Below, in pieces: positions 1 through 64,000 of a stretch of 64,000 nt of DNA. Every line of letters starts with the position of its first letter. The stretch's first letter is position 1. Below the pieces are notes generated by a model. The model saw only the letters and a program-made list of their open reading frames with translations, was not told the origin of the DNA and made no database searches. Position numbers and translations under genes: made by a program. Location of the stretch: positions 1-64,000 of the forward strand of contig CAIJVU010000079.1 of assembly GCA_903824185.1 (NCBI GenBank). The letters run 5' to 3'. Origin of the DNA: an uncultured Hyphomicrobiales bacterium (GTDB taxonomy: Bacteria > Pseudomonadota > Alphaproteobacteria > Rhizobiales > Beijerinckiaceae).

Positions 1-120
1 CGTCATTGCGAGCCGTCGCAGACGGCGTGGCAATCCATGCCTCTCCCTCACCATCAAAGCGCGGTGTTTTCTTCTGGATTGCTTCGCGCCACGCTTCGCT
101 CGCTCTCGCAATGACGCAGC
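1..120. repeat. Palindromic intergenic repeat, copy A
   Basis: The element opens with cgtcattgcgagc and closes with its near inverse complement gctcgctctcgcaatgacg. Inner arms gcgtggcaatcca and tggattgcttcgcgccacgc also pair, so the whole unit can fold into a long imperfect hairpin. It is almost identical to the copy at 283-400, including the central segment around accatcaaagcgcggtgttt. This is the general form of dispersed extragenic palindromes in alphaproteobacterial genomes. No open frame or transposase is associated with it. Confidence 0.8.
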
Positions 121-204
121 GAGGGTGTGGTAAAGCGTGAGGTCCAAGCGTAAGGCCTATTGGCCGGTCGCTTGATAAAAAGCGTGAAGCCCAATCATTT
201 CCCG

Positions 205-242
205 CGTCATTGCGAGCAGCTGCAAGCCGCGCGGCAATCCAC
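205..242. repeat. Palindromic intergenic repeat, copy B (left arm only)
   Basis: This matches the first 38 bases or so of copies A and C (cgtcattgcgagc, then a variable GC-rich arm, then ggcaatccac). It lacks the central segment and the right arm. It is probably a deleted or half-size member of the same family. Confidence 0.7.
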
Positions 243-282
243 TCTTCCATATAACGCAATCAACATCCTAACCCTTACTCCG

Positions 283-400
283 CGTCATTGCGAGCGGCTG
301 TAAGCCGCGTGGCAATCCATGCCTATCCCTCACCATCAAAGCGCGGTGTTTCTTCTGGATTGCTTCGCGCCACGCTTCGCTCGCGCTCGCAATGACGCAG
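283..400. repeat. Palindromic intergenic repeat, copy C
   Basis: This is a full-length copy, close to identical with copy A: same left arm, same central region, same right arm ending in gcaatgacg. Together the three copies fill most of the gene-free first 494 bases. From 401 to 494 I see nothing else recognisable. Confidence 0.8.
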
Positions 401-494
401 GGGGGAACTTTATGCGATGCGCGGGCTCAAGCAATGACGAGGGAGGTGGTGATACAAACTGACTTAAATCGACCGCCCAACAGTCTCAACGCCG

Positions 495-1196
495 CTAATT
501 GCCCGACACCAGACTTGCGCCGATATTGATCGTCAAAGCCAGCACGGCCGTGTTGAACATAAAGGCGATGATCCCCTGCACCATGGTGACCTGTCGCATA
601 GGCCGCGACAAAGTGTTGACATCGGCGGTTGCAGCCGCGCAGGCAATCACAAACGAATAATACATGAAGTCGCTGTAATCGGGTTCGCGCTCACCGGGGA
701 AGGACAATCCACCGGCATCCGTGCCGTCCACCTGCCGATAATAAAGCGAGGCATAATGCAAGGCAAAACCGGCATGGGTGAAGGCCCATGAGACCCCCAC
801 CGTCAAGCCTGTCAGGCCCAGATGCAACAATGGATAAGGTTCGGATTTCAAATTCGCCAATTCCATGAAGATGGCGGCAAAACTCGCCACCGCACCCAAA
901 ACCGTAATCGCCAGAATGGCAAAATCACCGGCATCGTAATGGGCAGCGCGGCGGCGGCAATGCGCGACATCCGCATGATAAGTGGACAAAAACACCATGC
1001 TCAAAAACAACACCGCCGTCACATCCCATCCGAGCAACAGACGCGTGCCCATGCGCCAGACATCAGGCAGGAAAGCATAGGCGATCCCCCCGACAACACT
1101 GCAGATAAACAGGCCGTGCCGCGATTGCACGCCCCGCCAGACACGTTTGGAATGGGCAATGGTGGGGTGGGCACTAGGGGGATGGCTCTGTGTCAT
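495..1196 (-). CDS. DUF1345 family integral membrane protein
   Basis: The product is a 233-residue inner-membrane protein of unknown function. About six hydrophobic segments are visible (roughly residues 28-45, 54-72, 92-112, 122-140, 178-196 and 206-228). The conserved DUF1345 stretch PDYSDFMYYSFVIA lies near residues 172-185. I start it at 1196 because this ATG overlaps the TGA of the upstream prenyl synthase gene (ATGA), which indicates translational coupling; the frame could open 20 codons earlier but only inside that gene. The family assignment is firm. No biochemical role is known, and the coupling to isoprenoid synthesis may be incidental. Confidence 0.85.
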   Translation of the reverse strand: MTQSHPPSAHPTIAHSKRVWRGVQSRHGLFICSVVGGIAYAFLPDVWRMGTRLLLGWDVTAVLFLSMVFLSTYHADVAHCRRRAAHYDAGDFAILAITVLGAVASFAAIFMELANLKSEPYPLLHLGLTGLTVGVSWAFTHAGFALHYASLYYRQVDGTDAGGLSFPGEREPDYSDFMYYSFVIACAAATADVNTLSRPMRQVTMVQGIIAFMFNTAVLALTINIGASLVSGN

Positions 1197-2128
1197 GAGG
1201 ATCGGTTTCCTGCAAAATATAATCCGGCGCGCAACAGATCCGCCGCAGCGCCCCAAGACTGTAGGGCCTGCAACGCCTCGCTTGTCAAACGCGCAATCTC
1301 CGCCCGCGCGCCCTCGACCCCCAAAAGCTGCACCAAAGTGGCTTTGCCCGCCTCCGCATCTTTGCCGGTGGCCTTGCCAAGCGTTGCGGCATCCGCCTCG
1401 ACATCGAGCAGATCATCGGCGATTTGGAAAATCGCACCGAGATGGCGCGCATAAAGTTCCAGATCCGCCAACTGGTTTTGCGTGGCACCGGCCAGCCGCG
1501 CACCGGCCTCCACCGCATAGAGCAGCAAGGCGCCGGTTTTCATCATCTGCAATTGCCGCACAGCACCCGCATCCAAATGCAAGGGTTGGCCACCCGCCGT
1601 AAACCGCCCCTCAGCGGCGAGATCAAGGATTTGCCCGCCCACCATGCCGCCCTGCCCCGCAGCGCGCGCCAAACCACGGATCAGAGCAAGACGCAGCTCG
1701 GGATCGGGATGCACCGCCTCTTGCGAGAGCAGATCAAAGGCCATGGTCAACAGAGCATCGCCCGCCAAGATTGCGGTGGCCTCGTCATAGGCCCGATGCA
1801 CCGTGGGCTGGCCGCGCCTTAGATCATCATTGTCCATCGACGGCAGATCATCATGCACGAGCGAATAGCAATGCACACATTCAAGCGCCAGACCCGCGAT
1901 GAGCGGGTCTCCCGACTGGCCACCGCAGGCCTGATAGCTCGCTGTCAGCAAAAAGGGCCGCAGCCGCTTGCCCCCGTTCAGGGCGCCATGCCGCATGGCC
2001 GCCATCAGCCGTTCGGGCCGGATGATCTCCGCAGGCAGCGGTTTTTCGGTAAGGCAGGCCGACAGCGCCGCCTGAAAGCCTGAGGCGAACTGTTCCAGCT
2101 GGCTTAAAAATTCGGATGGGGACGTCAC
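1193..2128 (-). CDS. ispA: Farnesyl diphosphate synthase (polyprenyl synthetase family)
   Basis: This enzyme condenses IPP with DMAPP/GPP to make farnesyl diphosphate in the cytosol, feeding quinone, undecaprenyl and hopanoid synthesis. Both aspartate-rich motifs are present: the first at residues 93-98 (HDDLPSMDND) and the second at 238-242 (DDLLD). The GGKRLRP substrate-binding motif is near residue 52. I chose the GTG at 2128, giving 311 residues, typical for short-chain E-type synthases. An in-frame ATG at 2278 would add 50 residues with no family resemblance. A geranylgeranyl product cannot be excluded from sequence alone. The DUF1345 gene is coupled downstream. Confidence 0.88.
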   Translation of the reverse strand: MTSPSEFLSQLEQFASGFQAALSACLTEKPLPAEIIRPERLMAAMRHGALNGGKRLRPFLLTASYQACGGQSGDPLIAGLALECVHCYSLVHDDLPSMDNDDLRRGQPTVHRAYDEATAILAGDALLTMAFDLLSQEAVHPDPELRLALIRGLARAAGQGGMVGGQILDLAAEGRFTAGGQPLHLDAGAVRQLQMMKTGALLLYAVEAGARLAGATQNQLADLELYARHLGAIFQIADDLLDVEADAATLGKATGKDAEAGKATLVQLLGVEGARAEIARLTSEALQALQSWGAAADLLRAGLYFAGNRSS

Positions 2129-2325
2129 GCGGACCGGCCTTTCTGCTCGCCAATACGGGCCAAAAGTGCCTGCCCGATCAAGGTTTTTTTGACAAAATAG
2201 AGGAAAATTCAGGTTTAAACAGTCTATTTTGCCCTTCTTATAAAGAAGTTGCGGGAAGTGACTAGCAATTCCCCGCATCTGCCTGTATAGGAGCGCACTC
2301 AGATTTCAAGCATCCGGAGAGATCC

Positions 2326-2511
2326 ATGGCCGTTCCGAAACGAAAAACATCCCCGATGAAGCGCGGCTTCCGTCGTTCAGCCGACGCGTTGTCAGCCCCG
2401 ACCTATGTCGAAGACAAGGATTCGGGTGAATTACGTCGTCCCCACCACATCGACTTGAAGACCGGCATGTATCGCGGTCGTCAGGTTCTGAAGGTGAAGT
2501 CGGACGCCTGA
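2326..2511 (+). CDS. rpmF: 50S ribosomal protein L32
   Basis: This is a 61-residue large-subunit ribosomal protein. The N-terminus [18 protein letters not shown] is diagnostic for alphaproteobacterial L32, and there are no zinc-ribbon cysteines (the C-minus form). A ggagag Shine-Dalgarno sequence precedes the ATG. It is divergent from the prenyl synthase gene and is followed by a strong intrinsic terminator, so it is probably monocistronic. Confidence 0.97.
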
Positions 2512-2580
2512 TCGGCGGTTTGACGCGGGGCTGGCTGTTTTAAGGCCCTTTGGCGGAAAAAACCCCAGGATGAGATAGAG

Positions 2581-2602
2581 GCGGCCTCTGGGCCGCTTTT
2601 TT
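2581..2602 (+). terminator. Intrinsic terminator of rpmF
   Basis: A six-base-pair all-GC stem (gcggcc/ggccgc) with loop tctg is followed directly by six T residues. It lies 70 bases beyond the rpmF stop. Confidence 0.85.
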
Positions 2603-2631
2603 CGTTGGGTTTGTTCCCGAGATAGACAAGA

Positions 2632-2656
2632 AAAAACCCGCTTAACGCGGGTTTTT
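2632..2656. terminator. Bidirectional terminator between rpmF and phaR
   Basis: The stem cccgc/gcggg with loop ttaac is flanked by A5 on the left and T5 on the right, so it can act in both directions. It lies 61 bases beyond the phaR stop on the minus strand and backs up the rpmF terminator on the plus strand. Confidence 0.75.
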
Positions 2657-2716
2657 GACCTCCTATCCCGATTATCCCAGATTTTCCCAGAAGGCCTCGG
2701 GGGTGGAAAACCCGCC

Positions 2717-3313
2717 TTAACGGGTCGAGATTTTTTCCAGCCGGCGCTGCAAATCGCTCAATTCCCGCTTCAAGGCATCGATGTCCTCCCCCTCAGGGGC
2801 GGGCTGGTCAGAGGCGGTTCCGGCCTCGGTTTGCCCGGTCGCAGGGTCGGTCATTCCGGGGGTGCCGGGCACAAAGGCATTGAAGAGCGAAAGCGAATTC
2901 CTGAACATTTCCATATTCTTATGGACCTGCTCCTGCGACATGCCAAAGCCCGGGAAGGCCGAGGCGAACTGATCGCGGAATTTTTGCTGGTTGTCGGTCA
3001 GCATCTTGATGGAATGTTCCAGATAGGTCGGCACCAGCGATTGCATGCTGTCGCCGTAAAAACTGATCAATTGCCGCAAAAACGTCACCGGCAGCAGGTT
3101 TTGCCCGCTTTTCCCTTCCTGATCAAAAATAATCTGCCCCAAAACGCTGCGGGTGATGTCCTCACCACTTTTGGCATCGGTGACCACAAATTCTTCCCCG
3201 CGTTTCACCATGCCCGCAAGATCATCAAGGGTCACATAGGTGCTGGTACCGGTATGGTAAAGCCGCCGATTGGCGTATTTTTTAATCGCAATTGGTGATT
3301 TTTTTGTTGTCAT
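2717..3313 (-). CDS. phaR: PHB synthesis repressor PhaR
   Basis: This DNA- and PHB-binding regulator senses polyhydroxybutyrate and represses phasin and PHB genes. The N-terminal DNA-binding domain is unmistakable: IKKYANRRLYHTGTSTYVTL lies at about residues 8-27 and is followed by the accumulation-regulator repeats. The C-terminal part is low-complexity and charged, ending in a short predicted coiled coil (LKRELSDLQRRLEKI). I start at 3313 rather than the in-frame ATG 30 bases upstream because the domain begins immediately after. Length is 198 residues, normal for the family. It is divergent from phaA, with 360 bases between. Confidence 0.92.
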   Translation of the reverse strand: MTTKKSPIAIKKYANRRLYHTGTSTYVTLDDLAGMVKRGEEFVVTDAKSGEDITRSVLGQIIFDQEGKSGQNLLPVTFLRQLISFYGDSMQSLVPTYLEHSIKMLTDNQQKFRDQFASAFPGFGMSQEQVHKNMEMFRNSLSLFNAFVPGTPGMTDPATGQTEAGTASDQPAPEGEDIDALKRELSDLQRRLEKISTR

Positions 3314-3486
3314 ATCAGTGCCACTCTTCTCTGCGGACCCCAAAACACGTCATCTGCACCGCATCCGGCCCAGACCCCGATCCTCGCCCTATCTGGCGAT
3401 AAAATTTACAAATGTGCAAGCCCTGCTTCATTATCAGCGATCTGCGTCTCGCGAAAGCACTACGACCAAAGGGGCAGCACCAAAGA

Positions 3487-3516
3487 TTGATATCCCTGCG
3501 GCTTTTCCCCTATTAT
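3487..3516 (+). promoter_or_regulatory. Candidate sigma-70 promoter of phaA
   Basis: ttgata at 3487-3492 and tattat at 3511-3516 are separated by 18 bases, a good match to the vegetative consensus. Transcription would begin near 3523 and leave a 5' untranslated leader of about 150 bases before phaA. The rest of the 3314-3673 phaR-phaA intergenic region shows no gene; any PhaR operator would be expected here, but I could not identify a clear one. Confidence 0.45.
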
Positions 3517-3673
3517 GGGTTGATGCTACAAAGCAGGGGAACTCGCAGGACTCTCTGGCCGTTGTTGGTCGGATCGGGCTTAGGGGTCATCTGTCAAAAC
3601 CGCGTGATATCTTTTTTGAACAATCAGGATAAACGCGGGAATCACACCGAGTTGTTTCAGGAGGAATGAAACC

Positions 3674-4852
<1,179 letters not shown>

Positions 4853-4860
4853 TCTCTAAA

Positions 4861-4891
4861 AAAGAAGCGGGTATAAAATATCCGCTTCTTT
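4861..4891 (+). terminator. Stem-loop between phaA and phaB
   Basis: A ten-base-pair stem aaagaagcgg/ccgcttcttt encloses an A+T-rich loop and starts eight bases after the phaA stop. The 3' side ends in ttt only, so it may be a partial terminator or an mRNA-stabilising hairpin that sets the phaA:phaB ratio. Confidence 0.55.
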
Positions 4892-4982
4892 CAAACTCTC
4901 ATCTCGTCAGAACAGCGTTTCTTGAAGATCATGAAGAAAGAGCAGGGAATTGCATCTTTCTCAAAAACAGGGAGGTTACACG

Positions 4983-5708
4983 ATGGCTCGTTTGGCTCTG
5001 GTTACAGGCGGAACTCGCGGCATTGGCGCGGCAATCAGCAAAGCACTGAAAGCAGCCGGTTATACGGTGGTTGCCAATTATGGCGGCAATGATGATGTGG
5101 CCAAAAAATTTACAGCGGAAACCGGCATTCCTGCCTATAAATGGGATGTGGGTGATTATGATGCCTGTGTTGCGGGCATCAAAGCCGTTGAAGCCGCGCA
5201 TGGACCTGTTGAAATTCTCGTGAACAATGCCGGTATTACCCGCGATGGCATGTTCCACAAAATGACAAAAGACCAATGGTCTGCTGTTATCCGCACCAAT
5301 CTCGACAGCCTCTTCAACATGACCCAACCTGTTTGGGAAGGCATGCGCAACCGCAGCTTTGGCCGCGTGATTGTGATCTCCTCGGTGAATGGCCAAAAAG
5401 GCCAAATGGGCCAAGTCAATTACTCCGCGGCGAAGGCAGGCGATTTGGGCTTTGTCAAAGCGCTGGCCCAAGAAGGGGCTGCCAAAGGCATTACCGTGAA
5501 TGCGATCTGCCCCGGCTATATTGGGACTGAAATGGTCATGGCCATTGACGAGAATGTTTTGAAGACCCGTATCCTGCCGCAAATTCCTGTTGGGCGTCTT
5601 GGCACGCCGGACGAAATCGGCCGTTGCGTGGCCTTCCTTGCCGCAGATGATGCAGGCTTTATCACAGGATCAACCTTGTCTGCCAATGGCGGACAAAACA
5701 TGGTCTAA
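4983..5708 (+). CDS. phaB: Acetoacetyl-CoA reductase
   Basis: This NADPH-dependent short-chain dehydrogenase reduces acetoacetyl-CoA to (R)-3-hydroxybutyryl-CoA for PHB synthase. The cofactor motif GGTRGIG is at residues 9-15, NNAG at 81-84, catalytic Ser134, and Tyr147-xxx-Lys151 (NYSAAKAG). I start at 4983 because a gggaggt Shine-Dalgarno sequence lies 7-12 bases upstream; the in-frame ATG at 4950 has none and adds no conserved sequence. It is 241 residues long, as usual. No PHB synthase gene (phaC) is present in this window. Confidence 0.95.
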   Translation: MARLALVTGGTRGIGAAISKALKAAGYTVVANYGGNDDVAKKFTAETGIPAYKWDVGDYDACVAGIKAVEAAHGPVEILVNNAGITRDGMFHKMTKDQWSAVIRTNLDSLFNMTQPVWEGMRNRSFGRVIVISSVNGQKGQMGQVNYSAAKAGDLGFVKALAQEGAAKGITVNAICPGYIGTEMVMAIDENVLKTRILPQIPVGRLGTPDEIGRCVAFLAADDAGFITGSTLSANGGQNMV

Positions 5709-5752
5709 GGCAAGCAATGGGCTTTGCCCTGCTTGTCTAACATCACACTTTT

Positions 5753-5782
5753 AAAAGAGCGCTTTCGCAGCGCTCTTTTTTT
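5753..5782 (+). terminator. Intrinsic terminator of phaAB
   Basis: The stem gagcgct/agcgctc with loop ttcgc is extended by A4/T4 pairs and followed by a run of seven T residues. It sits 45 bases beyond phaB. Confidence 0.88.
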
Positions 5783-5857
5783 ATTTTTCTCCTGCATGGT
5801 TTGTCGCCTTTTATTTTACTTGAAAAATTTCTTTGATCTGCGCATGGCTTCTTGACC

Positions 5858-6772
5858 ATGACAGCGCATAATGAACAGCCCTTGATCCAATCCCCTCAGA
5901 CACACCGGCTTGCAACGCTTGCCGGTTTTGCAGCTATCGGGCTGTGGTCAGCCTTGGCGCTGTTTACAGCACAGACAGGCGTGATCCCGCCTTTCCAGCT
6001 GGCATCCATGACCTTTTTGCTGGGAGGCCTTTCAGGGGCGCTGAGCTGGCTTTGGCGGCCACAGGCAATCAAGACATTGCGACAGCCTTTCAGGGTTTGG
6101 CTGATTGGGGTTGGCGGCTTGTTTGGCTATCATGCGCTTTATTTTGCGGCCCTGCGTTTAGCGCCGCCGGCTGAAGCAGGATTGATTTGCTATTTATGGC
6201 CTTTGTTGATCGTACTGGGTGCCGATCTGCTGCTCGACAAGCGTATCAGCCTGCCTACTCTCATTGGCGGGGGATTGGCTTTTGCCGGTCTTGTGACCTT
6301 GATGAGCGGCCAACCGATGTCATTGACCTTTGATGGCACAATCGTGACGGGTTATCTCTGTGCGCTGGCAGCAGCCTTTACTTGGGCTTTTTATTCACTC
6401 GCATCCAGCCGCATGGAGAGCGTACCGACCGATACGGTGACAGGCTTTTGCCTTGTGACATCTTTGCTGTCGCTTGCAGCCCATCTTTTGTTTGAAACAA
6501 CGATCTGGCCAGACACACCCATCCGCTGGCTTGCTCTCTTAGGCCTTGGCTTGGGGCCTGTGGGTGCCGCTTTTTATCTCTGGGATTACGGTATGAAATC
6601 CGGTGACATTCGCCAGATCGGTTTTGGCTCCTATGCCACGCCGGTTCTGTCAACAGGATTGCTGGTTTTAACGGGTGAGGCCAAAGCGACCCCTAGCCTC
6701 GCCTTCGCCTGTCTGCTGATTGCCGGCGGTGCAGCGCTGGCGCGCCTTTTACCCAAATCATCCAAAGGCTAA
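5858..6772 (+). CDS. EamA-family (DMT superfamily) metabolite exporter
   Basis: This 304-residue inner-membrane transporter carries two tandem EamA domains and about ten hydrophobic helices. The characteristic YLWPLLIVLGADLLLDKRIS at the end of the first repeat is visible. The substrate is not predictable; family members export amino acids, purines or other small metabolites. The ATG at 5858 follows a TTG in the same frame by two codons, and neither has a good Shine-Dalgarno sequence. The gene converges on the AroE-like gene with one base between stops. Confidence 0.82.
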   Translation: MTAHNEQPLIQSPQTHRLATLAGFAAIGLWSALALFTAQTGVIPPFQLASMTFLLGGLSGALSWLWRPQAIKTLRQPFRVWLIGVGGLFGYHALYFAALRLAPPAEAGLICYLWPLLIVLGADLLLDKRISLPTLIGGGLAFAGLVTLMSGQPMSLTFDGTIVTGYLCALAAAFTWAFYSLASSRMESVPTDTVTGFCLVTSLLSLAAHLLFETTIWPDTPIRWLALLGLGLGPVGAAFYLWDYGMKSGDIRQIGFGSYATPVLSTGLLVLTGEAKATPSLAFACLLIAGGAALARLLPKSSKG

Positions 6773-6773
6773 G

Positions 6774-7586
6774 TTATAGCGGCACTATTCCGAAATAATC
6801 CGTCATTTTGGATATTTGCCCCATCATCATTTCTCGCCCCCGCACAAGCGTGCACCCGGCTTCATGCGCTTTTTTGAGCAAGGGCGTGGTTTCTGGTTTG
6901 ACGATTGCATCAAAAACAACCAGCGCCGGATCAAAAGCGTTGACCGCAATCGGCAGACGCTCATCCTCAAGCATGCCAACCGGTGAAGCATTGAGCAAAA
7001 TATCAATGTCTTTCACGGTCGGCTCGGCTCGCTCGACTTGGATAGAGGGATCAACCGATTGGATTTTGCGCACCAATGTCAGAGCCCTGTCGACATCCAA
7101 ATCATAGAGCTGGATGGAGTGGGGGTTTTCATGGGCAATCGCAATGCCTATGGCTGAGCCCGCCCCGCCCGCACCGATCAGCATAATCCGCTTTCCTGCG
7201 AAGGAAAGGCCACGACGCCTGAACGCTTCAACACAGCCAAGGCCATCAAAAATATCGGCTTTCAATCCGCCTGCGCCGTTGCGAGCCAAAGCATTAATCG
7301 CACCCACAATTTGTGCATTGGAGCCGATCTCGTTCGCATAGGCCATGGCCCGCTGCTTATAGGGAATTGTGAAGATCAGACCATCCAGATTGGGCATCGC
7401 CATCAAGGCCGGAACTGTCCGATCAAACTCATCGGGCAGAACATGGAAGGGAACCAAAAGTGCATCGGCGCCCCGTGCCTTGAAACTGGCGGTGAACAAT
7501 TCAGGGGAGCGGACTTGCGCGATTGGGTGGCCAATAATGGCATAGAGTCTGGTGTGTCCAGACACATAGTCCACTTCATGGATCAT
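6774..7586 (-). CDS. Shikimate dehydrogenase-family oxidoreductase (AroE-like)
   Basis: This 270-residue protein has the AroE two-domain fold: an N-terminal substrate domain with the TIPYK segment (catalytic Lys conserved) and a Rossmann domain with GAGGAGSAI and a late NASPVG motif. The usual shikimate-binding signature (two serines and a conserved Asn around GxPIxHSxSPxxHN) reads GHPIAQVRSPELFTASF here, so several substrate residues differ. I infer a quinate/shikimate-like paralog, perhaps catabolic, rather than the biosynthetic AroE. The ATG at 7586 has an aaaggg Shine-Dalgarno sequence. It lies 16 bases downstream of the GNAT gene, probably in one operon. Confidence 0.75.
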   Translation of the reverse strand: MIHEVDYVSGHTRLYAIIGHPIAQVRSPELFTASFKARGADALLVPFHVLPDEFDRTVPALMAMPNLDGLIFTIPYKQRAMAYANEIGSNAQIVGAINALARNGAGGLKADIFDGLGCVEAFRRRGLSFAGKRIMLIGAGGAGSAIGIAIAHENPHSIQLYDLDVDRALTLVRKIQSVDPSIQVERAEPTVKDIDILLNASPVGMLEDERLPIAVNAFDPALVVFDAIVKPETTPLLKKAHEAGCTLVRGREMMMGQISKMTDYFGIVPL

Positions 7587-7602
7587 GGCTGAGCCCTTTT
7601 TA

Positions 7603-8388
7603 TCAATCCGCGGTCTCGTCTTTGACAAAATAGGTGTAACCGTAAAGCGTTTTAAACCCCATGGAGCGATACAGCGAGCGCGCCGCGATATTATCGGCGA
7701 CAACCTGCAAATAAGCCCGCATGGCCCCTTGCTGCCGCCCCCAATGCAACAGGCTTTGCACGATACGATGCGCATAGCCCTGACGGCGTGCTGAAGGCGC
7801 CGTGGCAATTTGAAAAACCCCCATCAGGCCATTGCGGACCACCGAGCGCCCCAACGACACGACCTCACCGTCAACGGTTAAGGCCGCCAAACACATGTCA
7901 CCCTGCACATGCGACAGCATGGAGTCGATGACATCGTGTTCGGCGTCCCCCATTTGCGTGAGACGTGCATAATGGGTCAGCCATTGTGAATGGGGAGGCG
8001 CGGTCAACCTGACCGCGGGGTCAGCCTCTGCCACGCCGCCCAAAGGCAAGATTTTAACAAGGGTCGTGTCCTTTTGCACAAAGCCTTCATCCGCGAGCGA
8101 GGCCAGATCCTCTTCCTGAAAAGCCGGTGTCACACGCACCGTGCACGCCACTTGCCGCTCGCGGCACAGTCTGCGCGCAACAGACAAAGTTTGTGTAAAG
8201 CGCCCTTTGACCGGCTCTAGAGGCGTCAGTGAATTCACCCGACGTGATTTGGACGCGGGCGCAAACCGACATTCCCAACCATTGAGAGACACCACTTCAG
8301 GGGCAGGCCAAGCGCCCGATGAATGGCGTTCAATCGCCAGCAACAAAGCCTGATCGCCACCTTGTATCTGCAAAAGATCGCTCGTCAT
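7603..8388 (-). CDS. GNAT family N-acetyltransferase
   Basis: The C-terminal half (about residues 140-255) is a GNAT domain: the acetyl-CoA loop reads ATAPSARRQGYAHRIV, and the following strand-helix segment is NIAARSLYRSMGFKTLYGYTYF. The N-terminal 130 residues are a second, weakly similar GNAT-like half, as seen in several alphaproteobacterial acetyltransferases of 250-260 residues. The acceptor substrate is unknown. It lies between msrA upstream and the AroE-like gene downstream, on the same strand. Confidence 0.8.
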   Translation of the reverse strand: MTSDLLQIQGGDQALLLAIERHSSGAWPAPEVVSLNGWECRFAPASKSRRVNSLTPLEPVKGRFTQTLSVARRLCRERQVACTVRVTPAFQEEDLASLADEGFVQKDTTLVKILPLGGVAEADPAVRLTAPPHSQWLTHYARLTQMGDAEHDVIDSMLSHVQGDMCLAALTVDGEVVSLGRSVVRNGLMGVFQIATAPSARRQGYAHRIVQSLLHWGRQQGAMRAYLQVVADNIAARSLYRSMGFKTLYGYTYFVKDETAD

Positions 8389-8431
8389 CGACAGTTTGGC
8401 CTTCTCATCAAAAACCGTGGGTCAAAGAGGC

Positions 8432-8447
8432 AATGGCCTTGGCCATT
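8432..8447 (-). terminator. Stem-loop downstream of msrA
   Basis: The palindrome aatggc-cttg-gccatt lies in the 62-base gap between the msrA stop and the GNAT start. On the minus strand it is followed by a broken T run (tttgacccacggttttt). It may attenuate read-through from msrA, but the stem is short. Confidence 0.3.
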
Positions 8448-8450
8448 CCC

Positions 8451-9098
8451 TCAAACCTCTAAGCCTATGGGACAGCCGACTCCTGTCCCGCCGAGACCGC
8501 AATAGCCGCGCGGGTTCTTGGCAAGATATTGTTGATGTTCCTCTTCGGCAAAATAAAAAACACGCCCTGATGCGATATCGGTGGTGATCGCCTCATATCC
8601 CGCTTTGGCAAGCACCTGCCCATAAAGGCGGGCGCTGGCCTTGGCCTGAGACAGCAAGGTCTCGTCATCAACATAAATCGTTGAGCGATATTGCGTGCCG
8701 ACATCATTGCCCTGGCGCATGCCTTGGGTGGGATCATGCTTTTCCCAAAAAATCCGCAACAAATCCTGAAATTGGATTTTTTCCGGAATAAAAACCACCA
8801 AGACGACCTCGGCATGACCCGTCAAACCGGAACAGACCTCTTCATAGGTTGGGTTTTTGGTAAAGCCGCCCGCATAGCCCGCAGCCGTGGTGAGAACGCC
8901 CGGCAGCCCCCAGAAAGCGCGCTCCGCCCCCCAGAAACAGCCCATTCCGAACAAAACCTGCTGAGAGCCTGCGGGGTAAGGGGGCAGCATCGGGCTCGGC
9001 AGCACATAATGACGCCCCGATATGGCCAAAGCCGTGGTCCGACCGGGCAAGGCCTCCGTTTCCGCAGGCAAAGGCTTGGCTTTTTTCCAAAATGGCAT
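8451..9098 (-). CDS. msrA: Peptide methionine-(S)-S-oxide reductase
   Basis: It repairs oxidised methionine using thioredoxin. The catalytic motif GCFWG is present with Cys54, and the resolving cysteines are Cys200 and Cys209 in the C-terminal glycine-rich tail. Glu/Tyr active-site neighbours lie in [15 protein letters not shown]. The 215-residue length, with about 45 residues before the MsrA core, is typical of the alphaproteobacterial form. It is the first gene of a minus-strand group with GNAT and the AroE-like gene. Confidence 0.95.
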
Positions 9099-9377
9099 CG
9101 TGAAAGCTCCAAAAAAGAGGAATAGGACAAGTTCACGCGTAAAAACGGCAAAAACAAGACACGCTACACAGGCTGTTGATGCGCAGACTAGAGTAAAACG
9201 GACAAAAAAATAAGGCTCCCTTCGCCAAAAAGAACCCGCGCCAGGAAAAAGGCTTGCAAGCCTCTCTATGCTGATTATAAAGGCAGCCGAGCGCCCAACC
9301 AGCGTTCAAGGGTTTTGGGCATTTCGTGTGCGTCGGACCAAAGAATGGTGATGGACACAAACCACCCATTCTTGTTT
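9099..9377. other. Gene-free stretch upstream of tRNA-Ser
   Basis: About 280 bases separate msrA from the duplicated tRNA segment. Short frames exist on both strands but none has a ribosome-binding site or recognisable product. It should contain the msrA promoter and the tRNA promoter, neither of which I could assign. Confidence 0.5.
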
Positions 9378-9440
9378 CAAGGCTTCGCGTGCGCCTTAAG
9401 CACCAAAACGAAAGGGGTGGCCGAGTGGTTGAAGGCGCAC
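9378..9440 (+). repeat. Partial duplicate of the tRNA-Ser 5' half and its leader
   Basis: This segment repeats 9472-9533 with one substitution and one inserted A: the leader ggcttcgcgtgcgccttaag and the tRNA 5' part ggggtggccgagtggttgaa both recur about 94 bases apart. The upstream copy diverges at the anticodon stem (gcgcac, then caggtcgcc) and has no anticodon, T-arm or CCA end. It is therefore a tRNA remnant or a tandem-duplication scar, not a gene. Confidence 0.85.
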
Positions 9441-9503
9441 CAGGTCGCCTTTAAGGCGACCGCCTCAAACCAAAGGCTTCGCGTGCGCCTTAAGCACCAA
9501 AAC

Positions 9504-9593
9504 GGAGGGGTGGCCGAGTGGTTGAAGGCGCACGCCTGGAAAGTGTGTATACGGGAAACCGTATCGCGGGTTCGAATCCCGCTCCCTCCGCCA
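9504..9593 (+). tRNA. tRNA-Ser (anticodon GGA)
   Basis: This is a 90-base class II tRNA. The acceptor ggagggg pairs with tccctcc, followed by discriminator G and an encoded CCA. The anticodon loop ctGGAaa closes on a cacgc/gtgtg stem. A variable arm (tatacgg-gaaa-ccgtat) and a T-arm gcgggttcgaatcccgc are present. It reads UCC and UCU codons. Confidence 0.96.
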
Positions 9594-9844
9594 GTACATT
9601 TTAAGAAAACTTGCACGATCAAGAAAAAGGGCTGGGCTGTAAGCCATGTCCCTTCTTGATTGGCACACGCCCTTGATCCTTGGCCAATCCCAAAATCTTT
9701 AACAAACAGTCCAAGCAACTTGCTGCGCCGGAAGGCATCACAAAAGAGGGGCTTGGAATCTGGTCTGTCTTCAACAAAGATCTGGCTCGCAATTGGCTCC
9801 AAACGAGTGGGGTCGATCATCCATCATCCTTTGGCAGGGCGCTT

Positions 9845-10708
9845 ATGAAACACCAGACCATCACCATTCAGGATGCCAGCTTCCATGTTGTGATAGCCGG
9901 GCAAGGGATGCCTTTGCTCTTCATCCATGGCTGGCCTGAATTTTGGCTGACATGGCAACCTGTGATGGAACGACTCTCAGACCGCTTTATGGTCATAGCA
10001 CCCGACTTAAGAGGTTTTGGCGACAGCGATAAGCCTCACGGCGCATGTGGTCCATCCGATCATGCCCGCGACATGGTGGCCCTGATGGACGCGATGAAGA
10101 TCCAGACATTCGGTGTCATCGGCCATGATGTGGGAGGGGCCGTCATACAAGCATTGGCGCGCTTGGCACCGGCCCGCCTCAGGGGGCTTTTTCTCTTTAA
10201 CTTTGTCTATCCGGGGATCGGAGGCAGGATGGGATCACCCGATCGCCTCAAAGAAATTTGGTATCAATCATTTAACCAGATGGACATTGCCCCTGCCCTG
10301 ATCGGCGCCTCACGCGAAAGTTGCAAAGCCTATATCGGTCATTTTTTGCACCATTGGGCTCATCAAAAACATGCCTTCGCTGATGTTATGGAAGAATTCA
10401 TTGATAACTTTATGAAACCCGGCAATCTCGAAGGGGGATTTGCCCATTATAAAGCCAGCCATGCCGGACGCATAGCCATGATGAAGGGCGAGGCACCCCC
10501 TTTAGCGCCGATCACAACGCCGACCTGTGTACGATGGTCACGGCATGATCCTTTATTTCCCTATGAATGGACCGACAAGCTACATGAAACATTTGCAGAT
10601 CTTGATCTCGCCCCTTTTGAAAATGTCGGTCATTTTCCACACAGAGAAAACCCCAACCAAGCGGCACAAGAAATCGCTGCTTTTTTCTCAACCCATTCCG
10701 GATACTGA
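9845..10708 (+). CDS. Alpha/beta hydrolase, epoxide hydrolase/dehalogenase type
   Basis: This 287-residue cytosolic hydrolase has the oxyanion-hole motif HGWPEFW at residues 29-35 and a nucleophile elbow GHDVGG with Asp95, so an ester-forming aspartate rather than serine. Asp235 (RHDP) and His263 (VGHFPH) complete the triad. The Asp nucleophile points to epoxide hydrolase, haloalkane or fluoroacetate dehalogenase chemistry; the exact substrate cannot be told. I start at ATG 9845, preceded by ggcaggg; the frame is open further upstream into the tRNA-proximal region but without family similarity. Confidence 0.85.
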   Translation: MKHQTITIQDASFHVVIAGQGMPLLFIHGWPEFWLTWQPVMERLSDRFMVIAPDLRGFGDSDKPHGACGPSDHARDMVALMDAMKIQTFGVIGHDVGGAVIQALARLAPARLRGLFLFNFVYPGIGGRMGSPDRLKEIWYQSFNQMDIAPALIGASRESCKAYIGHFLHHWAHQKHAFADVMEEFIDNFMKPGNLEGGFAHYKASHAGRIAMMKGEAPPLAPITTPTCVRWSRHDPLFPYEWTDKLHETFADLDLAPFENVGHFPHRENPNQAAQEIAAFFSTHSGY

Positions 10709-10834
10709 CCACCCTTCAAACGAGCCTCGAATGAAAGAGACGGTGACTCATATTTTGGCTTTAAAAGGAGAGGACGTGCATCGGGCCTCGCACTGTCGAC
10801 AAAGCCAGATATGAACGAAAATGTCCTATCGTTT

Positions 10835-11620
10835 TTAAGTGTTGGGTAGCTGTTTGTTCGGCCCGAACATCAAGCCCGCCGCCAAAAACCCGCCATCGAC
10901 ATTCAAAGTATGGCCTTGCAGATAACGCGCCTCATCCGAACAAAGAAAGACGGCCGCATCGGCGATTTCGGATGGGACGCCATAACGATCCATTGGTATC
11001 AAATAGTGATAGGCCTTGCGCGTTGCCTCATCATGCGCAAATTTGGCCATCTCAGTTTCAATGGCGCCGGGCGCGATGGCATTGACATTGATATGATGGG
11101 GTGAGAGTTCAACCGCCATCACTTTAGTGAGCAATTCCAGTCCAGCTTTGGCAGCCCCATAGGCAGACCGCCCATTGCCTCCGCGTTGCCCTGACAAAGA
11201 CGCGATATTGACAATTTTGCCGCCCCCACTTTTGACCATTTCCCGTGCGGCTGCTTGCGCCACCAAAAAGGCACCGGTTAAATTGATCCCGATGATACGG
11301 TTCCAATCCTCAAGGCTTGTTTCCAAAAACGGAATATTTCCGCCCACACCGGCATTGTTGAGCAAGAGATCAAGCCGTCCATAATCGCTCACAATGGCAT
11401 CCATCATGGCAGCAATCGACTGCGGGTCCGCCACATTCACCGCAAGCGCTTTGACATGTTTCAAATGCGGATCGAGACGTCGAGCGGCCTCTTCGGCGCC
11501 TTGCTGATTGATATCCGCGATGACAACAGTGGCGCCTTCTTTTAGAAAAGCGCTTGCCGTTGCAAAACCGATCCCTCTCGCGCCTCCGGTAACCAAGGCA
11601 ATCTTGTCTTTTAAACGCAT
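10835..11620 (-). CDS. SDR family NAD(P)-dependent oxidoreductase
   Basis: This 261-residue classical short-chain dehydrogenase has TGGARGIG near residues 11-18, NNAGVGG mid-protein and the catalytic YGAAKAG. It resembles sugar- or polyol-oxidising SDRs and FabG-like enzymes. The ATG at 11620 has a gggagaa Shine-Dalgarno sequence. It lies 22 bases downstream of the DUF1537 kinase gene, so it belongs to the RuBisCO-like/kinase transcription unit and may oxidise or reduce an intermediate of that sugar-acid pathway. Confidence 0.82.
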   Translation of the reverse strand: MRLKDKIALVTGGARGIGFATASAFLKEGATVVIADINQQGAEEAARRLDPHLKHVKALAVNVADPQSIAAMMDAIVSDYGRLDLLLNNAGVGGNIPFLETSLEDWNRIIGINLTGAFLVAQAAAREMVKSGGGKIVNIASLSGQRGGNGRSAYGAAKAGLELLTKVMAVELSPHHINVNAIAPGAIETEMAKFAHDEATRKAYHYLIPMDRYGVPSEIADAAVFLCSDEARYLQGHTLNVDGGFLAAGLMFGPNKQLPNT

Positions 11621-11642
11621 GGCTTTTCTCCCTTGAACTTTA

Positions 11643-13013
11643 TCATGACGCGGCCCCTGTCTTGGCACGCATAAAAATATCCGGTCCACCCACCTGACCG
11701 CCTTTGAGCAAGAGCTCCAATCCCTGATTGCGCGATGCCACACCATGCGCCCGACAAAGCGGTGCACCGGGGACCAAGGGCGCAAAGGCTGTCAAAGCGT
11801 CTATGCCGAGTTCCCGCGCCACACGGCCCGACGTATCGCCACCTGAAATCACCACACGTGTTACAGGATGTGCGCTCAATAACCGATTGAGCAAAATCCC
11901 TAATATTTGTCCTATCGTGGTGTTGAGCGTTTCAAAATCAAACGCCTGCTTGTCGAGAATCTGTTTAAAAGCCGCGACCGCCGGATCATCCGGCCCCTCG
12001 GCCGAAGAGATCAAGACATCCTGCCCTTTATGCAAGGCCTGTAATGCTTCTGCATATAACCTGTCTATCATCGCAGACCATAGGTTCTCATCGCCTAATT
12101 TTTTGAGATCGAGTGCAAAGGTCGCAAAGCCATGCGCCCGCGCATGCGCAATTTGTGCGGCCGTTGTGGGCGAAACAGACCCTGACACTGCAAGCAATTG
12201 CGAACAGGCTTGCGCCTGTTGAGGAGGCGCGGCGGGTTCAACCCATTTTTGTTGCTGCCAATAGGCAACCAAAGCGGCTTCGATACCTTGTGATCCGATA
12301 CAAAACCGCTGTTGATTGTTATGGACCCAGATAAGCCGACCGGCCTCAACGAGTGAACACGCATCCAGCATATCGAGCGCAATAATCCGTGCGCCCTCCT
12401 TGACTGCCTCGTCAAATGTTTTTGTTGCAAGACCTTTATGCATGGCCACAAAGTCAACCAAGCCGATTTTTAAATCGGTTTGCTTGGCAAGATGGCGCGT
12501 TAAATCGGCTTCATGCATGGGCGTGACAGGATGACGCGACATCACAGGATGGCGATCAATCCGATAGGCTTGCCCTTGTGCCATGGCAAACAGATGGCCG
12601 AAACATTGATACCGCCCCATGCCAAGATCGCCGATCAACATCGGAATAGGGCCAGAAAATTTTTGTGCGGCGAGCTCTGCAGCCTTGCCGATCGAGCCTA
12701 TCTCCGGCGATGAATCAAAGGTCGAACATACTTTGTAATGGATGATCGGCGCCTTTGTTTTTTGCAATACCGAATAGTAATCAGGAAGATGCGCCTCCAT
12801 CCAATCAGGGGAGCGCGCGCGGGCATCGCCCGCTATGCCGATGACGCGCGCCTGTGAAAAATCCGCGAGCCGTTCTTGGCTTGGCGCGTCCAAAAACAAA
12901 ACCGTCTCCAAGCCCGCAAAGGCTGTGACTTCCATGACGGCTGTCGATCCGGTGAGATCATCCCCATAATAGGCAATCAACGGAGACGTGTGGGGCCATG
13001 ACTGCGTATTCAT
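11643..13013 (-). CDS. Four-carbon acid sugar kinase family protein (DUF1537; OiaK/OtnK-like)
   Basis: The protein has 456 residues with the two-domain kinase fold of the former DUF1537 family. The N-terminal sugar-acid domain starts with YYGDDLTGSTA (Asp18-Asp19 motif) and the C-terminal nucleotide domain carries VISGGDTSGRVARELG. Characterised members phosphorylate 3-oxo-tetronates, D-threonate/erythronate or 3-oxo-isoapionate. The ATG overlaps the stop of the RuBisCO-like gene (ATGA). That pairing is the signature I know from apionate catabolism, where the kinase makes 3-oxo-isoapionate 4-phosphate for a RuBisCO-like decarboxylase. The specific substrate is inference. Confidence 0.85.
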   Translation of the reverse strand: MNTQSWPHTSPLIAYYGDDLTGSTAVMEVTAFAGLETVLFLDAPSQERLADFSQARVIGIAGDARARSPDWMEAHLPDYYSVLQKTKAPIIHYKVCSTFDSSPEIGSIGKAAELAAQKFSGPIPMLIGDLGMGRYQCFGHLFAMAQGQAYRIDRHPVMSRHPVTPMHEADLTRHLAKQTDLKIGLVDFVAMHKGLATKTFDEAVKEGARIIALDMLDACSLVEAGRLIWVHNNQQRFCIGSQGIEAALVAYWQQQKWVEPAAPPQQAQACSQLLAVSGSVSPTTAAQIAHARAHGFATFALDLKKLGDENLWSAMIDRLYAEALQALHKGQDVLISSAEGPDDPAVAAFKQILDKQAFDFETLNTTIGQILGILLNRLLSAHPVTRVVISGGDTSGRVARELGIDALTAFAPLVPGAPLCRAHGVASRNQGLELLLKGGQVGGPDIFMRAKTGAAS

Positions 13014-14287
13014 GCATGCATCTCCAAAGCCAGACGAAGATCTTGATCATGGGCTGAAGCCGTTGCAACCGATTGTCCGGCCAGCGCCAAATCCCAGGCC
13101 AGACGCAAAGACCGGACACCGGCCGAAAGCCCGTTGGGATGACCCAAAATACCGCCCCCCGCCGTAAAAATAAGATCCGTTGATTGCAGCGCTTGATAGG
13201 TTCTCTCAACCACATGCGCTGTTTGGCCTGACGAGAAGACCGGCATGGCCACACAGGGCTTGTGAGCAAAAAGCGGCGTGTGACAGGATTTCGCTGATTG
13301 GATCACACTGTCATCATCTTCAGAAAATTTATTCGATAGTCCGTTGACATGCATATGATCAGCACCCGCCAGCCGCCAAATTTTTTGCCACGCGATATAG
13401 GACCACCCAAGCAGAGGATGGCGGTTCATATAGCCCCAACCATTGCGATGCGCATGAATAGGCAATTGTGAAAAGCGCGCCAATTCAATGAAACCGGTCA
13501 GCCCGACTGAATGAATGCTGGCCATCAAACAGGTTGCACCATGCGCCAGCAAAACATCATGCCTCTTTCGCATTTGATCAAGATCACCCGTGACATTAAA
13601 AGCAAACATGACCTTGCGGCCTGTCTTGTCTGCATGGTGATGAATCACCTGCATCACCTGCTTAACACGCTCATCAAAAGGACAGCCGATCCCATCCGAT
13701 TGCAATTCATCGTCTTTGATAAAATCGATACCGGCTTCGCAGAGCGCCTTGACCAATTGCGCGGTATCATGAGCAGACAAACCAATACTTGGCTTGATAA
13801 TGGTACCGATGAGGGGTCTTTTTTCGACCTGTGTCAAAGCCCGCGTGCCCTCGATCCCGAAACGGGGGCCTCCATAGGCATCCGCAAAGGCATCGGGCAA
13901 GCGCAGATCAAGCAGCTTCAATCCGGTGACCTGCTTGAGCTCAAATAAATTACCGGCAATTGTGGCCAACAAATTGGGCAAGGAAGCGCCGATATTCGTC
14001 AAGGGCCAACGCAGGGTCAGTCTCGCACGCCTCAGCCTGCGACCCGCCTCCTGTGTCCATCCCGTTGTCGGGAAGGACGGGGTCGTCACTGCATCCTCCA
14101 AGACCGTGAGGGCGGTGACACTTGCGGCATATTGGCTTTTGAGCTTTTCCGTTTCTCCGGGGATGGCGATAAACGTCCCGCTGGATTGCTCTCCCGCCAT
14201 CATGGCGGCTACTTTTTCAACCTCGCTATATGTTTCAAGCAAATAGTCGGCTTCAATCCACCGCGACAGGGGTTCATCGATTAACAT
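13010..14287 (-). CDS. RuBisCO-like protein (form IV; OiaX-type decarboxylase candidate)
   Basis: This 425-residue homolog of the RuBisCO large subunit retains the metal-binding carbamate-lysine motif KDDE at residues 191-194 and Lys165 in GTIIKPSIGLS. The canonical second lysine of KPK is Ser167. The loop-6 region reads NGLSNKFSED with Lys320 in the usual place. The phosphate-binding AGGGILGHPNG is recognisable. It is therefore a form IV protein, not a CO2-fixing enzyme. Its coupling to a DUF1537 kinase suggests decarboxylation or cleavage of a phosphorylated 3-oxo sugar acid, such as 3-oxo-isoapionate 4-phosphate. I start at 14287 because aaaggg and agaaga precede it; an earlier ATG at 14335 lacks a Shine-Dalgarno sequence. 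Confidence 0.88.
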   Translation of the reverse strand: MLIDEPLSRWIEADYLLETYSEVEKVAAMMAGEQSSGTFIAIPGETEKLKSQYAASVTALTVLEDAVTTPSFPTTGWTQEAGRRLRRARLTLRWPLTNIGASLPNLLATIAGNLFELKQVTGLKLLDLRLPDAFADAYGGPRFGIEGTRALTQVEKRPLIGTIIKPSIGLSAHDTAQLVKALCEAGIDFIKDDELQSDGIGCPFDERVKQVMQVIHHHADKTGRKVMFAFNVTGDLDQMRKRHDVLLAHGATCLMASIHSVGLTGFIELARFSQLPIHAHRNGWGYMNRHPLLGWSYIAWQKIWRLAGADHMHVNGLSNKFSEDDDSVIQSAKSCHTPLFAHKPCVAMPVFSSGQTAHVVERTYQALQSTDLIFTAGGGILGHPNGLSAGVRSLRLAWDLALAGQSVATASAHDQDLRLALEMHA

Positions 14288-14603
14288 TCTTCTATGCCCT
14301 TTGATGGCTGCACAGAGCGCACAGCCCATCGTCATTCCATTTTTTACTTTATACTGTCACCAATAATGGCATGAAATCCCGCAGGGATGAAAGGTGAATT
14401 TAAAAGGAAATAACACGCCCTAGGGCGATTGAGCCTGATGACCCTCAACCGCCATCCATGCGTGAGGCATCATCCGCTTGCTTATTTTACCATACAGCCT
14501 CAAAATCTATAGGTCTTTAAATATGTTTGATGGATGCCTGTTTACTGACGGCCTCTGATTCTTAAAATGCGCTCCATTGCTTGCAAGAGAAGGAAAACGG
14601 ACC
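14288..14603. other. Divergent intergenic region, RuBisCO-like gene / SDR
   Basis: This 316-base A+T-richer stretch separates two divergently transcribed genes of the sugar-acid cassette. It must hold both promoters and probably an operator. I see no coding frame with a ribosome site and no regulator gene nearby. Confidence 0.5.
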
Positions 14604-15395
14604 ATGAAAACCCTTGAAGGGCGTGTCGCTTTGGTTTTTGGCGCAGGTTCGGTTGGCCCAGGCTGGGGTAATGGAAAAGCATCGGCTGTCAGCTATGCCC
14701 GCAAAGGGGCTCTGGTTGTCTGTGTCGATGTACATCTCACAGCAGCCCAAGAGACGGCGTCTTTGATTGCGGCCGAACAGGGGCAAGCCATAGCTTTGTG
14801 TTGCGATGTGACAAAACTAGAAGAGGTTGAAGCCTGCGTAGACACAACCCTGCAAACATATGGGCGCATCGATATTTTGCACAATAATGTTGGTCACGCG
14901 AAAATGGGCGGGCCGCCTGATCTCACGGAAGAGGACTGGCGCCGCGAAATGGACCTTAACGTCACCGGCATGTTCTATGCGTGCAAATGTGTGATCCCGA
15001 TCATGCTGGAGCAAGGCAAAGGCGTGATCACCAATATTTCATCCGTGGCGGGGATCCGTTACACAGGCTATCCTTATTCTGTTTATTATGCGGCCAAAGG
15101 CGCGGTGAACCAATTTACCGTGGGGCTGGCGCTGCAATATGCACGACAGGGCATTCGTGCCAATGCCATCATGCCCGGCTTGATGGACACACCCCTCATC
15201 TACCAGCAAATCTCATCCAACTATGCCTCCATGGAAGACATGGTGAAAGCCCGCCATGAAGCTGCCCCCATGGGACGAATGGGAGCAGGGTGGGATATTG
15301 CCAATGCCGCCGTTTTTCTTGCCAGTGATGACGCATCCTATATCACCGGCGTGTGCCTGCCTGTGGATGGCGGCCTGACCATGCGCGCAGGCTAA
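14604..15395 (+). CDS. SDR family oxidoreductase with an expanded glycine motif
   Basis: This 263-residue short-chain dehydrogenase has catalytic YYAAKGA and C-terminal AVFLASDDASYITGVCLPVDGG, both standard. The cofactor loop reads FGAGSVGPGWGNGKA instead of TGxxxGIG, an insertion that also occurs in a subgroup of sugar-oxidising SDRs. NNAG is replaced by NNVG. A gaaggaaaa Shine-Dalgarno sequence precedes the ATG at 14604. It is divergent from the RuBisCO-like gene and may supply or remove an oxo-sugar acid for that pathway; this is inferred from position only. Confidence 0.8.
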   Translation: MKTLEGRVALVFGAGSVGPGWGNGKASAVSYARKGALVVCVDVHLTAAQETASLIAAEQGQAIALCCDVTKLEEVEACVDTTLQTYGRIDILHNNVGHAKMGGPPDLTEEDWRREMDLNVTGMFYACKCVIPIMLEQGKGVITNISSVAGIRYTGYPYSVYYAAKGAVNQFTVGLALQYARQGIRANAIMPGLMDTPLIYQQISSNYASMEDMVKARHEAAPMGRMGAGWDIANAAVFLASDDASYITGVCLPVDGGLTMRAG

Positions 15396-15493
15396 TCCTG
15401 CTTGATGGTCAGGGGCGAAAGAAGTTAGCGTCAATCTGTTTCATCGACTGGTACAAGAGTTGATACCAGAAACGCCCTTAACAACAGCGCTTT

Positions 15494-15910
15494 TTAAAGT
15501 CCGCCCATTTGGCAGAGCAAATCCCATTCCGCATCGGTGACAGGCTGCACGGACAAGCGCATGGATGTCACCAGCGACATGGCTGACAAAGCGGGCGTTG
15601 CTTTAACCTCCGCCAAGGAGATAGCGCGCTTGAAAGGTTTGACGGCTTTCACATCAACGACAACCCAAGGCTCCCCTGCTTCTGCCGTCGGGTCCGGATA
15701 GGCCTCGCGAATGACCTCAACAATGCCGACAATTTCTTTTCCTTCATTTGAATGATAGAAAAAACCCTGCTCGCCTTTTTTCATCGCCATCAAATGTTTT
15801 TTTGCCAGATGATTGCGCACACCATCCCAGAATGTGCCTTTTTCACCGGCTTTGACTTGTTGTTCCCAAGACCATTTGAACGGCTCAGATTTATATAACC
15901 AATGTGCCAT
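15494..15910 (-). CDS. EVE domain-containing protein
   Basis: This 138-residue protein is made up almost entirely of an EVE (PUA-like) domain: it begins AHWLYKSEPFKWSWEQQ and contains WDGVRNHLAKKHL and FFYHSNEGKEIVGIVEV, all typical. EVE proteins bind modified bases in DNA or RNA. In related genomes the gene usually sits just downstream of tsaD-gpsA; here a radical SAM gene has come between. It is transcribed alone. Confidence 0.9.
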   Translation of the reverse strand: MAHWLYKSEPFKWSWEQQVKAGEKGTFWDGVRNHLAKKHLMAMKKGEQGFFYHSNEGKEIVGIVEVIREAYPDPTAEAGEPWVVVDVKAVKPFKRAISLAEVKATPALSAMSLVTSMRLSVQPVTDAEWDLLCQMGGL

Positions 15911-16136
15911 GCAGGAAGCCCTCTTCTATCTTAAGTTGTAACATCAACTCTATATTTGAATCGGTTGATATTTAACCCCATAGCGCATTAAACGCAAAAA
16001 AATCTATCGCAATCAGTAAATTAGAGAATATGAGACTTTGTTGCTGATGCATTGACATTTTTATTGTCATCGGTACTGTTATTACTGCTTCATTTTGTGA
16101 TTTTGTTGCGTGCTAGACATTTTTTTCTAATTGCAC

Positions 16137-17498
16137 ATGGACAAAATGGATTACCAAAGCCCCAAATTTCAACAATCCATCGAGCTCATTCACGAGCAGA
16201 ATTATTCTGCAGCATGTGTGCTGCTCGAAGAAGTATTAACTGAAACACCATCACTTGAAGCAGCATATATTCTGAGCACTACGCTGTTTTTGGCCCGCGA
16301 CTTTATCAAAGCAATAGACACGCTCAATGCGCTCATTGAGTATGACGCTGATAACCCTAAATACTATAAAACAAAATTTTATTATTTTTATGATTTGCAT
16401 CAGATGGAGGCCTTAAAAGAAGATGATTTTCAAAAATTTTCCAACTTTTTTTTGCTAGAGATTTATGAGAAAATCATCCAACCCGAATCCAATTCTGAAT
16501 TTAAATTTTTACTCTCCCAAATCTACCGCAAGATGAATAATATTCCGCGCATGTTGGACTCGTTGCGACAAGCACTTGTTACCGATCAGGTCTCGCGTGA
16601 ACGCATCTACAGCCTTGATGAGGAAAGTCTAAAATATTTCATGAATTTTGAGTCACTCCGCCGCTCTCCGGCTTTTGACTATCCAAACCATATCGCTTTT
16701 GAAACATTCGCCAAATGCAATGCAAAATGCACCTTCTGTGTTTATCCGGATATGGCAAGACAGGGTACTATGATGTCCATGGACCTCATACATAAAATCA
16801 TTTCTGACCTGCAAGAAATACCTCGCCATCATCCATTTCAATTGTCGCCATTTGCTGTGAATGAACCCTTTTTAGACAAACGTTTTTTCAACATTTTAGA
16901 TCTCATCGCCGATAAATTACCCCACGCGAAGATCACGCTTACAAGCAATGCTTCACCCATCAACGAATCAAATCTCAGACAGCTTTCCAAATACCAAATC
17001 GACTATTTATGGCTTAGTGTTATTGATCATCGCCGCGATATCTATGAAGACAAAATGAAGCTTAATTATGATCGATTGATTGAACGGCTGGATTTAATGC
17101 ATCAGGCAAAAAGCGATGGCTGGTTTGATAAGCGTATCGTATTGTCACGCCTTAAAGATAATAGCGAACACGACGAGGCCTACATCAATTTTTTCAATGA
17201 CCGTTATCCGCTTTTTGAAACTTGCTTATGGCCTTACGCAAACTGGATTGGCCGAACAACCAATGCGATTACAAGTGAGATAAAACCAATTCCATGCAGC
17301 CACTGATTTGAAATTCGGATTGATGCCAATGGCATTGTCCAACATTGCTGTATGGATGGACATAGTGAATACCCTTGGGGTGACGTGAACAAAAATTCTA
17401 TTCTAGAAATATACAACCAAGAGAGTTACCGCAACTTACGGCGCGGAGGAAAAACACGACTGGATGTTGAGCCGTGCAATCGATGCAACGTCATATAA
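16137..17498 (+). pseudogene. Radical SAM/SPASM protein interrupted by an in-frame TGA
   Basis: The N-terminal 150 residues are helical and TPR-like. A radical SAM domain follows, with the 4Fe-4S motif CNAKCTFC at residues 194-201. The frame reaches TGA at 17304-17306, codon 390. In the same frame it continues for 63 more codons to TAA at 17496, encoding the rest of a SPASM-type cluster domain (IRIDANGIVQHCCMDG, then EPCNRCN). The stop lies between PCSH and FEIRI, where relatives carry Trp or Leu. A one-base nonsense mutation, a sequencing error or UGA read-through would all explain it. The gene is markedly A+T-rich compared with its neighbours, lacks a Shine-Dalgarno sequence and separates the EVE gene from gpsA, so recent acquisition is likely. 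A dyad tgaca-n7-tgtca lies at 16053-16069 upstream. Confidence 0.75.
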
Positions 17499-17506
17499 TC
17501 CGCTTA

Positions 17507-18493
17507 TCATTCCGCCCTAATAGGTCTTGTCATCAAAAGATCGATCATCGCATCAATCGTTTCTTGCCCTGACAATACAGCCGCCACCGCCTCGGCAATC
17601 GGCATTTCAATCCGTTTCTCACGAGCCATGGCCACCAGCACCGGCGCCGTAAAAGCCCCTTCGGCCAGCTTGCCATCCATGGCCTCGTCAAGCGGAACCC
17701 CGCGGCCCAGTGCTTCCCCGAAGGCAAAATTTCTTGATTTGACTGACCCGCTTGTCAAAACCAAATCACCCAGACCCGATAAACCCATCAATGTTTCCGC
17801 AGCGCCACCCCAGGCTTCGGCAAAGCGGCTCAATTCCGCAAAGCCTCTTGCGGTTAATGCCGCACGGGCACTTTCGCCAAGCCCACGCCCTGCGACAATC
17901 CCGGCTGCCACCGCCAAGACGTTTTTGGCGGCACCACCGATTTCAACACCACGAAGATCTGTAGAATGATAGAGCCGGAAACGAGGCGAGGATAAATAAT
18001 GCGCCCAGTCATGAGCCAGATGCGCTTCATGGCAGGCCAGCACAACTGCTGTGGGCAAGCCCCGTCCGACATCCTCGGCAAAACTCGGGCCTGATAAAAT
18101 CATCACGGGATGGCCGGTTAACCTGTCGCTGATCAGATCCGACAAAAACCGTCCCGTGGTCCGATCAAGCCCTTTGGTGCATAAGATGATGGGCAAAGAC
18201 GCAGGCAGTTGCGGCTGCAAAAGTGTGATCATCGCCATCGTCTGCTGGGCCGGCACCACCAATAAAAGCGCATCGGCCTTATGCAGGGCTTGCGTTAAAT
18301 CCGGCTCGGGATGCACCTCCGGATGAAGCACAACACCGGGCAATCGCCGCTCGTTGCGCCGACTTTTTTGCATCTCACGAATTTGGGCCTGATCACGCCC
18401 CCACAACGTCACAGTCTGACCAGCCAGTGCTGCAGCATTGGCCAAAGCCGTTCCCCATGCACCCGCCCCGATCACCGCAACATGATGTTTCAT
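17507..18493 (-). CDS. gpsA: Glycerol-3-phosphate dehydrogenase [NAD(P)+]
   Basis: It reduces dihydroxyacetone phosphate to sn-glycerol 3-phosphate for phospholipid synthesis. The N-terminal Rossmann motif is [10 protein letters not shown] at residues 8-17. [24 protein letters not shown] (with the catalytic lysine) and the C-terminal MPIAEAV are all present. Length 328 is normal. The ATG overlaps the tsaD stop (ATGA), giving the tsaD-gpsA order usual in Rhizobiales. Its stop faces the radical SAM remnant eight bases away. Confidence 0.96.
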
Positions 18494-19557
18494 AATCCAC
18501 CCTCTTGCGGCAAGGACTGTAAACCCCGCTTGGAGGATAAAGGCCAGCGCGGCCGCGGCGGCGCATCCAGCCTATCGGCCTGCCCTAACCGTAATCGCTC
18601 AAGACCCGCCCATGCGATCATCGCGCCATTATCGGTACACAAGACCGGAGGCGGCGCGACAAGCGGCAAGCCGCTTTCATGGGCAAGCCGCTCAAGCGAC
18701 CGCCGGATAGACTTATTGGCTGCGACACCTCCGGCGACAACCAAGGCATTCGGCTGCCCGACCCCCGTGCGAAACATCGAAAGTGCCACGCGCGTGCGAT
18801 CAACAACCACATCCAGAATGGCCGCCTGAAAACTCGCGCATAAATCGGCAATATCCATCCGGCGCAAGGGAGCGTTTTTTTCAGCCTCGATCCGCACAGC
18901 CGTTTTTAATCCAGACAGCGAAAAATCAGCGTTTTTGCGACCCAACATCGGCCGTGGAAAGGCAAAGCGTTCGGGATTGCCCATCTCCGCTTCACGTTCA
19001 ACAGCCGGACCACCGGGATAAGGCAGGCCTAGCATTTTTGCCGTTTTATCGAAGGCCTCGCCCAAGGCATCATCAATCGTGCCACCCAAGCGCCAATAAT
19101 CGTTCACGCTGCGCACCGCCAGAAGCTGGCTATGCCCGCCCGATGCCAACAACAATAAATAGGGAAAAGCCAGATCCTCAACCATCCGCGCTGACAGGGC
19201 ATGGGCTTCAAGATGATTGACGGCGATAAAGGGCTTTTGTGCGGCCAAGGCCAGCGTTTTACCCGCCGTCAAACCGACAATCACGCCGCCGATGAGCCCG
19301 GGGCCTGCGGCGGCTGCGATGCCATCGACCTGATCCAATCTCAAACCAGCCTGTTTGAGGGCCGCTGCGATCTGTCCATCAAGCGCTACAACATGCGCAC
19401 GGGCGGCGATTTCCGGCACAACGCCGCCATAGGGCGCGTGCTCCTCGATCTGGCTCAGAATACAATTGGACAATATTTCGGGTCTGCCACCCGGACGCAG
19501 GCGCACAACGGCTGCGGCAGTCTCGTCACAGGTCGTTTCTATTCCAAGAACGATCAT
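18490..19557 (-). CDS. tsaD: tRNA N6-adenosine threonylcarbamoyltransferase
   Basis: This Kae1/TsaD subunit makes the universal t6A37 modification in ANN-decoding tRNAs. Visible features are the start [18 protein letters not shown], the metal-binding histidines in [18 protein letters not shown], and [11 protein letters not shown] start at 19557, where gaggaaaat precedes the ATG; the frame is open 22 codons further but with no similarity. Length is 355 residues. It is divergent from hemC. Confidence 0.96.
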
Positions 19558-19617
19558 ATTTTCCTCAGCCCTTGCAAGGGTCTCACAGCCGGTTGATAAG
19601 GAGAAGAACCAAAGCAC

Positions 19618-19645
19618 TTGCATGATCCGGCGCTTTTCCTATAAG
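19618..19645 (+). promoter_or_regulatory. Candidate promoter of the hemC operon
   Basis: ttgcat at 19618-19623 and tataag at 19640-19645 are spaced 16 bases apart, about 60 bases ahead of the hemC ATG and between the divergent tsaD and hemC genes. Confidence 0.35.
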
Positions 19646-19709
19646 CCACATCAGAAAATTGGCAAGAAGCGCCTTTCATTCAAGGCATTTGCCCGGGATT
19701 TATACAACA

Positions 19710-20642
19710 ATGTCAAGCTTCACTATCGGAACACGCGGTAGCCCCCTCGCTCTTTGGCAAGCCCATGAGGTGCAACGCCTCCTCTGTGAAAGCCTGAACT
19801 TGCACGCCCAACAAATCCCGCTTGCCATCATCCGGACATCAGGGGATGCGATCCAAGATCGGGCTTTGGCGGAGGCAGGCGGCAAAGGACTGTTTACCAA
19901 AGAAATTGACGAGGCCCAATTGGACGGACGGGCGCGGTTTGCCGTTCATTCCGCAAAGGATCTGCCCACACGCCTGCCCGAAGACCTGATGATTGCCGGT
20001 TATCTGCCCCGCGCAGCCGTTCAGGATGCGCTGATCAGCCGACATGGTGGCGGCATCGCAGACCTGCCTCATGGTGCCCGTATCGGCTCAGCGAGTTTGC
20101 GACGCCAAGCCCTGCTGAAACGCCTCAGACCCGACCTGAAAACCGAGCTGCTGCGCGGCAATGTCGAAACCCGCCTCAAAGCCATCAGTGACGGACGCTT
20201 TGACGCCACTCTGCTGGCCTTGGCCGGCCTGCGGCGCCTTGGCCTTGATCATCATGCCACAGCCGTGCTGGATCCCGAGACCTTTCCTCCCGCCCCCGGA
20301 CAAGGCGCCATTGCCATCACCATCAAGTCCGATGATGCTGCGGCCAAAGAGGCCATAAGAACGATTTCCTGCCCTGCAACCGGTTATGCGCTGGCAGCAG
20401 AACGGGCTTTTCTGGATTGTCTTGATGGGTCATGCCGCACCCCTATTGCCGGATATGCCCGTATTGAAAACAATCGATTGACCTTTTCGGGGCTTTTGCT
20501 GAGCCCTGACGGCCAAAAAAGCATGGAAAGCCACCGCGAAGGGCGTTTGGACCAAGCCGCAGAATTGGGCCGACAAGCGGGTGAAGAGATCATTGCGAAC
20601 GCCCCTGATCTTCTGCCCCACCCTATCAAACAAAGCGGATGA
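19710..20642 (+). CDS. hemC: Porphobilinogen deaminase (hydroxymethylbilane synthase)
   Basis: It polymerises four porphobilinogen units into hydroxymethylbilane in heme synthesis. The N-terminus IGTRGSPLALWQ is diagnostic. Catalytic Asp84 lies in HSAKDLPT, the Arg cluster in GSASLRRQ, and the dipyrromethane cofactor is carried on Cys242 (GSCRTPIAG). I start at ATG 19710, giving 310 residues; a start 51 bases upstream would add a non-conserved leader. The hemD start follows by four bases. Confidence 0.95.
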   Translation: MSSFTIGTRGSPLALWQAHEVQRLLCESLNLHAQQIPLAIIRTSGDAIQDRALAEAGGKGLFTKEIDEAQLDGRARFAVHSAKDLPTRLPEDLMIAGYLPRAAVQDALISRHGGGIADLPHGARIGSASLRRQALLKRLRPDLKTELLRGNVETRLKAISDGRFDATLLALAGLRRLGLDHHATAVLDPETFPPAPGQGAIAITIKSDDAAAKEAIRTISCPATGYALAAERAFLDCLDGSCRTPIAGYARIENNRLTFSGLLLSPDGQKSMESHREGRLDQAAELGRQAGEEIIANAPDLLPHPIKQSG

Positions 20643-20646
20643 GAGT

Positions 20647-21420
20647 GTGAAACAGGTTTTGATCACGCGAAACCGCAGCGATGCCGTGGAAACGGCCAAA
20701 AAGGTTGCAGACTGCGGATTTGAACCGATCATCGCGCCCCTGTTTGATATTTTTCCCATACGCCCCGATCTGCCTCAGGACAAACCGGCAGGCGTCATTG
20801 CCACAAGCCGTTACAGCCTGCTGTCTTTGACCACACAAGACAGAACCCGCCTTAAGTCATGGCCGCTTTACACCGTTGGACCCGCAACGGCTGCCACCGC
20901 CCACATGCTCGGCTTTGAAACCATCCACCAAGGCTCGGGCGACGCCGCAGGACTGGCGGCATTAATTCTCAAAGATTTGCCGCCCCAAGCGCCATTGCTT
21001 TTTTTAACCGGCGAACCGCACAGACCAGAGATTGAGCAAGCACTTGGGCCTGTGTTCCAACTCACCCTGTGCACCGTCTATCGCAGTGTTGCTTGTGAGG
21101 CTTTTCCGGCCGAAGCCCTGACACAGCTCAAAGACCCCGCCCCTTTCTGGTTGCATTTCTCTCTCAAATCAGCCGAGCGTGCTTTTACCTTGATCAAAAG
21201 GACGCAACAGGCTCCTATTTTTGAAAAAGCACGGCATCTGGCGCTTTCCCCCGTGATTGCCCAGAAAATCAGGGAATGGGGCGGGACTGATTGCACAATT
21301 GCCCATCAACCCACGATGGAGTCACTGCTCTTGAGCTTGAAACAGTCCATTGAGGCATCATCGCTTGAAGAATATCCCGCTTTGGCCGATGATAAGGCGG
21401 AACAAAATACACAGGAGTAG
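20647..21420 (+). CDS. hemD: Uroporphyrinogen-III synthase
   Basis: It cyclises hydroxymethylbilane with inversion of ring D. HemD is poorly conserved in sequence. The recognisable parts are the N-terminal VLITRNRSDAVETAKKV, the central VGPATAATAHMLGF and PLLFLTGEPHRPEIEQAL. I start at GTG 20647, four bases after the hemC stop, because the synthase domain begins there; the ATG at 20581 lies inside hemC. It has 257 residues. Identity rests on position in hemC-hemD-mitofilin-hemY as well as these motifs. Confidence 0.88.
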   Translation: MKQVLITRNRSDAVETAKKVADCGFEPIIAPLFDIFPIRPDLPQDKPAGVIATSRYSLLSLTTQDRTRLKSWPLYTVGPATAATAHMLGFETIHQGSGDAAGLAALILKDLPPQAPLLFLTGEPHRPEIEQALGPVFQLTLCTVYRSVACEAFPAEALTQLKDPAPFWLHFSLKSAERAFTLIKRTQQAPIFEKARHLALSPVIAQKIREWGGTDCTIAHQPTMESLLLSLKQSIEASSLEEYPALADDKAEQNTQE

Positions 21421-21424
21421 TCGC

Positions 21425-22498
21425 GTGACGGCGTCAAAAAGCAAAAATCCCGCTGAAACTGCGGTTGCCCAGACCGATGCCCCGCAACCGATGAATGCCG
21501 GTGATTACGCCGCTGCAGACTATACGTCTCACGCGCCCCATCCAGAAGGTTCAAAGGCCGAGGACCACACTGCCCCTGCTGCTCCCCCCAAAGACGAACC
21601 TAAAAAAGGCGTGCCTGCCTTTATCATGGGCATGATCGGCGGCATCAGTATTGGGGTGGTTGTAGTTTTGTTGACTCTCATCTTCAACCCGCTGCTTGAT
21701 ATCACGGAGCGCTTGAGCGCTGTCGAAACCAATGTGGCTGGCGCTGCAACCCGTCGCGCCATGGAGACCAATGACAAACGTCTTGTGGCTGTTGAAAGCC
21801 GTCTTGAAAACCTGCGCGCGGAGATTGATGCGCTCAACCGCAATCCGATCACCGGTCCCGTTGATTTGAACGGGGTCAAAGCGCATCTCGCACAAACAGA
21901 CCAGATGATGGCGTCTTTGCAACAGGAGCTTGGCAAGAGCAAAGCGCCCGCCTCGATTGCGCTTGCACAGGACGCCGCCCGCTTAACTTTGGCCCTGATC
22001 ATCACCGATAAATTGGAGCAGGGACAGCCCATTCAAGCAGAGCTTCAAACCATCGAACCTCTGCTTGCCGATCCGGTTCAGCTTGTATCCTTAAAACCAT
22101 GGGCCGAGGGACATGCGGCACAAGCCGTTCTGGTGCAGGAATTTTCGCGCCTTTATCCCATAATGCTGAAAGCTATTCCCGCGCCAGAGAATGAAGCCGT
22201 TCATCAAATGCTTCTGCGCCATTTCAAACAATGGATCCACTGGCGTCGGATTGACCAAAATGACTCTTCCGATCCGGAAGGTCTCCTGCTGCGCATCAAT
22301 CTGAATTTGCAAAAGGGCTTGAATGAGGAGGCATTGAAACTGATCCGGACCTTGCCAGCGCCGATGCAATCACCCAGCAAAACAATCGAGCGTTTGATCA
22401 CGCAACGCATAGAGGCTTTGAAAGCTGGCGAGCTGCTACTCAACACCGCGATGAACCAACTGGCTCAATCCGCCCAAAGCAAAGGCAATCAGCCATGA
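21425..22498 (+). CDS. COG4223/mitofilin-like membrane protein
   Basis: This 357-residue protein has a cytosolic, Pro/Ala-rich N-terminus, one transmembrane helix near residues 62-85 (MGMIGGISIGVVVVLLTLIF) and a long periplasmic helical/coiled-coil domain (RLSAVETNVAG, RLENLRAEIDALN). Alphaproteobacterial relatives are the bacterial counterpart of mitochondrial Mic60 and lie, as here, between hemD and hemY. They shape or anchor the inner membrane. The GTG start at 21425 has a cacaggag Shine-Dalgarno sequence, four bases after the hemD stop. Confidence 0.82.
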   Translation: MTASKSKNPAETAVAQTDAPQPMNAGDYAAADYTSHAPHPEGSKAEDHTAPAAPPKDEPKKGVPAFIMGMIGGISIGVVVVLLTLIFNPLLDITERLSAVETNVAGAATRRAMETNDKRLVAVESRLENLRAEIDALNRNPITGPVDLNGVKAHLAQTDQMMASLQQELGKSKAPASIALAQDAARLTLALIITDKLEQGQPIQAELQTIEPLLADPVQLVSLKPWAEGHAAQAVLVQEFSRLYPIMLKAIPAPENEAVHQMLLRHFKQWIHWRRIDQNDSSDPEGLLLRINLNLQKGLNEEALKLIRTLPAPMQSPSKTIERLITQRIEALKAGELLLNTAMNQLAQSAQSKGNQP

Positions 22499-24084
22499 TA
22501 CGCATCTTGGCTTTTCTTGTTCTGGTCGGATTAACGGCGTCAGGATTTGCATTGATTGCCGATTTGGACGGTGGCGTGGCAGTAACTTTGGGCCCATACC
22601 AGATGGACCTTTCCGTGATGGGCGGCATGGTTGGATTGGCGGCCCTCTGTGCGATGCTTTTGTTGATTTGGTCCATCCTCTCTTTTGTCTGGAACATCCC
22701 CCACAGAGTCCAAACCCTGATGCAGGCCCGCAAAACCCACAAAGGACAAGAGGCACTGACCAAGGGCCTGATTGCGATTGGAACAGGGGATATGAAATCC
22801 GCAGAGCGTTGCGCAAAAGAGGCCGAACGCTTGCTGGGCCAGACCCCTTTATCTTTGTTACTGGGAGCCCAAGCGGCACAATTGAACGGCCAGCGCGAAC
22901 AAGCAGACCAGCATTTTCGTGCCATGTTGGATGTGCCGGAAACACGCCCCTTGGGCCTGCGCGGGCTCTTTGTTGAAGCAACGCGTCGCGGGGACCATAG
23001 TGAGGCCCATAGCTTTGCGCGCGAAGCCCATGCACTGGACCCTGCCAATGCCTGGTCGAATGAAGCCCTTGTGCTTTGGCATGCGGGCCGGAAGGAATGG
23101 GAGCCTGCCCGCCTCGTGCTAAAAAAGGCAGAGCGTCACCATGACGCATCAGCCCAAAACCGTAAAATGGCTGTCCTACTGACAGCCGAAGCACTGAGCC
23201 ATGCCGCGCAAGACAGCAAGCTCGCTTTGTCACTGGCCAACAATGCCTTGGATAAAATTCCCGACTTTGTTCCAGCCGCAGTGCTGGCTGCCCAATTACT
23301 TGTTAAAAATAATGATCTGCGCAAAGCCAGCCGCCTGCTTGAAAAAACTTATGCCCTTCAACCTCACCCTGATCTCGCCGAGGCCTATGTCCATTTGCGG
23401 CATGGTGATTCAGCCCTCGATCGTCTGACCCGCGCCGAAGCATTGACCAAATTAGTGCCTCAGCACGAAGACAGCCTGTATTGCCTCGCCAAGGCTGAAT
23501 TGGAGGCGCATCATTTTGACCGCGTGCGGCATCTTCTGGCAGAGATTTTGGCGGACAAACCCCGCACCCGTTTTTGCTTGCTGATGGCCCGTCTGGAAGC
23601 CCTTGAACATGGTGACCCGTCTGCCCAACGCGATTGGCTGTTGCGGGCCTCCCGCGCACCACGCGATGCGGCATGGATTGCCGATGGCGTGACCTCCGAC
23701 ACATGGCAACCTGTCTCCCCGATCAGCGGTCGTCTTGATGCTTTTCAATGGCAGTATCCCCAAGAAGCGCTCACACAAACCGCCACAGCCCAAGACATGA
23801 TCGAGGCCTTTGCCGAGGATCCGCTGACACGGTCGAAAACCGCGCTGTCGCAAAGCGAACCCTCGTCCGGCAAAACACGCTTAAGCGATACGGTTGCCGA
23901 ACGTGCAAACAAAACCGGAGACGCGTCTGCCTCTCCATCCAGCCGAACCCAGAAGCCTGTGATCAGTGACGTGGTGTTTCCGCTTGCCACCTCCCCCGAT
24001 GATCCCGGCCCTGCGCTGGCGGATCCAGAAAAAAATGATATGGACACTCTGAGCACAAACGACCGTTTCTTTGTACGCCGCTGA
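22495..24084 (+). CDS. hemY: Heme biosynthesis-associated TPR protein HemY
   Basis: This 529-residue protein is membrane-anchored by two N-terminal helices (residues 1-20 and 40-62) and carries a HemY_N domain followed by TPR-like helical repeats to about residue 400. The tail is disordered and Ser/Thr-rich. It is not the protoporphyrinogen oxidase of the same name; it is the gammaproteobacterial/alphaproteobacterial HemX-HemY-type scaffold linked to tetrapyrrole synthesis. The ATG overlaps the preceding stop (ATGA). Confidence 0.85.
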   Translation: MIRILAFLVLVGLTASGFALIADLDGGVAVTLGPYQMDLSVMGGMVGLAALCAMLLLIWSILSFVWNIPHRVQTLMQARKTHKGQEALTKGLIAIGTGDMKSAERCAKEAERLLGQTPLSLLLGAQAAQLNGQREQADQHFRAMLDVPETRPLGLRGLFVEATRRGDHSEAHSFAREAHALDPANAWSNEALVLWHAGRKEWEPARLVLKKAERHHDASAQNRKMAVLLTAEALSHAAQDSKLALSLANNALDKIPDFVPAAVLAAQLLVKNNDLRKASRLLEKTYALQPHPDLAEAYVHLRHGDSALDRLTRAEALTKLVPQHEDSLYCLAKAELEAHHFDRVRHLLAEILADKPRTRFCLLMARLEALEHGDPSAQRDWLLRASRAPRDAAWIADGVTSDTWQPVSPISGRLDAFQWQYPQEALTQTATAQDMIEAFAEDPLTRSKTALSQSEPSSGKTRLSDTVAERANKTGDASASPSSRTQKPVISDVVFPLATSPDDPGPALADPEKNDMDTLSTNDRFFVRR

Positions 24085-24168
24085 GCCAAGGACTTGGATA
24101 TCCCTATGAGGGGCTTTTATCCCCCCACTTGCCAATCCCCAGCCCAACGGCTATAGGCTTGCGCCAAG

Positions 24169-24244
24169 GCCGCAATAGCTCAGCTGGTAGAGCACCTCAT
24201 TCGTAATGAGGGGGTCGGGGGTTCGAATCCCTCTTGCGGCACCA
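24169..24244 (+). tRNA. tRNA-Thr (anticodon CGT)
   Basis: This 76-base tRNA has acceptor gccgcaa/ttgcggc, a D-arm gctcagctggtagagc, an anticodon stem cctca/tgagg with loop ttCGTaa, T-arm gggggttcgaatccctc and an encoded ACCA end. It reads ACG codons. It marks the border between the hem genes and the catabolic cluster that follows. Confidence 0.97.
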
Positions 24245-24427
24245 GTGCACCTCTTAAAAATTTTCTTAACATATTGATGCGCAACGATATTTCTATCGTT
24301 CGTGATCATGTTTGATGGCTGTCATTGCTCCAAGCACAGACCCATTGGCGCGCACAGAGCCCCTCAAAGCATCATTCATAGGACATGGTCTGTTTTGCGC
24401 AGACGTCACTGATTTGGCGTCAAGCGC

Positions 24428-25192
24428 TTACTTTTCAGCCCTCGCACCGGCAGCCATCATGGCATGCAGCATCTCAAGCCGCGGTTCTACGGGGGCAGGA
24501 TAAACATCTCTGCCATGCCGCAACCCCAAAGCCAGAAATGTCTCCACCAGCTTGTAGGTGAGTGGTCCCGGATTCACCACGGGCACAGGCAGATGGGCTG
24601 CCAGATATTCTCCGGCCTGATGCATGGTGGTCGAGCCCAGACAAATCACATCGGCCCCATCGTCTTCAATGCACCGCATGGCGACATCACGCATGCGCGG
24701 AAAAACCTGATCCTCTTTGCCCCCGAGCAGATTTGAAAAATCAGGTGGCTGATCAAAGCTGCGTACCGACGCGCATTGGCGATCAAAGCCATATTCCCTG
24801 ATGGCTTTGCGGTAACGGGGCAAGGCCGGTTCCCATTGTGCCAAGACCGAAAATTTACTGCCAAGCGTCAGGGCATAGAGCATGGAGGCCTTGCCTGCGC
24901 CGATCACGGGAATGGATAGAACAGAGCGCAACATCACCATGCCGCTATCGGACATCGTATCAATGCAGACAGCATCAAACCCTTGTGCCTCTGCCTCGCA
25001 ACCCGCCTCGAAAATCGCGAGATCCATCAAGCCCCAATCATGCGGTGACATGAAGGATGTGGGGCCGCAGGTAACGGGGCGATAAACCAACTCCCAATCT
25101 TGAGGCAGGGGCACATAGCGCGATTGCGCCTCACGATTTTTAATGCCTTCTTCATCCAGAGCGAAGGGAACAATAACAAGAATGCGGGTCAT
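24428..25192 (-). CDS. Asp/Glu/hydantoin racemase-superfamily protein, paralog 1
   Basis: This 254-residue protein has the tandem Rossmann-like domains of the superfamily. The first catalytic cysteine is present as Cys76 in AVCIDTMSDSGM. Where racemases carry the second cysteine (LGC[AT]G), it has LGSTTMH with Ser187, so two-base racemisation is unlikely. Single-Cys relatives include decarboxylases and cis-trans isomerases. It is the last gene of the long minus-strand operon; its ATG overlaps the stop of paralog 2. The substrate is unknown; maleate-type isomerisation is one possibility given the neighbours. Confidence 0.75.
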   Translation of the reverse strand: MTRILVIVPFALDEEGIKNREAQSRYVPLPQDWELVYRPVTCGPTSFMSPHDWGLMDLAIFEAGCEAEAQGFDAVCIDTMSDSGMVMLRSVLSIPVIGAGKASMLYALTLGSKFSVLAQWEPALPRYRKAIREYGFDRQCASVRSFDQPPDFSNLLGGKEDQVFPRMRDVAMRCIEDDGADVICLGSTTMHQAGEYLAAHLPVPVVNPGPLTYKLVETFLALGLRHGRDVYPAPVEPRLEMLHAMMAAGARAEK

Positions 25193-25962
25193 GAGCGGCC
25201 CTCCAAAAAGGCAGCGCCTGCCGCACCAATCGCCCTGATCATGTCATGCTTGGGGGCAAGCGGGGCGGGCCATGTGCGCTTGCTATGGGTTAAATTCAAA
25301 TCCAAAGCGATGGAGGCCAATTGATAGGTGAGAGGCCCCGGATTGATCACCGGCACGCCGATCCGCGCGGACAGCCACGCATGGGCCTCGTGCATGGTCG
25401 TCGAGCCTAGGATCAACACCTGCGCGCCGTCTTGTTCGACACAGGCTTTGGCCGCAGCCAAGAGCAGCGGAAAAACCTCATCCTCCTTGCCTGACAACAA
25501 GGTCTTGTTAACCGGAGTAATGCCGATGGAGCGCATGGAAGCGCATTTATGCTCCATGCCCAATTCGCCCAAGGTCTTGGTGTAAAGCATTTTCCAGCGA
25601 TCCCACATCATCAGGATCGAAAATTTTTCCCCAAGCATCTGCGCCAGCAGCATGGAATGACGCCCCGGCGCTATGACCGGTATTGTCAAAACAGAGCGCA
25701 ACATGGCCATGCCACTATCAGACATGGTATCAATGCAAATGGCATCAAAGCCGTCCTTTTCCGCATCAAGCCCTGCATCCAGAATAGAAAAATCCGCCAA
25801 GGCCATATCATGCTGGCTGGAATAGTTTTTTGGGCCCACACGCACCGGCTTAAAATGAAACGCCAGACCCGGACCGAGATCAACCGCATCCAATTGTGTT
25901 TTGCGGCGGGCAAGATCATCTTCCCCCATGGCAAAAGGCACAATCACCATGACCTTTTTCAT
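25189..25962 (-). CDS. Asp/Glu/hydantoin racemase-superfamily protein, paralog 2
   Basis: This 257-residue protein is clearly homologous to its downstream neighbour throughout: same VIVPFA start, Cys76 in AICIDTMSDSGM, the same LGSTTMH in place of the second catalytic cysteine, and shared PVINPGPLTYQLA. Two adjacent translationally coupled paralogs could form a heteromer or act on two isomers. I start at ATG 25962; an in-frame start 12 codons upstream adds only a polar leader. Confidence 0.75.
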   Translation of the reverse strand: MKKVMVIVPFAMGEDDLARRKTQLDAVDLGPGLAFHFKPVRVGPKNYSSQHDMALADFSILDAGLDAEKDGFDAICIDTMSDSGMAMLRSVLTIPVIAPGRHSMLLAQMLGEKFSILMMWDRWKMLYTKTLGELGMEHKCASMRSIGITPVNKTLLSGKEDEVFPLLLAAAKACVEQDGAQVLILGSTTMHEAHAWLSARIGVPVINPGPLTYQLASIALDLNLTHSKRTWPAPLAPKHDMIRAIGAAGAAFLEGRS

Positions 25963-26019
25963 TGCTGTCTTCCTCTCCGTTTCTGTTTTTTTGCACACGC
26001 GTAGCGAACAGGTCGAGCA

Positions 26020-27420
26020 CTACCGTCCGGATGCGATGCGCGCCGCCATCATACCCGCCAAGCGCCCATAGGTTGTGGCAGTCAACAAGCCATTGCCCGA
26101 TAAATAGCCATAGCTTGAATCACCCGACACGCCGCGTGCCGCACCACCGCCTGCCAATAGATTTGGCAAGGGCTCGCCGTTCTCGCGCAAGACGCGCGCA
26201 TCCTGATCAACCATCAATCCACCTTGGGTATGGAACAAGGCACCATTGACCTTGACCGCATAATAAGGGGCCTGCAGCGGCGGCACCTCATTGAACCGAC
26301 GCCCGAAGCGATCCGGCTCACCCGAGCGAGCAAGCTGGGCTATGGCGTCAAATTCAGCCTGCAAGGTGGACAAAGGCAGTCCTATGAGATGCGCAAGCTC
26401 GTCAAGCGACGAGGCTATTTTAACAGCCCCTAAGGCATGAATGGAGCGATAATCATGAAACTGCATCGCGGCTTCATGACCCTGACTGTTATAAATATCC
26501 CAAGCCACATGGCCGGGCTGGGCCGCCACTTCCGCCCCATGTTCCGAATAGCCGCGCATTTCATTGGAGAAGCGTTGGCCCTCCGCGTTTACAAGAATAC
26601 CGCCTTTGGTAATGACAGCCCACGTCAAGGGCAGGGAATGGGGATGAGCCACAGACCCATGACCTTGATAGGCCCCCATATCGGCCAGCGCCGCTCCCAG
26701 ATCCAAACCCCATTTCACCGCATCGCCGGTATTGGACAAATGCCCGCAACATTCGGCATCGGCAATTTCGGGAATATAGCGGCGCACCATGTTGGCATCG
26801 CCTGCAAAGCCGCTACAGGCCAAAACCAATGCTTTGCATCCCAATACCTCCAGCGCACCGTCGCGGCGTCGGAAACGTACTCCTTTGACACACCCTGTTT
26901 TATCAACAAAAAGATCTTCCACCGAGGCTCCGGCAATCAGATCAATCCCTGCCCGCTCGACCGCTGCCAGCAAAGCCTGTTCGAGATCAGCGCCGGTGCG
27001 GCTTTGCGGACCATGCATGCGCAAGCGCGAATGCCCGGGATAAAGAAAATCCGTAACGAGCTCGAAACAGATCTGATGGTGTTCCATCAACCAGTCAATC
27101 ATCGGGCCTGAATTTTTGGCAATCACCAAAGCCTGATCATGGGGGGTACGGTCATGCGTTTTGGCAACAAGATCAGCGGCAAATAATTCCGGACTGTCGT
27201 CAATTCCCTGCGCCTTTTGCAACTGCGTGCAAGCGGCCGGTATCAGGCCTGCCGATAAAGAGGTAGACCCGCTGGGCCGCTCATCGCGTTCCAGCACCAT
27301 GACCGTTTCACCGGCATCGTGGGACGCCAAAGCCGCAACCAAGCCACAGGCGCCTGCGCCAATCACCAGAACCGGCACTTCAAAATCAAAGTTTACACCC
27401 TCAGCCTTCAACACAGACAT
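26020..27420 (-). CDS. FAD-dependent oxidoreductase, fumarate reductase/ketosteroid dehydrogenase type
   Basis: This 466-residue flavoprotein has an N-terminal FAD-binding motif VIGAGACGLVAALAS near residues 20-34, a cap domain, and a C-terminal FAD contact around GGAARGVSGDSSYGYLSG. The family (fumarate reductase, TcuA tricarballylate dehydrogenase, delta-1-ketosteroid dehydrogenase, urocanate reductase) adds or removes hydrogen across a C=C next to a carboxyl or keto group. There is no signal peptide or flavinylation domain, so it is cytosolic. The start at 27420 follows gagagg. It sits between the lyase and the racemase-like genes. Confidence 0.82.
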   Translation of the reverse strand: MSVLKAEGVNFDFEVPVLVIGAGACGLVAALASHDAGETVMVLERDERPSGSTSLSAGLIPAACTQLQKAQGIDDSPELFAADLVAKTHDRTPHDQALVIAKNSGPMIDWLMEHHQICFELVTDFLYPGHSRLRMHGPQSRTGADLEQALLAAVERAGIDLIAGASVEDLFVDKTGCVKGVRFRRRDGALEVLGCKALVLACSGFAGDANMVRRYIPEIADAECCGHLSNTGDAVKWGLDLGAALADMGAYQGHGSVAHPHSLPLTWAVITKGGILVNAEGQRFSNEMRGYSEHGAEVAAQPGHVAWDIYNSQGHEAAMQFHDYRSIHALGAVKIASSLDELAHLIGLPLSTLQAEFDAIAQLARSGEPDRFGRRFNEVPPLQAPYYAVKVNGALFHTQGGLMVDQDARVLRENGEPLPNLLAGGGAARGVSGDSSYGYLSGNGLLTATTYGRLAGMMAARIASGR

Positions 27421-27470
27421 GACCAGCACCTCTCAGAACATGCGTGAAATGGGCAGCATCCCGTTTATGA

Positions 27471-28364
27471 TCAATAGGTGGTCCGGTTTTCTTCGGGTGT
27501 TCCGTAGCGGGCCTCCAATTCCTGAATCTCGCCCATCCGTGCTGTATCAAAGAATTGTTTGAAATTCATCACATGCGGCGCGACAGAGGCAATTGTCTCC
27601 TCTGTCTTCAACACATCCAAGGTGCGGCGCGCGGCCTCACAGGCTGACAGCAACAACCAATTCGGATAGATGATCAATTTAAATCCGAGTTGCTCGATTT
27701 CGGACCGCGTCAAAAACGGTGTCTTGCCGGATGTGGCCATATTGTAAAGCAGCGGAATCCCCGGAAAGCGCGGTGCGATATGCGGCAAATCCTCAGGGCC
27801 GGGGCTTTCAATAAAGACAACATCGGCGCCCGCTTCGCGATAGAGATCACCCCGGTCAAAGGCCGCGTTGCGGCCTTGCAAAGCCAGAACATCTGTCCGC
27901 GCGATGACCACAAAATTTTCATCCACCCGCGCATCAACGGCCGCCTTGATCTTGGCCACCATATCTTGCGCTGAAATCACCTGCTTACCCGCCAGATGAC
28001 CGCAGCGTTTAGGCAAGACCTGATCCTCAAGATGAACAGCCGCAACCCCGCCCCGCTCATAAAGCTGGATAGCGCGCCTGACATTCAAGGGCCCGCCAAA
28101 ACCGTTATCGGCATCGGCAATCAAAGGCAAGTCGGAGGCATCGGCAATACGTGTGGCATTGTCGACCATTTCCGTCATGGTCAACAGGCCCACATCGGGA
28201 TAGCCGAGACGGGTGACGGACGTCCCCGCTCCGGTCATATACATCGCCTCAAAGCCTGCTTCCGCAACCAAGCGGGCATACATGGCATCCACAACACCAG
28301 GGGCCATGACCGCGCGTTCACCGGCCAATAAATGTCTCAATCGTTGCGTGCGTTTCATAGACAT
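27471..28364 (-). CDS. Isocitrate lyase/PEP mutase-family lyase
   Basis: This 297-residue TIM-barrel enzyme has the catalytic flexible loop KRCGH intact at residues 119-123, with metal ligands Asp84 and Asp86 (ADADNGFG) and Glu113-Asp114. That pattern marks true C-C lyases such as 2-methylisocitrate or 2,3-dimethylmalate lyase rather than PEP mutases. It would cleave a 2-hydroxy-dicarboxylate into a 2-oxo acid and a second acid. No methylcitrate synthase is nearby, so propionate metabolism is unlikely. Shine-Dalgarno sequence gggag precedes ATG 28364. Confidence 0.85.
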   Translation of the reverse strand: MSMKRTQRLRHLLAGERAVMAPGVVDAMYARLVAEAGFEAMYMTGAGTSVTRLGYPDVGLLTMTEMVDNATRIADASDLPLIADADNGFGGPLNVRRAIQLYERGGVAAVHLEDQVLPKRCGHLAGKQVISAQDMVAKIKAAVDARVDENFVVIARTDVLALQGRNAAFDRGDLYREAGADVVFIESPGPEDLPHIAPRFPGIPLLYNMATSGKTPFLTRSEIEQLGFKLIIYPNWLLLSACEAARRTLDVLKTEETIASVAPHVMNFKQFFDTARMGEIQELEARYGTPEENRTTY

Positions 28365-28410
28365 TCTTTACTCCCTTGTATTGCTCAGGTTTGATCACCC
28401 GATACGTCTG

Positions 28411-29112
28411 TTACAACCCCAGATAAGCCTGTTGCAATTGCGGATTGGCCAGCAAACTGGCGGCCTCCCCTTCCATCACAAAACGCCCTTGTTCTAAAAC
28501 ATAAGCGCGTTTGGCCGCGCTCAATGATTGCATGACATTTTGTTCAACCAGCAAGACTGCAGCCCCTTCGGCATTGATCTGGGCGATCATGGCAAACATC
28601 TCCTCCACCATAATCGGTGAAAGCCCCAAAGACGGCTCATCCAAAATGATCAATTCGGGTTCCGACATCATACCGCGCCCGATCGCAAGCATTTGTTGCT
28701 CCCCACCGGAAAGCGTGCCGGCAAGCTGATCAAGACGCTCTTTCAAGCGTGGAAACAACGCGCAAATGCGGTCGAAATTTTGTTTGATGCGCTCATGAGC
28801 CCTGCGGAAAGCTCCGAGCTTGAGATTGTCACGCACCGACAGATTGGGGAAAATTTTCCGTCCCTCCGGCACATGCGCAATGCCCAAGGCGACAATCTCG
28901 AGCGGCTTCAATCCTGTGATGCGCTGGCCTTTGAACGTCACTGAACCGGCAGTGGGTACGATGAAGCCGGAAATCACATTGTTCAATGTGGTTTTTCCAA
29001 CGCCATTGGATCCCAAAAGGGCAACAATTTCGCCCGCATGGATTTGCATATCAATCCCTTGCAAGACTGACATCGCGCCATAGCCTGCCTTTAGGCCCTT
29101 GATCTCAAGCAT
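28411..29112 (-). CDS. Branched-chain-type ABC transporter ATP-binding protein LivF
   Basis: This 233-residue ATPase of the HAAT importer family has Walker A GSNGVGKTT, signature LSGGEQQML and Walker B LIILDEPSLGLSP. The start MLEIKGLKAGYGAM overlaps the LivG gene end by eight bases. It works with LivG, LivH, LivM and the binding protein encoded upstream. The substrate is set by the binding protein; these systems also carry amides, urea and aromatic acids. Confidence 0.92.
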   Translation of the reverse strand: MLEIKGLKAGYGAMSVLQGIDMQIHAGEIVALLGSNGVGKTTLNNVISGFIVPTAGSVTFKGQRITGLKPLEIVALGIAHVPEGRKIFPNLSVRDNLKLGAFRRAHERIKQNFDRICALFPRLKERLDQLAGTLSGGEQQMLAIGRGMMSEPELIILDEPSLGLSPIMVEEMFAMIAQINAEGAAVLLVEQNVMQSLSAAKRAYVLEQGRFVMEGEAASLLANPQLQQAYLGL

Positions 29113-29848
29113 GCTGACCCTCCTGCAACCGCGCGGCAGCGCCATGGCCAAGATAGGCTTCAACAACAGAGGGATCAGAAACCAATTGCTGGGGTGTTCC
29201 ATGCGCAATCAACCGGCCCTGATTGAGCACATAGGCAGTTTCAGCCAGTTTCATCACAGCCTGCATCACATGTTCGATCAACAAGATCGTATGGCCGTCT
29301 GACTGGATCTGCCGGATGATGTCGACGATTTCATTGATCTCGGAGGGGATCAATCCAGCCATCACTTCATCCAGCAGCAACAATTTAGCACCAGTTGCCA
29401 GCGCGCGGGCCAGCTCCAACCGTTTCCGCCCTGCAATCGTCAGTGAGGCTGCAGGCCTGTCGAGCAGCCCGCCCAATCCAAGTCGCTTGCCGATATCGCG
29501 TGCTACAGCCATGGCTTCTTTGCGCTGGTGATGATGCAGATAGGCTCCAACCGCAATATTTTCCTGCACTGTCAGACCGGCAAAAGGCTGCACGATCTGA
29601 AATGTCCGGATCATCCCAAGCCGACAAATTTTATGGGGTGACAAACCCGTGATCTCGCGTCCGGCAAAACGCACTTGTCCCGAATCCGCTTTGGTAAATC
29701 CGGCGATCATAGTGAAACAGGTTGTTTTTCCGGCACCATTGGGGCCCAACAATCCAATAATCGACCCTTCCTGTACATCGAGGCTAACATCACTGACCGC
29801 CTTCAGGCCGCCGAACGTCTTTGACAAATGCCTGACCTCAAGCATCAT
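29105..29848 (-). CDS. Branched-chain-type ABC transporter ATP-binding protein LivG
   Basis: This 247-residue ATPase has Walker A GPNGAGKTT and Walker B LLLLDEVMAGL. The signature segment reads LTIAGRKRLELARAL, so the usual LSGGQ is replaced by LTIAG, as happens in some LivG proteins of this importer class. The C-terminal LivG extension (VVEAYLGHG) is present. ATG at 29848, or 29845 in tandem, overlaps the end of livM after an aagga. Confidence 0.9.
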   Translation of the reverse strand: MMLEVRHLSKTFGGLKAVSDVSLDVQEGSIIGLLGPNGAGKTTCFTMIAGFTKADSGQVRFAGREITGLSPHKICRLGMIRTFQIVQPFAGLTVQENIAVGAYLHHHQRKEAMAVARDIGKRLGLGGLLDRPAASLTIAGRKRLELARALATGAKLLLLDEVMAGLIPSEINEIVDIIRQIQSDGHTILLIEHVMQAVMKLAETAYVLNQGRLIAHGTPQQLVSDPSVVEAYLGHGAAARLQEGQHA

Positions 29849-30815
29849 CTTGATCCTTCTTGCGCAAGACCCCGATGCGGGCCGCAAAGCCAACAAGACC
29901 TTGCGGCAAAAAGCGCAAGGCACAAATCAGCACGACGGCATAGAGCACGAAATTCAATCCCGGCGAATTGGGCAACAGATGTTTGGTGCCCTCGCCCAAT
30001 AAATGCAGGCCCAGCGTGCCCAAAAGAGGCCCCCAAACCGTGCCCGCACCGCCGATAATCGGGCCGATCAAGGCTTCGACCGATACGGCACTGCCATAGA
30101 CCACCGTGCTGTCGATAAAGAGCCATAACTGCAAATATAAAACACCTGCAAGACCACCAAAGGCACCTGAAATAGCCATGGCCTGAACTTTGATTTGATA
30201 GGTATTGATGCCCAAGGCTTCGGCTGCATCCTCGTTTTCGCGGATGGCAATCAGATAAGCGCCAAAGCGTGATTTTTGGATCAAGGCTGTCAACAGCATC
30301 ACAACGGCCACCACGACCAAAAGGCCTGTATAGACCCAAGGCCTATCAACAATTTGCAACTGCGCAATTCCCGGCATGAGTTTGAGTTGCAAGCCGCTTC
30401 CGCCACCTGTCCATTCAAACGAAGAGGCGCAAATGCGCAACACTTCCGCAAAGGCCAAGGTCACAAGGGCAAAATAAGATCCCTTCAATCCGTAACGAAA
30501 GGCCAAGCCGCCGATCAAGGCGCCCATAGCAGCCCCCGCTGCAATGCCGGCGCCAAAACCGATCCATGCATTGAAACCATATTTGACTTGTAAAATCGCA
30601 GACGCGTAAGCACCCGTGCCATAAAGGGCTGCATGGCCAAAAGAGGACAGACCACCGAAGCCTCCGGTGATGTTCCATGACAAAGCCGCCAAGGCCACAA
30701 TCAAAGCATTGATGGTAAAGCCCATCCAAACCGGCGACGACACAAAATAGACGCCTGCGAGATAGACAAGGGCAAACAAGACAAGGCCGTATTGTCCTAA
30801 GGACTGAAATCTCAT
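29838..30815 (-). CDS. Branched-chain-type ABC transporter permease LivM
   Basis: This 325-residue inner-membrane permease has about ten hydrophobic segments and the LivM hallmarks SWNITGGFGGLSSFGHAALYG and AGVLYLQLWLFIDS-type conserved loops. The ATG overlaps the livH stop (ATGA). It forms the translocation pore with LivH. Confidence 0.92.
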   Translation of the reverse strand: MRFQSLGQYGLVLFALVYLAGVYFVSSPVWMGFTINALIVALAALSWNITGGFGGLSSFGHAALYGTGAYASAILQVKYGFNAWIGFGAGIAAGAAMGALIGGLAFRYGLKGSYFALVTLAFAEVLRICASSFEWTGGGSGLQLKLMPGIAQLQIVDRPWVYTGLLVVVAVVMLLTALIQKSRFGAYLIAIRENEDAAEALGINTYQIKVQAMAISGAFGGLAGVLYLQLWLFIDSTVVYGSAVSVEALIGPIIGGAGTVWGPLLGTLGLHLLGEGTKHLLPNSPGLNFVLYAVVLICALRFLPQGLVGFAARIGVLRKKDQDDA

Positions 30816-31684
30816 GCCCCTGCCCTCTTACCAAACAGACCAGACGGTTTGAAAAACAAGATCAAAATGAAGGCGAGAAAAATACCGATCTGCCCAAGGC
30901 TTTCGCCCAAGAACAAGCCGCAAAGCGATTCAATGATCCCCAAGAGCAAACCGGCCAGCAAAGCGCCCGGCAAACTCCCCATGCCTCCCAGAACCACTGT
31001 GGTAAAAGCAACAAGCACAAAGGTGTATCCCACCTGTGGCGTCACATAAAAAGTGGGCAGCAGCAAGCATGCCGCCAGTGCCACGCAGGCGGTGCCGATG
31101 CCGAAACAAATGGCATAGGTATGATTGACATCAATGCCGACCAATTCCGCGCCGCGCTTTTCAATGGCAACAGCGCGAATGGCCGATCCCGTGCGGGTAA
31201 ACGCCATAAAAGCCCAGACAAGCGGTGCCGCAGCAAGGGCGACCACAAAGGCAACCACGCGTCCGAACGGCAACAAAGCTCCAAAAATTTCGACTGTGTC
31301 ATAGGCATAGGCGATATCAACGCTGCGTGTATTGGATGTCCAGAAATACAAAGCCAGATTGTCGATCATCAAAGAGATGGCCAGCGTGATCAGCAACACA
31401 TTTTGTTCAGAGCCGCCACTCATCGGCGCGATCAAGCCGCGTTGCAGGCAATAGCCCACAACAAAAAACAGCGGCAGGACAAAAGGGATCACCCAATAAG
31501 GATCAAGGCCCAGATGAAAATTTAAAAAATACACGACATAAAGCGCAAGCATCAGCAAGCTGCCATGCGTGAAATTGATGATGTGCAAGACGCCATAGAT
31601 CAGGGTCAGTCCCAATGCGACCAGCGCATAGACGGCTCCCATCATCATGCCACTCAAGATGGCCGGTATAATCAAAATCGACAT
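30812..31684 (-). CDS. Branched-chain-type ABC transporter permease LivH
   Basis: This 290-residue permease has eight to nine hydrophobic segments. MMMGAVYALVALGLTLIYGV and HIINFTHGSLLML are the classic LivH N-terminal motif. I use ATG 31684; a TTG precedes it directly in frame. A stable hairpin separates it from the binding-protein gene upstream, which probably lowers its expression relative to that gene. Confidence 0.92.
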   Translation of the reverse strand: MSILIIPAILSGMMMGAVYALVALGLTLIYGVLHIINFTHGSLLMLALYVVYFLNFHLGLDPYWVIPFVLPLFFVVGYCLQRGLIAPMSGGSEQNVLLITLAISLMIDNLALYFWTSNTRSVDIAYAYDTVEIFGALLPFGRVVAFVVALAAAPLVWAFMAFTRTGSAIRAVAIEKRGAELVGIDVNHTYAICFGIGTACVALAACLLLPTFYVTPQVGYTFVLVAFTTVVLGGMGSLPGALLAGLLLGIIESLCGLFLGESLGQIGIFLAFILILFFKPSGLFGKRAGA

Positions 31685-31712
31685 CAAGACCTACTTTTCA
31701 CGCCACAGAGGG

Positions 31713-31743
31713 CCGTCCCCACAGCTGATGCGTGCGGGGACGG
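31713..31743 (-). promoter_or_regulatory. Intercistronic stem-loop between binding-protein and permease genes
   Basis: The inverted repeat ccgtcccc/ggggacgg, eight GC-rich pairs with a 15-base loop, lies between the binding-protein stop and livH. There is no T run on the minus strand, so I read it as an mRNA-stabilising or processing hairpin that favours binding-protein expression, not a terminator. Confidence 0.6.
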
Positions 31744-31750
31744 CGTCTGT

Positions 31751-32971
31751 TTAGTTTTTCTTCACCGGCATCGGGAAGACAGCCTCGGCACTGGCATATT
31801 GCTTCGGGAAAACAAGCTCGATCTTGTCACCCCGAATTTGCGTATTCACAGGCTGGGCACTGGTATTGTCACCATTGACAAATTTGGTCGGGCCATAAGG
31901 CATAATCGATTTGTCAAAGGTTGAAGCGGCCAATGATGCGATCATTTTCTGACGATCGGCAGAGGCACCGCGCTCAAGCGCATCGGCGATAACCTGAATG
32001 GTTGCGTAAGACACCATCACATCATAGGTCAGATCGAGACCGGCAGCAGCCACCTTGGCGGCCAGCGCCTTGGACTCGGCCTTGGTCGGATCATACCAAT
32101 GATTGCAGTCCATCACATATTGCGCGACGTCATTATTTTCGCGCACAAATTTGATGTTTGAGGCTGCACCACCGAGAATGGAATAAATGGCCTTCAATTC
32201 GACCCGTTGCTGGTTCAATGCACGCGCCATCAACGTATATTCATTGATATAATTGGATGGGATGAGGATATCGGCTTTCGAGGCCTTCACGCGCAAAGCG
32301 ATATTCGAAAAATCGCGATGGGGTGTTGGATGAGGAATGGTCTCGACGATTTGAATACCCTGCTTGGGCAATTCTTCCGTCAAAATTTTTGCCATATTGG
32401 ATCCAAACGGACCGTCCTCGTGAACAATCGCAGCTGTCTTGACCACATTGCCCGCGCCTTGATTGAGCAGCTTCAGATTTTCCAAGGCAATGCTGGTGCA
32501 TTTGTTGACGCCGGGTGTGAACCGGAACACATTGGGCAGACCGCGCGAGACAACGGTTTCAGCCGTTCCGATCGAGAAAACCTGTGCAAGATTATATTTG
32601 GCGGCCGCCTGTGAGGATGCCAAACCAAGTGCAGAGGCCGTCGCACCGGTAAAGGCGCAGACATTAGCTTCGACCAAAGTGTCAACTGCAGAGGCCGCAA
32701 CTTCGGGACGTGACTGCGCATCGACAATCACCAATTCGATTTTCGCTCCGCCCATGCTTTTAATGCCACCTGCGGCATTGATGGTTTCGGCGGCGAATTT
32801 GGCCCCTGCGGCACATTGGGTTCCGTTATAGGCAAGGTTGCCGGTCAAAGGCTCTAGCACACCCACTTTCACAATCGGTGTTTGTGCCCGCAACACGGAG
32901 GGTGCCGAGACTCCCAAAGCCAAAGCCCCTGATCCCTGCAAAAGGGTTCGACGATTAAACGTGTTTTTCAT
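31751..32971 (-). CDS. ABC transporter substrate-binding protein (LivK/HAAT family), Tat signal
   Basis: This 406-residue periplasmic type I binding protein opens with a twin-arginine signal (NRRTLLQGSGALALG) and a probable cleavage after LRAQ near residue 30. The mature start IVKVGVLEPLTGNLAYNG is typical of the branched-chain/amide/urea binding family. Tat export implies folding before secretion. A gggag Shine-Dalgarno sequence precedes ATG 32971. It supplies the specificity for the LivHMGF importer, whose ligand is presumably the substrate of the surrounding enzymes. Confidence 0.9.
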   Translation of the reverse strand: MKNTFNRRTLLQGSGALALGVSAPSVLRAQTPIVKVGVLEPLTGNLAYNGTQCAAGAKFAAETINAAGGIKSMGGAKIELVIVDAQSRPEVAASAVDTLVEANVCAFTGATASALGLASSQAAAKYNLAQVFSIGTAETVVSRGLPNVFRFTPGVNKCTSIALENLKLLNQGAGNVVKTAAIVHEDGPFGSNMAKILTEELPKQGIQIVETIPHPTPHRDFSNIALRVKASKADILIPSNYINEYTLMARALNQQRVELKAIYSILGGAASNIKFVRENNDVAQYVMDCNHWYDPTKAESKALAAKVAAAGLDLTYDVMVSYATIQVIADALERGASADRQKMIASLAASTFDKSIMPYGPTKFVNGDNTSAQPVNTQIRGDKIELVFPKQYASAEAVFPMPVKKN

Positions 32972-33036
32972 TTCTCATACTCCCAGTTATCTTCGTTATA
33001 GTCACGACGGCCGCTTGAACCGTGCTGATCCGCCCG

Positions 33037-33651
33037 TCATCGGTCCAGCCAAGGATGAGAAGCAAGACGTTTTGCTTCGAAGTCCTGAATGTGTTCCATA
33101 AAGGTAAAGGTCATATCGATCTCGTCAAGACCACGCAAAATACAATCGCGCGCAAAGGCATCAATCACAACAGGATGCGTCCCTAAATTGCCGGGCAGCA
33201 CCACTTCAGCGGCTTGCAGATCAACCACCACCTCACCGTCTTTGGCATGGGCCAGATGAGTGGCAAGGGAGTGGCAGATCTCAGAGGGCAAACGCACAGG
33301 CAACAATCCGTTTTTCAAGGCATTGTTATAAAAAATATCGCCGAAGCTTGGGCCGATCACGGCACGGATACCATGATCCACCAAAGCATAAACGGCCCCC
33401 TCACGCGAGGATCCGCAGCCGAAATTATCTTCAACCAGTAAAATGGTTGCGGTTTCGGCCCCTGCTTGATTAAGCGGAAAGGCCTCATCCAGCGCACCCG
33501 CTGATGTGCGGCGAATATCATGGAACAAATATTGCCCGTAGCCCTGTGCACGATCGGATTTTAAAAAGCGCCCCGGAATGATTTGGTCGGTATCGCAATT
33601 CATGCCGGGGATCACGACCACTTTCGAGGCTTCACGCACAAAAGCTCTCAT
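33037..33651 (-). CDS. Aconitase-family small subunit (LeuD-like)
   Basis: This 204-residue swivel-domain subunit of a heterodimeric hydro-lyase carries the conserved active-site loop EDNFGCGSSREGA, and NCDTDQIIPGRFLK near the N-terminus. It pairs with the LeuC-like subunit whose gene overlaps it (ATGA). Although it would be annotated as 3-isopropylmalate dehydratase, no leuA or leuB is near and the genes lie inside a catabolic operon. A different substrate (dimethylmaleate, citraconate or another alkyl-maleate) is therefore more likely. Confidence 0.82.
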   Translation of the reverse strand: MRAFVREASKVVVIPGMNCDTDQIIPGRFLKSDRAQGYGQYLFHDIRRTSAGALDEAFPLNQAGAETATILLVEDNFGCGSSREGAVYALVDHGIRAVIGPSFGDIFYNNALKNGLLPVRLPSEICHSLATHLAHAKDGEVVVDLQAAEVVLPGNLGTHPVVIDAFARDCILRGLDEIDMTFTFMEHIQDFEAKRLASHPWLDR

Positions 33652-35072
33652 GCCACACCACCTCCGTTACGGCGTATATCGGTCAGGCAGCCCGTTACGG
33701 CTGCGGCGGCAGCCATCGCAGGACTCACCAAATGGGTCCGCGCACCCGGCCCCTGCCGACCGACAAAATTACGGTTCGATGTCGAGGCGCAGCGTTCACC
33801 CGGCCCAATGACATCGCCATTGATCGCCGCGCACATCGAGCATCCGGATTCACGCCATTCAAAACCAGCATCACGAAATAAAGCGGCAAGCCCTTCGGCC
33901 TCGGCCTGTTCGCGCACTTGCGTGGAACCAGGCACAATAATGCTGGGAATGACGGCTTTACGCCCCTTGATCATCGCTGCGGCCGATCGCAAATCCTCGA
34001 TCCGGCTATTGGTGCATGACCCAATGAAGACTTTATCCAATGCCAGACCCTGCAAGGCCATGCCGGGTTTTAACCCCATATAGTCCAAAGACTTTTGTGC
34101 AGACTTGCGCCGGTCGGCGGAATCAAACCGCGCAGGATCAGGCACAAGGCCATCAATGGCCACCGCATCTTCTGGACTGGTTCCCCACGTCACCATGGGT
34201 GCGATTTCAGCGGCATCCAAATGCACTTCACGATCAAAGTACGCGCCTTCATCACTCGCCAAGGTCCGCCAATAGGCAACGGCCCCCTCCCATTCCTGCT
34301 CAGACGGCGCGTAATGGCGCCCTCTGACATAGGCAAATGTGGTGTCATCAGGGGCCACCATGCCAAAACGGGCAGCTGCCTCGATCGACATATTACACAG
34401 GGTTAAACGCCCTTCGATTGACAGGCCCCGCACCACGGAACCGGCAAATTCGATAGCATAGCCACCAGCACCCGCTGCCCCTATCTTGGCAATCAGGGCT
34501 AACATCACATCTTTGGCAGTGACCCCTTCGGCAAGCACCCCATCAATCGTCACCCGCATGACTTTGGGACGCAGCTGCCAAAGCGTCTGTGTTGCCAAGA
34601 CATGCGCATTTTCCGATTGGCCGATGCCGAATGCAATCGAACCCAAAGCCCCTTGGGTGGATGTATGACTATCGGAACACACCAAAGTCAGGCCCGGCAA
34701 AGTAATGCCTTGTTCAGGGGCCACGACATGCACAATCCCTTGCCTGCGATCAGACAAGCTGAAGTGCCGCACACCCCCCCATTGCATATTCTCGTCAAAT
34801 GTTTCGATCATGCGGGCAATGGCGGGCGTTGCCGCATCCTGCGCCGTGCGACCCCGTGTCGGCACATAGTGATCGGCCACACCAAAAATCTGTTTGGGGC
34901 GGCGCGGCTTCAAACCACGCGCTTTCAAATCAGCAAAGGCGTGGAAACTGCCCTCGTGAATCATATCCCGATCAATATAGAGCAAGGATGGGCCTGAGGG
35001 ATGACGCAAAATTTCATGCTCATCCCAAATCTTGCCCAGCAATGTCCGCGGCGTATCCAAGGCCGCTTTCAT
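33648..35072 (-). CDS. Aconitase-family large subunit (LeuC-like)
   Basis: This 474-residue 4Fe-4S hydro-lyase large subunit has its cluster cysteines in GSCTNSR and SGCSMC. The active-site segment, usually DSHTxTHGA, reads DSHTSTQGA with Gln140 in place of His, and the N-terminal DH motif is ADHYVPT. These differences set it apart from biosynthetic LeuC. It probably adds water to or removes it from an alkyl-substituted maleate/malate. Shine-Dalgarno aggatat precedes ATG 35072. It is coupled to leuD-like downstream and follows the PuuE-like gene by 51 bases. Confidence 0.82.
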   Translation of the reverse strand: MKAALDTPRTLLGKIWDEHEILRHPSGPSLLYIDRDMIHEGSFHAFADLKARGLKPRRPKQIFGVADHYVPTRGRTAQDAATPAIARMIETFDENMQWGGVRHFSLSDRRQGIVHVVAPEQGITLPGLTLVCSDSHTSTQGALGSIAFGIGQSENAHVLATQTLWQLRPKVMRVTIDGVLAEGVTAKDVMLALIAKIGAAGAGGYAIEFAGSVVRGLSIEGRLTLCNMSIEAAARFGMVAPDDTTFAYVRGRHYAPSEQEWEGAVAYWRTLASDEGAYFDREVHLDAAEIAPMVTWGTSPEDAVAIDGLVPDPARFDSADRRKSAQKSLDYMGLKPGMALQGLALDKVFIGSCTNSRIEDLRSAAAMIKGRKAVIPSIIVPGSTQVREQAEAEGLAALFRDAGFEWRESGCSMCAAINGDVIGPGERCASTSNRNFVGRQGPGARTHLVSPAMAAAAAVTGCLTDIRRNGGGVA

Positions 35073-35123
35073 GGATATATCCTGACACAGAAAACGGTCA
35101 TGCGATGGCCTCTCTCAACTCAT

Positions 35124-36047
35124 TTACACTTGCGCCTGATAGGCTGTCACGATCTCATGCGAAGGGGCCGTCCAGACGCCTTGATGTGACAGAATATAAT
35201 CCAGCACTTCACGCAAATAGGCGACCCGATAAGGCATGCCCGAAACCCAGCTATGCAAAGGCAAACTCATGACACGCCCGCCATAGGTCTCGGTTTCACG
35301 ATACAAGACATCAAACCGATCTTTGATTTGCTGGACCCATTCCGGTTCGGAGTGAAAATATTCATCCGCCACAACACGATCATCGGTTTCATAAGCAAGC
35401 GGCATGGACACAAGTGATCCCTGATCGGTTGCCATGCCATAAGGGAGATCGTCATTGGCCCAGTCAAAACAATAGCGGACGGCATGGGCTGCCAAAAGAT
35501 CCGGCGTGTTGAAACTTTGTGCCCGGCCGGGTGATAGCCAGCCTGTCACCGCCTGCCCGCTTTTCTGCCGCAACAAAGTGAGTGATTGATCAATCAAAGC
35601 GCTCTCGGCCTCAAGCGTCAAACCGGAGTGATGCACTTTGCCCATGTCATAGCCATGGGCGACAATCTCGTGCCCGCCTTCAACAATAGCCTTCAGCAGC
35701 GCCGGATAGCGTTCGGCCACAACAGCATTCAGCGCAAAACTGGTGTGCAAACCTTTTTCAGCCAACACTTTTAAAATGCGAAACACACCCAAACGATTGC
35801 CATAATCGCGATTGGTGTAATAGCGGAAATCCGGATAAGGCATCATCAAAGCGCCGGGTGCTTTGAATGGCTTGGCGGGCATATCCAAAGGGAAATGCTG
35901 CACATGCGTGACCACCGACAGCGCAATGCGCGCACCATTTGGCCACACAATCGGCTTGCGTTGAAACAAGTCCGACCACTCATAACGTTCATGATCCATG
36001 CCGTAACGACGCGCGGAATAGTGGAGATAGGTATCGGGCATCGACAT
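35124..36047 (-). CDS. PuuE-like polysaccharide deacetylase-fold hydrolase, paralog 1
   Basis: This 307-residue NodB-fold barrel belongs to the allantoinase PuuE/cyclic amidase branch: NRDYGNR at residues 79-85, HEIVAHGYD at 126-134 with further His139-His140, GWLSPGR, and SLPLHSWVSGMP near the C-terminus. Such enzymes open cyclic amides or imides; from memory, a cyclic-imide hydrolase of pseudomonads is of this type. It is unlikely to act on chitin, since there is no signal peptide. The start at 36047 overlaps the upstream stop (TAATG). A divergent sister gene lies directly upstream. Confidence 0.78.
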   Translation of the reverse strand: MSMPDTYLHYSARRYGMDHERYEWSDLFQRKPIVWPNGARIALSVVTHVQHFPLDMPAKPFKAPGALMMPYPDFRYYTNRDYGNRLGVFRILKVLAEKGLHTSFALNAVVAERYPALLKAIVEGGHEIVAHGYDMGKVHHSGLTLEAESALIDQSLTLLRQKSGQAVTGWLSPGRAQSFNTPDLLAAHAVRYCFDWANDDLPYGMATDQGSLVSMPLAYETDDRVVADEYFHSEPEWVQQIKDRFDVLYRETETYGGRVMSLPLHSWVSGMPYRVAYLREVLDYILSHQGVWTAPSHEIVTAYQAQV

Positions 36048-36994
36048 TAGCGTGTCCCCCATTCGGCCTGATGGGCTGCAATGGCTTTTTTCATAGCATC
36101 ATAGGCACCGCTGGCGTGATAGGCTTGGGCAATTTCCCGACCCGTTGTCTGCCAGACACCCTCATGGCCACTGATATAGGAAATGGCTTCGGCAAAGGAC
36201 TCAATCCGGTGCGGTTGTCCCACCAAATAAGGATGCAATGGAATGCACATAACCATACCGCTGTCATCGGCATCTTTATAGAGCTGATCAAATTGCCGCT
36301 TGATGATTTCCGCATAATGGCGCGGCGTAACTTTTTGGGTGTTGTAGACGATGACGTCATTCATCTCCAACGAATAGGGCATGGAAATCAACTTGCCTGT
36401 TTTCACATGCACGGGCATGGGCTGATCATCATGAAACATGTCGCAGGTATATTGGATGCCGGCTTCAGAGAGAATATCCATTGTCCAAAAATTATTCGAC
36501 AAGGCAGGGGAGAGCCAGCCTGCCAATTCTTGACCGGTATGGTTGCGCACGGTTTCGAACGCATCCCGAATGATGGCGCGCTCTTGCTCAATATCAAGAT
36601 TGTAAACGTAACGCGTGTTGTAAATGCCGTGGGAGAAAAACTCCCAGCCACGATCGGCGCAAGCCTTGATAATTTCGGGATGGTGCTCGCACAAAGCCAC
36701 ATTCAGAGAGACAGAGCCGCGAAAGCCCGCCGCATCCATAGCCGCCATCATCCGTTGCCATCCGGCACGATTGCCGTAATCGCGATGCGAATATTGCAGC
36801 ACATCCGGATTGGGCCGCGCCCATGGCTTGCGCGTGGGATTGTCGGGCGGATCATATTCGTAAAACTCAATATTCGGCGCAATCCACACCGCAAGCTTTT
36901 TATTACCCGGCCATGTAATTTTGGGACGATTGGGCCATGGCAAATAATCATATAGCCCGAGATCGGAACGCAATGCTTGGTCTTCGCCCGCCAT
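36047..36994 (-). CDS. PuuE-like polysaccharide deacetylase-fold hydrolase, paralog 2
   Basis: This 315-residue sister of the next gene shares HRDYGNR (residues 70-76), GWLSPALS and a similar C-terminal block (CIPLHPYLVGQPHR). The region after the central glycine is SHGIYNTRYVYN: one His (122) remains, but the later histidines of paralog 1 are gone. It may have a different substrate or be a non-catalytic partner. I start at 36994, one base after the amidase stop; longer in-frame starts fall inside that gene. Confidence 0.76.
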   Translation of the reverse strand: MAGEDQALRSDLGLYDYLPWPNRPKITWPGNKKLAVWIAPNIEFYEYDPPDNPTRKPWARPNPDVLQYSHRDYGNRAGWQRMMAAMDAAGFRGSVSLNVALCEHHPEIIKACADRGWEFFSHGIYNTRYVYNLDIEQERAIIRDAFETVRNHTGQELAGWLSPALSNNFWTMDILSEAGIQYTCDMFHDDQPMPVHVKTGKLISMPYSLEMNDVIVYNTQKVTPRHYAEIIKRQFDQLYKDADDSGMVMCIPLHPYLVGQPHRIESFAEAISYISGHEGVWQTTGREIAQAYHASGAYDAMKKAIAAHQAEWGTR

Positions 36995-36995
36995 G

Positions 36996-37673
36996 TCAAC
37001 GCGCCTCCGGCTGATAGGCCTCATACCATGCCAAAGCATCCGCCACGGGAATAACATCACCATATTTGATAGCGATGTCATAAAGATTGGCAAAATGCGG
37101 ACTTTCATGCTTATCCGCCACGCATTCCTCAGGCACGATCACGCGATAGCCCCGCGAGATCGAATCCACCACACAAGCCCGCACGCAACCCGATGTCGAT
37201 CCGCCTGTCAGCACCACGGTGTCGCATTGATGCCAGACCATCAAGGATTGCAGATTGGTTTCATGAAAGGGCGATGCCATGCGCTTGTTGATAATAATGT
37301 CTTTCACATGATCAATCACCAGACGCGGATCAAATTCAGACCGGCGTGAACCCACTTTGATATTCTGCAAAGAATCCGGTGTATCGGTGCGCGTACCCCA
37401 AACACCACAATCTTCACCCGATTCCATGTAAGCCACATAGGTCCATGTGACCGGCAATTTTTTAAGGCGTGCCAAATGGGCGAGCTGATTGACATAATCG
37501 AGCTGCTTGGGATCGGTTTCATAAGAGGTCACAAATTCGCCCACACGGGTATAGGCGCATTGCAAATCGATATTGATCAGCATGGGCTTGCGGCCAAAAC
37601 CAAATTTTTTGCGGGTCGGATTCGCCTTGGCCTGTTCATATAACTGGCGTGCGGTGAGCGATGACATTTCCAT
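36996..37673 (-). CDS. Cysteine hydrolase, isochorismatase family (amidase)
   Basis: This 225-residue cytosolic enzyme has the complete Asp36-Lys130-Cys163 triad (INIDLQ, INKRMASPF, GGSTSGCVRA) and the cis-peptide segment before the cysteine. The Cys nucleophile indicates an amidohydrolase such as N-carbamoylsarcosine amidase, nicotinamidase or maleamate amidase, not an isochorismatase. In this operon it is the natural candidate for the half-amide step after ring opening. Shine-Dalgarno gagggag precedes ATG 37673. Confidence 0.84.
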   Translation of the reverse strand: MEMSSLTARQLYEQAKANPTRKKFGFGRKPMLINIDLQCAYTRVGEFVTSYETDPKQLDYVNQLAHLARLKKLPVTWTYVAYMESGEDCGVWGTRTDTPDSLQNIKVGSRRSEFDPRLVIDHVKDIIINKRMASPFHETNLQSLMVWHQCDTVVLTGGSTSGCVRACVVDSISRGYRVIVPEECVADKHESPHFANLYDIAIKYGDVIPVADALAWYEAYQPEAR

Positions 37674-37747
37674 CAGAAACTCCCTCTCATTCTCTCGCGC
37701 CCGATCGCAGGCGCTACTGGTATTGTTATGGCTGTCGGAATAAAAAA

Positions 37748-38863
37748 TCAGGCGATGTCGCGGGCCAGCTTAGAGCCGGGCCACAGCTTGGCGCGCGCGC
37801 GATCATATTGCGGCGGCCGCGGCAAATCGACACCCAAAACATCCGCTGCATGCCAACCCCAGCGCGGATTATCAAGGATACAACGACCCAAGGCAATCTG
37901 GTCCGCGTCCCCTGTCTGCAAAATCTCTTCGGCCTGCACAGGCGTCACAATCATTCCCACAGCGCGGGTAACAATGCCTGTCTGCTTTTTGATTTCACGC
38001 GCAAACGGAACTTGATAGGAGGGGCCGACCGCAATTTTGGCCGTGGGATCAATGCCGCCGGATGAGACGCAGACATAATCCATTTCTGCGGCTTTCAGTT
38101 TTTTTGTAAAATCAACTGCATCATCAAGGGTAATCCCCCCTTCAACCCAGTCAAATCCGGCAATACGTCCGCCCACCGCAATCGACTTCGGCACAGCGGC
38201 ACGCACAGCGCGCGCCACTTCCAAACCAAAGCGCTGACGCTTTTCAGGCGTGCCACCCCAGTGATCCGTGCGCGTATTGGAAAGGGGAGATAAAAACTGA
38301 TGCACCAAATAGCCATGGGTCATATGGATTTCGAGCACTTCAAAACCGACGCGCACGGCACGCACCGCCGCATCCGCAAAGGCTTGGATAATCCGCTCAA
38401 TGCCCTTGTCATCCAGCACTTCAGGCACAGGCCATCCCTGTGTGAAGGGAATTGCGCTTGAAGACACTGTCTGCCAGGCATCATCCTCTTTCTTGCAGGC
38501 CATGCCGCCAAGCCATGGCACCATGGAAGAGGCTTTACGGCCCGCATGCCCGAGCTGAATACCAAATTTTGTGCCCGGCAAGGCCACCGCTTTTGCCGAG
38601 TCAAGCACCCGCTTCATCTCGCGCTCGTTGAGATCATTATACAGGCCAACGCAACCATGCGTGATACGGCCGATCCGCTCCACCCCCGTGGCCTCGATCA
38701 TCACAAGCCCAGAGCCGGACATCGCCATATTCATCCAATGCTGCAAATGCCATTCATTCACAGTGCCGTCTGAGGCGGAATATTGGCACATGGGCGCAAT
38801 CGCGATGCGATTGGGAACGCTGACAGATCCGATTTCCAAAGATGAAAAAAGTTTTACGGACAT
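37748..38863 (-). CDS. NADH:flavin oxidoreductase, Old Yellow Enzyme family (YqjM-like)
   Basis: This 371-residue FMN TIM-barrel ene-reductase has the redox-sensing cysteine and FMN contacts in APMCQYSA (about residues 23-30), QLGHAGRKAS, the substrate-binding histidines in IHMTHGYLVHQFLSP and the C-terminal ALGRCILDNPRW. This is the classical thermophilic-like/YqjM set. Such enzymes reduce activated C=C bonds, including those of maleimides. It is the first gene of the 15-gene minus-strand cluster, 74 bases ahead of the amidase. Confidence 0.88.
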   Translation of the reverse strand: MSVKLFSSLEIGSVSVPNRIAIAPMCQYSASDGTVNEWHLQHWMNMAMSGSGLVMIEATGVERIGRITHGCVGLYNDLNEREMKRVLDSAKAVALPGTKFGIQLGHAGRKASSMVPWLGGMACKKEDDAWQTVSSSAIPFTQGWPVPEVLDDKGIERIIQAFADAAVRAVRVGFEVLEIHMTHGYLVHQFLSPLSNTRTDHWGGTPEKRQRFGLEVARAVRAAVPKSIAVGGRIAGFDWVEGGITLDDAVDFTKKLKAAEMDYVCVSSGGIDPTAKIAVGPSYQVPFAREIKKQTGIVTRAVGMIVTPVQAEEILQTGDADQIALGRCILDNPRWGWHAADVLGVDLPRPPQYDRARAKLWPGSKLARDIA

Positions 38864-38904
38864 TTACAAAGACCTCTTCTTACCGCGGGCCAAAATCACT
38901 GTAA

Positions 38905-38933
38905 CAAATACGGGAAAGCGCAAGCCATGACAA
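38905..38933 (-). promoter_or_regulatory. Candidate promoter of the 24428-38863 operon
   Basis: On the minus strand ttgtca (38928-38933) and tatttg (38905-38910) are spaced by 17 bases, about 40 bases ahead of the Old Yellow Enzyme start. The -10 match is mediocre. No regulator gene is adjacent. Confidence 0.3.
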
Positions 38934-39104
38934 TGCGCCTGCCCTGCTCAAGGCGCAAGTGAGCCACGCACTCTTCGCCTGATTGTGAGCGGCGATTCTT
39001 TGAAAAAGAACTTGCAAGCAGGGGCAGCTTCGCTTCACTCTGCTCAAATACCTTCCAATGATTCTCGCGCCTGTGAGACAACGCCCCCTCAAGAGATCGA
39101 TAAA

Positions 39105-39305
39105 ATGGCGGAAATACACGATAATCAACCCGAGCCGCAGGTCTTTGTTCTCAAACAAGGCCCGCATGAAACCAACTCAGCCTTTGAAGCCGGCATTTCA
39201 GATCTTAGACAAGAAATCAGCGGTTCGGACGGCAACCGTCCTGTGATCCTTTACAGCGTGGCACAACCGGCCCATGCATCATCCACAGCCAATTTGACGT
39301 CCTGA
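39105..39305 (+). CDS. Possible small hypothetical protein
   Basis: This 66-codon frame has an acidic, polar product and no recognisable domain, signal or membrane segment. Only a weak purine stretch (aagagatcga) precedes the ATG. It is the only candidate gene in the 544-base gap between the catabolic operon and the ABC transporter, and may not be real. Confidence 0.25.
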   Translation: MAEIHDNQPEPQVFVLKQGPHETNSAFEAGISDLRQEISGSDGNRPVILYSVAQPAHASSTANLTS

Positions 39306-39407
39306 CGCCCCCGATTTTTATCAAATTAGGCCCCTGATCCACCTTTCTCTTGCCCAAATTCTGATCCATCCCCATAAACTTGAACCGACTCAAGAGGATG
39401 GAATGTC

Positions 39408-41543
39408 ATGACCCACGCCAGAATTCACACACCCGCTTCACTCAACAGCCTTGGGCCATCGCTGACTCCCTTTCTCGCAGGCGCTGTACTCGCCATGACA
39501 GCAGCCCTTTTCATCATAGGGTCGCAATCAGAAACCTCCGAATTGGTGGGCTTGGCGGGTGCTGGATTTCTCGCCGCACTGGCCACTTGGCGCGCCACCC
39601 ATATTTCCACCTTTTTGCGGATTTTTGCCGGTCTGTTTGCTGCAGAATTTGTTGTCTTTACGACGATTTTACTGCTGGCCCATTTTGAGATCTGGCCTGC
39701 GGCCTTGAAAGCAACCATCCCCCCCGTCAGCCTGACGGCCAGCGTGGCTATATTTGCCATCCTCATTCATGTGATTTCTTATGTGCCTGTGATCCGTCGG
39801 GTCACGCAGATCGCTGACCGATATTTTGAAAAGGCCGGCCAGACTGTCGTCACCATCGGCCCTTTCCAGCCCGTTGCGATGGATGAACGCAAATTGGCGC
39901 GCATCATGATCGTCTTTTTGATTGTGGTGAACCAAGCGCAAGTCGGGATTTCCGTGCGCCTGTCTTTTTTCAACCGCGATTGGTTCAATGCCATCCAGAA
40001 CAAAGACGAGGCCGCCTTCTGGAGCTTGCTGTTCACCGTCTTTTTGTTTTGGGCCGCCATTTATATTGCCAGCGCGATTATTGAATATTTGGTTCAATCC
40101 ACATTGATGATCCGTTGGCGGCGTTGGCTGACGGATGATTACATCAAAGACTGGCTCGATGACGGCACCCATTATCGCATGATGCTGGCAGGTTCCGAGG
40201 CCGACAACCCCGATCAGCGTATTGCCGATGATATCTCCTCTTTCATCAACAGCACCTATGATTTTTCGATTTCCATGCTCGCGCAGCTGAGCTCTCTGGT
40301 GTCATTTTCGTTGATCCTTTGGCAATTATCGGATCAGTTTACAGTGCCCGGCACATCGCTTGTTATTCCGGGATTCTTGTTTTTCGTCGCTCTGATTTAT
40401 GCCGTCTTCGGCACGACAATCACCCATTGGATCGGGCATCGGCTTGTGCGCCTTGATTTCAATCAGCAACGCTTTGAGGCGGATTTCCGCTTCGCCCTTG
40501 CACGTTTGCGTGAATATACCGAACAAATCGCCCTGTTCCGTGGTGAAAAGGCCGAACAAGGCCAATTGGGCCAGCGCTTCAGCAAAATCGTTGAAAACTT
40601 TTTTGCCATCGTCGCCTTGCGCAAAAAAATGATGATGTTTACCGCGACCTATGGGCAAATCAGCCCCATCATTCCCTATGTGGTTGCGGCACCCTTTTAT
40701 TTCGCCGGCAAAGTCCAGCTTGGCTCCATGACGCAAACAGCCGGTGCCTTCGGGCGCGTTGAAAGTGCATTAAGCTATTTTATTTCAGCCTATACGTCTT
40801 TGGCCTCTTATGGCGCGGTGATGCAACGTCTGACCAGCTTTGACGAGAGCATGAAACAAGCCCACGCCGGTGCCCATGATCTTTCCGCCATTACGCGTGA
40901 AACATCCTCCAGTCATGAACATCTGCAACTGGCCGATGTGTCTTTGAAACTGCCGAACGGGCAGACTTTGCTGCGAATCGACGGCGCATTACCCGCGAAT
41001 AAGGCTCTTTTGATCAGTGGCCCTTCCGGCTCAGGAAAATCGACCTTGTTGCGTGCATTGGCGGGTCTGTGGCCCTATGGCGAAGGACACATCATTCTTC
41101 CCCATAAGGCCACGATCCTGTTACTGCCGCAGCGTCCCTATATTCCGCATGGCCGGTTGGATGATGCGGTCTGTTATCCCGCAAAATCAGCCTCCTACTC
41201 AAAAGACCAGATCATCAAAGCCCTGCAGGCTGTCGGCCTTGAGGCCATTGCAGAGGACGTGGAACGCGAAGACCTGTGGTCGCAGCGTTTGTCAGGCGGC
41301 GAGCAGCAAAGACTGGCTATTGCCCGCGCCCTCTTGGCCAAACCGGATTGGTTGTTTTTGGATGAAGCGACAGCAGCGCTTGATGAACAAAGCGAAGCCA
41401 AACTCTACACATTGCTGAAAGAGAGCCTGCCCAACACGACCTTGGTCTCTATCGGGCATCGCTCAACTTTGCTCGCCCTGCATGACCGGCATATCTCTCT
41501 GACAGGCGTGAGGTCGGAGCGGATCAACCTGTCCGTCTTGTAA
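39408..41543 (+). CDS. ABC transporter, fused permease-ATPase, YddA/BclA (SbmA/BacA-like) family
   Basis: This 711-residue inner-membrane protein has about seven to eight hydrophobic segments in residues 20-430, including the SbmA/BacA-type core FFNRDWFNAIQNKDEAAFW and RWRRWLTDDYIKDWLDDGTHYR. An ATPase domain follows with Walker A SGPSGSGKST, signature LSGGEQQRLAIARALL and Walker B WLFLDEATAALD. Relatives in rhizobia import or detoxify antimicrobial and nodule-specific peptides and influence very-long-chain fatty acid lipid A. Shine-Dalgarno gaggatgg precedes the ATG. It is a single gene, ending two bases before the convergent META-domain gene. Confidence 0.88.
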   Translation: MTHARIHTPASLNSLGPSLTPFLAGAVLAMTAALFIIGSQSETSELVGLAGAGFLAALATWRATHISTFLRIFAGLFAAEFVVFTTILLLAHFEIWPAALKATIPPVSLTASVAIFAILIHVISYVPVIRRVTQIADRYFEKAGQTVVTIGPFQPVAMDERKLARIMIVFLIVVNQAQVGISVRLSFFNRDWFNAIQNKDEAAFWSLLFTVFLFWAAIYIASAIIEYLVQSTLMIRWRRWLTDDYIKDWLDDGTHYRMMLAGSEADNPDQRIADDISSFINSTYDFSISMLAQLSSLVSFSLILWQLSDQFTVPGTSLVIPGFLFFVALIYAVFGTTITHWIGHRLVRLDFNQQRFEADFRFALARLREYTEQIALFRGEKAEQGQLGQRFSKIVENFFAIVALRKKMMMFTATYGQISPIIPYVVAAPFYFAGKVQLGSMTQTAGAFGRVESALSYFISAYTSLASYGAVMQRLTSFDESMKQAHAGAHDLSAITRETSSSHEHLQLADVSLKLPNGQTLLRIDGALPANKALLISGPSGSGKSTLLRALAGLWPYGEGHIILPHKATILLLPQRPYIPHGRLDDAVCYPAKSASYSKDQIIKALQAVGLEAIAEDVEREDLWSQRLSGGEQQRLAIARALLAKPDWLFLDEATAALDEQSEAKLYTLLKESLPNTTLVSIGHRSTLLALHDRHISLTGVRSERINLSVL

Positions 41544-41545
41544 TC

Positions 41546-41998
41546 TCAGAAGGTCCGTTCAAAAACCAATTGGCCGGATTGGCTGTAAATAATCAGCTTG
41601 CCTTCTTCCGAGTCCCATTGTTGCGCTGTCCGCAGCGCAACAAGATACATCTTTTCAACCGCCATTGTTTCTTTGGAACATTCGCGCTTGGTCAACGCAA
41701 TGGGGCCCACCGCAAACCGTTGTTGCTGCAAGGGATAGGCTGTCGCCGAATAGGTATTGCAGGTACCAAACCCACGCACGCGCAATGTTTCATCCAAAGA
41801 CAGAGTCGGACGGTCCGCACGTTCTCCCGGAAACGGCTTGTTATTCAAGCTGACCGCGATCCATTGAATGTCAAAAGGAAATTTTTTCATCGCCAACATC
41901 GGCGCGGCCTGAGCCTGTGCATCCCCCGAGGACAACAAAGCCGCTGAGCATGCCAGCGCCAGAGCCGAAACCACCCGCAATAAGATCTGCTTCACCAA
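41546..41998 (-). CDS. META domain-containing exported protein
   Basis: This 150-residue protein has a Sec signal peptide (about residues 1-29, ending AQAQA) and no lipobox cysteine. The mature part is one META/HslJ-like domain: GTCNTYSATAYPL and LTKRECSKETMAVEKMYLVAL match the family. Such periplasmic proteins are often linked to envelope stress or novobiocin tolerance, but the function is unproven. Confidence 0.78.
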   Translation of the reverse strand: MVKQILLRVVSALALACSAALLSSGDAQAQAAPMLAMKKFPFDIQWIAVSLNNKPFPGERADRPTLSLDETLRVRGFGTCNTYSATAYPLQQQRFAVGPIALTKRECSKETMAVEKMYLVALRTAQQWDSEEGKLIIYSQSGQLVFERTF

Positions 41999-42068
41999 GA
42001 CGTCTCCTCAAGAAAACTGCATCGCTCTTCTATAACGGATCACTTTAACCAAACAATAACACCAAAGA

Positions 42069-42087
42069 GAGGCACCCTAGGTGCCTC
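42069..42087 (-). terminator. Terminator of hisZ-hisG
   Basis: The perfect inverted repeat gaggcacc-cta-ggtgcctc lies 12 bases beyond the hisG stop. On the minus strand it is followed by a broken T-rich run (tctttggtgttattg). Confidence 0.55.
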
Positions 42088-42098
42088 CCCCTTGCGGG

Positions 42099-43085
42099 TC
42101 AAGACGGACCAATGCGGGCCTCAAGCACGTCCAGCAAAGGATTGGCGGGCCTGAAAATATAGTCACGCTGCGAAACGGCAATGCGTTCCGCACCCAGCGC
42201 CAGCAGGTGATCCGTCAGTGCAAACAGCTGCGGGACAGGACATTGGAACACAACCGTGCGATCTGACATGCTCCCAACCGGCCGTGCGTCGAAACGCTGG
42301 CACACATCCTCACGCTGGCTTTGCGTAAAGGCGGAGAGATCCGCCCGCACTTCGCGCGTGGTGCGCGCTTCTTCCTCTGCCGCAATGCGGCGTAGGATCG
42401 AGGCAACAGCTTGGCGCTGCCGCTCATTCCATGGCGCAACCACAGAGGCAACCAGATTGGCCTCGCTGCGCAGCATCACGCCATCATCGATCACCTTCAA
42501 GGCATTGGCCGTCAATGTGGCACCGGTGGTGGTGATATCAACGATCAGCTCAGCCGATCCCGATGCGGGCGCGCCCTCGGTTGCACCCAAGCTTTCCACA
42601 ATTCGGTAATCGGAAATGCCGTGTTGGGAAAAAAAGCGTCGCGTCAAATTCACATATTTGGTGGCAACCCGCATTTTGCGCCCGTGGCGCTGCCTGAAGC
42701 GTGCGGCTGCATCTTCCAGATCCGTCATACGGCTCACATCGATCCAGGCTTGCGGCACAGCCACGACCACATTCGCATGGCCAAAACCCAAAGGGGTCAG
42801 CAAAACCAGCCGTTCGGCCGCATCCTCGATATTTTCGCGGATCAGATCTTCGCCGGTAATCCCCAGATGCGCCCCACCCGACGCCAGCTCGGCGGCAATT
42901 TCTGAGGCGGAGAGATAAGCCACTTCGACATCCGGCAATCCGGCAATCGTGCCGCGGTAATCCCTTTCCCCGCGCGATTGTTTGAAAACCAGACCGGCAC
43001 GGGCAAAAAAATGATTGGTGTTTTCCTGCAATCGCCCCTTGGAGGGAATGGCCAGCACCAAAGGCATATTGGTTTTGTCACTCAT
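42099..43085 (-). CDS. hisG: ATP phosphoribosyltransferase catalytic subunit (HisZ-dependent)
   Basis: This is the first enzyme of histidine synthesis. It is the short HisG type found with HisZ: it starts LVLAIPSKGRLQENTNHFF, has the PRPP loop ELIVDITTTGATLTANAL, and lacks the C-terminal regulatory ACT-like domain of long forms. Its 328 residues are as in Rhizobiales. The ATG overlaps the hisZ stop (ATGA). Confidence 0.93.
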   Translation of the reverse strand: MSDKTNMPLVLAIPSKGRLQENTNHFFARAGLVFKQSRGERDYRGTIAGLPDVEVAYLSASEIAAELASGGAHLGITGEDLIRENIEDAAERLVLLTPLGFGHANVVVAVPQAWIDVSRMTDLEDAAARFRQRHGRKMRVATKYVNLTRRFFSQHGISDYRIVESLGATEGAPASGSAELIVDITTTGATLTANALKVIDDGVMLRSEANLVASVVAPWNERQRQAVASILRRIAAEEEARTTREVRADLSAFTQSQREDVCQRFDARPVGSMSDRTVVFQCPVPQLFALTDHLLALGAERIAVSQRDYIFRPANPLLDVLEARIGPS

Positions 43086-44200
43086 GACGCCACCCCCAAC
43101 AAACGATCCATGAAGACCGAGCAGCCAACAGCAGGCACCGGCGTTTGAGCGCCCAAAGACTGAACCAGCCGGTCATAGCGACCGCCGCCGACAAGCGGGC
43201 CCAGATCCGGTTGGGTCGATGCCGTCATTTCGAACACCACACCGGTATAATAATCGAGATCGCGCCCGAACGCCGTTGAAAAAGTGATCTGGCCCAAATC
43301 CACACTTGAAACAGCCAGAAATCCGCTACGTTCATCAAATCGCTGCAAAGCCTGTCCCAGATCGATCTGTTCACGCCGCGCCAAAGCATGAAGCGCCAGC
43401 GAAGCCTTGTCGGGATCTCCCGAAATCATCAAATACTCTGCTAAAATCGCTCTCGCTTTCGCGGAAACAACCGAATGTCCCTGCTCGGCGCGCTCAAGCA
43501 AGCGATCAGCAATCTCGCTATTGGAACGCCCGCCCACGGCTGAAATTCCAGCTATTTTGAGCAAATCTTCCACCAATTGCCGTGCAGTTGCGGGATCAAT
43601 GCCCGAAAGGGCGGAGGAGACGCCCGACAAAGCGCCGTCTTCAGCGCCCCGATCATCCAGCACCCGATCAAGCGAGGCCGCATCCAGCTGGCCTTTGGCA
43701 AAAGCCCGTTTCAAGCGCCGCAAAACCGGCGCAGGCAGTTCCAAAGCGGCCAAAAGGGCGGAAAACAGACCCATATCCCCCATTTGGATCAGTGGGCGGG
43801 TCACGCCAAATTCCTTCAGCGCATCAACGGCTAACGCCATGATTTCGGCATCGGTGGCCGCGAGATCTGCACGCCCGAAGGATTCAATCCCGGCCTGCAC
43901 GAATTCACCGGAATGGCCGGCCTGCATACGGAAAACCCGCCCGCAATAGGAATAACCGGCTCGATCCCCGACATGTTCTTGGGCCAGATAAAGCCTGACC
44001 ACGGGAATGGTGAATTCCGGCCGCAAAGCCAGCTCCCGCCCCTCTGCATCGGTTGTAATGAACATGCGGCGGCGGAAATTTTCGCCCGATTGGTCCAAAA
44101 AGATATCGGCGGGCTGCAAAACAGGCGGTTCCACGCGCAAATATCCAAGGCGCGTGAAGCGCGCGACAAGATCTTCCGCTGAAAGGCGAGAATTCACCAC
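43082..44200 (-). CDS. hisZ: ATP phosphoribosyltransferase regulatory subunit
   Basis: This 372-residue histidyl-tRNA synthetase paralog lacks the anticodon-binding domain and tRNA charging. Motif 2 is RMFITTDAEGRELALRPEFTIP, motif 3 is PLVGGGRYDRLV, and TAFGRDLDYYTGVVFE corresponds to the histidine-binding segment. It activates HisG and confers histidine feedback. The start is one of two tandem GTG codons (44200/44197), with ggagg ten bases upstream. Confidence 0.93.
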   Translation of the reverse strand: MVNSRLSAEDLVARFTRLGYLRVEPPVLQPADIFLDQSGENFRRRMFITTDAEGRELALRPEFTIPVVRLYLAQEHVGDRAGYSYCGRVFRMQAGHSGEFVQAGIESFGRADLAATDAEIMALAVDALKEFGVTRPLIQMGDMGLFSALLAALELPAPVLRRLKRAFAKGQLDAASLDRVLDDRGAEDGALSGVSSALSGIDPATARQLVEDLLKIAGISAVGGRSNSEIADRLLERAEQGHSVVSAKARAILAEYLMISGDPDKASLALHALARREQIDLGQALQRFDERSGFLAVSSVDLGQITFSTAFGRDLDYYTGVVFEMTASTQPDLGPLVGGGRYDRLVQSLGAQTPVPAVGCSVFMDRLLGVAS

Positions 44201-44329
44201 GAAAAACAGTCCTCCAAGGCCCTAAAAACGCTCTCTTCTAGCAAAGAGCACGCCCCAGCGCGATCACCAATTTGAACAGGGATGAATTATAGTGAAAATA
44301 GGAGAAAAAAGCGCCCTATCTTGGGATAA

Positions 44330-45103
44330 TCAGGCTTTGTAGGGCTCAAACCAGCCCAAACCAGCGATTGTTCCGGCTTCCGGAATATATTCGCATCCGA
44401 CAAACCCGCTATATCCGAGATGATCCAGCTCCGAATAGAGGAAAGGATAGTTCAATTCTTCCTGATCCGGCTCGTGACGGGAGGGGACGCTGGCGATCTG
44501 GATATGGCCGACCTCCGGCATCATGGCCCGCAACCGCATGGTCACATCGCCATGGATGATCTGGCAGTGATAAATGTCAAATTGCAATTTGAGATTGGGG
44601 CGGTTGAGTCGCTTGATCAGCTCATGAGCCCAATCCACGCTGTTGAGAAAATAGCCAGGCATGTTGCGCCCATTGATCGGCTCGATCACCAAATCAAGCC
44701 CCTTGGCGGCCAGAGCATCACAGGCTTTGAGGAGGTTTTTCTCGTAAAGCGCCGCACAGGCCTTGTCCCCGCGATCCGCCAGTCCGGACATCATATGCAA
44801 CCGTTTCACACCGGTGGCTTCGGCATAGACCAAGGCACGCTCGACCGCTTGGGCAAATTCATCGTCCCGTCCGGCCAATGCGGCCAGCCCCCGCTCGCCC
44901 GCTGCCCAATCCCCCGGCGGCATGTTGAACAAGGCCTGCTCCAACTGAGCGGACTGCAAGGCCTTGGCGATGACATCTGCCGGATGTTCATAGGGAAACA
45001 AAAATTCCACTGCGGTAAAACCGGCATCCCGCGCCGCTTTAAACCGGTCAAGAAATGACCATTCATTGAACATCATCGTCAAATTGGCAGCGAAACGAGG
45101 CAT
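44330..45103 (-). CDS. Hydroxypyruvate isomerase/2-oxo-tetronate isomerase family
   Basis: This 257-residue xylose-isomerase-like TIM barrel has metal-ligand glutamates in DLVIEPINGRN and VGCEYIPEA, and the family start RFAANLTMMFNEWSFLDRF. Characterised members are Hyi (hydroxypyruvate to tartronate semialdehyde) and OtnI (2-oxo-tetronate isomerase), the latter partnering DUF1537 kinases; such a kinase lies 30 kb away at 11643. I start at 45103, where the conserved part begins. It is transcribed alone, divergent from the copper ATPase. Confidence 0.85.
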   Translation of the reverse strand: MPRFAANLTMMFNEWSFLDRFKAARDAGFTAVEFLFPYEHPADVIAKALQSAQLEQALFNMPPGDWAAGERGLAALAGRDDEFAQAVERALVYAEATGVKRLHMMSGLADRGDKACAALYEKNLLKACDALAAKGLDLVIEPINGRNMPGYFLNSVDWAHELIKRLNRPNLKLQFDIYHCQIIHGDVTMRLRAMMPEVGHIQIASVPSRHEPDQEELNYPFLYSELDHLGYSGFVGCEYIPEAGTIAGLGWFEPYKA

Positions 45104-45318
45104 TTCCGGTCCATCCTGTTCGAACTTGGCTTGATCCCAGTGTTTGCGCGATCTGTGCTCCAAGTCAATCGAGGAACGCAAGGGACGGGCGAAAGAAAAG
45201 AGCCCCTTATGGCATGCGAATAGACTTGACCATCCCTGCCTTGTGGACGCAGTTTAAATCTAACCGGTCGATAGCAAGACCCCCTTTTTCAAACCACCAA
45301 AACACTGGCCCCGCTCTT

Positions 45319-47526
45319 ATGCCCGCTCCAATTCATCTCGCTGTTGACGGCATGACCTGTGCCGCCTGTGTTTCCCGTGTTGAAAAAGCATTGGGATCGA
45401 TTGCAGGCGTCAAAACCGTCTCTGTTAGCCTTGCCAGCCATTCTGCCCGCATCGAAGGCCAAACAAACGCGCATGCGTTGATCGAGGCGATCGAGAATGC
45501 GGGCTATGATGCCAAACTGTTGAAAACCAATCGTGAGAGCGAAAACAGCAAGCGGGCGATCCGCCGTGAGCGACAGGCGCGTTTTGCAGCCCTTGCCGGT
45601 TTGCTTTTGTGCCTGCCCTTTCTGGTGTCGATGGGCGTCATGGCTTTTGGCGGTCACTCTTTGCTGGCTCCGGCGCAAGAAGCCTTGCTGGCCAGCCTGC
45701 TGCAATTCGGACTTGGCATGCGCTTTTACAAAGGCGCGTTTAAAGCGCTGCGCGGTGGGGCAGCCAGCATGGATGTGCTGGTGGCATTGGGAACAACAGC
45801 GGCTTATGGATTGAGCTTTGTTCATTGGCAGATGAACAGCATGTCCCCCATGCAGGCCAGCCCCTCAATGGCCATGCCAGCCTTGTATTTTGAATCATCG
45901 AGCGTGGTGATCGGTTTTGTCTTGTTCGGCAAATGGCTTGAAGAACGCGCCTTGGCCGAAACAACCTCCGCGCTCAGAGCCTTGCAGGCCTTGCAACCGG
46001 ACGAGGCGCATCTCGTTGACTCGGATGGCACGGTCCATTGCGTGCCGACCGTCACTTTGCGCGAAGGCATGCAGGTTTTGGTGACATCCGGCGAACGGAT
46101 CCCCGCCGACGGGCATATCATCGAGGGCTTTGCCGATCTTGATGAAGCCATGGTCACGGGGGAAAGCCTGCCTGTCGCAAAAACCATGGGTGATCAGGTG
46201 ATCGGCGGCTCCATGAATACCAACGGGCGCTTGGTGATCAGACTGACCAGTCCGCCAGCGGACAGCGTGCTGGCCAAAATCATTGCCAGCATGGAAGCCG
46301 CGCAAGCCTCGAAAGCACCGGTACAAAAGCGCGTGGATCGCATCACGGAATTTTTTGTTCCGGCCATTATGATCATCGCACTGATCACATTAGCGGCATG
46401 GTTATTTTTAGGCGCAGATGGATCAACCGCCCTGTTACATGCAGTGTCTGTTTTAGTGATTGCCTGCCCCTGCGCCTTGGGTCTGGCCACGCCCACAGCC
46501 TTGATCGCTGGCACGGGGCTTGCGGCCCGCAACAGCGTGCTTTTGCGTGATGCTTCAGCCCTTGAAGCTCTCGCCAAAACACAGGTCGTGGTCTTTGATA
46601 AAACAGGCACACTGACAACCGGTGACATGGTAATCCAGGACGTGATTGTTTTGGGGGAAGGCGACCGCCAGACTATTTTACGCTATGCCGCCAGTCTCAA
46701 CGCCTCAAGCCCGCATCCGCTGGCGCGCGCACTCTCAGACGCATTCAAAACCCTTGAACCCGATGGCGTGTTGTTGCCGCTACAAGATTTCCAAGCCATT
46801 GCCGGCGCCGTCTGCGGGACCATCAAGGACAAGCGCTCTATTTTGGGCAATGAACGGGCATTGAAAGCGCAAGGCTTCGATTTATCCGCCTATGAGCAGC
46901 AAAGCCAATCTTTCTATGACAAGGGGTTGGGCCTTTCATGGCTGGGCGATCTGGACAGCAAAACCATCAAAGCGTTGATTGGCTTTGCCGATACTGTGCG
47001 GCCAAACGCGATTGATGCCGTTTCCATGCTCAGATCCATGGGCATAGACACGATCATGCTGACCGGTGACAGTCGGGCCGCCGCCAAGCGCAGTGCTGCC
47101 GTGCTTAACATTCAGGAAGTGATCGCCGAGGTCACGCCGCAACAAAAGGCCATGGCGATTGCCGAACTGCAAAAACGCGGCTTGATGGTGACGATGGTGG
47201 GCGACGGGCTTAATGATGCCCCTGCCTTGACAACAGCCCATTGCGGCATTGCCATGGCGCAAGGCACCGATATCGCCATGGAAGCCAGCGCCGTGACCCT
47301 GATGCAGGCCGATCCGCGCAAGGTCGCCACCGCCATTGTCATCGCCCGACGCATCGTCCACACCATCCAGCGCGGATTGTTTTTTGCCTTTATTTACAAT
47401 GTGATCGGAATTCCTTTGGCAGCTCTTGGCTATCTATCACCGCTGATGGCGGGCGGCGCCATGGCCCTGTCCAGTGTCAGCGTTGTCGGCAATGCTTTGA
47501 CACTGCGCCTCTTCAACACCAAATAG
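45319..47526 (+). CDS. copA: Copper-translocating P1B-type ATPase
   Basis: This 735-residue Cu(I) exporter has one N-terminal heavy-metal domain with GMTCAAC (Cys14, Cys17), eight membrane helices, TGES actuator motif, the CPC ion-binding motif in VIACPCALGLATP, phosphorylation site DKTGTLT, SSPHPLA and GDGLNDAPAL. It lies in the inner membrane. No CueR-like regulator or CopZ chaperone is adjacent. The start at 45319 lacks a strong Shine-Dalgarno sequence; the frame is open 35 codons further upstream. Confidence 0.93.
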   Translation: MPAPIHLAVDGMTCAACVSRVEKALGSIAGVKTVSVSLASHSARIEGQTNAHALIEAIENAGYDAKLLKTNRESENSKRAIRRERQARFAALAGLLLCLPFLVSMGVMAFGGHSLLAPAQEALLASLLQFGLGMRFYKGAFKALRGGAASMDVLVALGTTAAYGLSFVHWQMNSMSPMQASPSMAMPALYFESSSVVIGFVLFGKWLEERALAETTSALRALQALQPDEAHLVDSDGTVHCVPTVTLREGMQVLVTSGERIPADGHIIEGFADLDEAMVTGESLPVAKTMGDQVIGGSMNTNGRLVIRLTSPPADSVLAKIIASMEAAQASKAPVQKRVDRITEFFVPAIMIIALITLAAWLFLGADGSTALLHAVSVLVIACPCALGLATPTALIAGTGLAARNSVLLRDASALEALAKTQVVVFDKTGTLTTGDMVIQDVIVLGEGDRQTILRYAASLNASSPHPLARALSDAFKTLEPDGVLLPLQDFQAIAGAVCGTIKDKRSILGNERALKAQGFDLSAYEQQSQSFYDKGLGLSWLGDLDSKTIKALIGFADTVRPNAIDAVSMLRSMGIDTIMLTGDSRAAAKRSAAVLNIQEVIAEVTPQQKAMAIAELQKRGLMVTMVGDGLNDAPALTTAHCGIAMAQGTDIAMEASAVTLMQADPRKVATAIVIARRIVHTIQRGLFFAFIYNVIGIPLAALGYLSPLMAGGAMALSSVSVVGNALTLRLFNTK

Positions 47527-47623
47527 AGGCCAAATCCTCACACGCCATTGAGGGTTGCGGCCTCACAAAATGCTTAAACCATGAATTCTCTGCCTAGCCG
47601 TTTTGACAGGCATTCAGGGATAG

Positions 47624-47649
47624 GCCGTGCTGCCCTTCGACAGCACGGC
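47624..47649. terminator. Hairpin between convergent copA and the UxaA-family gene
   Basis: The inverted repeat gccgtgctg/cagcacggc, nine pairs with an eight-base loop, lies between two converging genes. The plus side is followed by ttgatttattt. It probably terminates copA and may serve both strands. Confidence 0.5.
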
Positions 47650-47663
47650 TTGATTTATTTGCC

Positions 47664-49196
47664 TTACATGGTCGCACCGACGGTCCATGGCACAAATTCG
47701 GCATCGCCATAACCAAGCTGTTCCGATTTGGAATGCTCGCCGGATGCGATCCGCAACAAGACATCGTAAATTTCTTTGCCTTTGTCTTGGATGGACACAC
47801 CATCGACAATATCACCGCAATTGATGTCCATATCGTCGATCATGCGTGTATAGATGTCGGTATTGGTTGCCAATTTGACCGAAGGGGTCGGCTTACAGCC
47901 ATAGGCTGAACCACGTCCCGTCGTGAAGGCCAGCACATTGGCACCGCCAGCAACCTGTCCGGTGGCCGCCACGGGATCATAGCCGGGCGTATCCATATAC
48001 ACAAAACCCTTGGCTGTGACTTGTTCGGCATAGTGATAGACCCCGGTCATGGTGCGCGTGCCGCCTTTGGCTGTCGCCCCCAATGACTTTTCCAAAATCG
48101 TCGTCAGACCACCGGCTTTATTGCCGGGCGAGGGATTGTTGTTCATTTCCATTTTGTTGCGGGCCGTATAGTCTTCCCACCACTTGATCATGCCGACCAT
48201 TTTTTCACCGATTTCACGGGTGGCCGCACGGCGGGTCAACAAATGTTCAGCCCCATAGATTTCAGGCGTTTCCGATAAAATTGCCGTGCCGCCGTGATGA
48301 ACCAAAAGGTCAACAGCCGCGCCCAAAGCGGGATTAGCGGTAATGCCGGAATACCCGTCCGATCCGCCGCATTGCAAAGCCAACATCAATTCGGACGCCG
48401 GAACCGTTTCACGCTTGGCTTGATTGGCGATTGGCAACATGGTCTTGATGGCCTCGACGCCTGCCGCCACGGTTTTTTTGGTGCCCCCGACCTCTTGAAT
48501 GGTCATGGTGCGGAACATGTTGCTTTCCGTGATCCCATAGGCCTCTTTCCAGCGAGAAATCTGGAAGCCTTCACAGCCCAATCCCACCATGACCACACCG
48601 GCCATGTTCGGATTGGTCGCATAGCCCCATTGGGTGCGTTTGAGAATATCATAGCCTTCCCCCTTCACATCCAATGCGCATCCGCCGCCATGCACCAGCG
48701 GGATCACACCATCGATATGGGGATAGTCTTTCAAAATGCCTGAGCGTTCGATCTCTTGGGCCATAAAACGGGCAACCGAGGCCGAGCAATTCACCGATGT
48801 CAGAATGCCGATATAATTGCGGGTGCCGACTTTGCCATTGGCGCGGCGAAAGCCCTCAAACGTGGCTTGCTGTGAAACAGGCAGGATGTCTTCCTGCTTG
48901 GCATCTTGTGCAAAGCAATAATCCCGCTCGAAATCGCGCATTCCGACATTATGTTCGTGCAACCACGTGCCGGGAACCACGTCTTTGCTGGCAAAACCGA
49001 TAATTTGGCCGAATTTGATGACGGGTTCATCGACAGCCAAGGGCTTGATCGCCATTTTATGGCCACGCGGCACACGGTCGATCGCGGTGACACCGTGAAC
49101 GCTGACCCCTTTATCAATCGTATCAACGGCCACAATAACGTTATCGGCTAAAGACAAATGGATCGTGCGCGGGGCGGACGAAGCAGAGGCGTGCAT
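47664..49196 (-). CDS. UxaA-family altronate/galactarate-type dehydratase
   Basis: This 510-residue sugar-acid dehydratase has an N-terminal SAF domain (residues 10-95) and a large GarD/UxaA catalytic domain with conserved cysteines (TSVNCSAS, GGGCAL, GLGCEGFQ, LQCGGSDGYSG). The family dehydrates aldonates or aldarates to 2-keto-3-deoxy acids using iron. The ATG has an aaggact site. It is divergent from an FAH-family gene, and the two could be consecutive steps (aldonate dehydration, then 2-keto-3-deoxy acid processing). The specific sugar acid is not determinable. Confidence 0.85.
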   Translation of the reverse strand: MHASASSAPRTIHLSLADNVIVAVDTIDKGVSVHGVTAIDRVPRGHKMAIKPLAVDEPVIKFGQIIGFASKDVVPGTWLHEHNVGMRDFERDYCFAQDAKQEDILPVSQQATFEGFRRANGKVGTRNYIGILTSVNCSASVARFMAQEIERSGILKDYPHIDGVIPLVHGGGCALDVKGEGYDILKRTQWGYATNPNMAGVVMVGLGCEGFQISRWKEAYGITESNMFRTMTIQEVGGTKKTVAAGVEAIKTMLPIANQAKRETVPASELMLALQCGGSDGYSGITANPALGAAVDLLVHHGGTAILSETPEIYGAEHLLTRRAATREIGEKMVGMIKWWEDYTARNKMEMNNNPSPGNKAGGLTTILEKSLGATAKGGTRTMTGVYHYAEQVTAKGFVYMDTPGYDPVAATGQVAGGANVLAFTTGRGSAYGCKPTPSVKLATNTDIYTRMIDDMDINCGDIVDGVSIQDKGKEIYDVLLRIASGEHSKSEQLGYGDAEFVPWTVGATM

Positions 49197-49409
49197 TTTT
49201 TGAAAGTCCTTGGGCTTGTGTTGCTATTTTTCTCAAGTTTAGAAATGATATATCAGCACCGCCTGACCAAAGATGCAATCCTCTTGGTTGCGGCAGCGAC
49301 AGCGCACACGGTCGAGCATGGCGTTGCCTTTCAAGCGCAAGGCGTGCCACTGTGGGCCGACACCATACAAACAGCAGATCAAACTGCAAGCCGATCATGA
49401 GGAAATGCC

Positions 49410-50603
49410 ATGGCTCTGACACCCGCGCACCCGATGAAACTAACGCCTGACAACACCTTGCCCGCCGACGGAACCAAAGGGGCCTTGGCCGGTCGGGTCT
49501 GGCGGCCTGATGTGGACGGACCTTCGGTTGTGGCGATTCGCGCAGACGGCGTCTTTGATCTTTCCCAAACATTTCCCACCATGCATGATTTGTGCGAGCA
49601 GCCTGATCCGGCGCAAGCCATGCGGGCCGCACAGGGTGAAAAGATCTGTGATCTTCAAGCTCTTTTGGCCAATACACCCGAAGAGGGCCGCGATCCGCAC
49701 AAGCCGTGGCTCTTGGCGCCGATTGATTTGCAAACCATCAAAGCCGCGGGCGTCACCTTTGCCATTTCCATGCTGGAGCGCGTTATTGAGGAAAAAGCCC
49801 GCGGTAACCCTTCGGCGGCAGCAACCATCCGCAAGGAGATAACCGGCCTTGTGGGCGATGATTTATCTAAATTGAAGCCCGGCTCGCCCGAAGCCATGCG
49901 GCTGAAAGAGGTGCTCATCAAACAAGGGGCGTGGAGCCAATATCTGGAAGTGGGCATTGGTCCCGATGCCGAAATTTTCACCAAAGCGCCCACCATGTCC
50001 GCTGTCGGCACCGGTTTTGATGCCGGTCTTCATCCCATGTCTAACTGGAACAATCCCGAACCCGAAGTGGTGCTGGTGATTGCCTCGGATGGTCGTATTG
50101 TCGGCGGCACACTCGGCAATGACGTGAATTTGCGCGATGTCGAAGGGCGGTCTGCTTTGTTGCTCGGCAAGGCCAAAGACAATAATGCCTCGGCCAGCAT
50201 TGGTCCGTTCATCCGCTTTTTTGATGCCACCTTTACCATCGACCAGATGCGCCGTTGTGTGCTGAGCCTGCGTGTCGACGGCCCCGAAGGCTATGTGATG
50301 AAGGGATCCTCACGGCTCGACCAGATCAGCCGCGATTATACCGATCTTGCGCAGCAAATGCTCAATGACAATCACCAATATCCCGACGGGGCTGTGCTTT
50401 ACACGGGCACTTTGTTTGCACCGATCGACGATCGCGACCATCCCGGTGAAGGCTTTACCCATAAAATCGGGGATATTGTGACCATCACCACGCCGGAGCT
50501 GGGCACGCTGGTGAACCGCATGAAGCGGTCGAATGACTGCGCGCCCTGGCGGTTCGGCATCAGCGATCTCATGCGTAATCTGAGCAAACGTCATTTGATC
50601 TGA
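49410..50603 (+). CDS. Fumarylacetoacetate hydrolase-family enzyme (2-keto-3-deoxy acid processing)
   Basis: The protein has 397 residues. The FAH domain occupies the C-terminal two thirds, with metal-binding YLEVGIGPDAEIFTK, NNPEPEVVLV, GNDVNLRDVEGRSALLLGK and a late GTLFAP. The long form with the N-terminal beta domain matches enzymes annotated as 2-keto-3-deoxy-arabonate dehydratase or 2,4-diketo-3-deoxy-fuconate hydrolase. Divergent from the UxaA-family dehydratase and followed by a LysE exporter 15 bases on. Shine-Dalgarno gaggaaat precedes the ATG. Confidence 0.83.
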   Translation: MALTPAHPMKLTPDNTLPADGTKGALAGRVWRPDVDGPSVVAIRADGVFDLSQTFPTMHDLCEQPDPAQAMRAAQGEKICDLQALLANTPEEGRDPHKPWLLAPIDLQTIKAAGVTFAISMLERVIEEKARGNPSAAATIRKEITGLVGDDLSKLKPGSPEAMRLKEVLIKQGAWSQYLEVGIGPDAEIFTKAPTMSAVGTGFDAGLHPMSNWNNPEPEVVLVIASDGRIVGGTLGNDVNLRDVEGRSALLLGKAKDNNASASIGPFIRFFDATFTIDQMRRCVLSLRVDGPEGYVMKGSSRLDQISRDYTDLAQQMLNDNHQYPDGAVLYTGTLFAPIDDRDHPGEGFTHKIGDIVTITTPELGTLVNRMKRSNDCAPWRFGISDLMRNLSKRHLI

Positions 50604-50618
50604 ACCGGAGCGAGGCCG

Positions 50619-51248
50619 ATGAGCGTCGAGATTTGGCTGGCTTTTGCTCTGGCCTCGGCCGTGCTGGTGCTCATTCCCGGGCCCACCGTCTTGCTGGTTG
50701 TCTCCTATGCGCTTGGCCAAGGCTGGCGCAGCGCCCTGCCCACCGCGGTCGGCGTGGCGCTCGGCGATTTCACCGCCATGACCCTGTCCATGCTGGGGCT
50801 GGGCGCGCTGCTGCAGACATCCGCCTTGCTCTATCTGATCCTGAAATGGGTGGGGGCGGCCTATTTGATCTGGCTGGGGATTGGCTTGTGGCGGGCGGGC
50901 GGCGCTTTGAACGTCACACCGCGGCACGAGAAAACACAGGCCCGCGCCATGCTGCTGCATGCGTGGTTGGTCACAGCGCTCAATCCGAAAAGCCTGACAT
51001 TTTTTATCGCTTTTCTGCCGCAATTCATGGATCAGGCGGGAGATTTCTGGCTTCAAATGCTGATTTTTGAAAGCACGTTTCTGGTCTTGGCCTTTGCCAA
51101 TGCGCTGTTTTACGCGCTCACAGCCAGTCGGGCGCGCGATCTGATCGGCTCTCCCAAAATCATCCGTCTCTTCAACCGCAGCGGCGGGGCCTTGCTGACG
51201 GCGGCCGGTCTGGCGGTTTTTTGGCAATCCCGCACGCTTTTGGACTAA
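50619..51248 (+). CDS. LysE/RhtB-family amino acid exporter
   Basis: This 209-residue inner-membrane protein has six hydrophobic segments. The N-terminal PGPTVLLVVSYALGQGWRS and central TALNPKSLTFFIAFLPQF are the family signatures. Export of lysine, threonine or homoserine is the usual role; its position beside lysine/pipecolate catabolic genes suggests a basic amino acid or intermediate. It ends six bases before the convergent oxidase gene. Confidence 0.88.
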   Translation: MSVEIWLAFALASAVLVLIPGPTVLLVVSYALGQGWRSALPTAVGVALGDFTAMTLSMLGLGALLQTSALLYLILKWVGAAYLIWLGIGLWRAGGALNVTPRHEKTQARAMLLHAWLVTALNPKSLTFFIAFLPQFMDQAGDFWLQMLIFESTFLVLAFANALFYALTASRARDLIGSPKIIRLFNRSGGALLTAAGLAVFWQSRTLLD

Positions 51249-51254
51249 CCCCCG

Positions 51255-52469
51255 TCAGATCACGCATTTTTCCAGCACCGGCCGCTGGGCGGCCAGCCGG
51301 TCAAAGCCAAGTTCGGACAGATCGAGACTGCGATAGGCGCCAAAAATCACATATTCCGCCAAACCGCGCCCGACCGCAGGACTTTGCTGCAAGCCATGGC
51401 CGGAAAAACCATTGGCCAGTAAAAACCCGTCCACACCGGTCACCGGCCCCAAAATGGCATTATGATCAAATAAATTCATGTCATAGGGGCCTGCCCATGC
51501 GCGTCCGGGACGAATCTCCTCAAAAGCGGGGATCCGATGCGCCAAAGCAGGCCAGAGACGGTCTTCGAACAGATGCGGATCGACCTCGAAATCATCATCG
51601 GCCATGGGCGGATCATCCGCCTCCGATTGTGGACCGATGCTGCCGATGAATAATTGCCCCGAAGCATCCGCATGGCCCTCGGGACGGCACCATGCGCCTG
51701 AGGGATCAATCAAAAGCGGCACATGGGCAAGCGGGGTTTTGCAATGGAAGGTGAAGACATAGCGCTTTTTGGGCACGACCGGAATGCTGACATCGGCCAT
51801 GGCGGCAACCTTCTGGCCTTGCGCCCCCGCCGCATTGATCACCATGCCGCAGCCGATCTTTGCCCCCGATGCCAGCCGGACCTCAGACACCGCCTGTCCG
51901 GTTTTTTGAAAGCCTACGACTTCATCTTGGATATAATGCACGCCGAGGGCGCGTGCTTTGCGGCGAAAAGCCTGCATCACGGCCCAGCCGTCAAACCAGC
52001 CTTCCCCCGTTCTCCCCCAAGTGCCGCAGTCCAGATCCTCGACACGAAGCCAAGGAAACTGCGCCGCAAGCTGTTGGCGGTCGAAAAGGGCGATATCGGC
52101 GCCTTCCCGCCGTTGAACCGCATGATTTTCAAGTAAAACGGACTTGCCCGCCTCACTCGCCAGATAGAGATAGCCCCCCTCATGCAGATCAATCGCAGGA
52201 CTATGCCCCTCAACCCCGAGATGAGTCCCGATCTGGCGTAAAAATTCAATCCCGAAAAGCGAGATCTTTATATTGATGGCGCTGGAATATTGCTGCCGGA
52301 TGGACGCGGCAGACAGAGCCGATGCAGCCCGCGCATAGGAGGGATCCTTTTCCACAACAACAACCGAACCGGAAAATTGCGGATGGGCCATGAGATGATA
52401 AGCGATGGAGGAGCCGATGGCAGCACCGCCCACAATCACAACATCGGCATTTTGAGGCAAATCGGTCAT
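51255..52469 (-). CDS. FAD-dependent amine/amino acid oxidase (DAO family, AmaA-like candidate)
   Basis: This 404-residue flavoprotein has an N-terminal dinucleotide motif VVIVGGAAIGSSIAYHL and the DAO C-terminal region DHNAILGPVTGVDGFLLANG, FSGHGLQQSPAVGRGLAE. The family includes sarcosine, glycine and pipecolate oxidases. Its divergent position next to a piperideine-6-carboxylate dehydrogenase gene makes L-pipecolate oxidase (AmaA) the best guess, but sequence alone does not prove it. Confidence 0.78.
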   Translation of the reverse strand: MTDLPQNADVVIVGGAAIGSSIAYHLMAHPQFSGSVVVVEKDPSYARAASALSAASIRQQYSSAINIKISLFGIEFLRQIGTHLGVEGHSPAIDLHEGGYLYLASEAGKSVLLENHAVQRREGADIALFDRQQLAAQFPWLRVEDLDCGTWGRTGEGWFDGWAVMQAFRRKARALGVHYIQDEVVGFQKTGQAVSEVRLASGAKIGCGMVINAAGAQGQKVAAMADVSIPVVPKKRYVFTFHCKTPLAHVPLLIDPSGAWCRPEGHADASGQLFIGSIGPQSEADDPPMADDDFEVDPHLFEDRLWPALAHRIPAFEEIRPGRAWAGPYDMNLFDHNAILGPVTGVDGFLLANGFSGHGLQQSPAVGRGLAEYVIFGAYRSLDLSELGFDRLAAQRPVLEKCVI

Positions 52470-52625
52470 TTCTATTCCAAAATGTCAGGAAGCTGCGCCG
52501 CGCCTTGCACCGAAACAGAAGAAATGGCCAATAATGATTGGCCCTTCTTGTCTGCAGCAGCACATTGGCTTAACTAACGGAACTATCATAAAAAACATTT
52601 CCCATGCAATTTCGGAGTCGTCCCC

Positions 52626-54149
52626 ATGCTGCCATCTCCGCGTGAACAAGCCCTGAGCCTTCTTGAAGCGCTTGGAGTCCCCCCCGCGCGGTTGGGTGCG
52701 CAGGGTCTTGCTGTTCATTCCCCGATTGATGGGGTCTTGATCACGCATGTGACAGAAACCAGCCCCGCCGAGGCCAGCGCGCTCATCAAACAGGCCCATG
52801 CGGCTTTTGTGCAATGGCGCAAAATCCCGGCTCCCCGGCGTGGTGAATTCGTCCGTTTGCTGGGCGAGGAATTGCGTCTGCACAAACAAACGCTTGGACA
52901 ATTGGTCACGCTGGAAGCCGGCAAGATCTTGTCTGAGGGGCTGGGCGAAGTGCAGGAGATGATCGATATTTGTGATTATGCGGTCGGCTTGTCGCGCCAA
53001 TTATTCGGCCTGACCATTGCCACCGAAAGACCCGATCACCGCATGATGGAAACATGGCATCCGCTGGGCGTCTGCGGTGTGATTTCGGCTTTTAATTTTC
53101 CGGTCGCTGTGTGGTCATGGAATGCCGCCATCGCATTGGTATGTGGCAATGCCGTGGTCTGGAAACCGTCGGAAAAAACACCGCTGACAGCGCTGGCCAC
53201 CCATGCCATTGCCGAACGGGCGGCCAAACGCTTTGGCGGTTTGCCCGAGGGATTGCTCAGCCTGTTGATCGGCGGTCGTGAACTGGGCGCCCTACTTGTC
53301 GAGGATGCGCATGTGCCGCTGGTTTCCGCCACTGGCTCAACCGCCATGGGACGTCAGGTCGGACCGAAACTGGCCGCCCGATTTGCCCGCGCCATTCTGG
53401 AACTGGGCGGCAATAATGCGGCCATCATCGCCCCCTCAGCCGATCTGGATCTGGCGTTGCGCGGCATCGCCTTTGCCGCCATCGGGACAGCCGGACAACG
53501 CTGCACCACGTTGCGCCGCTTGATCGTGCATGAAAGCATTTACGAGGCCTTTGTTTCGAAATTGCGGCGCGTCTACCAAACCGTCGCGATTGGTGATCCG
53601 CGTCAACCCGATGTCTTGGTTGGCCCGCTGATCGACGCCCCCGCCCGTGCACAGATGGACAAGGCCTTGAACGAGGCGCGGGCCATGGGGGCACAGGTGA
53701 CAGGCGGCACCCATGTGGACGTGCCTCATCTCAAGGGATGTTATGTCGCCCCCGCCCTTGTTGAAATGCCGCGGCATGACGGGCCGGTCTTGCATGAAAC
53801 ATTTGCCCCCATTCTTTATGTGATGCGTTATCAAAACTTCGAAGACGCCATCACGATGCAAAACAGCGTCGGCGCCGGACTGTCCTCCTCCTTATTCACC
53901 TTGGATATGCGGGAAGCCGAACGCTTTGTATCGGTGGAAGGGTCGGATTGCGGCATTGCCAATATCAATATCGGCCCTTCGGGCGCGGAAATCGGCGGCG
54001 CTTTCGGCGGCGAAAAAGAAACCGGCGGCGGCCGAGAAGCCGGATCCGATTCTTGGAAAGCCTATATGCGGCGCGCTACCAATACTGTCAATTACGGAAC
54101 GACATTACCACTGGCGCAAGGCGTCAGCTTCGATATAACAACCGACTGA
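52626..54149 (+). CDS. amaB: L-piperidine-6-carboxylate/aminoadipate semialdehyde dehydrogenase (ALDH7, AmaB-like)
   Basis: This 507-residue NAD-dependent aldehyde dehydrogenase of the ALDH7/antiquitin group oxidises L-2-aminoadipate 6-semialdehyde to 2-aminoadipate in lysine degradation. Catalytic Glu is in [10 protein letters not shown], catalytic Cys in [12 protein letters not shown], and the substrate-end motif [24 protein letters not shown] is ALDH7-specific. It starts 26 codons before the conserved PIDG segment. It is followed by gcdH after 25 bases, supporting a lysine-to-glutaryl-CoA route. Confidence 0.88.
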
Positions 54150-54174
54150 TAACAGATCTGAAGGAAGCACACTC

Positions 54175-55371
54175 ATGAGCAAAGAAAAAAAAGCGGCTCC
54201 ATTTCAATGGGACGATGCCTTTTTACTCGATGACCAACTGACCGAAGACGAACGCATGATCCGTGACACGGCCCGCGCCTATGCACAGGATAAATTGCAG
54301 CCGCGCGTTTTGCAAGCCTATGCCGAGGAAAAATCAGATCGCAGCATTTTCAACGAAATGGGAGAGCTTGGTCTGCTTGGCATTACCTTGCCGGAAAAAT
54401 ACGGCTGCGCGGGTGCAAGCTATGTGTCTTATGGCCTCGTGGCACGAGAGGTCGAACGCGTCGATTCCGGTTATCGTTCCATGATGAGCGTGCAGTCTTC
54501 GCTGGTGATGTATCCCATCCATGCCTATGGCACCGAAGAGCAGCGCATGAAATATTTGCCCAAGCTCGCAACAGGTGAATGGGTCGGATGTTTTGGCCTG
54601 ACAGAACCCGATGCAGGCTCTGATCCCGCCGGCATGCGCACGCGTGTCGAAAAAGTGGCCGACGGCTACAAAATAACCGGCTCCAAAATGTGGATCTCGA
54701 ATTCACCGATTGCCGATGTTTTTGTGATCTGGGCCAAGTCTGCGCCGCATGACAACGAGATCCGCGGCTTCATTCTGGATAAAGGCATGAAGGGTCTCTC
54801 TGCCCCCAAGATCGGTGGCAAGCTGTCCTTGCGGGCCTCGATCACCGGCGAAGTGGTGATGGATGGCGTGATTGTGCCTGAAGAAAACCTGCTGCCGAAT
54901 GTCTCCGGTTTGAAAGGTCCGTTCGGCTGCCTCAATCGGGCACGTTACGGGATTTCATGGGGTGTCATGGGCGCCGCGGAAGATTGCTATGCGCGGGCCC
55001 GTCAATATACGCTCGACCGCCATCAATTCGGCAAGCCTTTGGCCCAAACCCAATTGGTGCAAAAGAAACTCGCCGACATGGTCACGGAAATTTCACTCGG
55101 CCTGCAAGGTTCGCTGCGGGTAGGCCGGTTGTTTGATGACGGCAAGCTGGCGCCCGAAATGATTTCGATTGTCAAACGCAACAATTGCGGCAAGGCCCTC
55201 GACATTGCCCGTCAAGCCCGCGACATGCATGGCGGCAATGGTATTTCCGAGGAATATCATGTCATGCGCCACGCCCAGAATTTGGAAACGGTCAACACCT
55301 ATGAAGGCACGCATGACATCCATGCGCTGATCCTTGGCCGCGCCATCACGGGCCTGCAGGCTTTCTTTTAA
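54175..55371 (+). CDS. gcdH: Glutaryl-CoA dehydrogenase
   Basis: It oxidatively decarboxylates glutaryl-CoA to crotonyl-CoA, the end of lysine and tryptophan catabolism. The acyl-CoA dehydrogenase fold is clear ([32 protein letters not shown]), and the catalytic glutamate lies in [15 protein letters not shown], where the His after Thr-Glu-Gly-Thr is characteristic of Gcd[12 protein letters not shown] near the glutaryl-binding Arg supports the assignment. It is 398 residues long and lies in an operon with amaB. Confidence 0.93.
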
Positions 55372-55404
55372 GCGCGCGCCAGACGTCTTGGACGAGGGCT
55401 CACA

Positions 55405-55434
55405 CCCCAAGCGGTCTTCATCGGCTGCTTGGGG
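55405..55434 (+). promoter_or_regulatory. Stem-loop between gcdH and the ThDP enzyme gene
   Basis: The inverted repeat ccccaagc/gcttgggg encloses 14 bases in the 105-base gap after gcdH. No T run follows, so it is an intercistronic hairpin or a weak attenuator. Confidence 0.35.
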
Positions 55435-55476
55435 ATCAAGCCTCCCCCTTAAACTCTTTGGATAAGGATCAGCACG

Positions 55477-57138
55477 ATGGCAACAGAACGTACAGGTGGC
55501 CAACTCATTGTGGATGCCTTGCATGCACAAGGGGCCGAGCATGTTTTTTGCGTGCCGGGTGAAAGCTATCTTGCCGTGCTGGATGCCTTGCATGATGCCA
55601 AGATCCAAGTAACCGTCTGCCGCCAAGAAGGCGGCGCTGTCATGATGGCGGATGCCACAGCCCGTCTCACCGGACGCCCCGGCATTGCCATGGTGACGCG
55701 CGGTCCGGGTGCGACCAACGCCTCCCCCGGTATCCACATTGCCGAACATGACAGCGTGCCACTGATCTTGTTTGTCGGGCAAATCGAACGCGGCATGCGT
55801 GAGCGCGGCGCATTTCAGGAAATGAATTACAAGGCCTTTTTCGGATCAACCGCCAAATGGGTGGTTGAAATCGATGATGCGGCCCGCATCCCTGAAACCA
55901 TTTCGCGCGCCTATCACATCGCCATGCAAGGACGGCCCGGCCCTGTTGTCATCAGCCTGCCCGAAGACATGTTGCTGGATGTCAGCCACGCGGCCATTCC
56001 GCAAAGGATCGAGCCGGTTGAAACATGGCCCGGCCAGACACAAATGGCCGAGCTGCAAAAAATGCTCTGGGCCGCCAAAAAACCCATCGCCATTTTGGGC
56101 GGGGGCGGCTGGTCTGACAAGGCTGTGGCCAGCCTTGTGCGTTTTTCTGAACGCTTCCATTTGCCGATTGCCACATCCTTTCGCCGCGCCGGTTTATTTC
56201 CAGCCGATCATCCCCATTATGCGGGTGAAATCGGCATCGGTCCCAATCCGAAATTGAAAGAGCGCATTGCCACCTCTGATCTGGTTTTGCTGATCGGCGG
56301 ACGGATGGCTGAAATGCCATCACAAAGCTATACTCTGTTTGATATTCCCAAACCGCAAATGGCTTTTGTGCATGTGCATGCCGATGCCGAAGAATTGGGA
56401 CGCGTCTATCACCCGACACTGGGTATCAATGCGACACCGCGGGCTTTTGCTGCCTCATTGGAATCATTGCAGCCCCCGCAAGAGATCGTTTGGGCCGACA
56501 CAGCCCAAGCAGCCCATGCGGATTTCGAGGGCTGGACTTCCAAGCCTTTAGCCCATGCCAATGCCTTGGATATGGCCGATGTCATGTTGTGGTTGCGCAA
56601 CCGTCTGCCTCATGACGCCATCGTCACCAATGGGGCGGGCAATTACGCCATCTGGGTGGGCCGCTTTTTGCGCTATCGTCATTTTGGGGCCCAACTGGCG
56701 CCGACATCCGGCTCTATGGGCTATGGCGTTCCGGCCGCCGTCGGCGCCAAACGGATGCTCCCCGAACGCATGGTGATCGCCTTTGCAGGGGACGGATGCT
56801 TCATGATGAACGGGCAGGAATTTGCCACTGCCGTGCAATATCATCTGCCGGTAATTGTGGTTGTGGTCGACAACGGCATGTATGGCACCATCCGCATGCA
56901 TCAGGAGCGGGAATATCCCGCCCGCGTTTCGGCCTCGACACTCAAAAATCCGGATTTTGCCGCCTATGCCCGCGCCTTTGGTGGCCATGGAGAACGCGTC
57001 GAAAACACCGATGAATTTGCACCGGCATTTGAACGCTGCGTGGCGTCAGGAAAACCCTCGATCATTCATTGCCTGACCAATCCGGAACTACTCACACCGG
57101 CCATGACCGTGACGCAAATGCGCGAAGCCAAAAAATAA
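55477..57138 (+). CDS. Thiamine diphosphate-dependent enzyme, acetolactate synthase large-subunit-like
   Basis: This 553-residue protein has the full ThDP three-domain layout: an N-terminal Pyr domain with the catalytic Glu in VPGESYLAVLDAL, a central domain, and a C-terminal PP domain with GDGCFMMNGQEFATA ending in the Asn of VDNGMYG. There is no adjacent ilvN-type regulatory subunit. It resembles catabolic IlvB paralogs more than the biosynthetic enzyme. A decarboxylase, oxalyl/2-hydroxyacyl-CoA lyase or acetolactate role cannot be told apart. It may have been recruited to the lysine/2-oxoadipate steps, but that is only a positional guess. Confidence 0.8.
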   Translation: MATERTGGQLIVDALHAQGAEHVFCVPGESYLAVLDALHDAKIQVTVCRQEGGAVMMADATARLTGRPGIAMVTRGPGATNASPGIHIAEHDSVPLILFVGQIERGMRERGAFQEMNYKAFFGSTAKWVVEIDDAARIPETISRAYHIAMQGRPGPVVISLPEDMLLDVSHAAIPQRIEPVETWPGQTQMAELQKMLWAAKKPIAILGGGGWSDKAVASLVRFSERFHLPIATSFRRAGLFPADHPHYAGEIGIGPNPKLKERIATSDLVLLIGGRMAEMPSQSYTLFDIPKPQMAFVHVHADAEELGRVYHPTLGINATPRAFAASLESLQPPQEIVWADTAQAAHADFEGWTSKPLAHANALDMADVMLWLRNRLPHDAIVTNGAGNYAIWVGRFLRYRHFGAQLAPTSGSMGYGVPAAVGAKRMLPERMVIAFAGDGCFMMNGQEFATAVQYHLPVIVVVVDNGMYGTIRMHQEREYPARVSASTLKNPDFAAYARAFGGHGERVENTDEFAPAFERCVASGKPSIIHCLTNPELLTPAMTVTQMREAKK

Positions 57139-57175
57139 TTAAAACCGCTTGATTGATGGGTCTTACAGAGTTGCA

Positions 57176-57205
57176 AAGAGCCGGAGATGATCCGGCTCTT
57201 TTTTT
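57176..57205 (+). terminator. Intrinsic terminator after the ThDP enzyme gene
   Basis: The ten-pair stem aagagccgga/tccggctctt with loop gatga runs into an uninterrupted T tract. It lies between convergent genes and can also act on transaldolase transcripts. Confidence 0.88.
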
Positions 57206-57219
57206 AATAACGATCCGCG

Positions 57220-58182
57220 TTAATGTGCCAAGCGCTCTTTGACCATGGCACGCAATGCACGCAAATCCTTGGTGAACAAGCGGATGCCCTCTGAGAGTTT
57301 CTCGGTCGCCATCGCGTCTTCGTTCATCGCGAAGCGGAAGGCTGCCTCGTCGACAGGGAGAGACGCCTCGCCTGCTTGCGCGGCGCTGTCGGCGCTCAAT
57401 TGCCGTGTTAAAACGCCCGTATCTTTGGAGAGGCTTTCCAGCAAAGCCGGTGCAATGGTCAATCGGTCACAGCCTGCCAAGGCCTCGATTTCTCCTTGAT
57501 TTCGGAAGCTTGCACCCATCACCACCGTGGAATGACCGTGCCGTTTGTAATAGGCATAGATCCGACGCACCGACAAAACACCGGGATCATCTTCCGATCC
57601 ATAGGTTTTGCCCTCAGCCTTCACATACCAATCCAGAATACGCCCAACGAAAGGCGAGATCAAAAAGGCACCGGCATGCGCGGCGGCGGCGGCCTGCGCC
57701 AGTGAAAACAACAAAGTCAGATTGCATTGGATGCCTTCGCGCTCCAAGAGTTCAGCCGCGCGAATGCCCTCCCATGTCGAAGCCAATTTGATCAGGATCC
57801 GGTCACGACCCACACCCCGCGCGTGATAATCAGCGATAATCGCATGGGCTTTGGCGACACTGGCCGCTGTATCAAAGGACAAATCGGCATCCACCTCCGT
57901 GGATACGCGTCCGGGCACGATCTTGGACAATTCAGTGCCGAAATTTACCGCCAGCCGATCACAGACAGCGCCCACGATCCCTTCCGCGGTCCCGCTCTGT
58001 TTTTGACCCCATGAGACCGCCTCGCCCACCAAATGATCATAAGCGGGCATTTGCGCCGCTTTCAAAATCAACGATGGATTGGTGGTGCAATCGGTGGGCT
58101 GGAAAGCCCGAATGGATTCAATATCGCCGGTATCAGCGACCACAACGGTCATGGCTTTCAATTGATCAAGCTTTGAGTGCAT
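57220..58182 (-). CDS. tal: Transaldolase
   Basis: This 320-residue class I aldolase of the pentose phosphate pathway moves a dihydroxyacetone unit between sugar phosphates. [12 protein letters not shown] contains the start motif, the Schiff-base lysine lies in [12 protein letters not shown], and [15 protein letters not shown] and [13 protein letters not shown] are typical of the TalB type. I start at 58182 with a gggagaag Shine-Dalgarno sequence; the frame remains open 84 codons upstream without similarity. It is divergent from the aldose dehydrogenase gene. Confidence 0.95.
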
Positions 58183-58315
58183 CGCCGTTACTTCTCCCTC
58201 AGTGTTTCTCTGCTCTTTTTTACGGGGCGGCAGCCCAGAAAGCCAGTCTCTATTCCCCAAAAGCGTAAATATTGCCATAAAGAGGCCCGTGACTGGATTC
58301 CAGAGGGGCAAGACG

Positions 58316-59338
58316 ATGAGGACACGCACATTCACCACACGCATGGGCCATCGTCTCTCCATTCCTGTCATGGGGTTCGGGACAGCGCCTTTGGGCAATC
58401 TATACGCGGCGCTTGATGACAGCCTCGCCCGCAAAACACTGGACGCGGCTTGGGCCGCCGGTTGCCGCTTTTTTGATACCGCGCCTTTTTACGGTCTCGG
58501 TCTGGCCGAAACACGTCTCAACCCTTTCTTGCGCGATCACCGCCACGCGCCTTTTTTGCTCTCGACCAAAATAGGCCGTCTGTTGAAAGTCTGTGCGCCC
58601 GAACACCGCTCTGCCCAAGCCCATTACATCGACACCCCTGCCCGCGAAGTGGTGTTTGATTATTCCTATGACGGGGTGATGCGGTCGGTGGAGGACTCCT
58701 TTGCGCGCCTGGGCGTTGACCGCATCGACATCCTGCTTTGTCATGACATTGATGCCATCACCCATGAAAGCAATGCGGTGTCAGACCGGCATTTAAAAAT
58801 ATTTATGGAGGGGGGCTACAAAGCGCTGGAGCGATTGCGGGCGGAGGGCAGCATCAAAGCCTTTGGTGCAGGGCTGAATGTCTGGCAAATGTGCGAGCGC
58901 TTGGCGCGGCTTGGTGATTTTGATCTGTTTTTGATGGCAGGACGTTATACGCTGCTGGAACAGGAATCACTGAACAGTTTTCTGCCCCTGTGCGTGGAGC
59001 GCCACATCGGTATCATCTGTGGCGGGCCCTATAATTCAGGCATTCTTGCCACGGGCGCGATCCCGAATGCCTTTTACAATTACGAATATGCGCCCCCCGA
59101 TATCATGGAGCGTGTGCGCCAGATCGAAAACATCTGCCACGCCCATCAGGTCAAACTCAGTGAAGCCGCAATACAATTTCCATTGTTTCATGAGGCTGTG
59201 ATCTGTGTGATCCCCGGCGGGAAGACGCCTGAGGAAGTAACCCGCAATGCCGCACAGCTTGAGACACCCATTCCCAAACAATTATGGGCCGATCTCAAAC
59301 AAGCAGGCCTTCTTGCCGTTGATGCGCCAACGCCCTAA
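58316..59338 (+). CDS. Aldo/keto reductase, L-fucose/D-threo-aldose 1-dehydrogenase type
   Basis: This 340-residue NAD(P)-dependent TIM barrel has [20 protein letters not shown] (catalytic Asp-Tyr pair), STKIGRLLK and a C-terminal [20 protein letters not shown]. It resembles the group of L-fucose, D-threo-aldose and pyridoxal 4-dehydrogenases. The next genes encode a fucose mutarotase and a fuconolactonase-like enzyme, so oxidation of L-fucose or a related aldose to its lactone is the likely reaction. ATG 58316 follows gaggggc. Confidence 0.85.
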
Positions 59339-59368
59339 CATTATGGCTTATTTGTCTGTGAGGCCCCT

Positions 59369-59806
59369 ATGCTGAAAAATATCGATCCCCTGCTCGGCCC
59401 CGATCTACTGGCCACCTTACGGGCGATGGGACATGGCGATGAAATCGCCATTGTCGATGCCAATTACCCTGCCAGCAGCAGTGGACGTTCACTGATCAGG
59501 CTTGACGGCATCTCCGCAACACGCGCCGCCGCAGCGATTTTATCAGTGTTGCCACTGGATGATTTTGTGCCCGAATGCGCATGGCATATGCAGGTGGTGG
59601 GTGATCCGCAGGCTGATATGCCTATTTTCCAAGATTTCCGCACGCTGCTGCATGATCATGCAGGCGTTGCATTGGCGGGGCTTGAACGCTTTGCCTTTTA
59701 TGAAAAAGCCAGTGCAGCCTTCGCCATCATTGTCACGGGCGAGGATCGGCTTTATGGCAATCTGATTTTGAAAAAAGGCGTCATTCGCCCCGCAACGCCA
59801 GCATGA
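59369..59806 (+). CDS. fucU: RbsD/FucU-family sugar mutarotase
   Basis: This 145-residue enzyme interconverts anomers of L-fucose or a similar sugar. MLKNIDPLLGPDLLATLRAM, GHGDEIAIVDANYPA and the late FYEKASAAFAIIVTGEDRLYGN are typical of FucU. It sits between the aldose dehydrogenase and lactonase genes (30 and 10 bases apart), where it supplies the beta-anomer for oxidation. Confidence 0.88.
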   Translation: MLKNIDPLLGPDLLATLRAMGHGDEIAIVDANYPASSSGRSLIRLDGISATRAAAAILSVLPLDDFVPECAWHMQVVGDPQADMPIFQDFRTLLHDHAGVALAGLERFAFYEKASAAFAIIVTGEDRLYGNLILKKGVIRPATPA

Positions 59807-59816
59807 CACAGATCCG

Positions 59817-60671
59817 ATGAACCCGCCGCTCCGTATCGATGCGCATCAACATTTCTGGGATCCCGCCCGCAAGGATTACGGCTGGCTGACTGCGGATATG
59901 CCAAGCCTTTTTAAACCCATTCAGCCCGCTGATCTCGAACCGTTCTTGGTGCAGCATCAGATCGACGGCACTGTTTTAGTGCAAGCCGCCCCGACCATTG
60001 CTGAAACAGATTATCTGCTTGATCTCGCGCGCAAGACGCCTTTTGTCAAAGCGGTTGTCGGCTGGATCGATTTTGAAAATCCGGATCACCGCGTGCATTT
60101 GCAACGCTGGGCAAAAAATCCCTTGCTGAAAAGCCTACGTCCCATGGTGCAAGACATTGCTGATCCCGACTGGCTTCTCAAGCCCGAAATCGACTGGGCC
60201 TTTGAGGCCTTGCAGGACATGGATCTGGCTTTTGATGCCTTGATTTTACCCGTTCATCTTGAGCGTTTGCTGAAACGTCTCAAACGCCATCCCCGCTTGC
60301 GGGTGTGTATCGATCATGGGGCCAAGCCGGAAATCCGCCACCAGATTTTTGAGCCTTGGGCTGAGCAAATGGCGCAACTGGCCCATGAAACATCGGCATT
60401 TTGCAAAATTTCAGGCCTTGTGACAGAGGCGAAAACACCTTGGATAGAGGCTGATCTAGGCCCCTATCTCGACCATTTGCACGCTTTGTTCGGCCCGAAA
60501 CGCCTGATATTTGGCTCTGATTGGCCTGTCCTGAACCTAAATGGCACCTATTCCGGCTGGATGACACTGCTTGAGCGGTGGACACAGCACTGGTCTCACC
60601 AAGACCGGTCGGACTTTTTCGGAGGCAATGCTATGCGATTTTACGGGTTGTCCCTGCCCACACAGCCATAG
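59817..60671 (+). CDS. Amidohydrolase-family sugar lactonase (L-fuconolactonase-like)
   Basis: This 284-residue metal-dependent hydrolase of the amidohydrolase-2 group has the N-terminal DAHQHFWDPARKDYGWL with its metal-binding His-x-His, VCIDHGAKP mid-protein, and the C-terminal FGSDWPVLNLNGTY with its catalytic Asp. It is the third member of an L-fucose oxidation operon and hydrolyses the lactone to the aldonate. Downstream dehydratase and diketo-acid hydrolase functions may be served by the UxaA and FAH genes 9-13 kb upstream. Confidence 0.88.
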   Translation: MNPPLRIDAHQHFWDPARKDYGWLTADMPSLFKPIQPADLEPFLVQHQIDGTVLVQAAPTIAETDYLLDLARKTPFVKAVVGWIDFENPDHRVHLQRWAKNPLLKSLRPMVQDIADPDWLLKPEIDWAFEALQDMDLAFDALILPVHLERLLKRLKRHPRLRVCIDHGAKPEIRHQIFEPWAEQMAQLAHETSAFCKISGLVTEAKTPWIEADLGPYLDHLHALFGPKRLIFGSDWPVLNLNGTYSGWMTLLERWTQHWSHQDRSDFFGGNAMRFYGLSLPTQP

Positions 60672-60763
60672 CCTTGAACGGCCAGCAATGCTAACAAAAG
60701 CCTTGAAATAAGACCAGAGGATGGACCGACACTGATCCATCACAACTGACCATGGAGGACTAT

Positions 60764-62263
60764 ATGGTTGCGGAACTGACGCATTTTATCGGCGGAAAAC
60801 ATGTCAAGGGAACATCGGGCCGTTTCACGGATGCCTATTGGCCGATGACCGGTGAAATTGCCTCCAAAGTCCCTCTGGCGAATGCGGCCGAAATGCGCGC
60901 CGCTGTGGAAAATGCCAAAGCCGCACAACCAGGCTGGGCCGCCACCAATCCGCAACGCCGCGCCCGCGTCTTGATGAAATTTCTCGAGCTGGTGCATAAA
61001 GAATATGACCAGCTGGCCATGTTGCTGGCCAAGGAGCACGGCAAAACCGTAGCCGATGCGAAAGGCGACATTCAACGCGGTTTGGAAGTGGTCGAATTCT
61101 GCATTGGCGCCCCGCAAATGCTCAAAGGCGAATTCACCGACGGCGCAGGACCGAATATCGATATTTATTCCATGCGCCAACCGCTGGGCGTGGTGGCAGG
61201 CATTACCCCCTTCAATTTTCCGGCCATGATCCCCTTGTGGAAATGCGCGCCCGCCATTGCGGCTGGCAATGCCTTCATTTTGAAACCGTCCGAGCGTGAT
61301 GCCGGTGTGCCCTTGCGCATTGCCGAATTGTTCATGGAAGCCGGCCTGCCGGCGGGAATTCTCAATGTGGTGAATGGCGACAAAGAGGCCGTCGATGCCA
61401 TTCTTGATGATCCCGATATCAAAGCCGTGGGCTTTGTCGGCTCCACACCGATTGCCGAATATGTCTATACCCGCGGCTGCGCCAACGGAAAGCGCGTGCA
61501 ATGCTTCGGTGGTGCGAAAAACCACATGATCATCATGCCGGATGCCGATATGGATCAGGCGGTTGATGCCTTGATGGGGGCTGGTTACGGCTCGGCCGGT
61601 GAGCGCTGCATGGCCATTTCGGTGGCGGTGCCGGTGGGCAAGGAAACAGCTGATCGTCTGATCGAAAAGCTGATCCCGCGTGTTGAATCGCTGAAAATCG
61701 GTCCCTCAACCGATCCATCCGCCGATTTTGGTCCGCTTGTGACCCAAGCCCATCTCGACAAGGTCAAGGCCTATGTGGATCTGGGCGTGAAAGAAGGGGC
61801 AGCCTTGAAAGTCGATGGCCGCAATTTCAAGCTGCAGGGTTATGAAGACGGCTTCTATATGGGGGGCTGCCTTTTTGACAATGTGACCGAAGACATGCGC
61901 ATTTACAAAGAAGAAATCTTCGGACCCGTTCTCTCCGTTGTGCGCGCGCCCACCTATGACAAGGCCTTGGCGCTTGCCAATGATCACGAATATGGCAATG
62001 GCGTCGCGATCTTTACGCGCGACGGCGATGCAGCGCGTGACTTTGCCTCCAAAGTGCAGGTCGGCATGGTCGGAATCAATGTTCCGATTCCGGTGCCGCT
62101 CGCCTATTACACCTTCGGCGGCTGGAAACGTTCCGGATTTGGTGATCTCAACCAGCACGGACCGGATGCGTTCCGCTTCTACACCAAGACCAAAACGGTG
62201 ACCTCGCGCTGGCCATCGGGCATCAAAGACGGGGCGGAATTTGTGATCCCAACCATGCGCTGA
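60764..62263 (+). CDS. mmsA: Methylmalonate-semialdehyde dehydrogenase (CoA-acylating)
   Basis: It converts methylmalonate or malonate semialdehyde plus CoA to propionyl- or acetyl-CoA in valine and myo-inositol breakdown. It is 499 residues long. GITPFNFPAMIPLW, the Glu-lacking segment GGAKNHMIIMPDAD (replacing the usual catalytic Glu motif, as in this CoA-dependent subfamily) and catalytic Cys in GSAGERCMAIS are clear. I start at 60764 because ggagg lies seven bases before; an ATG four codons earlier overlaps that site. A terminator follows. Confidence 0.94.
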   Translation: MVAELTHFIGGKHVKGTSGRFTDAYWPMTGEIASKVPLANAAEMRAAVENAKAAQPGWAATNPQRRARVLMKFLELVHKEYDQLAMLLAKEHGKTVADAKGDIQRGLEVVEFCIGAPQMLKGEFTDGAGPNIDIYSMRQPLGVVAGITPFNFPAMIPLWKCAPAIAAGNAFILKPSERDAGVPLRIAELFMEAGLPAGILNVVNGDKEAVDAILDDPDIKAVGFVGSTPIAEYVYTRGCANGKRVQCFGGAKNHMIIMPDADMDQAVDALMGAGYGSAGERCMAISVAVPVGKETADRLIEKLIPRVESLKIGPSTDPSADFGPLVTQAHLDKVKAYVDLGVKEGAALKVDGRNFKLQGYEDGFYMGGCLFDNVTEDMRIYKEEIFGPVLSVVRAPTYDKALALANDHEYGNGVAIFTRDGDAARDFASKVQVGMVGINVPIPVPLAYYTFGGWKRSGFGDLNQHGPDAFRFYTKTKTVTSRWPSGIKDGAEFVIPTMR

Positions 62264-62295
62264 GCTTGCATGCATTTTTATGCGGTCTTTAGACG

Positions 62296-62330
62296 AAAAC
62301 AGGGGTGGTCATCCGCCCCTGTTTTGTTTT
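62296..62330 (+). terminator. Intrinsic terminator of mmsA
   Basis: The ten-pair stem aaaacagggg/cccctgtttt is followed by gtttt, 33 bases beyond the mmsA stop. It separates mmsA from the acyl-CoA dehydrogenase gene. Confidence 0.75.
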
Positions 62331-62371
62331 GACTAGACGGCAAAGGAAACGCTCCAAGGTATAAAAAACAA

Positions 62372-63535
62372 ATGACCCAGCTTTTTGCTCTGAGTGAGGA
62401 CCATGTCGCCATCCGCGATATGGCGCGTGATTTTGCCGATGCCCAGATTGCGCCCCATGCCATTGAATGGGACGAAAAAAAACATTTTCCTGTTGCCGTC
62501 ATGCGCGAAGCCGCCGCACTCGGCATGGCTTCGATCTATGTGCGTGAGAGCCATGGCGGATCGGGTCTCGGGCGTCTTGATGCTGCTTTGATTTTCGAGG
62601 CCCTTGCCACGGGCTGTCCGACCACGGCGGCCTTTCTATCCATTCACAATATGGTGGCATGGATTGTCGATCAGTTTGGTGACGACGCGCAACGCGCCCG
62701 CTTTTTGCCCGATCTTGTTTCGATGAAATCAGTGGCGGCTTACTGTCTAACAGAACCCGGATCAGGCTCCGATGCCGCAGCGCTGAAAACCAAAGCGCGG
62801 CGGGACGGCGACCATTATATTGTGGACGGCGTCAAACAATTTATCTCCGGCGCAGGGGCCGCCGATCTCTATGCGGTCATGGTGCGCACGGGAGGCGATG
62901 GCCCCTCCGGCATTTCAACCTTGCTGATTGAAAAGGACACGCCCGGCCTGTCCTTTGGTGCTGAAGAACGCAAAATGGGTTGGAACGCCCAACCCACCCG
63001 TCAGGTGATTATGGAGAATTGCCGCGTGCCTGTGGCCCATCGGGTAGGCCCCGAGGGAACAGGCTTCAAGATTGCCATGGCGGGACTTGACGGCGGACGC
63101 TTGAATATTGCCGCCTGCTCTTTGGGTGGCGCGCAGTCAGCCCTTGAAAAATCGCTCGCTTATATGAATGAGCGTGTGGCTTTCGGCAAAAAACTGCAAG
63201 ATTTTCAGGCTTTACAATTCCGCCTTGCCGATATGGCCACAGAGCTTGAAGTGGCGCGCACCTTTTTATGGCGTGCTGCTGCCAGTCTCGATGCCAAACA
63301 ACCCGATGCTGCGCAATTATCGGCGATGGCCAAACGCTTTGTCACCGATACCGGCTTTTGCGTGGCCAATCAGGCCTTACAATTGCATGGCGGCTACGGA
63401 TATCTGGCCGATTACGGAATTGAAAAAATAGTCCGCGATCTTCGCGTACATCAGATTTTGGAAGGCACCAACGAGATTATGCGCGTGATTATTGCGCGCA
63501 ATCTGGTGGGGCGTGGACAAGGAAGTGGCACATGA
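62372..63535 (+). CDS. Acyl-CoA dehydrogenase, isobutyryl-CoA dehydrogenase type
   Basis: This 387-residue flavoprotein has AYCLTEPGSGSDAAALKT (FAD/substrate loop), KQFISGAGAADLYAVMVRT and the catalytic Glu in QILEGTNEIMRV. It lies between mmsA and mmsB, so it most likely dehydrogenates isobutyryl-CoA to methacrylyl-CoA in valine degradation; a 2-methylbutyryl specificity is also possible. The stop overlaps the mmsB start (ATGA). Confidence 0.87.
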   Translation: MTQLFALSEDHVAIRDMARDFADAQIAPHAIEWDEKKHFPVAVMREAAALGMASIYVRESHGGSGLGRLDAALIFEALATGCPTTAAFLSIHNMVAWIVDQFGDDAQRARFLPDLVSMKSVAAYCLTEPGSGSDAAALKTKARRDGDHYIVDGVKQFISGAGAADLYAVMVRTGGDGPSGISTLLIEKDTPGLSFGAEERKMGWNAQPTRQVIMENCRVPVAHRVGPEGTGFKIAMAGLDGGRLNIAACSLGGAQSALEKSLAYMNERVAFGKKLQDFQALQFRLADMATELEVARTFLWRAAASLDAKQPDAAQLSAMAKRFVTDTGFCVANQALQLHGGYGYLADYGIEKIVRDLRVHQILEGTNEIMRVIIARNLVGRGQGSGT

Positions 63536-64000
63536 CACATATCGCATTCATCGGCTTGGGTAATATGGGTGGCCCGATGGCCGCCAATCTGGTCAAGGCC
63601 GGACATCAGGTAACGGGCTTTGATCTCTCCGCAGAGCATTTGTCGGCGGCTGAAAAAAGAGGGGTGACGGCGGCCTCGAGCGCTGCCGCTGCGGTCAAAG
63701 ACTGTTCTGTCATCATCACCATGTTGCCTGCGGGCCAGCATGTGAAAGCGGTCTGGGCCGATCTTGTGTCGCACTGTGCAAAAGGGGCCTTGATGATCGA
63801 TTGTTCGACCATTGATGTGGACAGTGCCCGCGCGGTGCATGCGCTTGCACAACAAGCAGGCCTGTCCTCGCTCGATGCGCCGGTCTCAGGCGGTGTGGGG
63901 GGTGCGGAAGGCGCAACCCTAACCTTTATGTGCGGAGGCCAAGCCGAGGCCTTTGCTGCCGGAAAGCCCATTCTCGAAGCCATGGGCAAAAAGATTGTCC
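63532..64000 (+). CDS. mmsB: 3-hydroxyisobutyrate dehydrogenase, truncated by the window end
   Basis: Only the first 156 codons are in the window and no stop is reached. The N-terminus IAFIGLGNMGGPMAANLVKAG is the beta-hydroxyacid dehydrogenase dinucleotide motif, and the substrate-binding DAPVSGGVGGAEGATLTFM follows. It oxidises 3-hydroxyisobutyrate to methylmalonate semialdehyde, the substrate of MmsA. It is coupled to the acyl-CoA dehydrogenase gene by an ATGA overlap. Confidence 0.92.
   Translation, partial: MTHIAFIGLGNMGGPMAANLVKAGHQVTGFDLSAEHLSAAEKRGVTAASSAAAAVKDCSVIITMLPAGQHVKAVWADLVSHCAKGALMIDCSTIDVDSARAVHALAQQAGLSSLDAPVSGGVGGAEGATLTFMCGGQAEAFAAGKPILEAMGKKIV

Follow-up and report, generated by a model that had tools for sequence, protein, structure and literature searches.

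Four genes in the window (the whole 64,000-nucleotide stretch analysed here) encode a RuBisCO-like protein (RLP), a DUF1537 kinase and two short-chain dehydrogenases (SDR-A and SDR-B), and together they form a conserved and duplicated type of module. We lean towards the view that these genes constitute an SDR-entry variant of the isoapionate-type pathway for branched sugar acids. Gene order, duplication, conservation, clade, residues and co-occurrence were directly observed, and we infer every reaction, substrate and product of the module. A preliminary description had reported this gene arrangement. All four genes were found where it placed them and the arrangement was confirmed, while its interpretation was partly supported. 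The features are as follows.

10835-11620, minus strand: SDR-A, short-chain dehydrogenase, proposed sugar-acid 3-dehydrogenase (Pfam adh_short_C2, 240.5 bits)
11643-13013, minus strand: DUF1537 kinase, OiaK-like, with Ala at position 246 (Pfam SBD_N, 160.9 bits, and NBD_C, 126.1 bits)
13010-13013, minus strand: ATGA overlap of the RLP stop and the kinase start (from the sequence; the same 4-base overlap in the copy on contig C58)
13010-14287, minus strand: RLP (Pfam RuBisCO_large, 207.5 bits)
14288-14603, no strand: divergent intergenic region between RLP and SDR-B, presumed promoter region (from the sequence)
14604-15395, plus strand: SDR-B, short-chain dehydrogenase with the extended glycine loop GAGSVGPGWGNGKA (adh_short_C2, 197.8 bits)

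The RLP open reading frame runs over 13010-14335 on the minus strand (441 aa), and the ATG at 14287 (425 aa) was preferred because of the homologues and a purine-rich site. The start of SDR-A is the ATG behind a GGGAG site, within a listed open reading frame that extends to 11785, and the kinase and SDR-A genes are spaced 22 bp apart. The RLP, kinase and SDR-A genes are likely one operon, with SDR-B divergent. Compared with the C58 upstream regions, the region 14288-14603 had no common stretch of more than 10 bases and no shared LysR-type box. An alpha/beta hydrolase gene at 9680-10708 was excluded from the module because it is convergent with SDR-A and its product shares only 27% identity with a hydrolase encoded on C58.

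The second copy of the four-gene set lies on contig C58 of the same genome, with LysR and TRAP genes as neighbours; the C58 genes include two for DctP proteins. The identities between the window and C58 products were 85% (SDR-B), 73% (RLP), 71% (kinase) and 83% (SDR-A). All four genes also turned up together in Microvirga lupini and in five relatives from the family. Since the set recurs in this genome and elsewhere, the grouping is more than chance. The variant route suggested earlier was supported, and so was the tie between kinase and RLP that had been read from the ATGA overlap. The overlap is repeated in C58, and 89 of 94 RLP loci had a homologue of the kinase, which adjoins the RLP in most of the drawn neighbourhoods.

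The 94 loci divided into 53 with a PGDH_C gene close to the RLP, 16 with an SDR-A/B homologue there, one with both and 24 with neither (53, 15, 1 and 23 of 92 without two duplicate contigs). The oxidoisomerase-like PGDH_C protein, with which members of the RLP's clade are usually paired, is probably ApnO. The two kinds of gene are rarely found together, and the claim that the SDRs stand where the oxidoisomerase usually is was supported. The preliminary description had further found an oxidoisomerase and a transporter to be missing; this holds for the neighbourhood, but not for the genome, which has a PGDH_C gene on contig C26 and the TRAP genes on C58. The product of the C26 gene, a putative ApnO, has a KARI_N match, which fits an oxidoisomerase. 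TIM and RpiB genes were seen beside OiaX-clade RLPs only (3 of the 94 loci).

The best NCBIfam models were OiaX (NF042437) for the RLP, at 420.4 bits, and OiaK (NF042436) for the kinase, at 520.9 (window kinase) and 513.3 bits. All of these scores lie under the curated cut-off of 700. The proposed kinship to OiaK and OiaX was supported, but not membership of the RLP in the OiaX clade. In a quick tree of 95 rows, with no MtnW row and rooted at the midpoint since a RuBisCO outgroup sought by script was not found, the OiaX rows formed a separate four-row clade (SH-aLRT 100) and the RLP fell outside it. At 17 RuBisCO sites compared, the RLP differs only at K177 (replaced by Ser), H298 and G380. 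It retains RuBisCO N123, H327 and S379, where the OiaX rows have G, Q and G, and the carbamate Lys and Mg ligands of KxDE are present (K207, D209 and E210 in the numbering of the 441-aa frame). OiaX membership was ruled out on score, clade and residues. The predicted RLP model (pLDDT 89.0) had 3nwr as the nearest fold (TM 0.91/0.95, 48% identity). This Burkholderia fungorum RLP, the nearest solved structure, is listed without a function and by eye looks nearer to VOC-paired RLPs.

Judged by indirect clade placement, the characterised OiaT sequence not being among the rows, the clade of the RLP may be regarded as OiaT-like. OiaT is the name of the Xanthobacter transcarboxylase/hydrolase. Ancylobacter, of the same family as Xanthobacter, has RLPs 63-64% identical to that of the window. 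With the RLP in a clade read as OiaT-like rather than OiaX, erythrulose-phosphate isomerases are not expected. No LerI or DerI isomerase gene was found within 9 kb of the window RLP or the C58 RLP. A genome search gave no clear LerI orthologue, and the best match (38% over residues 40-244 of 267) was taken for the housekeeping triose-phosphate isomerase.

The kinase model (pLDDT 88.8) matched the DUF1537 structure 5dmh in Foldseek. In the discovery set, Tyr246 of the kinase was present in 50 of 52 ApnO-type and 0 of 15 SDR-type loci, and the kinases of both copies in this genome lack it. The corresponding numbers in two held-out sets, which have two ApnO-type loci in common, were 9/11 vs 3/13 and 10/14 vs 2/7; counted as distinct held-out loci, Tyr246 was missing in 4 of 23 ApnO-type and kept in 5 of 20 SDR-type loci. 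A class-wide sample for the held-out set was too thin (2 of 210 at 1e-80, including this genome itself), and a family sample was therefore used, comprising 40 regions, one from the class sample, and mostly leaving out matches under about 550 bits. The change of Tyr246 in most SDR-type loci hints at another substrate. The held-out backing for this mark is moderate and phylogenetically non-independent. Parsimony on the quick tree gave four ApnO/SDR changes, AU tests did not reject the SDR rows as one clade (p 0.80 and 0.38), and keeping the eight alpha rows in one group improved the tree by 16.7 log units over the free one. Given these AU tests, the Tyr246 change may be one event, Fisher p values overstate the contrast, and we do not claim convergence by several independent swaps from ApnO to SDR. 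A separate kinase elsewhere in the genome passes the OtnK cut-off (616 bits vs 350).

SDR-A has, by eye, an Asp after strand 2, which points to an NAD-type enzyme, and another 19 RLP loci carry homologues of at least 58% identity, two of these loci being one contig. The modified glycine loop noted earlier in one SDR belongs to SDR-B and is, on sequence comparison, a family trait. Among the 22 homologues listed at 52% identity or above, which include the window's own protein and one locus twice, GAGSVGPGWGNGKA was found in 14, E for P in three, SSG for SVG in four and SIG for SVG in one. The nearest PDB chain to SDR-B by sequence was 5jc8 (224 bits).

We propose that a carboxylic sugar acid enters the cell, at the sister locus C58 through the TRAP transporter. 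SDR-A with NAD would oxidise the 3-hydroxyl of the branched acid to a 3-oxo acid, the terminal hydroxyl of which would be phosphorylated by the DUF1537 kinase; SDR-B probably serves an upstream oxidation. The RLP would then bring about Mg-carbamate-assisted loss of the carboxyl group to give an enediolate, as in RuBisCO chemistry, followed, on the pattern of OiaT, by re-carboxylation at the adjacent carbon and by hydrolysis. This would yield 3-phosphoglycerate together with a small hydroxy acid (glycolate if the substrate is C5). The step order for OiaT was worked out in this analysis from its reported products, 3-phosphoglycerate and glycolate (as cited in PMC6302742). Seven SDR-type plasmid loci include two with pyruvate kinase and one with enolase and PEP carboxylase, which fits 3-phosphoglycerate. 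A glcD-like gene that could use glycolate scored below its cut-off, and such matches were also found in 11 of 14 control genomes. This counts against the proposal, as do the 24 loci with neither kind of gene close to the RLP, the exceptions to the Tyr246 mark and the lone PGDH_C gene on C26.

Several known systems resemble this module. In the OtnK/OtnC 3-oxo-tetronate pathway, a dehydrogenase precedes the kinase. A DUF1537 kinase again acts before the carboxyl group is removed from a 3-oxo acid phosphate, but here the RLP replaces OtnC. The OiaK-OiaX pathway for D-apionate (Carter et al. 2018, as cited in PMC6302742) likewise has a DUF1537 kinase adjoining a form IV RLP. It differs in that the present module has no adjacent ApnO, LerI or DerI, and its RLP, from another clade, keeps RuBisCO residues missing in the OiaX rows. 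The transcarboxylase/hydrolase route in Xanthobacter (as cited in PMC6302742) may share the clade of the RLP, with no need of isomerases and a fuller RuBisCO active site, whereas here SDR-A/SDR-B and LysR replace ApnO and a NanR-type GntR, and the kinase Tyr246 is changed. Among the literature matches listed, no title described this SDR-type operon.

A possible but doubtful alternative is ordinary D-apionate catabolism with scattered genes. The apionate oxidoisomerase would then be the PGDH_C protein of C26, each kinase would pair with its RLP as OiaK with OiaT, and the SDRs would do no more than produce apionate from apiose or perform side oxidations. The C26 gene is alone and unlinked to either copy. 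Four same-genus relatives lack both a PGDH_C gene and an RLP, so ApnO could be a further part of this pathway. In addition, the RLP is nested among ApnO-type rows, and SDR-B lies beside ApnO in locus L037 and its near-copy L184. However, of the 13 SDR-type genomes searched, 10 had no PGDH_C at any position, Alsobacter soli and Methylobacterium soli included, and it was present in 4 of 4 ApnO-type genomes, many of the genomes being drafts; L037, the locus with both, has it in its genome, and L087 and all four further 'neither' genomes are without it. In addition, the kinases of both copies are without the Tyr that generally accompanies ApnO. Two genomes, G061 and G070, have both types, and there ApnO adjoins its own RLP and Tyr kinase; in a third (G060) it lies close to the end of a contig, and the 10 kb read there contained neither kinase nor RLP.

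Hamamelonate (2-carboxy-D-arabinitol) or its lactone is an unlikely substrate; on this reading SDR-A would form 3-oxo-hamamelonate, the kinase would convert that to the 5-phosphate, and the RLP would perform RuBisCO's last steps on it. We consider it quite unlikely that the module feeds on 2-carboxy-D-arabinitol through 2-carboxy-3-ketoarabinitol and its 5-phosphate, the RLP completing RuBisCO's final cleavage catabolically. The phosphate of hamamelonate is RuBisCO's night inhibitor. If the hamamelonate reading were true, the kinase product would equal RuBisCO's own six-carbon intermediate with one phosphate fewer. Hamamelonate occurs in leaves, legume-associated bacteria are among the SDR-type hosts, and loss of the bulky kinase Tyr would suit a larger substrate. 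An RLP oxygenase reported from the D-hamamelose pathway of another bacterium, its substrate described as 3-keto-D-ribitol-1,5-bisphosphate (Kim et al. 2018, as cited in later papers), resembles the present RLP, compared by description only, in ending a branched sugar pathway. However, a Lake Baikal Limnohabitans MAG (L065) also has an SDR-type set.

Very unlikely is an RLP acting as an OiaX-type decarboxylase that yields a ketose phosphate, or a pair acting on a linear C4-C5 acid. OiaX is the best model, one RLP has otnK and otnC nearby, and genes that look Otn-like by eye lie near two others; the score, clade, key residues and LerI search described above argue against it. That the RLP is a methionine-salvage enolase (MtnW) or a CO2-fixing RuBisCO is scarcely credible, and both were ruled out on family scores: it shares the superfamily fold, but it reached 155 and 194.2 bits with the MtnW models (cut-offs 513.6 and 409) and 230.4 bits with the type III RuBisCO model (497.45), K177 is Ser, the neighbours examined with Pfam and NCBIfam included no recognisable salvage-type gene, and the MtnW kinship named in the preliminary description as counting against its reading was not seen in these scores.

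The four-gene set represents a conserved type of operon, and most of the annotated plasmid records examined give its RLP only the generic name 'ribulose-bisphosphate carboxylase large subunit family protein'. The transporter binding protein, the dehydrogenase, the kinase residue and the RLP provide handles for experiment. With this module, the small number of known RLP pathways would gain an entry reaction, and RLP clades in which most RuBisCO residues are preserved are relevant to the origin of RuBisCO chemistry.

The RuBisCO-like protein (RLP), the DUF1537 kinase and the two short-chain dehydrogenases (SDR-A and SDR-B) are a conserved module that occurs twice in this genome, a 2.8-Mb draft. 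The window belongs to contig C79, and its sequence, Pfam and NCBIfam bear out the gene order and families of the preliminary description, a kinase and RLP joined by an ATGA overlap between two SDRs:

10835-11620, minus strand, SDR-A, 22 bases after the kinase (Pfam family match)
11643-13013, minus strand, DUF1537 kinase, start overlapping the RLP end by ATGA (Pfam and NCBIfam)
13010-14287 (ORF to 14335), minus strand, RLP (Pfam and NCBIfam family match)
14604-15395, plus strand, SDR-B, divergent from the RLP (Pfam family match)

The top named NCBIfam models were OiaX, the RLP decarboxylase of D-apionate routes (420 bits; cut-off 700), and the kinase OiaK (521 bits; cut-off 700). The RLP scored far below the MtnW cut-offs, so that identity as this methionine-salvage enolase, which the preliminary description had named as the refutation of its reading, was rejected. 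Further along, 16131-17306 encodes a protein with TPR and radical SAM, and the GC content of 16001-18000 is 43.5%, versus 51-59% across the remaining blocks of 1-40000.

The second copy, on contig C58 (1530-13666), is fuller than that in the window and comprises SDR-B, LysR, a fused TRAP QM, DctP, RLP, kinase, SDR-A, a second DctP, two alpha/beta hydrolases and BKACE (hydrolases and BKACE called by Pfam; LysR, TRAP and DctP by eye). The two copies share 73% (RLP), 71% (kinase), 83% (SDR-A) and 85% (SDR-B) identity. The described lack of a transporter thus holds for the window locus, where none was reported, but not for the C58 copy with its TRAP QM and two DctP genes. No RLP match was found in four same-genus relatives (0/4), and RLPs of the broad group, with OiaX and VOC-paired types counted in, were present in 78/377 genomes of the host's family sample (E 1e-100). 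One locus of Microvirga lupini (L048) and five fetched from relatives (L172, L173, L174, L177, L182) have LysR, SDR-A, SDR-B and TRAP or DctP genes around their RLP and kinase genes. At L047 and L108, two named Methylobacterium loci, LysR and SDR-A are present, with no SDR-B match. Homologues of both SDRs occurred together at 11 loci (two being one contig), of SDR-A only at 9 and of SDR-B only at 10.

We compared 94 loci: those of the window and C58, 12 found in relatives, and the best 80 of the genome-scan matches listed, with two duplicates among them. Within 9 kb of the RLP, 53 had a PGDH_C gene (ApnO-type), 16 an SDR-A/B homologue (SDR-type; cut-off 38% identity, set using the window's own SDRs), 24 neither and just 1 both, which agrees with the proposal that the SDRs occupy the place of the oxidoisomerase. 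Since no NCBIfam model matched the PGDH_C protein, we infer its identity as apionate oxidoisomerase (ApnO) from its occurrence in an NCBI-named oiaX cluster with kinase, TIM and RpiB genes, and from the match of a protein on contig C26 to the ketol-acid reductoisomerase N-domain. TIM and RpiB genes were found only beside OiaX-clade RLPs among the 94 loci. The C26 gene (9785-10612; KARI_N match) is the one PGDH_C/ApnO-like gene of the host genome, and the 20 kb read there contained neither kinase nor RLP; the reported absence of an oxidoisomerase therefore applies to the module but probably not to the genome. PGDH_C was missing from the four same-genus relatives (0/4). Genome-wide, in 23 genomes of which several are drafts, it was found in 3/13 SDR-type, 4/4 ApnO-type and 0/5 'neither' genomes and in the 'both' genome.

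In the midpoint-rooted RLP tree (95 rows: 90 of the 94 loci and 5 plasmid rows), the window and C58 RLPs paired (support 100) and grouped with Microvirga and Variovorax rows (93) within a large clade. The OiaX rows, including the NCBI-named R. etli OiaX, were separate from this clade; the suggested kinship to OiaK/OiaX is supported, but membership of the OiaX clade is not. The active site was compared with four RuBisCOs at 17 sites, given in RuBisCO numbering. The window RLP retains counterparts of N123, K175, K201, D203, E204, H294, R295, H325, H327, K334, S379, G381, G403 and G404, and changes K177 to Ser, H298 to Trp and G380 to Ser; E60, T65 and W66, where patterns gave no match, were left out of the count. 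OiaX rows have Gly at N123, Gln at H327 and Gly at S379. We read the fuller residue set as probably better suited to a transcarboxylase/hydrolase reaction than to plain decarboxylation, and we think that the RLP clade would be OiaT-like. The predicted fold is RuBisCO-like, closest to 3nwr. Excerpts of PMC6302742 report a transcarboxylase/hydrolase RLP for Xanthobacter, to which we liken the window RLP through its fuller RuBisCO residue set.

The kinase also differs between locus types. Columns conserved at >=80% in ApnO-type loci (125 kinase, 213 RLP) were scanned for change in five SDR groups drawn from a quick tree. Kinase position 246 (Tyr), placed by the structural model at the opening turn of the helix that follows strand 236-240, was the sole kinase column differing in all five groups; no RLP column did so (0/213). 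Tyr246 occurred in 50/52 ApnO-type, 0/15 SDR-type, 6/19 'neither' and 1/1 'both' loci of the discovery set. For the held-out family sample, 40 loci were fetched, 33 at <97% to the discovery set. Tyr246 was present there in 9/11 ApnO-type loci with the kinase read versus 3/13 SDR-type (p 0.012), in plasmid and extra genome loci in 10/14 versus 2/7 (p 0.16), and in both sets merged without repeats in 19/23 versus 5/20 (p 0.0002), with all three p values too small, given the relatedness of the loci and a single SDR clade that was not rejected by AU tests. Asn246 was present in two Microvirga loci of ApnO-type that were common to both held-out sets; the other ApnO-type exceptions were Variovorax (Asp) and an archaeon (His). 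Tyr246 was kept at SDR-type loci of Bradyrhizobium elkanii and Chimaeribacter and at L189, L193 and L203. Two genomes, G061 and G070, contain both locus types; in each, the kinase linked to ApnO has Tyr246, and the one linked to SDR has Ala or His.

Other arrangements were seen. Six betaproteobacterial MAGs (L065, L073, L075, L083, L084, L100; genomes of 1.8-3.0 Mb) carry a minimal SDR-RLP-kinase set, with His at position 246 and PGDH_C in 0/6 genomes. Five loci (L038, L129, L149, L150, L151) combine LacI, TRAP, a VOC-family protein, which may be the entry enzyme, and RLP with a divergent kinase, with ApnO and SDR not near. RLP-kinase pairs with ApnO not near occur in Acidobacteria, sphingomonads and a Bacteroidete (L099, L113, L115, L117, L118, L121, L122, L165), and several of these also have genes for MFS or other carriers and for Asp/Glu racemase-like proteins. 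The haloarchaeal plasmids L131 and L148 hold RLP, kinase and PGDH_C together. An alpha/beta hydrolase gene (9680-10708) is convergent with SDR-A in the window; such hydrolases, possible lactonases, are also found in C58 and at a Cupriavidus SDR-type locus (49% to that of C58).

Among seven SDR-type plasmid loci, two have pyruvate kinase and one has enolase and PEP carboxylase, which would suit 3-phosphoglycerate as the RLP product. A glycolate-oxidase-like match in the host genome says little, because it is below the cut-off (450 versus 568 bits) and the same model matches in 11/14 control genomes.

RLPs are reported to decarboxylate or transcarboxylate/hydrolyse 3-oxo-isoapionate-4-phosphate (PMC6302742), and one RLP to act in a hamamelose pathway (PMC8914248, PMC10176493, PMC10173188). 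According to PMC9833046, 2-carboxyarabinitol is a leaf compound, and hamamelonic acid 2'-phosphate is its phosphate according to a reference title. No SDR-type RLP-kinase operon was described among the literature matches listed. Judged from gene content and conservation, the module is a real, conserved variant of the known RLP-kinase pathway in which SDRs would replace the oxidoisomerase. The preliminary description had left a variant route and another branched or C4-C5 sugar acid side by side; the conserved SDR variant is in keeping with it, and the likeliest substrate would be a 2-branched C5 acid, with hamamelonate as our boldest choice.
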